Below, piece after piece: positions 1 to 64,000 of a DNA stretch of 64,000 nucleotides (its first letter is position 1; each line of letters starts with the position of its first letter). The DNA lies in contig PUQB01000826.1 in assembly GCA_003024785.1 (NCBI GenBank), forward strand, positions 26,726 to 90,725. Reading direction: 5' to 3'. This DNA comes from Selaginella tamariscina (Eukaryota; Streptophyta; Lycopodiopsida; Selaginellales; Selaginellaceae). The translations under genes and the position numbers were made by a program. The notes beneath the pieces were generated by a model that saw only the letters and a program-made list of their open reading frames with translations, was not told the origin of the DNA and did no database searches.

Positions 1-3000
1 TTTATGTCTGTCTGTGTCGTAGAAAACACTGAGTATGCTCGACAAAAGGAGGCCAAATATTGGAAATAGTACACCATTTGCTGCTGCAGCTAACAACCCA
101 ATTATAAATATCGGTGTCTCTTGGTTTTTCAAAGCCGCCAACCTCAAAAACTGCAGTATTTGTTGATTAGTAAGGTGCATGTGCGTGTGTGTGAGTGAGA
201 GAGAGAGGGAGAGAGCATCTTCATCACGCACTATATCATGTATATCATATAGCTTGGCAACGTACCACAAGGTTATTTATCTAATGTACATTACACCGCA
301 CGCGCGCGCGCACACACACAAAAACCTGATTTTTTATTCCAGCAGGACGTTCTTCTTCTTCAGCGATATGGACATTTACGTTGTCTAGGGTTCGAGGCAA
401 CGAGAAAGAACTTCGGCTAATGCGTTTACTGCCACTGAATGAACTCCGTCTACTGCTGTTTCTGCTTAACACCTGCTCTTGTTGTACGGTCTGTATTTCG
501 TCCGGGTCTGGGTGGTGTACAGACTGCCTTGTTTCTTTGTGCATTTCTTGTAGACGGATTAACTGTGAATAGGCTCCCTCCGGATTCTGTATTAGCTCCA
601 AATGTGTTCCTGGAAAATAATATAACAGTGTGTGAGTGCGTGTGTGTGAGAGAGACGTATATCAACGTATTACCTTTCTCGACAATTTTTCCACGTTGGA
701 CAACAGAAATACAGTCAGCATTTTTGATGGTAGAAAGCCGATGTGCCACAATCACAGTCGTACGATCGACCATGATACGATCCAAGGCTTGCTGTACAAC
801 ACGCTCTGACTCAGCATCCAATGCACTCGTGGCTTCGTCTAATAGGAGTATACGTGGATTTTTTAATATTGCCCTTGCTATTGCTACCTTTGCTTTTGGC
901 CTCCTGATAATTGTGTTCCATGTTCCCCAACTTGTGTGTCATATTCCTTATAAAGATAAGTAACAGTGAGTGTGCGTGTGTGTGTGTGTGTGTGTGTGAG
1001 CGAGAGAGGAGAGTGTGTGTGTGTGTTCCCTGTGTTCTAAACATAGTTATCGATGCTAATTTACGTAAGACACACATACACACATATATGTGTACGTATT
1101 GTGAGTGTGTGTATATATATAATATAAAGTGATATATTAAAGACCTGAGGCAGTTTTTCGATAAAATTAGCAGCATTAGCAAGTTTAGCGGCCTGTTTAA
1201 TCTCTTTCGGTTGCGCCATCTTTACCGTAAGCAATATTCTCACGTATACTCGTTGAAAATAACACAGGCTCCTGACTAACAAGTCCTATTTGCTGACGTA
1301 GCCACCTTAATTGTAATTTTCAATGTTAATCCCATCGATTAATACTTCTCCTTGCGGATCATAAAACCTCTCGATTAACTAACCACCGTTGATTTACCAC
1401 TCCACTTTCCCCCACCAGTGACGTTGTAGTTTGTTTATATTTAATTATTTCATTAAATATATTTATATAATTTAGAACATTGTTTTATGCTAAACAAAGC
1501 TTTATATAACATTAATAATTAGCTAATAGTTATATAATGATACGCGGAAAAAACATTAATAATAAACTTATAAATGTATGACTAATTATCATAACAAATA
1601 TAACTACATATTATACTAAATTTAATTAGTTTACCTGCTGGTATGGTCAAGCAAAAGTGATTAAAAACTTGAACATCAGGAGGGCAGGATACGTAAAAAT
1701 GTTCTTGAGCTCAATATCCCTCGAATTTCTCTGGTGTTAATCCATTCATATCTGAGCGTCGATTTGTGGAATACGATTATCATTCAAACATTTTATAAGC
1801 TGCAGCTCTTCCTGCTGATACTGCAGTTATACTAGGTGAAGTTTGCCCCAAAGACCTGAAAAATAATTAAATTTTTTTATTAAATTAAAAAAAAATTTTT
1901 TAAAATTAATAATTAAAAAATAACACGCACGCACTTACATGCCTCCCATGAGAACAGCAAATAATACGCTAATCACTTTACCACCATTGTAACCATTGTT
2001 TAAAACGAGCTTAGAACCATACCACATTGCAAGAGCATAACTGCAGAACATAACGAACAAGATTACGCCTAACCCTAACCCTGCAACTGCTCCTTCCATA
2101 ACCTGCCTTGTATGCTTTCCCAAGTGCTCCATCATAAACTGACACTGATTTACTCTCTCCCGTAAATGCAGCTACCTAATAAAATTAACAGTTTATTAGT
2201 TTACTAATATATCTCTCACATACGCACACACGCAACGTACAGTTCTAATACTCCCAGTGGATTGTTCAACAACGACATTAGCTTCTGCATATGCAGACTG
2301 TTCTCGACTCGACATCTTCGACATAAAATTAGCCATCATCCCTCCGGCAACAACCAGGAGTGGCATAACTGACAGCAGCACTAAGGTTAACTTCCATCCT
2401 TTTATGATGCTATTATAAATCCCCCAAAGAATGTAGTAGTAAACTGTATTAGTTTTCCCCATCTGCATGTTTATATTGTTAATCATTCAGTTAAACACAT
2501 AATAATGGTTTAACAATTATGTTAATTTAGTAAGGTTTCATAAACTATAATTGAAAGTTACCTTCATTGCATCTTGTATACGAATTGTATCCCAGACATC
2601 CTACAATTACTCACCAGTTTTTGTTCCGCTACACAAACAAATTAGACATGTACATTATTAATATAAATAATTAATTATGTTTAACCTGTCAAAGAATGAA
2701 ATGTCTTGTCGAAGAATAGCTTTAAGATATAAGTTTCGTATTCTATCTGCTTGCCTCTCTCCTGTACACATCCAGCATGCAACTCCTGATATACATAATA
2801 AGTTTAAGAAAATGCTCGAATATTTCCCCGCATACACGTGTGTGGTGTTAACTTACGCAAGAATGAACCAACAGCAGCTCCAGCGCCAAGGTAAACAAAT
2901 CTGAGAGAGAGACCTAAACAATAAAATGTGAAAATAAAAAAGCATTAAAATAATTAAACCATAACATAATTTAAAAGTATTTTCTTATAATAATAATAAT

Positions 3001-3294
3001 ACAATAAAAGGAATTATTCTATATAGAATTACGTAATTAAAAAAATTATAATTTGTACCTTATTAACCTCCTTAACAAGATTATTATTTCTCTCCAAATG
3101 AATTTGTAAGCTGCCAAATATAATAGCCATGAGGGGCATGGCTATTCCATTCCCTATTGCACCAAGGTACCAAATACCATGAGAAGAATATCCATGGAAT
3201 CCGCAAAGCTAAACAGCTTGTGAATAGGCACCACATCGATATTTTCCTGCTCCATGGACTTATTTGTATTCAATTTACTTGAGTTCTCCTCCAT
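1..3294 (-). pseudogene. ABCB (MDR/P-glycoprotein) transporter, 5' half copy, truncated by window edge
   Basis: Read on the minus strand, this is a second copy of the complete ABCB gene at 6940-12427. It begins with ATG at 3294 (MEENSSKLN), runs through the first transmembrane domain (GTLAIGNG-like stretch near 3160, [19 protein letters not shown] near 2000), the first nucleotide-binding domain (about 1440-700) and the linker, and leaves the window inside the second membrane domain. Intron positions match the other copy, so this is a DNA-level duplication and not a retrocopy. It carries more small deletions than its partner: near 1400-1420 two G are lost in the Walker A codons, near 1376 a T is lost, near 1320 a base is lost and near 1213 two bases are lost. 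Without these it would encode an MDR-type exporter of the plasma membrane. Some breaks could be assembly errors, but their density here favours a decaying copy. Confidence 0.75.
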
Positions 3295-3654
3295 GGGATT
3301 CTAGAGAATTGCTAGAGATGGGATTCGAGAGAATTCATGAGAGATATATAAACATATGGGAGGCAAATAAGTTACTGGAAGTTGCCATTGGAAGTTGCAA
3401 GAGTCAAACACCAAAAGACACATGTAGATATATAAAATATAAGTGTGTGTGCGTGTGTGCCTATGTGTATGAGTGAATGAAGGTGTATAAAATAAATTGA
3501 TTGAGTCTTTTCATCAAAATAATTATAAAATTACTCAACTGTTATAAAGAATCTAATCTTCACCGTGCAAATCTATATTAAAATTAAAATTCCTAAAATT
3601 TAGATTAACACACGATACAGTTTTACCATAAAAAGTCAAATATATGCTATTATC

Positions 3655-3725
3655 TATGTACTTATATATCATTATCGGTAGTAATAATAATATTATTACT
3701 ACCGATAATGATATATAAGTACATA
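3655..3725. repeat. Perfect 34-bp palindrome with 3-nt loop
   Basis: Positions 3655-3688 are the exact reverse complement of 3692-3725, separated by aat. It lies in the insertion that separates the left ABCB copy from its conserved upstream flank. It could be a minimal foldback element, a hairpin-forming cruciform or a small hairpin RNA source; nothing in the sequence decides between these. Confidence 0.9.
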
Positions 3726-3775
3726 TACTAATATTTTTGAAATAATACTCGGTCAAGCATAATCACGTTGACTAT

Positions 3776-4530
3776 TTGGTTAAAAATCTCTATGCTTAAC
3801 ATAATAAATAAAATATTAAAATGCCTGTTTAACTATAGTTTTACTAGTATGCAAAAGATTTAGATTTTATTGTTAAGAAATTATAATTTGTAAAGATGTT
3901 GATATTACAACCATACATTATAAAAAATTTGACATCCATATTCAAATAAACAGATGTACCACCGAACGCTTTACTTAGTACTTACGAACGTTGTCGAAAT
4001 AGTTGTGAACACGTTGGTGGGTTCCTGTTTTGAAACTTAGAGATAAAATAAAATAAAATCACATTAATAGATGAATTTAACTGTGTTAAATTATAATTTA
4101 TTTTGATTAACCTCATTGTTTAATATAGTTAAACATGAGGTTTAATTTAAATTATGCACGTTACTCATTTTCGATGCATGTCAAACAAAAAAGTTATAAA
4201 ACAAAATAGTCTTTTTCAATTCTCCCTTAAAAACAATAAAACTTAAGAAATAGTAATAATAATACTTTTATTGTTTACTACCAATAAATAGTAAAAATTC
4301 AAAAATAATAATAATAACGAAATTTTGTATTGTGTACTACAGAAAAAACTATTCATCAAACTTAATCAATTATTAATTTTAATATAATTAATATAAATAA
4401 AATTAAATAACATGATTTTAAAATTTGATGTCACTTTAATACTCCAATGGCCAAAGTACTACGTCAATCTCAATAACCAAACAAAGTACAGTGCCTTCCT
4501 TACACAGTCCAATGCTTAGATTGCATCGAC

Positions 4531-4567
<37 letters not shown>

Positions 4568-4839
4568 GAATGTTAAATTTATTTAGCTAATGTTAAACAT
4601 TTACAATTGTTTTTAAACTAGGATTAATTAACAAGGAGATTCATATTTCACCCTCATCTTATAAATGTAAATTTAAAATATTTGTTCTATAAATCAATAA
4701 TTATATATATATAATTTAAAGCATTATACTTAAAATATGTACAAAAAAAGTAAATTGTATTTTTGTCGGGCAAATATATACTTATCATAATTTGTACGTG
4801 TGTGTCTGTGTGTGTTTGAAAGAGATAGAGTACCCAGCT

Positions 4840-4910
<71 letters not shown>

Positions 4911-6411
4911 ACAAAATAACATGTATTCCGAGTATGATACATATATATTAGGATATATATGTTATTTAGCATCTTACAAACAGTGTCCTGGTATATTTAT
5001 ATTAATATGTTTTACGTATATATTTTATATATGAAAAATAAATGACTGAGTATGAAAGAATAAAGAAACAAAAACGAATTTATGTTATTCCTATATAACG
5101 TTTAGTTTTTATTATCACACATATCTATATATTATATATTTAAACGTATAAATAAGTATAATAAAAATATATTTACTTTTATTTTTTTAAGATAATACTT
5201 GAAATCAAACACACACACACACATATTATTGATTTATAGAATAAATATTTTAAATTTACATTAATAAGATGAATGAACGTTGTAACTAAAATGGGAATGT
5301 TTATAATTCCATTTTTTAAATAATTAATAATTTTAATTATTTAATTAGTATTTTTTAATATAAAAAATTAATTTTTAAAATAATATATATTTAAAGAAAG
5401 AATATTCTTTAAAATATATGTTTAAAATATTAATAATTAATATATAAATATTAATTAATTTTTTTTTTAATTTTCATTTTCATGTACCATTCCCATTTTA
5501 ATTACAACTTTCATAGTTAAATATGAAGATTTTTGATAATCAATTCTAATTTAAAAACAATTGTAAATGTTTAACACAAAACAAATATAAATGTTTAAAT
5601 TTATTAAAACATTTAATTATAAATATACATTTTATGTTATTTTAGCTTTTGTGTGGACGCTGACCAAATAAATCTAAGTAATAGTGTGAAAGTACTAGAG
5701 CTGTGTGGCCTTAGCTACTTGTACTTGTCCATTGGGGTATTACAAGTGACATTAAACTTTAAAAAATGTCATTTAATGCTAATTATATTAAAATTTAATA
5801 AATTTGATTGATGTTTTCTAATTTTTTACATTGTTATTATTATTTCTTAATTTTATTATTTTGATAATAGGCAATTTTATCCATAGTAAATAAATCTAGA
5901 AAAACCGTATTTTTTATTATAAAATCACATAATTTTATTTTTCTTTTGCGTTTATTTATTTAGAAACTATGATGTATATAATAAATAATACTACGTAAAT
6001 ATATATTTATATATGTTTTATTATTTTGAACTTCTTTTGACTTATAGATGCAGAAGTTGTATACAAGAGGCCAAGTTATATCTTAAACGTATTGTCCAGC
6101 ACGTGTCTATATATACGTGTGCGTGTTGCTGACAAAAGTTTGAAATGTGTATATACATACACACGTTTACTTTACTGACTTTACTATTTCTAACATATTG
6201 CAATTTTTTTAAAAATATAACTTTAAACTTTTCATATATAAATTAATCATTTATATAACAATATACACATATATTTTAAATTTATATTTATAAGATGGGG
6301 ATGAACTATGGAGCTTCTTGTTAATTAGTTCTAGTTTAAAAACAAATGTAGATGTTTAACACAAAACAATTATAAATGTTTAACGGTAAATAGATAAAAT
6401 ATTTAAAATAT

Positions 6412-6443
<32 letters not shown>

Positions 6444-6599
6444 TATAATGTTATTTTAGCGTTTGTCCTGGTTTGGAAAATAACATATGTGTGTGTAGAA
6501 ATTTCAACAGATTGAATTTTGATATTTTATTAATTAATGTTATTCAACGTGTCACGCTTGCACGTTTTTTCTCTTTATATTATCGATGGAATATTCTTA
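3776..6599. other. AT-rich spacer between the head-to-head ABCB copies, with microsatellites and diverged repeats
   Basis: No coding region is supported. The spacer holds a TA tract (about 4532-4564), a CT tract joined to a CA tract (4842-4910) and an AT tract (6413-6436). A roughly 150-bp AT-rich motif containing atgtttaacacaaaac and tataaatgtttaa occurs in inverted and direct copies at about 4570-4700, 5200-5620 and 6240-6400, so the spacer itself seems built from repeats. Promoters of both ABCB copies should lie here. Confidence 0.6.
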
Positions 6600-6939
6600 G
6601 AATCTGTAGTCGTGATTATGCTTGACCGAGTATCTTGTCTTATTATGAAAAGACCCTCGACTTATTTTATACACCTATATTAAAAACTCCATCACATACA
6701 CACACGCACACATTCACACACATACACATTTTATATATGTACATGTGTCTTTTGGTGTTTGACTCTGTGCTCCCGGCAGCAACTTCCAATGGCAACTTCC
6801 AGGAACATTATTTTAATATTTCTTTTCGTGCACCTCAAGCCGCATATGTTATATATCCCCTGAATTCTCTCAGATCCCGTCTGAATCCCACAACTCGCAT
6901 GAATTCTCTCGAATCCCATCAGCAATCCTCTAGAATCCC

Positions 6940-9900
6940 ATGGAGGAGAGATCAAGTAATTGAAACAAGTAAGGAACACATCGATGTGGTGCCTATTTAC
7001 AAGCTGTTTACTTTTGCGGATTCCGTGGATATTCTTCTCATGGTATTTGGTACCTTGGGTGCAATAGGGAATGGAATAGCTATGCCCCTCATGGCTATTA
7101 TATTTGGGCAGCTTACAAATTCATTTGGACAGAATGTGTACAATGTTAATAGTCTTGTTAAGGAGGTCAATAAGGTACAAATTTAATTATGTAATTCATT
7201 AATAGTATTAATTCAAGCATTATTTAATTTGGTGGGCAACTTTATCAGTAGTGGACAATAATAGTATTCTTCATCATTATTATTATTTAATATTTGGAAA
7301 AATACTAATGTTTTTTTTTCATATTTTATTGTTTAGTCTCTCTCAGATTTGTTTACCTTGGCGCTGGAGCTGCTGTTGGCTCATTTTTGCGTAAGTTAGC
7401 ACACATACACCAATATGTGTATGCGTGGGGAATATTCGAGCATTTTTAAACTTAGTTATATATATGCAGAAGTTGCATGTGGATGTTACAGGAGAGAGGC
7501 AAGCAGCGAGAATACGAAACTTATATCTTAAAGCTATTCTTCGACAGACGTTTCATTCTTTGACAGGTTAAACATAATTAATTATTTATATTAATTAATT
7601 AATCGTATTAATTAACTAAATATTAATTTGTTGTGTAGTGGAACAAAAACTGGTGAGTAATTGGTAGGATGTCTGGGGATACAATTCGGTACAAGATGCA
7701 CTGGGGAGAAGGTAACTATCAATTAATTAACTATAAACGTATATCTTATTAAAACTAATTAACGTAATTATAACATAAACATGCAGGTGGGGAAACTAAT
7801 ACAGTTTACTACTACATTCTTTGGGGGGTTTATAATAGCATTCATAAAAGGATGGAAGTAACCTTAGTGCTGATGTCAGTTATGCCACTCCTGGTTGTCG
7901 CGGGAGGGATGATGGCTAACTTTATGTCGAAGATGTCCAGTCAAGGACAGTCTGCATATGCTGAAGCTAATGTCGTTGTTGAACAAGCGACTGGAAGTAT
8001 TAGAACTGTACGTGTGTGCGTGTGCGTGTGCGTGTGTGTGTGAGATATATTGACATATTCCACAGTCTCATATTTATTAATAACATGCTTAATACAGTTA
8101 AATTATTAGTTTAGTAAACTAATAAACTGTTAATTTTTATTAGGTAGCTGCATTTACGGGAGAGAGTAAATCAGTGTTAGCTTATGATGGAGCACTTAAG
8201 AAAGCATACAAGGCAGGGGTTATGGAAGGAGCGGTTTCAGGGTTAGGGTTAGGCGTAACCTTGTTCGTTATTTTTCCAGTTATGCTCTTGCAATGTGGTA
8301 TGGTTCTAAGCTCGTTTTAAACAATGGTTACAATGGTGGTAAAGTGATTAGCGTATTATTTGCTGTTCTCATGGGAGGCATGTAAGTGTGCGTGCGTGCG
8401 TGTGTGTTTTTTTAATTATTAATTAAGAAAATGTTTTTTTCTATTATAAAAAATTAAATTATTTTCAGGTCTTTGGGGCAAACTTCACCTAGTATAACTG
8501 CAGTATCAGCAGGAAGAGCTGCAGCTTATAAAATGTTTGAAGTGATTAAACGTATTCCACAAATCGACGGCTCAGATTTGAATGGATTAACACCAGAGAA
8601 TATTCGAGGGGATATTGAGCTCAAGAACATTGATTTTACGTATCCTGCCCGTCCTGATGTTCAAGTTTTTAATAACTTTTCCTTGACCATACCAGCAGGT
8701 AAGTAACTTAATCTAATAATATTTACTAATTAAATTTAGTATAATATTTAGTTATATTTGTTATGATTAAATTATACTGTACACACTTACTAACTATTAA
8801 CTAATATTAGTTAATGTTATTTAAAACAATGTTTTATATTATTAAAATATAATTAATATATAACAGGAACTACAACGTCACTGGTGGGGAAAGTGGGAGT
8901 GGTAAATCAACGGTGGTTAGTTTAATCGAGAGGTTTTATGATCCGCAAGGAGGTGAAGTATTAATCGATGGGATTAACATTGATAAATTACAATTAAGGT
9001 GGCTACGTCAGCAAATAGGACTTGTTAGTCAGGAGCCTGTGTTATTTTCAACGAGTATACGTGAGAATATTGCTTATGGTAAAGATAGCGCAACCGAAGA
9101 AGAGATTAAACAAGCCGCTAAACTTGCTAATGCTGCTAATTTTATCGAAAAACTGCCTAGGTATTTAATATATCACTTTATATTATATATATACACACAC
9201 TCAACGTACACAATATGTGTGTATGTGTGTCTTACATAAATTAGCATCAATAACTATGTTTAGAACACAGGGAACACACATGCACACACCTCTCTCTCTC
9301 TCTCACACACACACACACTCACTGTTTACTTATCTTTATAAGGAATATGACACACAAGTGGGGAACATGGAACAATATATCAGGAGGCCAAAAGCAAAGG
9401 GTAGCAATAGCAAGGCAATATTAAAAAATCCACGTAACTCCTATTAGACGAAGCCACGAGTGCATTGGGATGCTGAGTCAGAGCGTGTTGTACAGCAAGC
9501 CTTGGAATCGTATCATGGTCGATCGTACGACTGTGATTGTGGCACATCGGCTTTCTACCATCAAAAATGCTGACTGTATTGCTGTTGTCCAACGTGGAAA
9601 AATTGTCGAGAAAGGTAATGTTGATATACGTCTCTCTCACACACACGCACGCACACGCTCACGCACTGCTATATTATTTTCCAGGAACACATTTGGCGTT
9701 AATACAGAATCCGGAGGGAGCCTATTCACAGTTAATCCGTCTACAAGAAATGCACAAAGAAACAAAGCAGTCCGTACACCCCACAGACCCGGACGAGATA
9801 CAGACCGTACAACAGGAGCAGGTGTTAAGCAGAAATAGCAGTAGACGGAGTTCATTCAGTGGCAGTAAACGTATTAGCCGAAGTTCCTTCTCGCTGCCTC

Positions 9901-10339
9901 GAACCCTAGACAACGTAAATGTCAATCTCGTTGAAGAAGAAGAACATCCTGCTGGAATAAAAAACCAGGTTGGTTTTGTGTGCGTGCGTGTTTGTGCGTG
10001 TAATTTACATGGTAGATAAATAACCTCATGTGGTACGTTGCCAAGCTATATGATATACATGATAGATTGCGTAATGAAGATCTCTCTCTCCCTCTCTCAC
10101 ACACACGCGCACACACTAATCAACAAATACTGCAGTTTTTGAGGTTGGCGGCTTTGAACAAACCAGAAACACCGATATTTATAATTGGGTTGTTAGCTGC
10201 AGCAGCAAATGGTGTACTATTTCCAATATTTGGCCTCCTTTTGTCGAGCATACTCAGTGTTTTCTACGACACAGACAGACATCAGTTGCGTAAGGATGCC
10301 AATTTTTGGTCAGGAATGTTCGTTGTACAAGCAACTGCA

Positions 10340-10377
<38 letters not shown>

Positions 10378-12427
10378 GCGTGCGCGTTTGGAAAATTACC
10401 AAAATGCTTATGTATACTGCAGTTTGATAGTATGTCCAATTCAGCATGGTTCATTTGGGCTTATTGGGCAGAGGCTTATACGTAGAATACGAAGATTGTG
10501 TTTTGACAAGGTTCTACGGCAAGAAGTAGCTTGGTTTGATGAACCTGCAAACTCGAGGTATATATTATATGTAAAAAACATGGTTATTAATTCAGTAGGT
10601 AAATAGTGTGATTTATCGAGATTGTAATAATTAACTTATTTGTTTAACAGTGGGGCGATTAGTGCGAGGTTATCAGTAGATGCAGCTCATGTCCGTGCGA
10701 TGGTAGGGGATTCTATGGGGCTTCTTTTTCAGAATGTTGCTTCCATAGTCGCTGGATTAATCATTGCATTTACTGCTAATTGGATATTAGCGCTTCTGGT
10801 GACTGCATTGGTTCCTCTACTTGGCTCTCAAGTGGCTATCCAAACAAAACTTATGACCGGTTTTAGTAAAGACGCAAAAGTAAGCGCGTGCGTGCGTGTG
10901 TGTGCACATCTTTTATATATGTATGCGTTGTCCAGGTAATGTATGAGGAAGCAACCAAGGTTGCAAACGATGCAGTAAGCAGCATCCGTACAGTGGCATC
11001 TTACTGCCTGGAAGGGAAGATGCTCCAGCTGTACAAGCAGAAATGCCACGTGTCGGCAAGGAGCGGGATCCGCACGGGTGTCATGAGCGGGATCGGGATG
11101 GGCTGTCCAACTTCGTGCTCTTCGGGTCGTACGGACTAAGCTTCTGGTACGGAGCGCGCCTGGTGAAAGAGGGGAAAACCAATTTCAAACATGTTTTTCA
11201 GGTAAAAACAAAAACACATTTTAGGGTTTATAATATCTTTATTTAATGTCAGTTCTTAACAAATTAGAAAAACACACCGTATATATACATATATTGACGT
11301 GTACCCAATATGAAATCTCCGTGTTAGAAACACATATTGTATATACGTACACATGTGCATACACATACTGATGTGTGTTATATGATAGGTATTTTTTGCA
11401 ATTACAATGAGCGCATTTGGGGTAGCGCAGAGCTTATCACTCTCTCCAGACTTTGCCAAAGTGACACATGGAGTAGTCTCCATATTTACGATCCTCGACA
11501 GAAAATCAAAAATCGATCCAATGAGTTCAGAAGGAAAGAAGTTCGACTCGATCCGTGGTGAGGTAGAGTTTCGAAACGTCAGCTTTAGATACCCTGCACG
11601 CCTTGAAGTCGAAGTGTTTTAGAGATCTATCCTTCTCACTACAAGCAGGAAAGGTAACACACATGCACGCACACACACACAACACGTATATAATACTGAC
11701 TATCTTATGTTTACTAATAAGACGATGGCACTTGTTGGGGAGAGTGGGAGTGGGAAATCAACGGTGATAGCGCTCTTAGAGAGATTCTACGATCCCGATT
11801 CTGGGACAATACTCGTTGATGGCATAGATACTAGAACACTGCAGCTTAAGTGGCTTAGGCAAAACATTGGTTTAGTTAACCAGGAACCAACACTGTTTAG
11901 TGGTAGCATTAGGTCAAACATTGCATATGGAAAAGATGGCACAGTCACTGAGGAGGAGATTAAGGCTGCTGCTACTGCTGCTAATGCCCATAACTTTGTT
12001 TCGGGTCTTCCGAATTCGTACGACACTGAAGTCGGGGAGCGTGGTATACAACTCTCAGGTGCGTGCGTGCGTGCGTGCGTGTGATAGAATGTGTGTTAAC
12101 TGAGATAACATGCAGGTGGACAGAAGCAAAGAATTGCCATAGCAAGAGCAGTGGTTTAAGGATCCAAAGGTACTGTTACTGGATGAGGCCACGAGTGCCC
12201 TAGATGCTGAGTCAGAACGCGTGGTACAGGAAGCACTGGACAGGATAATGGTGAATCGAACAACTATAGTGGTAGCACACAGGCTTTCTACCATTGTTAA
12301 CGTGGACATAATTGCAGTGGTTAAGAATGGGGTTATAGTTGAGCAAGGGAGTCACACGCAGCTTATTAACAAGACTAATGGTGCTTATGCATCCCTTGTT
12401 AAGTTGCATATGGCGCCGTCTATTTAA
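6940..12427 (+). CDS. ABCB-type (MDR) full-size ABC transporter, about 17 exons
   Basis: Encodes a full ABC exporter (TMD-NBD-TMD-NBD), expected in the plasma membrane; plant ABCBs move auxin or hydrophobic compounds, substrate not readable here. ATG at 6940. Exons (approximate): 6940-7174, 7337-7390, 7468-7567, 7640-7711, 7788-8010, 8144-8382, 8470-8699, 8867-9160, 9342-9615, 9685-9968, 10135-10341, 10423-10557, 10651-10879, 10936-11201, 11389-11652, 11721-12058, 12115-12427. NBD1 spans exons 7-9; a Ser-rich linker (exon 10) follows; NBD2 is clear, with Walker [10 protein letters not shown] at 11738, Q-loop NQEPTLFSG, signature LSGGQKQR across the last intron, and [11 protein letters not shown]. 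Single-base breaks occur near 6958, 7480, 7665, 7859, 8275, 8886 (in Walker A of NBD1), 9450 and 12156 (spurious stop). Several introns begin with GT/GC repeats at the donor. The breaks look like indel errors, but real decay cannot be excluded. Confidence 0.88.
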
Positions 12428-15400
12428 AACACTTGTATGTATTCAGTAGAAAAGTGAATACATATACGCTTGTATTATGTACATGTGTATCTCCCTCTCA
12501 CACACACATAGCGGAAGGTACGTGAAATATAAAAAGTTGTTAAACAGTTGGGCAAAGTTTAAATTTAACGAAAAATTACATTTATAACCCTGAAATTCAT
12601 CATATTTACATATATATCCCTAGAAGTTTTATATTTACGATATACTCACACTAAAATTATAAATTTACATATATATACCCTATTAATTAAAAATATTTTT
12701 TTAATTCAAATTATATTGTGAATGAAATAATTAAGTGTTAAATGTCAAAGTAAAAAATGAAATATTTTCTTAAATAATTATATATATTGTGATATATATG
12801 TTTAATAAGTTGTATTTTGGACCTAAATATAACAAAATATAAATTAATTATAAAATTTTTATTGATTTTTTAAAAATATTTTTTAATTTTTAATTTTAAA
12901 ATTTATGAAATTTAATAAATTTCAAGAGTATAAATGTAATTTTCCTTAAAATTAATGTGTGTATGCATGGTTACTGAGTATGTAGAAGTTGTCTAATGCA
13001 TTACATTTAAAAATTAATTTAATAATATGATTAACTGAAAACTTACATTACATATTTTGCTTTGTTGTGTAAAATGCTATATATTATAACTATTGAATTT
13101 ATAAATAAAGTTCAAATTCTTTTGAAATACTTTATACTTTTTTTATATAGTGTTGATTTTATTAATGATGAATTTCAGTTATTAAATGTTTTTAAATGAT
13201 ATATTTGATATTTATATGATAAGTAATATATGATATCACTATTGTATTTTAGGTGTTTTATTCTTAATAAATAAAAAATTGTTTGTAGGTTAAACTAAGG
13301 GATTTTTCAGAATTAAAATATCTTAGTAATATCTTATGAAGAATATAATTTCTAAAACAAATAAAATTTTATTATCCTACGTAGAACTAAAGTTATTAAA
13401 TATGACATAAACTTGGTTTTAAAACTTAATAATATTATGAAAATAGAGATTTAATTAGAAGTAATAAAATTAAATTTAACTTATATTAAACTTGTTTAAA
13501 GTTCCAAGTTTCACATATAGTTTGAACAATATATATATAATATTTTTATATGTTATTTTTGTATATGTTTATATCATATTTTAAAAGTAGATTATTATTA
13601 TAATTATTATTTCTTAAATATATATAACATATTTAAACACATATATGTATTTTCTTATTAAAATTTAAAATGGTGAAATATAATGTAATTCCATTACACA
13701 CACATACACTATTATATTTGAAAATATTATACAAAGCATTAATACATAATTTTATATAAATACAATGTATATTCACAAACTTAAACCATCTAGTTAAGAA
13801 TATTCTCAAGACATAATATATTTTTTAATGTTTTTATAATTATAATTTATTAAATAGATATTTAAATTAAAACATATCCTTGATATGTATTTCTAATATT
13901 TAAGCTTTCTTGTCATTAACATTAATATATTTAATTTTTCTACAATTAAGTTTTTTTAACAAATTTAAAAAAAAATAAATTAAACCATCTAATTAGAGCA
14001 TATTTCATATTCATCATTGATAAATATAGAATATTCTTAGTTGTGACTAATTAGAGTTATTTGTAAGTAAAACTTTTAAGTTCTAATTAATAATATGAAT
14101 AATGTATTTACTATATCTCAGAGTTATTAATTATACTTAAGTTATATATATACCAAAGAATGTTCATAATATGTTATTTGTACCAGTGTGCGTGCGTGCG
14201 TGCGATACACATGTATTATGTGTATAGTTGCATAAGAGACGTGTAATGGTGTAAATTAATTCCAAACAAATAGTGGTAAACTACACGGTATACATTTAGC
14301 AAATACACAATACCCACACATAACACACACACACACACACATGATACACGGGATTCTGTACACGTGTAAGCTGTATATGAATGAAGCCACCTGTATACCG
14401 AATCGATGGTAACAATAAGATATCGGAAAATAATCTAGAATTATACTAATTTCATATTTAAAATATGATTTTTATAATGAATTATAAAGTTTTTGGTTTG
14501 CTGTTTTCTGAAGAAGAAACTTTACACGTACGTAATTTAACCTGCAAAAAGCCTACAAAAATTCATCTATAGAATTGTATCTCATGTCAGTTTCACATTT
14601 TATTACAAAGAGTTTCACACCCCAATAAAATGTTTCACATTCACACAGGCTGGAATGATGTCATGGCAAACTTCTAGAGCCATATATTTGAATAAATAAA
14701 TAATATATATAATAAACCATATATTATATACATATACATATGTAGCTTTAAAGGCGGGTGTTCGAACCGGAAACCTACCATGCCGGGGAAGAAAGGTACA
14801 CCATATCCTCCATGTCTTTATTTATGTTGAAACTCATCCATTGTATATGGTTTGACTGGCATAGACATATATACTAACTATTGGTTGGAATATGCACACA
14901 CACACACACACATGGAGATTAAATGTCGATTCTTGGAGTTTGACACACACATTGTACGTACACCAACGTAGATAGTAACGTAACAGATATATCGTTTAGG
15001 TCAAATTAAAGAAGTTGGTACAAACGTAACCTCCATAGATGGTTACATTGGTATATCCAAAAAATATAGAGTTCAATGTCACCTCAATGTTTTCTCCAAT
15101 CATACGAGTACATATACGTATATAAACACCTAATTACGTACATTTCAGATGGTTGGTGGGTAGACATAGAGCATCAAACGCCGCAACTATTCAATTTTGC
15201 CCTAACAACACCCCGTACGCACACGTATACTTCCGTTTAGGGTTTGTTAAAGAGAGGTTAAGAAGGGACTTGAACCTCTGGCATACAGTTAATAGTACGG
15301 GCAGGCAAGGCAGGTGGCGCACTTCACTTAAGACGTACGACACAGCTGTACGCACCTCCCTCCGTCACTATACATGCTCAAGCTTTTACAATTACAAAGG

Positions 15401-15634
15401 ACAGATTTATTACAACCCAGGACACGTATACATGCCGTACACATACGTGTTACACATTACACCAGGCGTCGCATGCACCACTTGCGTATAACAGGCTGTA
15501 CTCGGATGCCCAGAAATGGCATTACAGAGGGGTTATAATCATGCTTGTCGTGAAATCTGATATGTCTTACATAAATAATAGAAACTGGTTGGTGACAGAT
15601 CCTAGGAAAATAAGTTCCCCTGACTTATTTTTAA
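12428..15634. other. AT-rich intergenic region, no supported gene
   Basis: After the ABCB stop the DNA becomes strongly AT-rich (12540-14150), then less so. It contains a short GTGC tract (14188-14202), CA tracts (14321-14340 and 14895-14910) and no domain-bearing frame. A 112-codon open frame at 15153-15491 lies in a less AT-rich patch but has no recognisable domain, and I do not call it a gene. The last 150 bp before 15715 would be the 3' end of the P450 gene. Confidence 0.5.
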
Positions 15635-15714
15635 TTAATTAAAGCACAAATAAAACCAAAGCAAACCACGGTTTAACAAATGCCGAGACTGGGCATCTTG
15701 CATTATGTGTGTGT

Positions 15715-17263
15715 TTAGCGTCGTGGGTGAAGAATCACGGGCAGTCCATTCCTCATGAAGAGCGTCAAGGACAGCTTCTGCTTGACAACATGTCCCGGTG
15801 CGACTCGAACAGTGTACCTGATGAGTATCGAGGCGGCAATCGCCTTCATCTGAAGATACGCCACGTCCTTGCCCAGACACAGGCGTGGACCGGCGTTGAA
15901 CGCGGTGTACTTGAAAGGCGACTCTGGCACAAAGAAACCGTTCTTTATCCATCTCTCCGGACGAAAACTCATGACAGTCCTTCCCCCACACACTTTCCAT
16001 CCTCCCCATTGAGTATATCGAGTACAGAACCCTACCACCCTTGTGCACTTTGGTGCCGTCCGGTAGCGTGTCGTCCTCGAGAACTTCCTTGTTGTCGATC
16101 GGTACAGACGGGTACAACCGGAGCGACTCGGTTATCGCTGCGTGTAGGTACTGCAGCTGTCGGAGGTTCTCCGCTGTGAAACTCGAGTCGCTCCCTTGGT
16201 GACGTCTCAGCTCGCTTACAATCTCGTCCTCCACCCTCGGGTTGTCCTGCAGTAGCCAGAAGAACCAGCTCAGTGCGACCGAAGACGTGTCGCGTCCGGC
16301 GAGTATGAAGTTGACGGCCACGTCCCTCAGGAATTTGTCGGGGTACGGGTTTCCATTCTCGTCGCGGTAGCTAAGGAAGCAAGACAGGAGGTCATGTTTG
16401 TTGTCACTGGCATCTGCATCGACCTTCCGGCTGGTGATTACCTCGCCCGCAAATGCCTCGATGGTACCGAGTGCCTCCTTGAGCCTCCTCTCTCTGCGAA
16501 TCCCCAACAGCCTGTCCATCCGCCAGATTGACTCCGGCACCGTGAACCGTAACAGTGTCAGTGTGGTAGCCACGTCAAACGCCTTTGCAAACGGCACCCT
16601 GGGGAGCCCCTCACAGAGGCACCCCGGGTCCGCACCGAACGCCAGTATGCAGATGTTGTCGAATGTGAACCTCAGCATGACATCCTGGAGGTCGATCGTG
16701 GCTCCGGTGCCGGCGTAGCCGTCCAGTATGGGAATGAGTCGGTTGTTGACGAGCTCGTGGACGGATTTCGCCGTCAGGCTCCTGAAGTTCCTGGTGTAGA
16801 ATTCCAGGCTGGCAACCTTCCTCTGGACGAGCCAGACATCTCCGTCGCTATTGAATATCCCGCTGCCAAGCAAGTCGTGAAAGCATGTCCTGAGCGTCCT
16901 CCCCTTGGGGAAGTTAGCGAAATTCGTCTTGAGGATGTACTCCACGTTGCGCGGGTCGGACGTGACCACCACGTTCAGGCTCGGTACCCACGGGACTATG
17001 AAGGTGAACGTCCCGCCGGTCTCCCTGAGGATCCCGGTTACCCAGTCGTATCCCTGCTTGAAGTTCCTGGACAACTGTGGCATCATCCCGAAGATCGGCC
17101 ACACGAACGGGCCCTTCGTGTTGTAGTACCGGAGGAAATGGGACACCAGGTATGCAAGAACCAGCAGGGAGACTTCGAAGGATCTGATTCCGAACCGGAG
17201 CACCCCGACTGGGGACTGAATTGCTCCGTGTGCAGTACCGTTCATTGCCGTAAACGCATCCAT
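15715..17263 (-). CDS. Cytochrome P450, CYP86 clan (probable fatty-acid omega-hydroxylase)
   Basis: Intronless, about 515 residues, the usual P450 length. An N-terminal hydrophobic anchor (VSLLVLAYLVSHFL, residues about 30-45) is followed by GPFVWPIFGMMPQL. The middle has DLLGSGIFNSDGDVW, typical of the CYP86 clan. The I-helix is FILAGRDTSSVALSWFFW, the K-helix ESLRLYPSVP (ExxR), and the heme loop FNAGPRLCLGKD with the cysteine ligand. Family members sit on the ER and hydroxylate fatty-acid omega carbons for cutin, suberin or sporopollenin precursors; the exact substrate is inference. One extra A at 15964-15967 shifts the frame just before FRPERW, so the heme loop lies in a different frame from the N-terminus. 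The gene is much GC-richer than its surroundings. It faces the hydrolase gene across about 720 bp of divergent promoter space. Confidence 0.9.
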
Positions 17264-17985
17264 TCTGACTAGAGAGAATATCTACCTATACATTGGAACT
17301 ACTGTGACTGAGAATTTGAAACAAATTTATACAATGTGAGAACATATCGAAATTGTAGGCAGTTTAAGATTAAAGGCACAAAAGCAGGGGTACGGACTTT
17401 TAAATTCATTGGTCCGTATAAGTGCTTAATCTACGGTGGAGCCCCTCCGTAACCGACGGCGGATATAATGGATTAGAAATTTGTTATCGTATATCGTATT
17501 TATACTTAGTTAAACCGTATTTTGTTGACTCACATTTATTTATACAGAATATATTCGAAGATTCTGGAGAATCTTTCACCCTTTCTTGCTGTCTTGCATA
17601 TGCATTAATATATATCCAGTATATCAAAATATATTGTCAAACACAAGATCTATAGTTTGTTGCACCGTCTCTATATGTAGAGGTACTTAAGGATGTTGGT
17701 AGATAAACTGTTCATATACATATAATGTATATATATACACATATTTATTGTGAATTTTAAATATATATTGACGGCACACAAGGCATACAATATACGCAAA
17801 GATTATATACTTTTGTAAAAGCAAGGACATTCTTATATGAATGTGGATATCTATACGTATGCATATGCAGACACGTGTGTGTAAATTTTGTCCACTTGTC
17901 ATTCTCATGGCTTCTGTTTGTAAAAGCTCTACACCGTACATAAGTATCATATTAAGGGTTTAGAGCGGGATTAGGGTTTTTCGAC
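17264..17985. promoter_or_regulatory. Divergent intergenic region between P450 and hydrolase, telomere-box motifs at hydrolase start
   Basis: The two genes are transcribed away from each other. Directly before the hydrolase ATG (about 17954-17980) are two close telomere-box-like words, agggttta and ttagggttttt. These are known in promoters of plant housekeeping genes. Nothing else recognisable is seen; the rest is AT-rich. Confidence 0.5.
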
Positions 17986-19420
17986 ATGGCGACGAACGTA
18001 GGGATGGCTATGGCGGCATTCCCAGGTTTGAATTTGAATCTTCGATCTGGTGGGCGCAGGAGGATCAGCGCGATGAGCAGCCAGATTGTACATACAAATT
18101 TCTGGAAATGGCAGCATTACAATATACGGTATCAATCCGCAGGCTCTACAGGTCCATCTTTGATCTTAATACATGGGTTTGGTGCTAATAGGTATGTTAT
18201 TAGCTTAATCTAGTATTAATGTAGTTTATATTAATGTATATAGTGATCATTGGAGGAAGAACCTACCAGTATTAGCAGTAAACACAAGGTTTACGCTATA
18301 GACTTACTGGGTTACGGGTACTCAGACAAACCTAGTCCTAAAGAACATTTTCCATATACGTTTGAAACGTGGGCTAGGCAGGTTCTAGACTTCTGTTCAC
18401 AGGTTGTTCAGGACAGAGTGTTTCTCATCTGTAATTCTGTCGGAGGTATATATATATATATATATATTAATAAGTGTATATTAATACGTGACCATATATA
18501 ATATATATTAATAAGTGTACTGCTTTTGTGACAGGGTGGGCCTTGAAGCAGCATTAACTGAACCAACCACCATATACGGTGTGCAGCTGATAAATATATC
18601 GCTACGCCTACTTCATCTTAAAAAACAATCTTGGTATGCACGTCCCTTTATTCGAGCTTTCCAGAATGTATTGAGGTAGCTCATGTATATTTTGGAAGTT
18701 TATGTTAAACTATTTGTTAAACCATGCTTCCAGAGAGACGTATGTCGGGAAGGCGTTCTTTAAATCTGTTGCTACACCAGAAACAGTGAAAAGGATACTT
18801 TGTGAGGTCAGTGTGTATACATATGCATATATATCTTTGTACTGAATTTGGAAGTATGCAGTGTTACCATGATGATAGTGCGGTCACTGACGAGTTGGTC
18901 GAGATAATACTGAAACCGGGGCTACAGGAAGGTGCGATTGACGTGTTTCTGGATTTCATAGGATATTCCGGGGGACCTTTGCCGGAAGAAATGCTTCCTC
19001 GAGTGAAGGCAATATACACAGCCTTTTATTTATCATATTAGTTATAAAAACACTAAGGTATAATATTATATATATATATATATATATACAATGTTGTGTT
19101 TATACAGTGTCCGATTTCGATACTATGGGGTGAAAAGGATCCTTGGGAGCCTGTCGCTTTAGGACAAGCATATAAAGCTTTCGATGCAGTTGAAGAGTTT
19201 ATTGTTTTCCAAATGTTGGGCACTGCCCACAGGTATGGTTTAAATTATACTAATTTATTTAATTATCCACTTAATAAGATAAGTACTATTAGTATTAATG
19301 ATTGCGTATCTTTGACGTATTTATGTATTTATTCAGGATGAAGCTCCAGGTGTTGTCAACAATCTTATTGAGACGTTTGTCGCAAGGCACGTCTCCAATG
19401 TAAGAGAGCCTTCAATATAG
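17986..19420 (+). CDS. CLD1: Alpha/beta hydrolase, chlorophyll dephytylase 1 (CLD1)-like
   Basis: Seven exons: 17986-18191, 18244-18445, 18535-18675, 18734-18806, 18862-about 19008, 19108-19232, 19337-19420. The N-terminus is rich in Ala, Arg and Ser, consistent with a plastid transit peptide. Then come LILIHGFGAN (oxyanion region), YAIDLLGYGYSDKP, ICNSVGG (nucleophile elbow with Ser), GVQLINISLR, CYHDDSAVTDELVE, YSGGPLPEEMLP, WGEKDPWEP (acid region) and GHCPQDE (catalytic His) just before the end. The order and wording match Arabidopsis At5g38520 as I know it, which removes phytol from chlorophyll during photosystem II turnover. Single-base losses near 18275 and 19209 and an unclear junction at exon 3 shift the frame. 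The intron after exon 5 starts GC instead of GT. Orthology is likely but not proven by hand comparison. Confidence 0.85.
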
Positions 19421-22400
19421 GTACGTTTCATAGTAACATACATATATATTAATTACCAGTTCGACCTTGCTTTACTCTTAACTTTATTTTACTTAACATT
19501 ATCTTCACTTTGTAGTTGCGTTTAGTTTCGTTAAGCTATCCCTTTGTCATCTCTCTCCACACACTTAATATAGTTTGGCCACAAGTGACGCATGAAAGAT
19601 AGTCATGGATGTAGAGACAAATATATTAAAACAGATTCTGTTCACGTGTCAGACTTCAAGTGGTTTAGGATTCCCTGTGAGATAAACTAGGCAACAAAAC
19701 ACCATAATTAAGGTGACTACGTAAGGGTAACAACTGTATGTCACGACTACCTTCTGCACGAGTGTTCTGACACTAGCTAACCCACTTCCACCAAACGTCT
19801 ACTAGAATCCAATCTCCATCTTGATACCATTATATGTGTGTATGTGTGTATATGTGTATGTATCCACATGTGTATGTACATATGCATTATGGATATGTTA
19901 AAAGATTTCACATGCGTTCTAGTGGCTAGCATGTGTGTGTGTGGACACGGGGGTGGGGAGGGGATCCACACATTCACATGTTGTATACGTGTTGGTACAG
20001 TCATCCAATCTGCACATACAATCACACACAAATTATATGCTACTTATAATTCTACTTTGTTATACGCTAACACATTCCACATACATATATTTCAGACTTG
20101 ACACTGCCATTGACACCTGAAAACACACACTCAGCAAGCATGTACACACAAGGTATACGTGTTTAAGAGTTTGTGTGTATACATGTATTTGGTATAAGCT
20201 TTTAAGACACATATACATACCTTCATGTAATTTATGTTTATAACATACTGTATAACAACATTATTTGAGTATCATAATTTAACAAAACAATATATATAAG
20301 TCTATACTATATCTAATACTATAATTTAATAATGCATATATTATGCATTTGGCATATGCTCCCTTATATAGACTCCCGAAGAGGATTTCCTTTTTATATA
20401 GTTAAGTTTATGTGTGAATTTAGTAATATAAGTATTAGAATTTAATATACCCATTTTGTTTGTTAACAAATATATTTTATATGATATATTTGTTGATTAA
20501 CTTTTAAAATATATATGAATATTTACTTCGATATTCCTTAATTGTAATTAATTCATGAAATTAGTATTTTATTTACTTAACTTTGTGACATTTTAAAACT
20601 TAAATTTAATTTAAAGCTTTGTTCAGTGATATGTTGCATACATTAAGTCTTCAAATTTAAAAAGAATATTAATATTGTATTCACAAAAGTTGTATACAAA
20701 AATTTAACTTTCACATGAATATAAAATATATACATCTTTTTTCTATTACAAATCACCTGCATTAGAAATAGCATAATCAGAATTTATTACATTAAAACCT
20801 TACATAGTTTAAAGTATTACAATCCTTGTAATATAAAATATGTATACAGTTTATATATGTATATATTAGTTTAATTTATATTGTTATTTCACAATACGTT
20901 TATAACATATATATATATATATATTCATTGGAGGAGAGATTCAATAAATATTTTATATTGAGATTACAATGTATGCACCTGAAATATGTGCTCTGTTGAG
21001 TATTATATTAATTTTATGACATAGAGAAATGGGAAAAAAATTAAAATTTTAAATTAAATTAATAGTCTAAACATGTTTAGGGTTTCTAATGGACCCTAAT
21101 AACCCTAAACCTGCGTTTTACACGCTTTTTATATTATATTTTTTTATTAATTTAAGAGTTATTAAATGGTAATTTTTTTAAAAATTCAGTGTTTTGAAAA
21201 GTCTTACCGCTAATAATAATAAAAGTTAATTATGTAGTAACTTAGTATATCAATATTTGTTGTGTTTAGAGAGAGAAACAGTAAACTTCATAATCTTATA
21301 TAATTGAAATAAAAATTTATATATTTCCTAACTATTTAAAATCTTAGTAAGCATCTATTGAAAAATAAATAGAATATTTAAGAATGTTTTATTCTTAGAA
21401 AACAATTAAGTGAAATTAAAATTGAGTTTAGGGTTTAGATATTTCAAAAACTTTTAAATATTATGTTTCACAAACACATACGGATATAGATAATACTAAT
21501 ATACTCTAAGATGCATTTCAATTCATGTAATGTATGGATATTTATTTAATTCATCTAAATTCACTAATTAAATTTAAGTAATAAATCGGATTAAATTGCT
21601 TTATCCCTTGGTTATTTATATAAGTATTAATTAAGGGTTAATTTTGAAATTAAGGTGTAAAATTTGAAGGCTATTTAGGTTTAATGAGGAGAATTAACAA
21701 AAGGCATACTCGTATATTTGTGTGTGTTAATATATATAATCATATTAAATGAAATTTGTAATTTATGAGCGTGTTACAATATTAGAAAATTAATATATAT
21801 AATGTATGGTACACGGGCGCTTCCAATATAACAATAATGTAATTATTTTATGTAGTATATACTTAAAATAATAATAGTTTGACTTAGGTACTTATTATTC
21901 TTTTAACTAACCTACTCTATATATAATCAAACATTCTGACGATAATAATTGTTATGCTGGTGTGGATCATGAAAGATAAAAAACAATAACTTGATTTTCC
22001 TGTGTACATACTAATTTTTAAAGTTAATAGTTTATAATCAAAGTTTAATTTTGGATTCTAGGCACGACGGATAAGATAATATTATGTTTTGCTTCTTTAA
22101 CCTGTCAGATAAGATAATTGCTTCTTTTCAACTTTGCAAATAATAACGCATAAAGGGATGTATAAAATATGATGTGATAATATCATAACACGTGGAAATA
22201 TCAAACTATTGAAAAATTAAAGAAATATAAAGGCATTAGGTTAAGCATTCGAGATGGATTCAACTCAAAGCGCATTTGATAATGAAGTTGTCAATTACAT
22301 TTTATGTCAAGAAATAAAATAAAGCTTTATTCCTTTAACTAACATTAATTAAAAACCTTTAATATAAATTATAATTAAGTAAATAATTAATTATTATGTT

Positions 22401-25400
22401 GTTTGCATTCGAGTGATAAACTTTATAGACATCTTTAAGTAACTTCATATCACAAGTGGTACTTCCAATAACTAAGTTATGACTCAGTGAAAAATAATTT
22501 TAAAGTACTTAGGCCCACTTTTTACTAGAGGTGGTTAATTGCCTCAACTAATTAAAATAAAAGAAATTATTTATTCTACCATGGATTTAGTTTTCCACTT
22601 GTTGATTATTTATAATTTATAATCTATGTAGCACCTATGTGGCGCCTACATGGCTTTTTTAGTGGTAGCCTAATAACTAGGTAATTTTGTTCGATTGTAT
22701 GGTTACCAAGCATAATTGAATGACATATAAGATTAATAAATTAGGTTTTGTTTTTTAACTTTCAAAAAAATCAATGAAAAACAAATAAATTAGAACTTTA
22801 AAATAAAGAGCAAATAAGATTCAATAAAATATCACTCATTTACATGTAAAATATTATCTATATATATAGACACACACATTATTTGAATATACTTATTTTG
22901 TAGAAAGAACATAAGTTATTGCAAATAATATACAGATTTTGAAGAGTCTTTTTTATATGACATAAACACATGTGTATGTGTCTTTCTTTCTATAATATTG
23001 TTTTTATTTCATTCATACTCAGCATGTATTAATATAAATGACGTAAGTATTGTAAGAATGCACAATAATATATAGATTTTTTTCACATATATAAACTAAT
23101 GTTATACATGTATATAATTTAAATTTAAATATATATATATATGAGAGATTTCTTTATAAGTATAATCATAAATAATCAAAATAAACAATTCTTATGTATA
23201 AATAAGCATACATATATATGTACAGAGTATATAATTATATATATATGTACTATATTTATACATATAATATATCATATATGGATATGTAATAACTGAAAGA
23301 TCTCTCTCTCTCAACACACTCACATGTTTGTGTGTATAATATATATATATATATATATAGATATGTGTGTGTGTATACATTGTTATACACACATATATAT
23401 AGTAAACTATAATTAATGATTCTATATAAGAAAATAACAATGAAAAGTTGGAGTTTTAATATATTTTTTTAATTAAAAATACTGAGTAGGTGCACATTTA
23501 TTACATATGTATGTGTAATATATATATATATATGTAAAAACCCTCTTTATAATAACAACTAAATAAAAATTATACACTGCTAATTTATTTTTTAATTCAA
23601 TTAACCACTCTAATAGAAAAGCACAGTGGTAGTAATAATTAATGACGTGGCATTATTTTAATTTACCATTAGCCAAATAACCACCTACTAGTGGAAAGTG
23701 GGCCTTAGTTTTGCATAATGCAAGGCAAATAATGTAAATTATGTAGAATTTTTGTTGACTCCATATAAAGTGATATATTAATTTTGATAATTTTTTATAA
23801 CATTATCTAGTTTTGAGATTGTGAATAAAGATGTTGACATTTTAAAAGGAAGGTAATGTATCATAATTGTAGATGTTGGCAAACCTTAAATATATAAGAA
23901 ACAAGTATGCTTAGTGTACTTAAGTATTTAGTGATGGTTTGGTTGAGTATTATTACATATTTGCAAGAAACTCTAGATGAAGTTGCACTTCCATAAACCA
24001 TTTACCTTTGTTTTGTTAAGTTTCTAATTGGTTCTAGTGAGTTCGATGTGTCGGATGGATAGAAATAGCCTTAGGGTTGACCTAACCCTAGGGCCCACAC
24101 CCTAAACCTCTTAGGTTGGGTTGGTTAAAACTCACTAAGTATATTTTTATTAAAAATAAGATTTTGTGTTAACTCACTTGACAAAATAAAAAAAGAAAAA
24201 GGTTAACTTATATATATTAAGTAAAATAGGTGTGAGGAAAGCATGCTAGAAACTAAAAGGTGTTTGATTTTTCTTCCCCACCAATATAAGCCTAGCTTAT
24301 GTTGTTAAAGCACACATTTGAGGACTTTGCAAGTTGAGTGTGCATGTAGATATCTCCGGTGGATGCTAAGATGATGTTACCTTCGTGGTTCCAAGCGAAA
24401 AGTCCAATTATCTCTACGGATATATGGGTTATGCAGTGGTTGGCCTCTACTATGAGGGTCTGTGTCTAAGGAACCTGAGAAGGTCCAAAGTTATGTTGGG
24501 AGCAAGAGCAAAAGCTAGAAGAGAGAGAGAGGAGTCTCTCCATTGCTTGACCAAGAGCAAGAATATAAAAGGAGTAATGAGTATTTGCCAGATAGAATTA
24601 ATTGGTCCTTATTGGTGGCCAACTATTTAAGGTAAAATACCTTAAATTAATAGTGATCTAAATTTATTTATGTGCTTAAAGGTAATCCTATTGTATAAAG
24701 AACCATGTCTACTGACCACCTCCTGCTTTATATAGTGATGCTATGGAGCCTTATATGCCATCCACTTGACGCCATGGGATTAGGTTTGTTGTTATGATGA
24801 CCCTAATGCCTCTTTCTAATGTGCGTCGTCTTTCGTACTTCAAGTAGATTTTCAAAATTATTTGTGAGATCCTTTGTCCTAGTGTTAATGCCACATGACA
24901 CCTATCTCTATATGTCAATGTTCCCCACCATTGACAAAGTTGGCTTAAATTATGATCTAGACCATTAAAAAAACCATGTTGATCTAGATTAACAAAATTG
25001 AAAATATATATAATGATTTTTGATGGTTTTAAATTAAATATAATATATTATATTCTTTAATTTTATGAATATAATATTAATTTATAATTATGTATTTAAA
25101 TAGAATACTTATAAGTCTAATTTAAATTTTACTATTCATAAATAGTAAAATCTTGATTCAAAATCAATTTCGTCAATTGTGGATGCTACATGTTAGCCTT
25201 CCTATTCATTTTGGCATAAAGTTGATTTGTAGAGGGCCTAACCCTTTACTGCCCTCTGCACCAATGATTTGTTGCTTGCAGTGGCCATGCCACCGTTAAC
25301 TAGCTTTGTGATTTCCAACCGATAGGGGTATGTCACATTCTAAGGGTAGCCTACCTTTATCGTTAACAAATTTACAATTGGAAAGTCATGTCGGAATACA

Positions 25401-28183
25401 CATTTTAATGGTTAAAGGTTGAGGCACGTCTTTAACCTCTTCCTTCACATCAAACTAAGAATAACACTTGCAACTAAACATGACACAGTCAAACTGGATC
25501 TTAGCTAACAAGTTCTTTTTACAAAGGTTCACATGGAAGGGGTTTTAGGGTTGACATATGTAAACCACGTTCATGGCACCATATATAGGCTAAATGACAC
25601 ACATTATAACACCCAAGGCACACCCTTTGAGGCTGTGTCATGGGTTTAATATCGAAGGGTCAGTATGTTTATGCTTGCACTAGGTGTTCAGCCTTGAACA
25701 TTTACTAAGGGAGGTTAGGTTTTGTAACTGGATGTGCTAGTTAGCACATTTGGCTAAGGGTGTTCTCCTTGGGGTTGTGAACATGTTCATGGGTTAATCA
25801 ACCTAAGTTCATTATAGAGACACTTGCGTGGTCACATGCTTGGAATTTTAACCTTAAGGAGTTTGTTTAGTAGTACACTTGTGCCCACTCATGTCCTTAC
25901 TAAGTACAAACCCTAGGACTATAACCACTCAAATCCTTAAGGGTTAATTGTGGTTCATGATACCCCTTATCGCTAAGTAGGGGTTGTACTTTCGGATGAG
26001 GGTGATTTCTTAAAGGGTAAGTAATAATGTCTTAACTCTGTCACTAAGGGTATATATGAGACATGTTTCCTTGGTGTAAGGCAAAACCCTAAAGTTTACT
26101 TGTGTTATGTTTTGGGGTTGGGGGGATAGTCATTTATGACTATAAGTTGAAATGCAAAGACATTATATTATGTACACTTAAATTAAAATATATTTTAAAA
26201 TAAAAATTTTAATTTTTAATTAAATATTGGTGATGTTTATTTCGTTTTAAAAACCATATACTTATATTATAATTCACATTTTAGCCCACACACCTATATA
26301 TTTCATTGACCTAGTACTTATTGTTACAATATATGAAATTCTCATTCTGTTTATAAATTCATTATTGCATAAACAATGACACATTTAAGAAATATTCACG
26401 CTTGTTTTATGTATATATTTTATGTGTGAGAGAGAAAAACACATTCAGTATTTGTTGTTTATTTAACATAAAATAAATAACATAATTAATAAAGACTAAT
26501 GTAATTCATAAATTTAAATTTTGATCGACTTTGATACAATTCTCTCTTTAATTACGGCATGTCAAATGATTATATGATTTACATAATTGTAAAAATTTGT
26601 TAATGTTGCTGAAATATAAAGACAATTCACGTTATATATATATGAATAATCTTTATTGTTTGTTCACATTTTAATTATGTAGATAGACCATTGAAATCAC
26701 ATTGATTGAGTTATTTATTGGTTTGTTAAACATTAATAATATGTATAGTACGAATAAAACTCTCTGAACAAAATTAAACATAAATTGTGTTTTTCATTAT
26801 TTCTTCATCAATTATTAATTTAATTTCTTCTTTTTACTAAGGAAAACATATTTTTTTATCATTAATGACATAAACATGTGTGTATATAATAGGTCCACAA
26901 ATATTTTAATATATGTATGTCTCTATGTATATATATTGTGTGTCTATATCTTAATATATGTAATTATTTAATATTAAATGTTGGTATATAAACTACACAT
27001 ACAAATGTATACATTTCATTTTTAAATGATATTGTATGTATGCTTTATTTGTATTACATTATACATTTCATTTATAACAATTAGTAATTTCATTTGTATA
27101 CATTTCATTTTTAACATTTATAATTTGATTTATATACATATCATTGTTATAAATGAAATATACATACATACATTACATACATTTTAAGGAATGAATATAT
27201 GTATACATAGAGATATATACGAAAAGAGAAATGTATATTTGATTTACATTAGGAAAGTAAAAATAAAGTAACATTTATGCATGTAATGTATATAGCACAT
27301 TGATGGATAAGGGTTTTTGGTCCATATACTATTAAATTAAAGAAAAGAAAAGTTAATCATTATTATACTTTTGTAGTTGGTATCATGAAAATATTATTAT
27401 TATCATAAAAAATATTTAAATAGATATATAATTAATTTAATCAATGATTTAAATATTTAAATAAATTTTAGTTTAAAAGAACATGGGTTATTTCATGTTC
27501 ATGTAAAATACTCAAATGTTCAACACAAACTAAAAATGGAAAAAAAAAAAATTTCAAATCTACATATAAATACAATAAATACCTAAGTCAATCTAAATAT
27601 ATTCTTAGTATGCTATAATTATATTATTGTTAAACCCATAGTCTTCCTTATGTATATTTTTCTTATTTTAAAGGAATTTTAATCTTTTAATTTATTCATT
27701 AAGACATGAGTTAAAACAATAAGGATTTTTTGATCTTTAAAATTTATCGATTAAACATGAGTTAAAACAAGGTTAAAGACATGAGGATTATAGTTTAATA
27801 TGTTCTTAAGAATGAATTTTGTTTTAAGCTTGTGCTGCCAATAAGAATTGTTATTAACGAGTTTATCGAATTTATAAATCAATCGGTTAAAACAAGCATG
27901 ATCAAACTTAAATAAACTCATATTTATAAAAATTATAGTTGTTCTCATAGTAATCATATACATAATTAATGTATCCAAATATATGATTAATTTACGGGAT
28001 TAGGTTTGATTTGATTATGAATCTCAAAACAATGCTCCCAGAAAGCGACACTCGGGGTGATATCCGATATGAGATACATTGCATTCGTACGCATGTTTAG
28101 GTCAACATCAAAAAACAAATTTTAAAAAATTACAGAGGATTAGGGCAACTTCATCTGCCCTAATTTAGGCAGGGAAGAAGAAA
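19421..28183. other. Long gene-free AT-rich region with dispersed repeats
   Basis: No coding exon is supported in nearly 8.8 kb. It holds GT/CA-rich patches (19830-20160), AT microsatellites (20905-20925, 23100-23145, 23335-23400), and a block at about 24000-26150 with higher GC and many telomere-like words (accctaa, ttaaggg). A repeat at about 26840-27180 has a second copy at 45492-45995. No transposase, polymerase or LTR could be read, so the origin of most of the region is unknown. Confidence 0.5.
26840..27180. repeat. Dispersed AT-rich repeat, uninterrupted copy
   Basis: This segment is highly similar to 45492-45995, sharing words such as aataggtccacaa, tgtgtctatatcttaat and attatacatttcattt in the same order and strand. 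Here the block tttcatttttaacatttata is continuous. In the other copy it is split by a transposase fragment, so this copy shows the pre-insertion state. Confidence 0.85.
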
Positions 28184-28632
28184 ATGTGTCGTGGTATCAC
28201 GTCGGATAGCTTTGGCCATGGCGTTGGTTACGGCGGCTCTGCTTCTGCCACGGAATGGATCTCTGAAGAACATCCGGAATGGTTTGAGGATCATGAATTC
28301 GTCGGCGACAAAGAAAAGGAAGTGCTAGATCTCGATTATCTGCTGAAGGATGACAAGGTGCGTGTATGAAGCATAGCGTTTGCTTGTATATTGTAGCATA
28401 GAACCTAGATTATACGGTGTGTACATTACATTGAGAATAAACGTTTATGATGACATTTTTCGTGTATAAAACCTATGTATAGTGTGTGTATACTTACAAG
28501 GTGAAGGCCTATTTACATGCTATATAGAGAGAGGAGAATATTGACATTTTTAGTGTACATAGAAGTATTGAACCTAGTGTATATACAGAATTTTCATGTA
28601 CATAGGCACACACACACACACACAATATATAT

Positions 28633-28689
<57 letters not shown>

Positions 28690-30262
28690 CTTAGGATGTG
28701 GTAATTACAGGTCTGTGATGATATTTTCAATAATTGGTCTGCTTGGGAATCGTGGGTTCAAGATGGGCACAATACCCCCGATTTGCAGAGTGCGTCAAGT
28801 GTTTTTTCAAGTGTTCTTTCAAGTGAATTCAAGCTGGATTCGCCTGATAATGCTGTTGATAGCAAGAACAGACATGGTTAGTGAATATACATACATACTA
28901 TACACACACATAAATATATAACTATAGATATGCTTGTTTTACAGAAATGGAGATATCTGAGGCAGACCAACATGAAGTAAAACCTTCTGGTAAGTGTTAT
29001 GATACATTTTATTGCTTAATTGGTTTACCAATTCCTGGTTTATTTTTCCTCAGGTGTGACTGAAGTTTTGAAACCTTGTGAGTCATTTGGTGAGTGTTTA
29101 TTAGTTTCTTTTGATTATATGGTATAGTACAGAATACATACGTACATACATACATGTATATATGAATGATGCATATAATGATTATTTACTGACATCTAGA
29201 GCCCACTATGTTGTAATTAAAGAAAAACAAATATCAAACTATAAAGAATTCGTCTTAGGTCTAAATCAATAGCACTTTTAGTTAATGTAATCTTTATATC
29301 CGATCTTATCACATCTTACAAAACTTAGTGTCAAATCATAACAACATATAGTGGACTCCAGATATCACTCTATATGATTTATTTACACTACTCTCTCTCT
29401 CTCTATAATGTATTCGTAAACAAGTGTGTGTGTTTGTGTGTGTGTGTGTACATGCACACTTGGTTATATTATACTTAGCTCACAACTTAGCGTGTGTGTC
29501 ATGAGAGGAAAATGCGGAGTAAATATAAGCTTGATACTTATCTGCTATTACAGGAGTCAAACACTACCGAGGAGTGCGTCAGCGACCATCCGGAAAATGG
29601 GCGGCTGAGATTCGCGATCCGCATCAGGGTGTGCGTCTGTGGCTTGGATCATTTGACACTGCAGAGAAGGCAGCGTTAGCGTATGATGCCGAAGCAAAAC
29701 GTATCAAAGGTAGCAAAGCAAAGTTAAACTTTAAGGAGGGATCTATGGAGCAGATTAATATTTCCAAGCCCCGTAAACGCCCCGTTAAGCCCCTAAATGA
29801 TCAGGTGAGTTATTACATTTTACACTAATATTCCAATTTAATTATGATTATATTCTATAATGAAAATAAAATACATGCTAAAATGTATATATATATTTAC
29901 GTATATATGTATGCAATACACATACTTATATAATACTAGTTTATGTCTTTATGCATGTTACAATGGATAAGCTATGTAAACCTCATATTACACCTTGATG
30001 TTCAGGTGTCTTATAAGAACACGAAGAAGAAGGGGGCCCTCAAGGTGCAGCAGAGTGTTGAAAGAAGCCCGCACGGAAGATGCCCGTGCCAAACCTCATA
30101 AGCAGCCTGCTGGAGACCATGGGACTGCGTGATAAGGTGGACATAAAGTCTTCACTCCAGGATAAGCTTCTTCAGTTCCTGCTGGACGAGCTGCTTAACC
30201 AGGAGAATGCACCTGAAGGAAATGCTACTCCCTGCTCCTGCTTAACATGCTGGCAGGTCTAA
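28184..30262 (+). CDS. AP2/ERF transcription factor, group VII-like, with Met-Cys N-terminus
   Basis: Six exons: 28184-28357, 28711-28876, 28945-28989, 29054-29089, 29554-29804, 30006-30262. The protein starts MCRGITSD; Met-Cys is the hallmark of group VII ERFs, whose exposed Cys2 is oxidised and marks the protein for the Arg N-degron pathway when oxygen is present. The AP2 domain in exon 5 begins [17 protein letters not shown] and continues [16 protein letters not shown] and [17 protein letters not shown]; the last part is typical of group VII. ERF-type residues (Ala and Asp at the DNA-contact positions, KWAAEIRD) support GCC-box binding in the nucleus. Exon 6 changes frame near 30059-30065, probably one lost A; the other frame then gives a Leu-rich tail ([27 protein letters not shown]) ending at 30262. 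The consensus MCGGAI is not exact, so group VII is likely but not certain. Confidence 0.85.
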
Positions 30263-30680
30263 TGTGTGTGTGGTAGCTGAATGTATGTGTGCAACTGATA
30301 TGTGTCTGGTACTTGTTGTTGTGTGTTTGTGTGTCAAGTGCGTTTGTGTGTCGAACTTAGAATAATGAGCTTAAAGCTAACCTGTTGTGTACTCTTATCT
30401 GTGCTTGTAATATAACTTTGGTGGTGTGCTTTTGCTGTTGTGTGTGTGTGTGTTTGGAGAGAGAGAGAGAGAGCTGACCTGTGTACTCTTGTTCGGCCTT
30501 ACAATGTTCTGTGTGCCCAAGAGAAACGCTACCCCTGCTCCTACTTAACTTGTTGGCATGCTGGTAATTTAAGTTATGTGTTATGGTTACCAACTTGTGT
30601 TTTGTGTGTTAAGTGCGTTTGTCTGTATGTGATAGCTTTACTTAAAGCTCATTGGTTGTACTTTCTTGTAATATAATGGT

Positions 30681-30753
<73 letters not shown>

Positions 30754-30813
30754 CTTTGAATGATGAGCTTAAAGCTGACTTGTGCATTTCCTCTTGGGCT
30801 TGTAGCGTGGACC

Positions 30814-30849
<36 letters not shown>

Positions 30850-30880
30850 GAGAGAAGGAGAGTAATGAGAATTATTCTCA
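30263..30880. repeat. Repeated 3' flanking units with GT and GA microsatellites
   Basis: At least three loosely repeated units follow the ERF stop. Each has an aatgagcttaaagct-like word or aaagct, then a cttgtaatat-like or cttgtag word, then a GT tract, mostly running into a GA tract (30437-30471, 30680-30747, 30812-30860). The unit is about 150-200 bp. A gene function is not apparent; it is probably a microsatellite-driven duplication of the gene's 3' flank. Confidence 0.6.
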
Positions 30881-33316
30881 AATAAGGGAAATGTAAGATC
30901 TATATTACAAAAATATAAGACTTTAGAGATTTTTACTGTGTGAGATATATACAAAATTATTTAAAAATTTAAATTCTCAGAAAAAAAAAAGTTAACTGGA
31001 AAAATATGTTAAATGCAAAGGTTAATTTAAAGGATATATATCATATTAAATTCTAAAATATGAATATATGTGATGTAACAAAATTAAAAACCAATATATT
31101 TACAATATATAATTAACTTTTAATTTATATCTTTCAAATACATTTAAAATTAATTAAAAAAATGAAGTTAATCAATTATGAGTATTTAGCTTAACATTTA
31201 TCGAAATCATTAAGTTTAATAACATGTATGTGTATTACCAGTATGTATATATACTCACCTGTACAGCAGGGATTCGTATGAACTCTGTACTCAGATCTCT
31301 CTCTACACACACACGCACGCATGCACGCACGCACATAATTTCTGAACAATTCAACTCGTGAACTCCCTCGAATAACCTGTATACGCCTTCACGAATTGAG
31401 GGGAAATCGAAGAAAGAAAAGATTGTGTATATGCTAATGGATGCCAAGAGTACAGAGAAGAGCATATACACAGACTAATGGAGGCCGTACACACTATGAG
31501 CGTGTATGAAAGGAACCGTATGCAAAGAGAATATACACATGTCTAATGGAGGCCGTACACACTATATATATAATATACACGCACATGGAGAATATTGCGG
31601 CAGTAGAAATGGCGGCCAGTCGCAATCAAAGGTAAAGCATTTTCGGGTCTAGGGTTTTAGGACACGTCATTAAACATTTGTCTTAGTATATATATATATA
31701 TTAAATTAAATGTATTTAGAGTGTTCTTCATAGGTTTTTTAATATTTATAATTAATTTATAAAATTATTATTTTAATTATAATATTTATTAATTGCTTTT
31801 ATGTATTTATAAACATGTGTATATATTACTTATAGTTTAAATACTTTGTATTAATAAACAATAGTGTACATCAGTGATATATGCAGTAGTATGAAAATGC
31901 TACGGATTAGTAATTAAATTAGATTAATAATTAATAAATTAATAATTAAATTAGTAATTAAACATTTCTGTAGCATTTTTTGATTACGGATTTAATCACT
32001 GAGTACGTACATATGCATATGTGTATATAAATAAATAAATATATATATATATATATATCTTATTTAGCTTTGTTATATTTTCTTTGTTGTAACTTATATC
32101 AAACATTTTAATTTTGAGTATGCATATTATTTAAAAAGTAAAATATAAGCTAATCTTAGCTATTGATTTAGATTCTCTCTATGTATATTACATATATATT
32201 ATATAATATCGTATGTATATGCATCAGTAGTAATTTAGTAAAAAATAAGTAATATATTCTAATTTTTAATCTTATGGTTATTTTTTTCAATTAAAAAAGA
32301 TTATAATTTTTTATTTTAAACTAAATATTATATTAAATATATTATATTTTATTAAAATCATATTGCTGATTTTTGAATTAAGTTCATAAATTATAAGTTT
32401 TAATTTTAAAATTAACAGTAAACTTTAAACTTAAATACCCACTTATTTAAACAATAAAAATTAAAAATATCAAGATTTCTAAATTTCTTTTTTAAATTTA
32501 AAAATGATAATAATATTGTTAATAGTGTATTAGATTATGATAAATTCATCGATTTTTTCCTAATGTTTATATAATGATATTGTTTTTCCTGATGTTTATC
32601 TAATGATATAGTATTTCATTAATAAACTATTAAGCCATATTAATTATCTTTCAAATAATTACCCAAATTAAATAAGTAATTTAATATTCTTAACATATTC
32701 GAGCATATTTTAAAAATAGTATTCAGATAATACTCAACTTGAACTTAAAGTTTCACACTCAGTGTGAAAGAATTATTGTAAAACTTCATGATTTATATAA
32801 TTTTTAAATTAGAAATAATAATTATTATATTTTTTGTTTATTTTTTTACGTGAGAGGCATACTTAAATTAAGTTTTATATTTTATAATATTAACAAAAAT
32901 TATGTCATAAAACTAAACAATCAAGTTGATTTAATATCATAAGAGAAATATCTCTTTTTTTCACATACACCACGCTTAATGTCTTAGTGTGTGTATATTA
33001 TTACTTATAGTAAATAATGCACAACATAAGCAAATAATATTCTACCTTTTCACCTTTACTAAACAAAGCCCTAAAATTTCCCACTTTGTGGGGTAATAAC
33101 GTTTGAAAGTTTGAAAAACCAATTATGGTATTAAGGGGAAAGTTCAAACTTTCCCTAGTGTATATCCCCCGGATTTCGCTCCCTGAATCGGGTTGCACGA
33201 TCCAATCACATCTATTCCCAGCCATCCAATCAGAATAAGCTGCGCCATAACACAAATCTTAGGTACTCTGATTGGCTAGATTCCCATATATCTCTCTCAA
33301 ATCCCACATCTCTCCC
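30881..33316. other. AT-rich intergenic region; possible orphan first exon at 31587
   Basis: Mostly AT-rich with AT tracts (31687-31700, 32036-32060). Around 31470-31565 the phrase taatggaggccgtacacact occurs twice. At 31587 an ATG opens a short frame, MENIAAVEMAASRNQ, that ends in a good donor (caaag|gtaaag), followed by a telomere-box word (ctagggtttta). It looks like the first exon of a gene, but no downstream exon was found before 33300. The final 300 bp before 33317 are the presumed DREB promoter. Confidence 0.4.
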
Positions 33317-34098
33317 ATGATCAAAATGCGGTTCATCCCAATACCTCCCGGACTTCACTCGATCACACGTTCTTCTAACGTGATAGAGAAATCCACAAAG
33401 AAGAGGACATCTCCAAATGTGCATTCCTTGTCGGATCGGTCCAAGCCACACTTGAAAAGGTCGAGAAAGGGCTGCATGAAGGGCAAAGGGGGCCCGGAGA
33501 ATGCAAGCTGCCAGTACCGCGGCGTCCGGCAGCGTACTTGGGGCAAGTGGGTTGCAGAGATCCGCGAGCCAAAATGTGGAGCTCGGGTCTGGCTTGGTAC
33601 ATTTTCGACTGCAGATGATGCTGCGCGCGCATACGATCGAGCAGCCAAGCTTACTATGGTACATGTGCCAGATTGAACCTCCCGGACGACGATTGCAAAG
33701 AGCAGTCTTCTCAGCGACCCAAGTCACCTCAGATTAAGCGTTTAAAGATGCCGCCGAGAACCACTGGTTACGGTTTCTGCATTCAGGCAAGCTTGCCTCC
33801 TTGCAAGGAATCCAGAGAAGCTACTCATTACCAGGATTCCTGCACTTCTTCTTCTTCAGTTCCACCTTCTGATCAAGGTTCAGAGTGCACACTGTTCGAA
33901 ATTTCAAGTTCGGTGTTCGAGCACGACTACGATTGCTTACTGTGCTGCTCATCGTCCTCTGGGAGTTCGGATCTGGACGACGTACTGGAGTTGTCCGGTT
34001 GCGAGCCAGTTATTGACCAGGAGCTTCCCGCTCTTCCTGAGGATGTTCTTAACTGTTCTTCTGAAGATATGGAGGACCTGTGGGAAGCTTTGTTTTGA
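33317..34098 (+). CDS. DREB2-like AP2/ERF transcription factor
   Basis: Single-exon gene, typical of DREBs. A basic region with KKRTSP and [16 protein letters not shown] precedes the AP2 domain (about residues 74-130): [16 protein letters not shown], then [14 protein letters not shown] and [12 protein letters not shown]. Val and Glu at positions 14 and 19 of the domain mark the DREB class, and the KGKGGPEN lead-in marks the A-2 (DREB2) group, which binds DRE/CRT elements in drought and heat responses. A base is missing near 33652, so the domain end ([12 protein letters not shown]) lies in the next frame, which stays open to 34098. The C-terminus is acidic and Ser-rich and ends [11 protein letters not shown], a likely activation region. 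Nothing nearby suggests a shared operon-like function. Confidence 0.87.
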
Positions 34099-34353
34099 TT
34101 TATTTTTAATTCTTATATATGTATATTTAATAAGACTTATTTGTTGTATACTTGTTCAACTGAAGTTAGCATTCAGTTAAGTTAAACTTTCAAGATGTCG
34201 TATTTGACTGACAAAAAAGGTCAACACAAATCTCATGTATGAATTCTCATTGGTTAACGTAAATACGAGTGTGTGTGTGTGGTTCTTGGCATATACGCAA
34301 ACCAGCCTTGTATACGGTGGTGTATACATGCAACTTTCAAATATAATTTGAAT

Positions 34354-35674
34354 ATGGCATGGCGGGAAAGACTGATAAGGAGCAAAATGAGAACCAAAGA
34401 TGTACACGAACTGAAGCAGGTGCAGAATGAGGTCCTGAATGGTGCCATCCCCGAGGAAGAGAGGTACTTATCCAATCTCATTATGGAAATGTACGGCAAG
34501 TCTGGACACGCAGGGGAATCCAGGACAGTGTTCGACAACCTCGTCACCAGAAACAGGTACTCGTGGAACACGCTCCTTCACGCGTACGCCAGCAACGGGA
34601 ACGCGAGGGAGGCAGTGATGGTCTTCAGTAAAATGCCGGTGAGGGACACATTCGCTTGGAACTCAATGATTTGTGCATATCTACATTGTGGGCATCTCGC
34701 CGGAGCCGAGGACGTGCTACGGAAAATGCCTCAACCCAACGAGGTCTCGTACAACCAAGTTATCAAAGCGTTTTCCGATGTCGGGGATATCCCAAAATCC
34801 AAACTGGTCTTCGAGGGAGCTTCTTGTAAAACGCTATCTCCTGGACTAGCATGCTCGCAGCATACGTGGAAAACAGGCAACTAGAAGACGCCAGAGTCTT
34901 GTTCTCGAGGATGCCTTGTACGGATTCTGTCTGCTGCAGTGTGATGATTCAAGCGTACGGGATATCTCGGAGAGCACAGGAAGCAAAGGAGACTTTCGAT
35001 GCAATGCCGTACAAGGATGTCATCTCCTGGACGAGCTTGTTGGTGGCATTTGCCGACAACCGGCATATCCAACTTGCTACGGAAACGTTCCGGAGGATGG
35101 CGGTGTATAACACCGTCTCCTCCACTGCTGTGTTCAGTACCCTTGCCCGGGCGGTTATACCACGCAAGCTTGGGATGTCTTCTGGGTGTTGCCCGAGAGG
35201 GATACCGCGGCATGGAATGCAATGGTTACTGCATATGCTCGTCTAGGACATGAGTGGTGCCTCGAGCTTCTGAAGCTTATGTTCCTTGAAGGTGTTACTC
35301 CTAACCATGTCACGTACGCTAGTGTGTTCTCCTCGTGTAGTCATCTTGGACTTGCAGACGTTGTGTGTGTATACTTTCAGGAAATGGTCTCGGACACGGG
35401 TTGCCAGCCGACACAGCAGCACTATTGCTCGGTAATTGATGCACTCGGGCGCGCTGGGAGGATAAACGAGGCTGAAGATCTCATTAGATACATGCCCTTT
35501 GAGGCAGATGATACAGTGTGGACTGCATTACTGGGTGCGTGCAAAGTACATGATGATTTGTTATCAGGTGTCCAAGCTGCATCTCAAGTTATCAACCTAA
35601 GTGGATGTGTTGAGGATTCTGACCCATATGTTGCAGCCTCTGATCTATTCAGAATACAGGCATGCAAGAATTAA
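34354..35674 (+). CDS. Pentatricopeptide repeat (PPR) protein
   Basis: Intronless, as usual for PPR genes, about 440 residues. Repeats run from about residue 40 to the C-terminus, with words such as YLSNLIMEMYGKSG, YSWNTLLHAYASNG, FAWNSMICAYLHCG, VISWTSLLVAFADN, TAAWNAMVTAYARLG and the end block HYCSVIDALGRAGR, MPFEADDTVWTALLGAC. That end block is the P2/L2/S2-E-like layout of PLS-class proteins, which act in organelle RNA editing or processing; there is no DYW domain. An organelle targeting peptide is not obvious at the chosen ATG, and an upstream in-frame start is possible at 34273. Two single-base losses, near 34830 (aaaa) and 35153 (gg), break the frame into three; in both cases one more base of the homopolymer restores continuity. 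RNA target cannot be read. Confidence 0.85.
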
Positions 35675-35689
35675 GTACCCCTAAAACTT

Positions 35690-35744
<55 letters not shown>

Positions 35745-36262
35745 TTCATTATACTTCTGATATAGATATAAGCAAAGGTATGTACTTATTGTTTCTTGAC
35801 ACATATACATGTATTAATATAAATTCTCTTGATGTTCTTAAGATTTAGTTTATACTCTATATATGAATGTGTTTTCAGAAATTTTACTTATATATATATA
35901 TATATATTACAGCTACATATATCACGCCTTAATCTAACATGATTAACTATATTCATTAAGATGTGTTTATATTATGCCGAATATATTGCTGCACCAGATT
36001 GGATATGGACTAAAATCTTCCCTCACCAACCTCGTGGATTCGTCCTTCGGTCCTTAGAATATGACGTGCTGTTTGGTGGCATCTAACAAACTATAATTTA
36101 TATTAAAATTCAAATATAAAAATTATAAATAAATTAATCTTCTTTTAATTTAAAGTTAAGTAAGAAAACTTTGTGTATATTAAATAATCCAATAACCAGA
36201 AGTTTAATTTATCAACAGAGAATGAATACTTACATAGAAAAAACTTAAACCCTAAACCCCTA
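35675..36262. other. Intergenic region with GT/GA microsatellite
   Basis: Between the PPR stop and the 3' end of the minus-strand ARM-repeat gene. A GT tract runs directly into a GA tract at 35691-35742, and an AT tract lies at 35889-35907. The remainder is AT-rich without recognisable features. Confidence 0.6.
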
Positions 36263-37718
36263 TTACATAGGTAAGCTCTTAGAACTGGAGCTGTTACTAA
36301 AACTCTTAACCTTACCACCACTAGTAATCATTCTCTTACTGCTATCAAGATCCATGGAATCCATCCGCGCCCTCCTCACCATTTTCTCCATGTTCCTCTG
36401 GAGGCTCTGTTTAACCATCCAGTTAACTGCGGTCCTCTCTCCTTCTATCCTTGCCCGCTCTGTGTCTCCCTACTGATCATACCCAGAGGGGCAGAAACCG
36501 GCCTCCCATTTCTCTGGAAACGATCCCCTCGGAGGCAATCTAGAATCCTGACAGCCCTCTTCTGTGCGATAGTCGTACCAAGTAAGGCGACCTCTAAAAG
36601 AACCGCAACTGCCCCGGAGGTGACCATGACCTGTCTGGACTCCCAGCTATGGTGGCTTACCACCATCAGCACGTATAGAGCCCGCTCTTGACACCTAGAA
36701 TATTCCACTGCAGGAGAATATTCCCCTTCTGAGGAGGAAGAAGAGGTGCGAGAGGACGACGACGAGGAATCGAGATGGGCTGTGTATGTTTTCAATGCTG
36801 TGAGGAAATTATCGACTGTCTTTTGGGAATGGAAGGACTTCCTGGCATGCTCCGAGCGTTCTACTAGATGACCAAGTACGGCGAGTATCTTCTCCGCACT
36901 AGCTGTGTCCCCAAGGAGAGTAAGTGTAACAGGACTTCGTGAGCTCGCTGCTCGGCTAGGAGACCCACATTTTCTGTACAGATGGACAGATTGTACAGCA
37001 CTCTTATGGAGTCCCTGCTTACGATCGAGCTTGTTTCTGCCTGTGAGAGAATGCGAGCTATGCAGGGGATTGCACCTGATCGACCCACAACCGGCTTGTT
37101 CAAATCAAGCGCAGAGAGTGAGAGAAGAGCTGCTATACTGCCTTCGATCAGATCCATTCCGCTAGTGCTGCTTGAGAGTATCCCCACGATTATGGGAAGT
37201 ACGCCTGCATTCACTATCCATTCTTTGTTCCTGCAGAACCTCGAAAGATTTTATACAGTAATACAGAGCAGCTCATTACCTGTTGTTGCCAATCGCTAAG
37301 TTCAGCAGAGCCAGGAGTGACGAAATCTGGGACTTCACTGCAGCTGATTCCGACTGCAGCACAGAGACTAACAAAGGGATCGCGCCTAACTCGGCGAATT
37401 CTATCCTGAACGCTGCAGTCTCTCTTGTAAGCTTCCTGATCAGCGATGCAGCTCTCTCTTTCTGATCTGTATTACCGAACCGAAGCTGCTTAACTACCCA
37501 CTTGAAATCTAAGCTGTCTGCGTCCTTCTTAATCACTCTCTGCTCTGCGTGTTCTTCTGCAGTTCCCACCTGTTCTTGGTTCTCTGCAGATCCAGAAGAA
37601 GGTTTCTAGCCTTCTGCCTGCCTCTTTGTGTGCACTTGAACGCCTCAAGAAACGAAGAGAAAATGCCTGCGATTCCTCTGTGCGATCTTGGCGAGGAGAC
37701 ACTCCCCATGACCGCCAT
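36263..37718 (-). CDS. ARM-repeat protein (plant armadillo-repeat family, U-box-protein-like ARM domain)
   Basis: Two exons (37280-37718 and 36263-37230) around a 49-bp intron. ATG at 37718 (MAVMGSVSSP). The N-terminus has a helical region, then KWVVKQLRFGN, KERAASLIRKL, ELGAIPLLVSVLQ, NAGVLPIIVGILSS, IPCIARILSQ and VTSGAVAVLLEV, which are ARM repeats. A Ser-rich segment (SSSSSSRTSSSSSEG) separates the last repeats. The end reads LGTTIAQKRAVRILDCLR, then VKQSLQRNMEKMVRRARM, a tail shared by a family of plant ARM proteins of unknown function (At4g31890/At2g25130 type). No U-box is present. Single-base losses near 37563 and 36909-36912 and a further break near 36460 split the frame. A role as a protein-interaction scaffold is inference. 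Confidence 0.8.
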
Positions 37719-39067
37719 ATCCAAGAGCTCCAAGCTTGCGTACAAAGTCTCAATAAATGTAACTGAGTATGTGAGCACACATATTTATAAACCTCAGCTA
37801 TGTACACAATCTCTCATCATTTCTTCCCATAGAAACGCACATCAACGGTCCAGATTCATTAGAATAAAAAAAACTCACGGATTGGATTTAAAAGCTCTGC
37901 AGGTATACGATCCCATGCCGTATACGTGGTGGCATGTTGCATTAATGTTTATCCTTGTATACATGGAAGGTGACAAGTATAATATTATACCTAATTTAGA
38001 TTTAAAATTTAAATAAATTACTACAGTCAACAAATATATAATTAAGTAAGAGAATACTCAATACATTCTATAAAAAACTGAAACCAAGTAAAATATATAA
38101 AAACTGGAACCGAGAGATTCTTGTAAAAGTGGATTTGTTTGCATTTGAGTGATTGACTGACTGACATCTGCACACCCTCCTGAGATATAATAAATATTTC
38201 CATGCATGGGAAAATTTAAATAAGGAAGGTTTAACTAATCTTCCTTATTAATTAAAGACAAAATACATTAATTACCCTTAATTATCTAATCCTTGTCCTC
38301 TTTAGACAGTATACGTATACGTATATACATGTATGTAGATATATGTATTGAATAGAATTTGGTGAAAGATCATATACAGGGTAGAAATTTGAGTCTTTTT
38401 AAATAAGTTGGGTGCAACTGCCAGCTAACACATGCATCGCACTTGCATATGTTTAATTAATTATTAATTAATTAACTAATTATATTATAATTATAGTGAT
38501 ATGTAGCTACATGCAAAGAACATTGCCACAAGGTTTTATATTAAATTTATATAAATCATTGTCTTCCTCGAACATGGAAAACACATGGCATTCTGTTATG
38601 TTCAAACTCTTGGTTACGTCATAGAGTCAAACTATTAATTAAAATTATTAATTAATTTCAGTATAGAATATTTATTAACTAGTTTATCATAAATAAATAA
38701 AATAATAGAAGGCTAATATTACGTTATAAAACTTCACGTGACAGTGTTTGCACGGATTATGACTCTGACGTACACGCATTGTCATAAACATCTAAATATA
38801 TAACTCTATATTGTAGTGAACAACGTATATAAAAATGATTTATTCTAATATAATCATAAGTAATTACAAAATTAAACAGTTTAAATAATATACATCATGT
38901 TCTATTTCAACTAAAAGAGATGCGACCCGAATAACAGGGGAAGATAGGGATTAATTAAATTAATCAAAAGTGTAAGTGGACTTTAAACTTAAGTTTAAAT
39001 TAAGTCACTATCTAGTAATTATATTAATATTGTCATTAAGCTATCAAAATTTCCCCATATTTACAAA
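37719..39067. other. AT-rich intergenic region
   Basis: Upstream flank of the ARM-repeat gene and 3' flank of the SUMO-like gene. AT-rich, with no supported gene. A cluster of TA-rich words (ttaattaattattaattaatt, 38453-38475) is near-palindromic. No other feature stands out. Confidence 0.5.
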
Positions 39068-39299
39068 TTAGTGTGTACCTGGCTTGACAAAGACCTCCAG
39101 TATGTCTCCGTTTTCCATGTCTAAGCTCCTTGGCGTCAAACTAGCTTGTACAGCCTCGCCATCGAAACGAAATACAAGACTTGATATGCTTAGTTTCTTA
39201 GAGTTTGCATATGAAGAAAAGAGTTTGTCAAACTTATCGTCCTGTAAAAGAACAAATACATAAAATCAACACAAGTGTGTGTGAGAGAGAGAGAGAACA

Positions 39300-39353
<54 letters not shown>

Positions 39354-40733
39354 TATATATACTGAAAACTTTATATATGCACTATTAACTTGCTTACTAT
39401 TCCTAATCGGAAAGATTGGACGGCTCCAGATTTATCCTGGACTTTGATGAGGATTTTCTCTTTCTTCCCAGGTGAGATAGATAGACCTTCAACAGCAACA
39501 CTATCATCTGCTTTTGTCCGTCTCTCAAGCTCCTGCAGCTCTTCGTGTGCTTTCTCAGATAGTTTAAGCAATTCTTCTTGCTTCTTCCTATAATTAGACC
39601 ACTATCCATAAGTATTTATATTTATAAGTACAAAAGATAAACATATTTAAGTAAGATATGGTGTTTAGTTTATATATACATAGTATACATTATTTACTTG
39701 GACGATAGAGAAGTGTGTGTGTAAGCAGAAGTATATATGATACACTATGTATATTAAACGGAATCCCACTTATGCTATACAAGATAGTATCGATGTACAT
39801 TGGCAAGCACACACACACACACACATATACACATACATACATATATACATATACATGTATATGCATATATGTATGTATATATATAACCTTATTTGGAGCT
39901 GCGTGGGACTAATTGAACCTGTTGCTGTCTTTTGGATCTTTGGTGGTGGCGGTAACCAATCATCATCTTCTAATATGACCACATCCTTAGGCTTGTTGGT
40001 ATCTATATCCACATTGTTATCGTGCTTCTTAGTCTTGGGCCCAGTTACTCTCTATAAAATATATAAATACATATATCAGTAATGGCACACAAAGAGGGTA
40101 CATTATCTTATATACGTCTGTATACTATACACGTACAAACATATAAAATAAACAGTAATGACACACAAAGAGGGTACATTATCTTATGACATAGTCATAT
40201 ACTTATACGTTTACCAACATGGATATGCGTACAATTTGGATGTACAATGTATCAGTATACGTCTGTACAGATACGTTACATAGATACTAAACTAGCTTAT
40301 GTACAATACTGACACATTATACAGACATACTGTTATTATACACATATACACATATGTACACACAGAGATATCAATTGTTTCATGACAAACGTTTATCAAC
40401 ATGGATAAATGCATAATATCCATGTGGGCATATGTGAAATAATGTAGCATACAAACACATATCATACTTACTGTACTTCTTACTCTGTGAAGAGCTCTTG
40501 TTGGGCTCCACAATAGACACATCGACTTCGTCTTCCTCGTTATCTGAAACGTTGATTAATTAAAGAAGCAATTTAATTTTAAAACACAGACATTAATTAA
40601 ATACGCAATACAACTGCATAAGAAAATGCATTAAAAGTTTTAAAGCGTGTACACACCTGGGAGGATTACCATGCATGGCGCCTGTCTATCATAAGCTGAA
40701 CAGCGGCTCGAATCCATCGTCTTCATCCGCCAT
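39068..40733 (-). CDS. RAD60/NIP45-like protein with C-terminal SUMO-like domain
   Basis: Five exons on the minus strand: about 40664-40733, 40474-40542, 39888-40051, 39398-39587, 39068-39241. It starts MADEDDGFEPLFS. An acidic region (DNEEDEVDVSIVE) is followed by VVILEDDDWLPPPPK, a motif I recall from plant homologues such as At1g68185. Then a Lys/Glu-rich helix (KKQEELLKLSEKAHEELQEL) leads to a ubiquitin-fold domain: KILIKVQDKSGAVQSFRL, DDKFDKLFSSYANSKKL, LVFRFDGEAVQ and NGDILEVFVKPG. This is the Rad60-SLD class, linked to SUMO conjugation and genome stability in other eukaryotes. An extra T near 40692 shifts exon 1, and the exon 2-3 phase does not join cleanly. It shares a short divergent promoter with ATIC. 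Confidence 0.82.
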
Positions 40734-40812
40734 AGCTATGACCTAACAACCCTAAAAGAACGCTTTTTTAGGGTTCTTAACTTTACCTCCAGGGTTTAGG
40801 GTTCAGCGTTCT
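40734..40812. promoter_or_regulatory. 79-bp bidirectional promoter with inverted telomere boxes
   Basis: Start codons of the SUMO-like gene (minus) and ATIC (plus) are only 79 bp apart. The gap holds acaaccctaaaag and then cttttttagggttctt, an inverted pair of telomere boxes that could form a stem of about 11 bp, and a third box pair, agggtttagggttc, next to the ATIC start. Telomere boxes are known in plant promoters of growth and translation genes. With such spacing, both 5' UTRs must be very short or overlap. Confidence 0.65.
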
Positions 40813-43800
40813 ATGGCAGGAGCAGTGCGGCTGCAGACAATCGCGCTTCAGGTACCATCACGGCGTTGTGCTCCCTACCTGCTGCATTCGTCAAGATTCA
40901 CAGGTTTCTCACTGAAATCTCGAAAGGACGCCGTCAGATTAATGGCGGCTTCACTGCAGCCGATTCGTCTGTGGAAACGGCGATTCTTCATTCGAAAGTA
41001 TCCAAATCTGCAGGTATTCGCTAGTTTCCAGTACAATATATCATGTATACATACTCCAAATACTCATGTTATATGTGAATAAAGTGTATATATTGAGACA
41101 TATATGTATATCAATGTATAGTTTGTACGTGAATAATGTGTCTTATACTTTGAAAGGTAAGAAGGCACTTATTTCGTTATCGGACAAGCGTGAGATTGAT
41201 ACTCTTGCTAAGGGTCTTCGTGATCTGGGTATGCTTTTTTCCGACTATGTATATTGTTATTCGTATCAACACACACACACACATATAATTATCGTAGTGT
41301 GTATATTAGTTTTACATTGGTCTCAACCGGTGGTACTGCCAAGGCACTGGAAAGCTCAGGTTTTGAAGTTACAAGAGTAGAACAGCTGACCGAATTCCCT
41401 GAAATGGTAACGAAATATTTACTATACTTTTGTGTATATACAATAAACGTGTGTATATGGGTGCGAGAATATAAATTTCCTTCTTTACAGCTTGATGGCC
41501 GAGTGAAGACATTGCATCCAGCAGTTCATGGTGGTATTCTTGCTCGGAGAGACTTGAACTCTCATCTGGAAGCTCTCAGTACACACGGGATAGGTGCGTT
41601 TAATGCGTATACCTATTGTGTCTATGTATTAACTTGAAACATCTGACTAGTGTTAACTTGTTGCATTTGCTTAGGCAGGGACCATAGACGTTGTGGTGGT
41701 TAATTTATATCCCTTCTATGACACTGTGACTGCACCTGGCGGAGCTTCTTTTGATAAAGGTGTGGAAAATATAGACATTGGCGGGCCTGCAATGATCCGA
41801 GCTGCAGCTAAGGTGCGTGTTTCTGTCTTTCCGTGGGTGTGTTTCAGTGGATGCATGTCGTTGAAGATATCAATATGGTGTGTGTGTGTGTGTGCGCGCG
41901 TGCGCGTGTGTTTGTGCATTCTGTGTGTACTAATGTATTTAGTATGTCAGAATCACAAGGACGTGCTTGTGGTTGTTGATCCAACAGATTATCCTGTGCT
42001 GTTAGAAGCTTTACAAGGAAAAAATGAAAACGAGGAAGTGCTTAGAAGAAAATTTGCACAGAAAGCTTTTCAACACGTTGCCTCTTATGACTCTGCAATT
42101 TCTGAATGGCTTTGGAAACAAACCTCGTCAGGTATGCGTGATATGTATATATGGTGTGTGTACGCGCGTGCGTTAGGGCAACTTTTTGTAATGCCTATTC
42201 ATGGAACCCTATATATATGTATCAGTCCTGTATACTGATGATTATATTCTATGGCTACATAATTATATAATGGTGATCAATTATATGTAGACTATCAGTT
42301 TCCGCAAGAGTTTACGATACCACTTTCGTTAAGCTCATCTTTAAGATATGGGGAAAATCCACACCAGAAAGCAGCTGTTTATCTTGATAAGAGTATATGT
42401 GAAGTTAATGCTGGTGGAATTGCTACTGCCAAACAACATCATGGCAAGGTATATTGATCTTTACGAAATAATATTGAATATTCATAGTATATTTAGTATA
42501 TTGCAATAACATATGACTGAATAACAATCTAATATATACATTGGATACTGTTATTATACTCTTAGTATAATAACAGAGACGTGCTTGTATCAGATGTGTA
42601 TATTATACTTACAAGTGTATATACAATGCAAATTTAAATATCGGTATACACATACACAAATGGAAAAAAATAAATATATTTTGTATCTACCTTCCATTAT
42701 AAGATTTGTGCATACAATCATGTACATGAATATACATACGTGTCTCTCTCTCCAGATTTGTTATGTATATAGATTATATATACATGTAATATAATTCATT
42801 ATCCATGTAATACATGAAAGTTAATGTATTAAGACTTAATATATATAAGACCTGTTTTGTAGGAAATGTCGTACAACAACTACCTTGATGCGGATGCCGC
42901 TTGGAACTGTGTTTGTGAGTTTAGGGAGAAGACGTGTGTTGTTGTTAAACATACAAATCCTTGTGGCATAGCATCTAGAAAGGATATTCTAGAAGCATAT
43001 AGATTGGCTGTTGAAGCGGATTCTGTTAGTGCTTTTGGTGGTATTGTCGCCTTCAACGTGCCAATTGATGTATGTTATATTATTTGTGTGTGTATATATA
43101 AGCATGCAATGTATATATGTCCATACATAGACATAAGTGACTTCGTCTAGTCCATATGTGTCTTCGTTCTATGTGTATATCCTGGTTTGCTGATAATAGT
43201 CGTGTATGATATATGTATATATGTGATATGTGATAATATACATACACACACGTGCGCGCACACAGATATATATATATATATATATATAAAGGACAATAAA
43301 AGATAGCGTAATGCAGTAGTTACATTTTCTGATGTTCTAAATGTGTATACCGCCTGTACATCTGCACTTTATTTTACTTCTATTTTATCAATACTTAAAT
43401 AGATGCATACGTGGACATGAGTTGTTGTATGTTTATATACAAGTAGAAATATACACAACATTCGATACCTATCTATACTTAAATACAGATACTCATGTCC
43501 GTTGTATATATCTATATACATTCCATGTATTGTTGTTGTATGTGTTGTGTGTCTGTGCATATCTGTATGTTGAAAGAAAGATATATGTATATAGATCAGG
43601 TATAATTTTTATGTGTATTTGTGTAGCATATGTATATGCTATATGTATATATGTGTACATTTTGGTTGTTTTTGAAGGCACTTGCTCGTGAGATAAGGGA
43701 GTTTATTCCAGAAAGATACAAGGCAAACACACACAAAGATGTTTTACGAGATAATAATTGCACCAGGATACACAGAAAAGGGTCTTCAAGTCCTAAAGGG

Positions 43801-44846
43801 CAAGGCAAAGAATTTACGCATACTCGAGGCCAAACCCACGGTAAGAGAACTTGCATACACATGTTGATGCACGCACACACAAACACACACACACATACAT
43901 ACGTGTGTGTTACAAGATTTGAGAGGCGCATTTCCTTTATATCGTTCTCCGAGGCATATATGGTTGTCAGAGGCATTTTTGTTGAGTTTAGATATGTATC
44001 TTTATATGCGTATATACACTACTAATATTAATAAGTTGTTATTTGTAAAGGATACGAACGGAAGACGGAGTGTGAGACAAATTAGTGGGGGATGGTTAAC
44101 TCAGGACGTTGATAGTATTACACCCGACGACATTAATTTTAGAGCGGTCACCAACAGAGCTCCCACGGAGTCCGAGATGGAATATGCCAAGTTTGTATGG
44201 CTGTGTGTTAAGCACGTTAAAAGCAACGCAATTGTTGTTGCCAAGGTTTGTGTTGTGTGTGTATATTCACTTGCAGGTGTCTATCCCATATAAGATACTT
44301 CATTGCACTTATGTCGTTATATGTATATTGTGTGTGGGGGTGTGTTGATGTGTTTGTGTATATGCAGGATAATGCGATGCTCGGGATGGGAAGCGGCCAG
44401 CCAAATCGTGTAAAGAGTTTAGAAATAGCGATTGAGAAGGCTGGAGATGATGTTAAAGGCGCTGCTCTTGCTAGTGATGCATTTTTTCCCTTTGGTACGT
44501 GTGTGTGGTGTAGTGTAGATATATATAATACATATAACGTATATATATACCGAAATTCATGCATGCATAATAAGATACAAAAGAACTCTCTCTTTCTCTC
44601 TTTTGATGTGTAATAGCGGTCTAACTTATATACTTAATGGTATATAGGATAACTTGTATGTATTAAATGTACTAATGTTAAACTTTGGGGATTAGCTTGG
44701 GGGATGCAGTAGAGGAAGCATGTAAGGCTGGAGTGAGTTTAATTGTTCAGCCTGGAGGGAGCATAAGAGACCAGGACGCCATTGACTGCTGCAACAAGTA
44801 TGGTGTTGCCATGCTTTTTACTGACATTCGTCATTTCCGTCACTGA
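40813..44846 (+). CDS. purH: Bifunctional AICAR transformylase / IMP cyclohydrolase (ATIC, PurH)
   Basis: Catalyses the last two steps of de novo IMP synthesis. Twelve exons: 40813-41013, 41157-41228, 41310-41406, 41491-41593, 41679-41812, 41951-42131, 42291-42448, 42863-43069, 43678-43840, 44051-44245, 44368-44494, 44696-44846. Exon 1 looks like a plastid transit peptide (Arg/Ser-rich), as plant purine synthesis is plastidial. The MGS-like cyclohydrolase half shows [44 protein letters not shown] and [11 protein letters not shown]. The transformylase half shows [20 protein letters not shown] (catalytic Lys-His), [21 protein letters not shown] and [11 protein letters not shown], ending DIRHFRH. 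Frame breaks: near 41228, near 43702-43705 (extra base before a [20 protein letters not shown] stretch) and near 44699-44703 (one G lost). Introns are full of GT and AT microsatellites. Very secure identification. Confidence 0.95.
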
Positions 44847-45277
44847 TAACCGGTTTTCTGTTTAACATTAAAATCCTATAAACATTTACATATTCAGCGG
44901 GTATTGTATTTATTTAATTATATTAATTAATGCTTTTGAATGAAGTTATAAACATTGTGTACAATATACACGATGTATACTGTCCATTTACTTTTTAATT
45001 TTAAGTATAAATCTTTTTAAAATAATTGCCAATAATATAAAAAGTATATATTATCTTTTAAATAATTATAAATTTTTAAAGTGAAGGTGTTAAAAATATA
45101 TTTTAATTCTTATATTCAGCGTATGTATATTGTTTGAAATCCACGTTGGCAACTGATAGTATGACGTTAAATTATCTTTGTATTATCTACTTCAGTTTAT
45201 TACTATCATTAAGAATGCAGTATATTAATTATGATACAAAACACAAAGATTAAGCATATTATATCATCAATGCATAT
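44847..45277. other. AT-rich 3' flank of ATIC
   Basis: AT-rich, without recognisable features, between the ATIC stop and the orphan ankyrin exon that converges from the minus strand. Confidence 0.5.
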
Positions 45278-45457
45278 TCAAATGTATTCGTTGAAAGTGT
45301 CTAGGAATACCATGGAACGGACCGCTTCAATGAGAGGAACCCGACCCGCAGCATCCGCCTTGCATGGGTCTGCTCCGGCCTGCAGCAAAGCTCGCACCAG
45401 TTCATCATCCTTTACATCCAAAGCCTTGCTAAAATCGTCAATACATATCAGAACCTG
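45278..45457 (-). pseudogene. Orphan last exon of an ankyrin-repeat gene
   Basis: On the minus strand a good branch/acceptor region (tttactaaggtttaattctgcag) precedes an open frame starting QVLICIDDFSKALDVKDDE and continuing LVRALLQAGADPCKADAAGR and VPLIEAV before a stop at 45278-45280. The middle is a canonical ankyrin repeat. Upstream on the same strand lies only repeat-derived DNA (the 45492-45995 repeat), with no further exon seen up to the transposon at 46.9 kb. Either the gene was cut off by repeat insertions, or earlier exons lie beyond the 8.2-kb element. It is coded as a fragment; it could still be the end of a working gene with a very long intron. Confidence 0.6.
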
Positions 45458-45491
45458 CTGCAGAATTAAACCTTAGTAAACCTGCATTTAA

Positions 45492-45995
45492 TAAAACATA
45501 TTTTTTACTATCATTAATGACATGAACATGTGTGTATAGAATAGGTCCACAAGTATTTTAGTATATGCATGTCTTTATGCATATATATTGTGTGTCTATA
45601 TCTTAATATATGCAATTATTTAATATTAAATGTTGGTATATAACTACACATACACATAATACACAAACATACAAATGTATACATTTCATTTTGAAATGAT
45701 AATGTTTTGTATTACATTATACATTTCATTTGTAACAATTAGTAATTTCATTTGTATACATTTATTTTTGGGAAGGACGAGGTTAAACATTCGTGTTTTG
45801 AAGACGTGGCTGTCTTGATGGATCAAGCATGAGGACCACATGTCCATGGTGGAACTGGGAGACATGACAAAAGAAGGACTCCCCTGGTTTTTCTTCTTCT
45901 TTCTTTCACAGATCGTGACAGATTTTGAACATTTTTAACATTTATAATTTGATTTGTTGTAAATGAAATATGCAGACGTATATTACTTATTTTCT
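45492..45995. repeat. Dispersed AT-rich repeat interrupted by a transposase fragment
   Basis: Second copy of the repeat at 26840-27180, in the same orientation. It is continuous except for about 160 bp at 45770-45928. That insert matches codons of the transposase at 53553-53672 (ggaaggacga, gaggaccacat, gaactgggagacatgac). After the insert the repeat resumes with tttttaacatttataattt, as in the intact copy. The junction shares tttttggga with the source, suggesting microhomology-mediated capture. Confidence 0.85.
45770..45928 (+). pseudogene. Transposase gene fragment (MULE-like), captured in a repeat
   Basis: About 114 bp correspond to the transposase catalytic region near the predicted DDE glutamate (53558-53672), with several substitutions and frame changes. 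It is followed by about 45 bp of other sequence. It is too short to function and shows that related elements existed in this genome before. Confidence 0.85.
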
Positions 45996-46087
45996 TTGTT
46001 TATTCATACACGAACTTTCTTGTTTATATGGGGTGCTCAAGAAGTCTACAGTGTCTTTTGCTTTCACAAAAGCGTCCACACCTTGTC

Positions 46088-46160
<73 letters not shown>

Positions 46161-46884
46161 GGGGGGGAGGGGACCTTGAAAGCATAAGTCAGTGGCATCC
46201 CTCTAACTTTGTTGTTGCTTGTGTGTGTACTGTGAAGATAATGGCTACTCAGTTGGCTGAGCTCCACGCCCTCAAGGTTGACAAAAAGATGACTCCGGAT
46301 CAAGTACTTGTGTCTCCCAATAGGATCTACCATGCAGATTTGATCATCCAAGGTAATCAACAATCGAAGAGGTAGCTTGTGCCACGTGACCCTTTATGTG
46401 ATAAAAGGTTAGGGCAAGGGTAGAGCGCTTGGGCATGTCCCTTATGGATCCCATGATGCAAAATTTAAATTGTAGGCTTTATACAAGAAAATCATGTCTG
46501 GTCATGTTGCAGCTTGAGCGAATCTAGCACTTCTTCTGTTAAGGAATTGAGGCTTTGTGACTTGTTCCGGATAAGTTTCTTATTTTCGAAAATTGGAATG
46601 ATCAGGTTTCAGAATGACTGGTCGATATAGTGCTTGGCTCCGTTAAGATTTGAAGTAGTCAAGTACCACATTCCAGGCCTGTTCGTGCTGGGCACCGAAT
46701 ACGATCTAAGCACTGATAAAACCATAGTTTTTGAGCCTTTGTCGCATTTCGATTGCCCCCGCTCTATGATCCACTTTTACAAAAAAAAAACTTAGCACTC
46801 ATCAGTTATGTAAATTAAATGAAAATTCTATGATCCACTTTTACAAAAAAAAACTTAGCACTTATCAGTGAGTGTCGCCATTTT
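45996..46884. other. Spacer left of the transposon with microsatellite and direct duplication
   Basis: Contains an AT tract running into a GA tract and a G run (46090-46172). A frame-like stretch at 46243-46375 (starting MATQLAELHALKVDKKMT) matches nothing I know. The segment 46763-46806 is repeated at 46827-46869 (ctatgatccactttt, A-run, cttagcac), just left of the transposon end. The remainder has mixed, retroelement-like wording but no domain. Confidence 0.5.
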
Positions 46885-46914
46885 GGAGGCTTGGGGCCCA
46901 GGAGGCCTGGGCTC

Positions 46915-46952
46915 GAATATTCAAGAATATTCTAGAATATTTTGGAATATTC
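46915..46952. promoter_or_regulatory. Left-end heat-shock-element-like array
   Basis: GAA or TTC units recur every 5 bp in alternating orientation at 46915, 46920, 46925, 46930, 46935, 46945 and 46950; only the slot at 46940 (ttt) fails. Five units in a row are perfect (nGAAnnTTCn pattern), more than the three needed for a canonical heat-shock element. It may equally be a structural 10-bp terminal repeat for transposase binding. Confidence 0.6.
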
Positions 46953-47062
46953 TTTCTGGTCGGCAGTATTGGCCTCAGTCGGCAAAAAAGAATTCTATTA
47001 AAACTGTTGTATTTCTTTTTTTTTTTTTATATTAGCTTAATTTATTACTCAATATACATTAG

Positions 47063-50000
47063 CTAAAGTTTCTTCTTCATCTTAAGTAAAGCTGCAGTTC
47101 TCGAACCACCAGTTACGCTTGGACGTGGAGGTGTTTGAGTAGGTAACTCTTCTGGTCTAATGTTCTCTGCAAGCTTGTTTGTTGCCAACCTAGAGAGTTC
47201 GAAACTCTTCTCGGTTCCTATAATATTCCTTCCGAGCTCGACGGCAGCTAACAATGATGACCCGGTTCCGGAACCAATATCCCAGACTAGGTCGCCAGGT
47301 CTACTGAGACGCTCGATCAAAAGCTGCATGAGTCGAACACTCTTCGGTTGAATCATAATCCTGCACAAACTTCCATTAGGATAAACATAGCAAAGTACTT
47401 CCTTACCAAGCCTCCTGATAACGGTCGGCAGTGTCGACGAGGATCGTGTTCGTCAACGCCAGAGGGTTTGGCCTCTTCGACTTCTTCTCAGAGCTTTGCA
47501 GCACCAAGAGAACTAACAAGTTATCCTGCCACATAGACCAAGTTAAACTTGAACTTGAATAGCTAGCTTACCTTAATTTTGTCACGGTATCCCCAGCCTC
47601 GTGCACGGTAGACGCTGTAAGTCCCTGCAACCTCCAAGTTGATTACTGCAGCCGCCTGAATCACCGCCGAAACAGAAGGAGAACTCGCGAAGACGACCAT
47701 GAAACCACTCGCTGCCAAGTGCATTCCACTGAACTGCAAGGCCTCCTCAAACTTCACCGGATCTAGCTGCACAATGTCCTTGTTGATGCTAGCACCTCCA
47801 TATACAAGCTCATTGGGCAAGTCGAGGATGATGAGGTTGAAGCCGTATTCACCTACCACTTCCTGGAACAACGTTTGTGACTCAACCGTATGTAGTCTGT
47901 CAACCTGTTGTCGGAGCTTGGTGTACACCTCTGTCTGGGAAGCACCCGGCTCGAAGAAAGACCTGCTCATCTCCTCCATGTCGCACACAGCTAGGTCGTA
48001 GGATCCACGGGATGCAGCCAGGGTCGGGATGAAGGTCATCAGGTCGTCCTTGATGTCCAAACTAGCTACAAGTGGCTGTACCTCATTGATTGTAAAGTCG
48101 AATGCCGGCGGAGGTGCTGTAGAAGAGCTTGGTCCCGCTCCCGATCCCTTTGCAGGTGTAGTTGTCTTCCGCACCGTCTTCTTCATCTTGCTCTTCTTGA
48201 TAGCCTCTACTTCTTCTGGCTCCCAAACAATCGCTGGTAGATCATTGGCGTGCATGTCGAATAGTGTGCTCTCCCAAGCTGGTGGCTGTTGCGACGGACA
48301 GTCGAGCCAGAATGGAACATGCTCCCGTTCGAACGGTGTTAGAGCTCCTCTGCTCTTCGACCACATGTGAGGCTCGCTTGTATGATCTGTCCACAGCTTC
48401 ATCGTATGGGACGGTGTCATTTGCTTCGCCAGTATGAACCTGCAACACAAAGTCAGACAGTAGCAATGCTGGATTGAAAGCTTACCTCCATATCATCCGA
48501 CGCGCAGATTCCTCACGCTCCAGAAACTCATTCGGCTCCATCGAATAAGTGAACCGTATGCAGTCATGGAAGGGCTGAAAGACCAGGCACTTGCTCCGAG
48601 TTCTCATCTCGTCAAACCAGCTCATGAAGTCGACATCCGTTCCAACTTCTTCACCATCCTCTCGCAACCCCTTAAGGATCTGAATGGCTTCCTCGCGCAC
48701 AGCCTTCCAATATAAGTCCAAGGTGAACCACTTGATCCACTCTTTGTCCTGCATGCCCGGTAGCCCAAGTGTCTGTTGTTCTGCCTTGGATTCGAGACGG
48801 GTGAGCTTGTTCAGGTATCGGAGTCGCAGCATGTTTGGAATCTTCGCCCTTGACATCGCATACAGCTTCTCAATGCCCATCCAGCGACACTGCTTATGAG
48901 AGATGTTTGTCACCTTCTGGAACCACTCCTCCCCCAAGTCTGGGTCTATGATGGAGAGGAACTTGTGCATACGCTTGTCATGCTTCTTGTACACTAGCTG
49001 CTTTAGGTTCACCTCAACCTGTGAATTGCCCTTAGCACTGGTGACTGCTCTGTCGAGATCATCGTCGATCTCGTTCTGCACATAGAATAAGTTAAAAATT
49101 TCTTTCCTATAAATTAAATCGGAGGTTACCTTGAAAAGTATCTTTGCGCAGATCAGGTTCGGAAGAGGATGCCAAGCCGTCTTTCCTGATGAACTCTCCT
49201 TCCACTTCCGCACCTCAAGACGATCAACCTCCGTGAGTGACTCGAGGATTTTCTGAGTTCCTTCTGTACTAGTGCAGACCGCCTTTACAGCGAGGAGAAT
49301 ATGTGGTAGCGTTGTTTCCACAGATGTTGCTGAAGATCTGTTCAACGAAACTGTAAGTCTAAACTCTTAACAAAAAGAAAAGAAAATACTCACATGTTAA
49401 TCGATTGGAACATCGAAACCAGTTGAAGAATGTCGAGGTTCTCCGTGGAGATGAAACTCGATCGAACGCGAATAGCCCATCGCTGGTTGTCCTCTGCATC
49501 CTCTCGGTACAGCTTCTGCAAAGCCTGTAGCCTATGGTTCCCGTCCCAGCAGCTAAACTTCCTGTTTGAGAGCCTTGAAGCCCACTGTTTGTACTCCGGC
49601 TGAGTAAGAGCTTGCTCGAAAGACCGGTGCTGCTCGTACTGAATCGTGTCCTTCGACAGCTCCGATAGCTCCTCAGCAGTGAGTCGATCTCCGATGGACA
49701 GAATGAACAAGGCCGTGTTGCGTAGATAACCAGCCTTCTTCAACGATGACACCAGCCTGTCCAAGTCCCCTGGGTTCACTCGTCGAACCACCTCGTTGGA
49801 ATGTATTCTGCAGATGGGCACATCAGGAGGATCACCAAGTCCCTTGATAGTAATTTTGTCGAGCAGGTTTGCTGAGCTCTCCAAATGCAGGCTCGCCGGT
49901 ATGCTGTATAACTCCTTCGGCTCCTTATCGCTCTTCGCCTTCTTGCCTTTTGAATCAGCTTTCCCGCGGCCTCTCTTTTTGCTGACTGCCTCCTCCAAGT

Positions 50001-50295
50001 CGTCCTCGCTAGCTTCGCTGCCTCTGTCATCTGCACTTGCTCGTTCAGGACTGCAACCTCAGCGGATGAAGGAGGCAACTGCGACGAGCTCTCCGGGAAA
50101 TCTGATGTTGGTGGGAGGCTGTTCTTGCTCAACTGCTACTACTCCAGACTGAGTCACTGGAGGATCCTCCTTTGCTACATTAGATGGTTCTCCTCTCTTG
50201 CCTCGCTTCTGCTTCGATATCCTCTTCTCTTCCCGTGGCTCTTCATCAGGCGCAGTCTCTAGTAGACTTTTGAAGCTCTCACCATTTTGTAAACT
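47063..50295 (-). CDS. ParB-domain / beta-class amino-DNA methyltransferase fusion
   Basis: Six exons on the minus strand: 49394-50295, 49130-49337, 48486-49075, 47572-48439, 47407-47525, 47063-47360, with introns of 46-56 bp. After a Lys-rich, acidic segment comes a ParB/sulfiredoxin-fold domain: PDVPICRIHSNEVVRRVN, LDRLVSSLKKAGYLRN and the signature DGNHRLQALQKLY. A long middle region (about 480 residues, unrecognised) follows. The C-terminus is a Rossmann methyltransferase with circularly permuted order: motif IV IILDLPNEL, then PKSVRLMQLLIERL and PGDLVWDIGSGTGSS (motif I), ELGRNIIGTEKS. This order is that of bacterial beta-class N6-adenine/N4-cytosine enzymes; the catalytic DPPY is DLPN here. 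A TGA at 50059-50061 interrupts the first exon in frame. The true N-terminus, spliced from upstream leader units, is not resolved. Confidence 0.8.
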
Positions 50296-50360
50296 CTGGA
50301 AAGCAAACACACAAGTCAATTGATGAGGAGACAAAATAAAAAAACAAACAAAGATGACTA

Positions 50361-51316
50361 ACCTTGTGGCTGCCGAGCTAGATGTGCCGACCCTCTCAGT
50401 CGGCAGAGAGATGTAGAAGAAAACCTGCCGACTGAGATAGTTTGTGCCGACTCTGTCAGACGGCACTGAAGAGATAATGGTGCCGACTGAGATAGGATGG
50501 TGCCGTCCCTCTCAGACGGCACAAATGGGAAGACCCATTAACTTTTTAAAAGAAATACTTGAGACGCAAAGAAAAAAAAAACTAATTCAAAATACCTTGT
50601 GGCTGCCGACTGAAGAAGGATGGTGCCGTCACTCTCAGTCGGCACAAATGGGAAGACACTATAACTCTGAAAAAAAACATTGTTATACGGATACTTGAGC
50701 CGCAAAGCAAAATATAAACAAATTCAAAATACCTTGTGGCTGCCGACTGAAGAAGGATGGTGCCGTCACTCTCAGTCGGCACAAATGAGAAGACACATTA
50801 ACTCTGAAAAAAAACAATGTGATACGAATACATGATCCAGAAAGCAAAAAATAAAATATCGAACATACCTTGTGGCTGCCGACTGAACTAGGATGGTGCC
50901 GTCACTCTCAGTCGGCACAAATGGGAAGACCCATTAACTCTGAAAAAAAAACCTTGTGATACGAATACTTGAGCCAGAAAGCAAAAAAAAACAAATCGAA
51001 AATACCTTTTTTTGCCGACTGAACCAGGATGGTGCCGTCACTCTCAGTCGGCACAAATGGAAAGACCCATTAACTCTGAAAAAAAACATTGTGACACGTA
51101 TACTTGAGCCGCAAGGAAAAAAATAAATAAATCGACGATACCTTGTGTTTGCCGACTGAACCAGGATGGTGCCGTGCTCTCAGTCGGCACAAATAAGAAG
51201 ACCCTATATCTCTGGAAAAAGAAATACTTTGAGCAGCAAATCATAAAATACAGAAATTACACATACCTTGTGGCCGCCGGCTGAGCAGGATGGTGCCGAC
51301 AATCTAAATCGGCACA
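50361..51316. repeat. Tandem array of about 136-bp units with a 10-bp GTCGGC palindrome
   Basis: Units start with the word accttgtgg (or a variant) at 50361, 50594, 50731, 50867, 51004, 51140 and 51265, a spacing of 136-137 bp for the four central steps. Each intact unit has TGCCGACTGA and, about 21 bp on, its complement TCAGTCGGCA, with a second gtgccg/cggcac pair inside. In the enlarged first unit (50361-50525) the word is multiplied. Read on the minus strand, each unit resembles an exon: acceptor ttttttcag, 65 bp, donor acaag|gtatttt. The array lies between the divergent promoters of the two element genes. Confidence 0.9.
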
Positions 51317-51809
51317 GAAATCTCCATTTTATACTTGGGCGCTGCACGAATCGAGTCGAAATGGATGGCGCCGCAGTGGAAACCGTAACTCTGAGATCTG
51401 AGATTGAAGAAACCCTCGGATCTACCGCAGTGGAAACAGATCTGAGATTGAAAGAACCCTAGCCGCAATGGAAACAGTAAACCCTATCTACCAAAAAACC
51501 CTAGCCGCAATGAAAACAGTGAACCCTCGGAATAAATGTGACATTAATATTTAGGGTTTATTTTAAAATATGTGAATAATTGGTAAATGTGAAGATATTT
51601 CAAATCATAAAAGGTAGAAATTAAATTAAATCGGTGATACTAGAGAGGACATCATTAAGAACACTGTGAACTGGGCAGCATAGAATTAATTATATACAAA
51701 CGTGTATTCACGTTTATTGTTAACGATTGTAATTTTTTTTTGGTAAGGAAAGTGTGTTTAATCTTTTGCTTTGCTTTCCTAAACCACCGAGCTTTCTCCT
51801 TGCGTTGTC

Positions 51810-54800
51810 ATGGCCAGAGTTACCTATGAAGGCATTGACAAAGATTTCCCAGTCGATGAAGATGGAAATGCTTTTGTGTTTGAACATGATCTTCACATTG
51901 CTTTCAACATTCCTTGTTGGTTCAGTATACATGTGGTTCAATTGATGTCAGTTTCTGCGAGAGAAGATGTGGAGTTGTTACCAGAACGCAATGCATCAAA
52001 CCAGTTTGTCTTTTACACATTGTGCCCGGCAAAGGGCCCGTTGTTCAGGTTGCGGACAGAGGAGCGTGAGGAATCCATGCTGGTGTGTCTTCTAAGAGCA
52101 GACAAATGTAGGATAGGGAAGGATCTCATTGGTTCGTCTGAAGTTAAACGAGTCTCTGAACTACCGCAGATATACAATGGAAATGTCATTTTCGAACTTC
52201 CCCCTAAGAAAAAAAGCACAGAGAAGTACTCGGGGATGAATCGCAAGGATGGCTGCTACCATTGGACACACCCGAGCACAACACACTGGCATGTTCCGGC
52301 GCGAGTCAGTCGAAGTTCATGTGTCGGACATCTCCAATGCATCAATCCTACCTGCCCCTACTTGGCTTTTGAGAAGAAAGCAAATGAATGTCACTTCAAG
52401 GGTGCTGTGGAGAAGGCAAAGACAACTGAGACAGGCAAAGTAATAGGCATAAAATGTAAGCATTGTGGAGAGGAGCCATTGGGTGCACACTTGTCCGGCT
52501 TATGTGTACTACATTCTGCCAGACGACATTTCTTTTACAAGGTTGTTCATTCACAGAGGTGTTCATCAGCATCCAGTCAGCCCCTCAGTGTCAGCTTCAA
52601 ACGTTCAGCGAGCCAGATCTAGTGTCAGCAACGTGGTAAAGAGCAGTCAACGAGTGATTGAGTTTCAAGCCGCGCGTGAGCTCATCTTTGAAGAACTTTT
52701 CAAGGAAGAAGGAGAAGTCTCGTACACTGGTTTACTCTCAAAACTTGAACCTCTAACAAACCATCGAAGGTATTTTTTTTGATCTCTACACACTGACGTG
52801 ACCTTTTCTTTAGGACTCGGGACTGGATTACACAATCAAGACAGAAGGAGACACACTTTAGAGAGGGTTACGAGGGTCTTCTGGAGCTGAAGACAAAGCT
52901 GCCAATACCTTTCATTCACGTCATACATGTTCCAGGGATGGAACTGCATGGTGCTGAGGAGCAGCCTCTGATCTTCAAAATGACAGTTGAGGGACCGGGT
53001 TCAGGAGTTGAGTACATCAGAAGGTGTCAAAGTGGAGGAGACCTTCATGATCAATGGGTTGTTCTGGACCACACGCACCGCATACCAGACTGGGCGACAA
53101 TTGGAATACACCTTTATGACCCATTGTAAGTTGTAAAACTCTTCATAACACTTTCTAATCTTCGTTATCTAACGCTCTCTTGCAGTGTCAGATCCATGGT
53201 GACTATAGCTTACGCAGATATGTGCCGCGAAGATAATGTTGCAGTGCTGAAGTTCTTGAACACAATGCTAGAGGTTTGTAAGAAGCAGGGTTTGGAGAAT
53301 GTCAACTTTGCTGGTTTCATGTCGGATGAGGCTGGAGCGATATGGATAGCCTTGCGCCAAGTATTCAACAACGGAGCAAAGATGAAAGGGAGGGAAAGAA
53401 GCTGTCTGTTTCACTTTATGCAATCCGTGCGTCAGGTGACAAAGAAATGGATCGCAGAAGAACATCGCGAAGAACACATGAAGCTTGCTCGTGCCTGGCC
53501 TGCAGCACTGAATGAACAATCTAAGAAAGAACAACTGGCAATTCTCGAGTCTTTTTGGGAAGGACGAGCGTCAAACATTCGAGCTTTGAAGACATGGCTG
53601 TCTTGGTGGATCAGGCATGAGGACCACATCTCCATGGCGGAACTGGGAGACATGACAGAAGAAGGACTCGCGAGCGTTCCAACTACAAACAATGCTGAAG
53701 TGATTCACGCGAGAGCAAGAAGAGCAAGATTGGCCAAAAGAGTACCACTGCTGGAGGCGACAATGTTAGACCTCACCGATGCAGTTATGCAGAGTGCGAA
53801 GGTGAAAGCGGCAATAGAAGGGAGGTATACAGGGTCAGGGCCTTCGAAGGAAACTCTGTTGAAACGAGTGCAACGCAAACTCTCTGAGGGGAAAAGTGTA
53901 TCTCCATCAACAATTATCAATCTGGTGGAAGGCGAGGAACACTTGACCAGCCCGGAGTTCACGAGTACCACTAACGTTCGAGTGCAAACTGTTAGGAGAA
54001 CAGTCACAGGAACAGAACAGTCTGATGCTCGACGTTCACACAGACATGATGTAGAGTACACAGAGCGGGTGGTCCAAACAACAAGGAGAAAAGGTTAAGG
54101 TTCGAAGAGGTTTAGGAGAGAGAGATTGCTCAAACAGAGTGGGCCATCAGACGAATCGGAGCATCCAGTAAGGTTAAGTGTTTGGGGATGAATCAGGAAG
54201 GAACTGCTCTGTGTGGAAAACCAATCGGTTATCCAAGCAGAGTGCCAGCACCAGGATTCTATGGAAAACGAATGTACATTGATGCCTTGGGGAATGAGGA
54301 GTATGTACAACAGATGATGTGGTTCTGCCCAAAAGATTCAGGGTGTTTCACGCGGCCAAACGGCAAAATTCTTCGGTCACGAATTCCAACACCACCAACG
54401 GTTTGGCCTGTGCTCAAGGAAACGAAGCTGACAAGTGAGGAGGTCAGAGAACTACAGGATGCAGGCTTTGTTCTGGAAGGTTTACAGGGGATGGCAGGAA
54501 GAGTAGATGAGGGTCAGAAGGACAAAACACCATCGCCACCACGTGGAGCTGGATCTACAACAATTCCACCTTTCGAAGGACGTATGGTTCGGACTCCAAC
54601 AAAAATGTCTAAGGAACAAGAGAAGAATTTCCGCAAGGCCAAGACGTTTTTAGGTTGTGTGCGAAATGTTGAAGTGACAGCTAGAGGACGGAAGGAGGCT
54701 TTCGTTGTGTCGGCAGGAAATGACTCTGCAAAGGTGACTATTAATACTTATCCTTCATGCAGTTGTTCTACATTTCAGAAGAGCAAAAGTTGGAGCCCAT

Positions 54801-54952
54801 GTGTACACATGTACTTCGTCTATAGCCGTGTGCTTGGCTTGAACCCGGAAGTCACATATTTTCTACAAAGGCGATCGCTCAGTGACATGGAGGTCCACCG
54901 TTTGCTGGTGAATTGCAACAGAGTTCATGACCCACCGGTGCTACAAGGATAA
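51810..54952 (+). CDS. MULE-like DDE transposase with C-terminal SWIM zinc finger
   Basis: Three exons: 51810-52769, 52814-53125, 53186-54952. N-terminal part has Cys/His clusters (CVGHLQCINPTCPY, KCKHCGEEPWVHTCPA after correction), a zinc-binding DNA-recognition region, and LFIHRGVHQHP, typical before MULE catalytic domains. Catalytic candidates are Asp in VVLDHTHRIPDW, Asp in FAGFMSDEAGAIW, the CLFHFMQ metal-like motif and Glu in PTTNNAEVIHA. The C-terminus has CSCSTFQKSKSWSPCVH, a SWIM finger (CxC...CxH). It would cut and paste the element. This copy is broken: one extra T near 52477, a frame change near 54090 and a TAG at 54113. Some may be assembly errors, but the last two, close together, suggest real decay, so it may be non-autonomous. 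Confidence 0.8.
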
Positions 54953-55014
54953 ATGGTTTAGGGTTTAGGATAATGTTTTATTAAGCCAGTCGGCATATTA
55001 AAAAAACTTATATA

Positions 55015-55097
55015 TTCTAGAATATTCTTGAGAATATTCTAGAATATGCTAGAATAACCCTAGAATATCCGCGAATATATTCGCGAATATTCTAGAA
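55015..55097. promoter_or_regulatory. Right-end heat-shock-element-like array
   Basis: GAA/TTC units in alternation at 55015-55027 (three perfect), 55032-55044 (three perfect) and 55080-55097 (four perfect), with isolated GAA units between. It mirrors the left-end array and uses the same gaatattcta wording, plus cgcgaatat variants. Either a heat-responsive terminus or a transposase-binding terminal repeat. Confidence 0.6.
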
Positions 55098-55112
55098 TAA
55101 TATGAAGCCTCC

Positions 55113-56639
55113 TAAGCCGGAGCGTCGAGACCCCTATGAGTGTGCCGCTTGCAATTCCCTTGAAACGAAGCATCAATGCTTTCATTTTTCAAAAATTGTG
55201 AGCTGGTCACTTGCAGTTCTTTACAAACAAAACTGCAAGTCGCAGTTCTTGCAATTTCTTAAAAATAGAATTATGAGCAGACAAGTCGCAATTTTTTAAA
55301 GAAAGAACAGTGAGCGGATGGCTCGTAGTTTCACAGTGATGAATTGCATGCAGGACGGACAAAATGCAAATCGTGCGGCTCCCGTACAACATCAGTGCAA
55401 CTAGCATGAAAGCCGCATGGCTCAAAATGCGGCTTCCCTATGAGACCAAACAAACTTGCACAGCTTCCATATGGCCGCATACGAAAGCTGTGTGGTGAGT
55501 TCAAATCTGCAAGCAAATGCAGATCACTCACGAAAACAAAAGAAATTGCGGGCAAATGCAAAAATCGCACGCAAATGCAAAATCAAAAGAGAAATCAAAA
55601 AAATTGAGAAGAAGATGCACAAATTTATTAAAAATGACTGTAATATTTTATTGATATTTCAGCAAAAGAATCTGCAAAAAAAATTTAACCAATGAACCCT
55701 AACCTAACCCTACAAAATTAGGGCTTTATCAAACCCTTTTGTATGACCCTACCAAAGTTAGGGCTTTTGGATTTTATAGTTTTTGAGGTGTTTAATTAAA
55801 GTTACTTTGAAACTAATTACAAGCAAATTGTTACAATTTAATTATATTATTTTTATAGTTGATTACATACGCAAGGACAAAATATATTGATATATATATA
55901 TAAAAGATTTAATATGCATTGTCAAACTTAAATTGAATTTTAAGGTTTAAGGTTATTTAGGTGAAATTTACATTGACATTTTAATACTTCCACAAATAAA
56001 TTGATATAGAATGTTGTCTGTGTCATCAACATTTAACGGCCATTCTAATTCACCTTATTGACTCTTAAATAGTAAACTTGTGTTATCAATACTCATTAAC
56101 CATTTTGATAATAACCATCCTAAATGTTAAACTCACATGGTCCCAAATGATTATCTTAAACTTTCTTTATAATATATTAGACGGTTATTTTAAACTCCTT
56201 ATCTAATCCATTTGATAATTATTTTAAATTACATTTATAATGTACTAAACTTTTTATATAATTCATTCAATTATTATCCTTACCGTTAAGATACAAAATT
56301 TGATACATTAATAACTTGAGAGAGAGATAAATAGAGTAGAAAAATAGTTAAATTATCACATACATATAATAATTTGAGAAAGTTTGAAGAAAAATTATCA
56401 CATACATATAATAACTTGACACAATAAAGAGATTTCATGTGTTATCACATATACACAATGAAAGTACACTAATTTAAATTGTAAAATTCTTTAAATATAT
56501 TAAAGTATTATAAAGAGAGGGAAATTGTTAAGTTATAAGAGAGAGTTATTACATATACATAATAACTTAACAGAGTTAAAAGAAATTACACATAACTTTG
56601 AAAAAGAATTAAGTTATCACATAAAGTAATTTAAATTAT
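55113..56639. other. Non-coding region right of the transposon
   Basis: Contains repeated words (gcaagtcgcagttcttgcaa; aatgcaaaatcgcac) at 55200-55580 and a 9-bp stem with 8-nt loop, agccgcat...atgcggct, at about 55411-55436. After 55690, cctaacctaaccctac and tagggcttt words appear twice (telomere-like). From 55780 on it is AT-rich without recognisable features. Confidence 0.5.
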
Positions 56640-58110
56640 TAAATTAAAGATAATAATTGGGTTAAGGGTCTAATTTAAGAATAAACTTACAGGTTAAGTA
56701 TAGCAACTCATTAAGGATCATTAAATAATTAAGTCCAACTTAAAAATAAATTCACATGTTAAAAATAATAATTAGGTTAAGGGTCCAACTTATTAATACC
56801 AAATTAAAGATAATTAAGTAAAATCATTATGTTAAGAATAATAATCAAGTTAAGAGTCATTAAATAGGTTTAAGAACTTAAAAATAAACTCAAAATAAGA
56901 ATTTAATTAAAGGTTCAATTCATTAAATTAAGGATAATACACTAATTAATAAGTTATTATTAAATAATTAAGACCACCAATAGTGGGCATGTATACAAGT
57001 AATTATAAGTCTGTGTTTGTGAATGCCTCATCAATATTTTAAATTTCATTTTATGGTCATTCTAGTTTTCATTTGGCAGTTATTCTAAATTTTATCTCTA
57101 TGGTTATTATTTTAAATTCATAAGATTAACATGGTTTAAGGGTCCAAATTAGACATAAACTCACTAGATTACAGATAATAATTAGGTTAAGGGTTTAAAC
57201 TAAAAATAAACTCATTAAGTTAAAAATAATAATTAGGTTAATGATCTAGCTTAGGGATAAACTCACATGTTAAGAATAATATTAAGTTACTTAGAAATAA
57301 AATCATTATGTTAAGGATCATTAAATAATTAAGTCCAACCTAGGAGTTTAAGAATAAACTCACTATGTTAAAAATAATAACTATATTAAAGATATAAACT
57401 CACTAGGTTAAAAAATAACAACTAAGTAAAAAATAAATTATTACTAAATAGTTAAGCCATCAATTGTGGGCATATGGCCCTATGTTACAGTTGATCTTAT
57501 ATAATAAGTTTTATTTAAGGATCATTCTAAATCTTAAATTTATGTGACACTCTTGGGGCCATTAGATTACGATGGGTTGTGATTATAGATAAACTCATCG
57601 TGTTAAGAATAATAATAAGTAGGTCAAGGGTAAATTTATTAAATTAAGAATAATAAATGGATTAAGGGTCTAACTAAAAATAATAACTTGGTTAAGAGTC
57701 TAAATTATGAATAAACTCACAAGGTTAAAAGTAATAACTACGTTAATGGTCATTAAATAATGAAGTTCAGGCATAAGGTCTTAATAATATACTCATTATG
57801 TTAAGGATAACAACTGAGTTAAAGGTTTAAGTTAACTTGCTAAGTTAAAGAATGTTAAGAGTTATTAAATAGTTAAGTTTCAAATTTAAGAATAAACTCA
57901 TTACAACTAAATTAAAGATTTAGATTAAGGAATGTTAAGAGTTATTAAATAGTTAAGCTTCAAATTTAAGAATAAACTCATCACAACTGGATTAAAGATT
58001 TAGATTAGAGATAAATTTAATATGTCAAAGATAACAACTAAGTTAAAGGTTTAATTCAAGATAAATTCACTAGGTTAAAGACAATAATTAGGTTAATTCA
58101 GTAAATAATA
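56640..58110. repeat. Degenerate tandem array built on aggttaa / aataaactca words
   Basis: The phrases aataataattaggttaagggt, aataaactcac and attaaataattaag recur in scrambled order roughly every 40-80 bp, e.g. 56650, 56765, 56832, 57175, 57226, 57640, 58080. Copies are diverged and no fixed unit length was obtained by eye. It resembles an old satellite or a much-duplicated minisatellite. Confidence 0.7.
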
Positions 58111-60099
58111 AATTATTATTAAATAACTAATTGTGGGCATATGGTTTAATAAAAATGATAATTATGAAGGATTTTTATTATACCACAAAAACATAAAGGA
58201 GTTATAATATTGTATTGTACATAAATAACTCAATTAGTAGTTTATTACATTTACCCTTAGGAAAAGTCTGGAAAACTATTTTTATTTATGATTAACATGT
58301 ATGAATGTATGTAAACTTTGTTAACACTTTAAACCCAATAATTTTAAAAATCTAAATAATACTATGTGTACAAAGTATGTTGAAACTTTCATGTTCTTTA
58401 ATTATAATTGATAAAATTACATAATTTTCAAGTCTGATGTATATCTCTATGTTCAATTATTCGGTTCAAAACCATGGAACTTGACAAATAAAAGTCTTGT
58501 ACTCAGAATTATATTTGACACAAATATATACTCAGTCTGTGGTTTGTGATATCTTGTGTGCATGTGTATTTAGAAAAATTATTAAAAAAACATATATATA
58601 ACTTAGTCTAATGTGATCTAGCTTGTAGTATCAAGTGAAACATTCCCATGAATATGTTAAATTCACACAAAGATTTATAACATTCTATATGCAATTCCTT
58701 CTTCATTAGTTAATCTTCTTAAGAATATGCTCACATAGTTTTAGTGAGGGCCTAATTACCCTTTCTCACACTTATAATATTAAGGTATTTCAAAACTGGC
58801 TTTTGAAGAGTGAAATATCCATCCTTACTAAGAAAAATAAATTATCTAGCACGTATCATAAACTTCATTCTTCATTTATAACATGATAAACTCAAAGTAT
58901 AATTAATTTATATTGAGAAAGACTTTTTTATTTAATTCTTATTCAAACGTTCTAACATTATAATTATAGCGTTAGAATATCAATTAACAAATATTATGTT
59001 TAAATTTAATCAAGAAGTCTTACTCTATTCAAATAATAACCTAGTTGGTGGCCATTTTGAAGGGCACCACAAACATAAAAAGTGTATATATATACATATA
59101 TACTATTTAGATTTACGGTATGTAACGGGTGTCGCAATACGTAATTAATATATATATATATATATATAATATATATATAATTTAGGTTTTGATTAGCATC
59201 ACCTTGTAGTATTTATCTTCTTTTAAAAGCCAAATCCAAGTCTTTATTAAATATGTAGCGTGTTTCTCTTTACTTCTCTATTTCTTATTTATTTCAGTAG
59301 CCGAAAATCATACAGTACATTGATGCTGAAAATCATTTAGTACATTGATGTTACGCTTCCTCGTTACTATTACCTAGACCAATGAATTTGATAGTTTAAA
59401 AATATTTAAATTATATTCATTTTCGAAAACTTTTTTGCCCTTTTGACAAGATCAAAATTTTCATTGGCCAAATCAAAATCGAAATCCTGAAGTTAAATAT
59501 ATATTTCATTATACGATTATTGTGTAGTAACTACCCATTTGTAAAATGAGTATTGAAATTGAAATTTATTATGAATTTGAAACTCTGTTATATTGTAAGT
59601 GCTACACATGTTAAAATATATATTTAATACAGTCGAACGTATGTGTGCGTGAGTGGATGTATCAATTAGCATTTACATATATTTATATTCTTTCATAATT
59701 CAAAATACATAGGTTGACGTATACATTTTATTCACGATCGTCCTTTCATGGTTAGAATGGACATCCTTTAGTAATTTAAGTAATTTATAAATTACTGTGG
59801 AAAATTAAGCATAGTTAAGGTTGAAAATTAAAGGCTACTAACCTTCACATGCTTTGTGAAAGAAGGATAATTTTAAACTATATAAATATAGTTTAAAATA
59901 TTAAATTTTTTAGAAGCCCTTCAACATTGAAGGTCTAAGATAAAAAAATAATTAAAATTAAATATTCTAGTGAGAAAGATGATTCATCAAAATTAGAACG
60001 GTGATAACTATAAAGTCTTAATATTGAAGAGAATTAAAATAGATTTTGAAGTTTAAATTAAAAACCAACCTTCTAACTTAAAAGAACTTCAACTTGAAA
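58111..60099. other. AT-rich region upstream of the chromovirus remnant
   Basis: No supported gene. Contains a TA-tract (59148-59180) and local duplications (e.g. acagtacattgatg / agtacattgatg, 59315-59345). The 5' part of the retroelement, including a 5' LTR and gag, should lie here or be lost; I could not recognise it. Confidence 0.4.
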
Positions 60100-60669
60100 A
60101 ATGCCCTTGTGTTTCACATTGGGCATAGAGTTAGAGCTGTCCCACGAGACCCTTGTGAGTGTTCCACCGTATATATTTAGTGTAATAATACGTAGTGGAG
60201 TTATGACTTATGCATTGTTTCATTCATCTTTTCTGCATGCATTCTCTTCACCCCATGAAAATTCTTGGATTAAGGAATGGAAGGATAAAGAAGGTCAAAA
60301 CCTGGTGTAGCAAGTGGCACATATTTAGTTATTATAATGCAAGCATTTAAGTTTGGGTTCCTTTTCCTTTACACCACGTCAGGTTCTTTTACACCACCTC
60401 GGGTTCTTCTACACCACCATGGGAAATTAAGGTTAGTTTGTTCCACTCCAAATTCTGTGGGTTCATGACATCTATTGTTATTGTTAAGAAGTCTGAGTCC
60501 ATCCAAGTCACCTTGGGAGATATTTTTTATATAATCTCTTTTAATAATTAACAGTCCTAAATAAGGTACATCATGGTTTGAGATGCACAATCTGATCATC
60601 GACTGGCACAATCTTGCTAGATGAGTTCATTTAAAAGGGTAAATAAGATCCTTTGTTAGTTTTTCATTT

Positions 60670-63545
60670 CAACACCCGAATTCAGTTCAAATCTTTAGTA
60701 TAGCTACCAACCAAGTATAATGAGTTTGCTAATGTCTTTGGCAAAGTCAAGGCTGGTAAGCTTCCAAAACATTGGCTATATGATTGTCCCATTGACTTGA
60801 TTGAAAGTGCTCAACCCCCTTGGGAATCAATTTATGGGTTTTCTTCTCAACTGGTGCACCCATCTTCTTTATCAAAAAGAAGGATGATTCATTATGTTTA
60901 GTAATGGATTATGGTGGGATTAATAAAGTAATAATACAAATAAATACCCTTTACCACTGAAATTGAGCTTGTTGAAGCGTCTTACCTACACCAAGTACTT
61001 CATTAAGATTAACCTCTGAGGTGCGTATAACTTAATCATGATCCACCCAAGGAATGAATAAAAGATTGCAATTTATACACGGTATGAACATTTCAAGTAC
61101 ATGGTGATATCATTTGGTCTCACCAATGCACTAATTATCTTACAAACATTTGCAAGTTCTTGAATGTGTTTATAATAATGTACCTTGACAACATTCTCAT
61201 ATATTTCAAAATATTGAAGAAGCATGAGGAGCATGTTTGACAAATACTGTAGAAGTTGCAGAACCATGGCCTTATGCTAAGCTTGAGAAGTGTAATTTTA
61301 AACAAGACTATGTGGAGTTCCTAAGGTATATTGTCTCACTACAATGGATCTTGTTAATGTGAGAATTGTGTTGGATTGGCAAGTCCCACAATTTGTGAAA
61401 TGTTTAGTGTTTTATCGGCTTTATCAACTTTTATAGCAAGTTTATCAAGGATTACTTCAAAATTATGTTACCATTCACCAAACTCACATAGAAGGACAAG
61501 CTATTTGTGTGGTCACTAGAGGTGGAAACTGCCTTCAACACTTGAAGTAAGCCTTCAGCTCCACTTTAATATTGGCTCACTCGAATTTTAACAAACCTTT
61601 GTCATTGAAACTTTGCACTTAATAGCATCTTATTCAAGGTTAGTGAAGATGGTCAACTATATTTCATTCCCACAAGTTTCTTACATCGAAGATCAATTAT
61701 GAGGTACATGATAGGAGCTTTTGGTTATTATAGATTCGTTTGACAAATGGAGGCACTTCTTGAAAGGTTTGTTACACCAAATAGTCTACAATGACCACAA
61801 GAATCTCATGTACTTTTAGTCATGACGAGTTTGAGTCGTCCACAATTCATTGGACATAGTTTTTAGCGCGGTTCAATTTTGTCATTATGTATTAACTAGG
61901 TTCACAATAGGGTAAAGCATATGCTCTTTCCTGATGGTTCTATTTGGCTCTTTTCCCTAATGACCTGAAGTTTGACCAAACATGACAAGTTCTTTTAGGA
62001 TCAAACCAACTAAAGTTGATGGTATTGAAGTGTTGCAAACTTCAATGGATTCTAGTATTCTTGATATGGTTCGTGGGACACCAACGGATCTAGTTGCTTA
62101 GGATGTTGTAAATTATATTGCTTTTGATAGAGCCTCGAGTTCTAGTTCTTAGTATCACTTTGGTGACTACAATCGGTTTAAGCTTCATGATGGATTGCTA
62201 CTCTACAACAATCTTGTTATATTTTAAATGCGTCTTCGAGTATTATAAAATTGTTATGATAGTCATGTTGCTGGACATTTTGGCACCCACAAGACATTCG
62301 AATTGGTTACTTAAAGTTATTAGTGGCCCTAACTTCAAAGAGATATAACGAACTTTATTCACACTTGTGATGTTTGTTGTTAGTCCAAGGCTCCTTAATT
62401 GTTCATATGGATTGTTTTAATTGTTGTCGATTTTAATTAATCCTTGGAAGTCAATCTCTATGAATTTCATCACTAACTTTCTTTTATTTAAGGGGTTTGA
62501 TGAGGCTTTGATTTAAGGGGTTTGATTGTGATGGACCGATTTTCCAAGATAGTTCATTTTCTTTTATGCACAAACTCCATCACAAGTAAGGAGATAGCAG
62601 AAATGGTGCTTAAGAAAGTTTTGGATTGCATGGTTTATTAAAGATGTTGTCACTGAATATGGACTTCAATTTGTTGCCAAGTTTTAAAAGCGATTATTAT
62701 AGCTTTTAAACATTAAGTGCAAGTTGTCGTTGAGGTATCATTTACAGAATGACAATCAATTCGAATGTACCATTTAGACCTTGGAGTAGTACCTTCAGTA
62801 TTTTAATAACTATCAATAGGACAATTGGGTCTAGCTCTTAGTTCATATACAACAACTCGGTGCATGCTTCTATAGGTCAATCACCATTCTTTGTAATTCA
62901 TGGTCAGCATCCCTATTGGTCATTGCACGCTCATGTTGATGGTCTAGTCAACTTATAAGTAGAAGACCTTCAAGTTATTCACAAGGATTTAACTCATTAT
63001 CACTTCCATCAAGCCCAAGCCTCCAATAAGGTAGCTGCTAACCAACACCATCAATCTACCCTTGTTTTCCAAATTGGTGATCGGGTTTGGCTCCTTCAAC
63101 ATAATTTATAAATCATATAACTATGTCAAAAACTCGATTATAAATGTCTTGGACCATTTTCAATCATTAATAAGATCAACAAAGTTACATTCCATCTTCA
63201 GCTTCTTCTTACCATGAAGATCCACACAATCTTCCATGTCTTCGTCCTTGAGCTATATACACCTAATATCATTCCCAATCATATTGTACCACCACCACCA
63301 CTTGTCGAGCTCGATGGTGAACTCAAATATGAAGTTTACGCTATTTTGGACTTCAAAGTTTTTTAGAATAATCTTTATTACCTTATTAATTGAATCAGTT
63401 ACTCTCTTAATGACTGCACTTGGGAGCTTGTTGAGAACCTGGGTAATGCTCAATAAGTCATTATCACATTTCATGTTCAGTACCTAGACAAGCCTAGCTC
63501 CAACACTAGCTTGACTCATGGAACTCGTTGCTAAAGAGGGAATGG
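60670..63545 (+). pseudogene. Decayed Ty3/Gypsy chromovirus polyprotein
   Basis: Frame-shifting and stop-ridden, but domain order is clear. Around 60725-60830: EFANVFGKVKAGKLPKHW, the region preceding RT. Around 60855-61110: reverse transcriptase words (APIFFIKKKDDSL, YPLPL, FIKINL, TRYEHFKYMVISFGLTNA). From 62520: integrase core words (VMDRFSKIVHFLL, TSKEIAEMVLKKV). Around 63010-63100: AANQHHQSTLVFQIGDRVWLL. From 63290: a chromodomain-like block (VELDGELKYEVYAILDFKVF, later CTWELVENL). The chromodomain at the end of integrase identifies a chromovirus. The excess of A/T and many stops fit methylation-driven decay. A possible protease remnant is at 60101-60200. No sign of activity. Confidence 0.8.
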
Positions 63546-64000
63546 TGTCATAAACCATCAAAATATACCAAGTTGATATTGATGTTGGTATATGAAGTTG
63601 ATGCTAACGTTGATATATGTTAACACTAGAATATTCTCTTAAAATATTTTAAGATAAAGAATTGATGGTTCAAATTCAAATTTAAACCAAAGGTTTAGAT
63701 TTAGATCTAGAATGAAAGATTCATATTTAGATTTATACCGATGGTTCAGAGATGTTAAATTCTAGTATAGAACAAAGTTAGAGTTACGGTTTAGCATTTT
63801 AATTCAACACCAATTATTAATTGATTTCCTATATACTATTCAATTAGTATACTTTCTTTTCGTTTTCCTTTTCATTAAAAATTCTTTAATACTTTGTTAT
63901 TTAGCCTTGCTATGACACCATGTTTTCTTCAATTTCCTTATTGTCCTAAAGAATGCTGATAATAGGGATATATGTATAATACCCTCCAGATAAAAAGAAT
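63546..64000 (+). repeat. Probable start of the chromovirus 3' LTR, cut by the window edge
   Basis: A purine-rich tract (aaagagggaatgg, 63532-63545) is followed by TGTCATAAACC at 63546, as expected for a polypurine tract and LTR start. The body contains repeated words (gttgatattgatgttggtat, agttgatgctaacgttgatat). The end and the 5' partner LTR are not visible, so it is provisional. Confidence 0.5.

Follow-up and report, generated by a model that had tools for sequence, protein, structure and literature searches.

The 64,000-nucleotide stretch of Selaginella tamariscina DNA analysed here (the window) holds one copy of a recently active transposon of ~8.2 kb, in which a gene for a ParB-like/beta-class amino-methyltransferase (ParB-MTase) lies opposite a MULE-like DDE transposase gene. 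We assign a probability of roughly 0.55 to the reading that this is a MULE-like cut-and-paste transposon whose ParB-MTase is an accessory, co-maintained with the DDE transposase, that acts on the DNA of the element itself. Established are the transposon and its target duplications, how many copies exist and how recent they are, that the two genes are coupled and under purifying selection, and how the 8-bp word AGTCGGCA is laid out.

A recently active transposon with two coupled genes

Alignment with 20 other copies sets the boundaries of the window copy at 46870 and about 55133, which exceed those of the preliminary description by 15-21 bp. Its termini read GAGTGTCGCC... at the 5' end and ...GAGACCC at the 3' end. 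The window copy has a shortened 3' end and lacks a clean target duplication, and the duplications described below come from other copies. A genome-wide search that allowed up to three mismatches found the MTase-side end 249 times and the transposase 315 times, against none for either reversed-pattern control, which rules out a single-copy host gene. Pairwise substitutions among the window copy and 14 fetched copies range from 0.01 to 0.83%, and the transposon is recently active.

We regard a host gene or an assembly artefact as refuted. Indels do exceed substitutions among the closest copies (L024, L025 and L028; one substitution versus 5-7 indel events, as in noisy long-read assemblies), but there are hundreds of dispersed copies, and those fetched have unrelated flanks and target duplications.

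Flanks were compared at 23 loci, eight of them without a recognised 3' end and one without a 5' end. A flank repeat of at least 9 bp (9-11 bp) was found in 10 of the 14 two-ended family-1 copies, one of 8 bp in two and none in two; a 9-bp target duplication predicts the sharing seen in those ten. In a second family, flank repeats of 9-10 bp occur in L034 and L035, and none in L033. MULEs typically generate target-site duplications of 8-11 bp, and some MULE groups are missing terminal inverted repeats. The duplications observed here fall within that range. The ‘inverted ends’ first attributed to the element consist mostly of arrays of self-complementary GAATATTC. Genuine terminal inverted repeats are weak, with the observed score reached by 21 and 149 of 1000 shuffles in the two families, and long ones found no support. 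Subterminal GAA/TTC units lie at 46915..46937 near the 5' end, where they alternate (matches of at least three units start at 46915, 46920 and 46925), and at 55015..55097 near the 3' end (matches at 55015, 55032, 55080 and 55085). The 5' array resembles the heat-shock element consensus. An Rfam scan of the window gave no match at the gathering score.

The two genes travel together. A transposase match lies at the expected distance (4.6-6.6 kb) for 35 of the 48 exact ends listed, compared with 0 of 48 in the opposite-strand control, and the second family has the same layout, with the MTase gene opposite the transposase. The preliminary description's picture of two divergent genes in one plant DNA transposon is thus borne out, with both genes multi-exon and inside one repeated element, and neither outcome it had named as fatal, a single-copy host gene or two genes never together in other copies, was found.

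The ParB-like/methyltransferase gene

The ParB-MTase gene occupies 47063..50285 on the minus strand in a six-exon model (50285-49394, 49358-49130, 49075-48486, 48439-47572, 47525-47407 and 47360-47063). The predicted protein has 999 aa, with exon 1 borrowed from another copy and an uncertain first intron of 35 nt. Pfam PF01555 (N6_N4_Mtase) matches the exon at 47063-47452 (minus strand) with E = 1.4e-9 and a score of 38.6 bits (cut-off 26.7), a match that spans the motif X/I end only. Motif IV precedes motif I in the translation, which places the enzyme in the beta class and upholds the circularly permuted methyltransferase proposed at the outset. The closest solved structures by sequence are MboIIA, DpnA and CcrM.

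SAM-binding motif I, DLVWDIGSGTGS, lies at 47258..47293 (minus strand), as located by the PF01555 match, the translation and the copies, and its GSGTG core is conserved in both families. Motif IV departs from expectation. The usual catalytic tetrapeptide of this class is (D/N/S)PP(Y/F/W). Here the motif IV region, FNLIILDLPNEL (47806..47841, minus strand), reads DLPN in both families, with no aromatic residue in the customary place; with positions 2 and 4 left free, DLPN was recovered in 28 of 28 readings from 27 loci (L009-L035), and in the window too.

A profile of the methyltransferase gave 36 matches at E ≤ 0.01 among 7993 proteins scored, every one labelled PF01555, whereas a single-sequence search found no homologue at E ≤ 1 among 7992 candidates scored. 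All 14 of those 36 relatives that were aligned carry D-x-P-Y (D[P/A/C]PY), read by eye since MAFFT had placed a gap between their P and Y. Because DLPN differs from this, catalysis is uncertain, and the protein may have lost methyl transfer or perform it differently. One consequence could be that the methyltransferase fold is a non-catalytic scaffold, SAM-dependent or DNA-gripping, that binds the element in the manner of VANC or TNPA and methylates nothing. The sharing of DLPN by both families alongside a conserved motif I would fit such a pseudo-enzyme, as would its difference from the aligned relatives. Yet the whole catalytic half is strongly conserved between families (68 of 96 residues identical around motif I), and the D and P are retained while position 2 varies among relatives, so the enzyme may be unusual yet still active. 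We give a pseudo-enzyme a minority chance.

The N-terminal half is termed ParB-like from its motifs. The region (49394..49940, minus strand) has the pattern RRVNPxDL...SxKKAGYLRNT...CWDGNHRL, with CWDGNHRL at 49528-49551, and 101 of its 169 residues are identical in family 2. The ParB signature noted earlier stands as a motif pattern but drew no HMM or structure match: no ParB match was returned by Pfam at E ≤ 10, by solved structures or by a profile search of the protein database at E ≤ 10, and single-sequence AlphaFold folding of this piece was uninformative (pLDDT 34.7).

Phage and plasmid sequences were also searched. In PHROGs, several families of phage methyltransferases match at the motif I end (best 6.9e-11), and none matches the ParB piece. 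IMG/VR, scanned with both profiles, gave no confirmed match. A phage tblastn returned 246 records, all below 60% identity and none with 80% query cover; the ‘DNA methylase’ genes in the three records inspected have 252-269 codons, not long enough to hold a ParB fusion. A plasmid tblastn returned at least 5000 records, and none of the matches listed reached 60% identity or 80% cover.

The transposase gene

The MULE-like DDE transposase gene lies at 51810..54952 on the plus strand (exons 51810-52769, 52814-53125 and 53186-54952) and encodes 1019 aa in the sole open-frame copy of 21. The catalytic pattern D..D..CxxH..E is visible by eye, but the DDE segment had no Pfam match at E ≤ 10, to a MULE model or any other. 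The SWIM-like zinc finger (CSC...CVHM; 54752..54829, plus strand) scores 17.1 bits on the last exon (E = 0.004) and 13.9 bits on the whole transposase, both below the Pfam cut-off of 19.6.

Purifying selection on both genes

Amino-acid identity between families 1 and 2 is 60-66% (507/844 for the MTase, 652/989 for the transposase), over the 844 of 999 MTase and 989 of 1019 transposase codons retained by a local-identity filter that dropped divergent ones. Between families, pS is ~0.8 and pN is 0.27 for the MTase and 0.22 for the transposase, a dN/dS comparison that draws on two families only and in which dS is saturated. Synonymous codon changes occur within the DLPN, GSGTG and DGNHR motifs. 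Both genes are under purifying selection across the two families.

These data bear on whether the methyltransferase is a captured passenger, carried without function as in a pack-MULE. A fully open MTase frame was found in 0 of 21 copies, under the six-exon model with its uncertain first intron, and frameshifts interrupt both genes of the window copy. The transposase is broken as well, however (20 of 21 copies, the window's included), and some indels resemble assembly error, which may be part of the reason for the broken frames. Because the MTase gene is kept by purifying selection together with the transposase, it is an accessory gene, and a functionless passenger is highly improbable. The earlier term ‘cargo’ is right in that the transposon carries the gene, but too weak for one so maintained.

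An element-specific 8-bp word

Among the filtered 8-mers, the word AGTCGGCA ranks first in each family (tied with overlapping words in family 2), with 16 sites in family 1 and 10 in family 2. Most are central: 14 of 16 and 8 of 10, respectively, lie in an array between the genes, which in the window spans 50370..51320, is built of ~136-bp units and has many of its 14 sites in inverted pairs. In addition, each family has one site close to either end, the two sharing an orientation; in the window, word search places these at 46977..46984 (plus strand, 107 bp inside the 5' end) and 54988..54995 (plus strand, 146 bp inside the 3' end). AGTCGGCA often occurs as inverted pairs or perfect palindromes. 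None of the 16 family-1 sites falls in a coding exon, and the word is absent from the remaining 55.7 kb of the window. It is a conserved, element-specific word. On the minus strand, several of the ~136-bp units also bear signals that resemble splice donors and acceptors.

The array sits between both gene starts and so points to neither gene alone. DNA transposons of plants often have subterminal sites for their transposase. AGTCGGCA could be the transposase's own binding site, serving end recognition and autoregulation, with the ParB-MTase target elsewhere, perhaps genome-wide or directed against host defence. Such an arrangement would fit the like-oriented end sites of both families, and the position of the array singles out neither protein. 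Against it, the great majority of sites are central, away from the ends, and the central palindromes persist in L033, a palindromic form that has two MTase halves but lacks the transposase, although its left-end site is altered. We give this alternative a minority chance.

Relation to known systems

The preliminary description had left open whether the architecture was already described; in part, it was. According to the accessible portion of the source, the Ectocarpus element Sola1-1_Ec32 carries a ParB plus N4C/N6A MTase gene on the strand opposite its transposase, and green and red algal elements of like kind are cited there (Iyer 2011, Petroll 2025) (PMC12477816). Both Selaginella families share this layout of two genes, with a ParB-MTase of ~1000-1100 aa opposite the transposase, a likeness of layout. 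They differ, so far as that portion describes the algal elements, in the MULE-like transposase, the 9-bp duplication, the SWIM-like finger, the land-plant host and the length (8.2 kb versus 21.5 kb for Sola1-1_Ec32); DLPN is known for the Selaginella side alone. The set-up is thus reported from algae and, as far as we found, from no land plant. Among the matches listed in open-access PMC text, none described a ParB-MTase carried by a MULE or by any transposon of a land plant, and Iyer 2011, Iyer 2016 and Petroll 2025 may contain one. New here are the conserved DLPN motif IV and the AGTCGGCA array with its end sites.

VANC21 binds a 9-bp motif that is dense in the non-coding parts of its transposon (PMC5735166). 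The Selaginella element resembles this VANDAL/VANC system as a MULE-type element with a second gene and a motif of about that length, AGTCGGCA, arrayed in its own non-coding DNA; VANC is not described as a methyltransferase in the text consulted, and its sites have one orientation, whereas those here are often inverted pairs (PMC5735166). The bacterial ParB-methylase Bce_0392, whose ParB domain reportedly nicks DNA non-specifically, also fuses a ParB-like domain to an amino-methyltransferase, with the ParB similarity at motif level only in our case; unlike it, the Selaginella gene is eukaryotic, spliced and inside a transposon (PMC5512222). Giant-virus Mariner elements are DNA transposons with methyltransferase and endonuclease genes, but their transposase and MTase classes are different, they are virus-integrated, and ParB is unmentioned in the text available (PMC3627910).

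Proposed function and significance

In the mechanism we favour, one of the element's own proteins, with the ParB-MTase the likeliest candidate, would recognise AGTCGGCA and gather over the promoter region in the centre as well as at the two ends; the AGTCGGCA binder may instead be the transposase or a host factor. The ParB-MTase would then modify or mark the element's own DNA using SAM, and the modification would help the element to escape host silencing or license its ends for transposition. By analogy, this would be the job that VANC does for Arabidopsis VANDALs, performed by a bacterial-type modification domain. More tentatively, we propose a self-addressed DNA-modification system, in which the ParB-MTase, whose DLPN motif might signify novel chemistry or specificity, would read an 8-bp half-site in the promoter array and at the ends, and write or read a non-5mC mark that separates element DNA from host silencing marks and licenses transposition. 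If such self-marking is true, AGTCGGCA/TGCCGACT in the central array and at both ends are the predicted mark sites, and CCCAGTCGGCATGCCGACTGGG is a candidate target sequence for ParB-MTase binding and methylation.

Nuclear 6mA/4mC in land plants is disputed, and we know of no agreed nuclear writer. The ParB-MTase is a high-copy, recently active and dedicated candidate writer of 6mA/4mC with a predicted target word, and is therefore directly testable with long reads. These findings also suggest that prokaryote-type modification enzymes have become recurrent accessories of transposons in algae and plants, associated with different transposases.

Copy number, termini and target duplications

The element (window positions 46870 to about 55133) is a mobile, multicopy transposon. 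In the assembly to which all genome-wide counts refer (300,702,823 bases in 1391 contigs), a 51-base pattern from its 5′, methyltransferase-side end was found at 249 places and a 56-base transposase pattern at 315, each allowing up to three mismatches, while the reversed controls gave none. Such numbers rule against the methyltransferase being a single-copy host gene, the alternative that the preliminary description had raised. A genome search with a 1-kb probe from the same end returned 578 first-look candidates, and the 40 that were scored were 99–100% identical to it. For Selaginella tamariscina, a published table lists 301 Mb with 60.6% repeats, from Illumina plus PacBio data (PMC8732986).

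Twenty copies of the window element's family (family 1), every one picked via its methyltransferase end, were fetched and aligned, giving termini of 5′ GAGTGTCGCC... and ...GAGACCC 3′. Both ends were recognised in 14 of 23 family-1 loci; the 3′ end was unrecognised in eight and the 5′ end missing in one. The longest flank match in the 14 two-ended copies was 9 bp in seven, 10 bp in two, 11 bp in one and 8 bp in two, with none in two. A target duplication of 9 bp, lengthened in some copies by chance identity with the element edge, explains this pattern. Further copies with the same ends and target duplications exist (flank matches of 9–11 bp in 10 of 14); the window copy has no clean target duplication. 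The divergent gene order proposed earlier held in both this family and a second one of the same layout (family 2). The terminal inverted repeats are weak, their score being reached by 21 of 1000 shuffles in family 1 and 149 of 1000 in family 2. About 1 kb beyond the left element end, a 100-bp piece (45782–45881) is 91% identical to transposase positions 53570–53669. Elsewhere in the window, a 548-aa open frame (15635–17281, minus strand) is cytochrome P450-like by eye.

Pairwise substitutions amount to 0.01–0.83% among 14 copies and the window (~6.8 kb aligned, array excluded), a set that omits the rearranged fetched copies L010, L011, L013, L014, L017 and L026. Close pairs (L024, L025, L028) show one substitution against 5–7 indel events, so that some indels are probably assembly errors. 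Those common to several copies are probably real, which would imply trans-mobilisation of broken copies. Under the final exon model, a single copy among 21 (the 20 fetched ones and that in the window) has an open transposase frame, and none has a fully open methyltransferase frame.

The two genes travel together

Transposase content was 98–100% in 15 of the 20 copies chosen by their methyltransferase end, 40–87% in three and nil in two. An exact transposase match lay 4.6–6.6 kb downstream on the same strand of at least 35 of the 48 listed exact 5′ ends (contigs up to C643; control 0/48), a lower bound because the comparison took exact and first-listed places only. The possibility that the genes never occur together in other copies is thereby removed. 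Methyltransferase without transposase was seen at loci L010, L011, L032 and L033. At the last of these (L033:464–7886), two family-2 methyltransferase halves lie in inverted order, flanked on either side by a methyltransferase-side end, and the transposase is absent. This locus lacks a clean target duplication and is either a palindromic derivative or an artefact of assembly.

Family-2 copies L034 and L035 carry both genes in the divergent order of family 1; the repeats in their flanks read CATTCTCGG(G) and ACACAAATT. Identity between the families is 507/844 for the methyltransferase and 652/989 for the transposase. Both genes have been under selection: pS and pN are 0.83 and 0.27 for the methyltransferase and 0.79 and 0.22 for the transposase, with pS saturated and both values lowered by removal of codons below 35% local identity. 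Between the families the codons of the DLPN motif differ synonymously (GAC-TTG-CCC-AAT against GAC-CTT-CCA-AAT), as do those of WDIGSGTGS and CWDGNHRL. A genome-wide search for PF01555 (N6_N4_Mtase) had 739 candidates at first look, of which 150 were scored; all of these were above the cut-off and formed at least two large groups by frame length. Most of the 150 had a 106-residue frame as in family-2 copies (C369, C555), unlike the window family, and we infer that these are family 2.

Encoded proteins

The methyltransferase end matches N6_N4_Mtase. Among solved structures MboIIA scored best (1.2e-4), then DpnA and CcrM, all of them beta-class adenine enzymes; N4-cytosine enzymes scored lower (0.42), so the predicted specificity leans to N6-adenine. 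Motif IV reads DLPN in 28 of 28 readings from 27 loci (L009–L035; any residue permitted at positions 2 and 4), and D[P/A/C]PY in 14 aligned database relatives, read by eye across a gap placed by MAFFT. The ParB-like half of the proposed fusion is assigned at the level of motifs; HMM, database and fold analyses gave it no support.

In the transposase, the D..D..CxxH..E order expected of a MULE-like enzyme was recognised by eye, and the finger described earlier as SWIM is SWIM-like, scoring under the Pfam cut-off. The strongest MULE evidence is the 9-bp duplication. A MULE survey reports duplications of 8–11 bp and common SWIM fingers, and its available text contains neither "methyltransferase" nor "Selaginella" (PMC6446971).

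A conserved word and other repeats

With words containing A4, T4 or ATAT excluded, the commonest 8-mer in each family alone is AGTCGGCA/TGCCGACT, hereafter the address word, with 16 sites in family 1 and 10 in family 2, where it ties with overlapping words. The 7-mer GTCGGCA occurs 21 times in family 1 and 11 times in family 2 (means in simulation, 0.7 and 0.6); the rest of the window has two. Fourteen of the 16 family-1 sites lie in the central array of ~136-bp units between the genes (50370–51320), and one each lies 107 bp (5′) and 146 bp (3′) inside the ends; none falls in coding exons, and none occurs in the window outside the element. Family 2 has eight sites in its array, where some form the perfect palindrome CCCAGTCGGCATGCCGACTGGG. 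Each of its ends has a further site nearby, and no family-2 site falls within the aligned coding stretches. Site number per copy varies from 6 to 19 (ten loci). Among the 14 best pieces of alignment, the two families match at their genes only, so the word has been kept while the sequence around it diverged. It resembles a protein-binding or modification site.

On the minus strand, several array units contain a splice donor (CACAAG/GTAT) and an acceptor (T-run CAG/AGTTA), which suggests a methyltransferase leader that may be built from exons duplicated in tandem. Alternating GAA/TTC runs of at least three units number seven in the 64 kb (overlaps counted), all in the element ends (46915–46937 and 55015–55097), against an element null of 0.17. 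They also occur at the 3′ end of L034 and L035, but not in L033. Judged against the heat-shock element consensus, these arrays resemble heat-shock elements, though they could equally have a structural role.

Proposed function

Transposons with a ParB–methyltransferase have been reported from a brown alga, in a paper that also cites examples from green and red algae (PMC12477816). Neither a land-plant counterpart of MULE type, nor the conserved DLPN, nor the address word turned up among the papers listed in searches of open-access text. We propose that the ParB–methyltransferase would bind the address word and, so bound, would act on the element itself. Given that motif IV reads DLPN, the odds that this action is a catalytic mark are about the same as those of a non-catalytic hold. 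VANC21, a protein of Arabidopsis VANDAL elements, offers a close functional parallel (PMC5735166).
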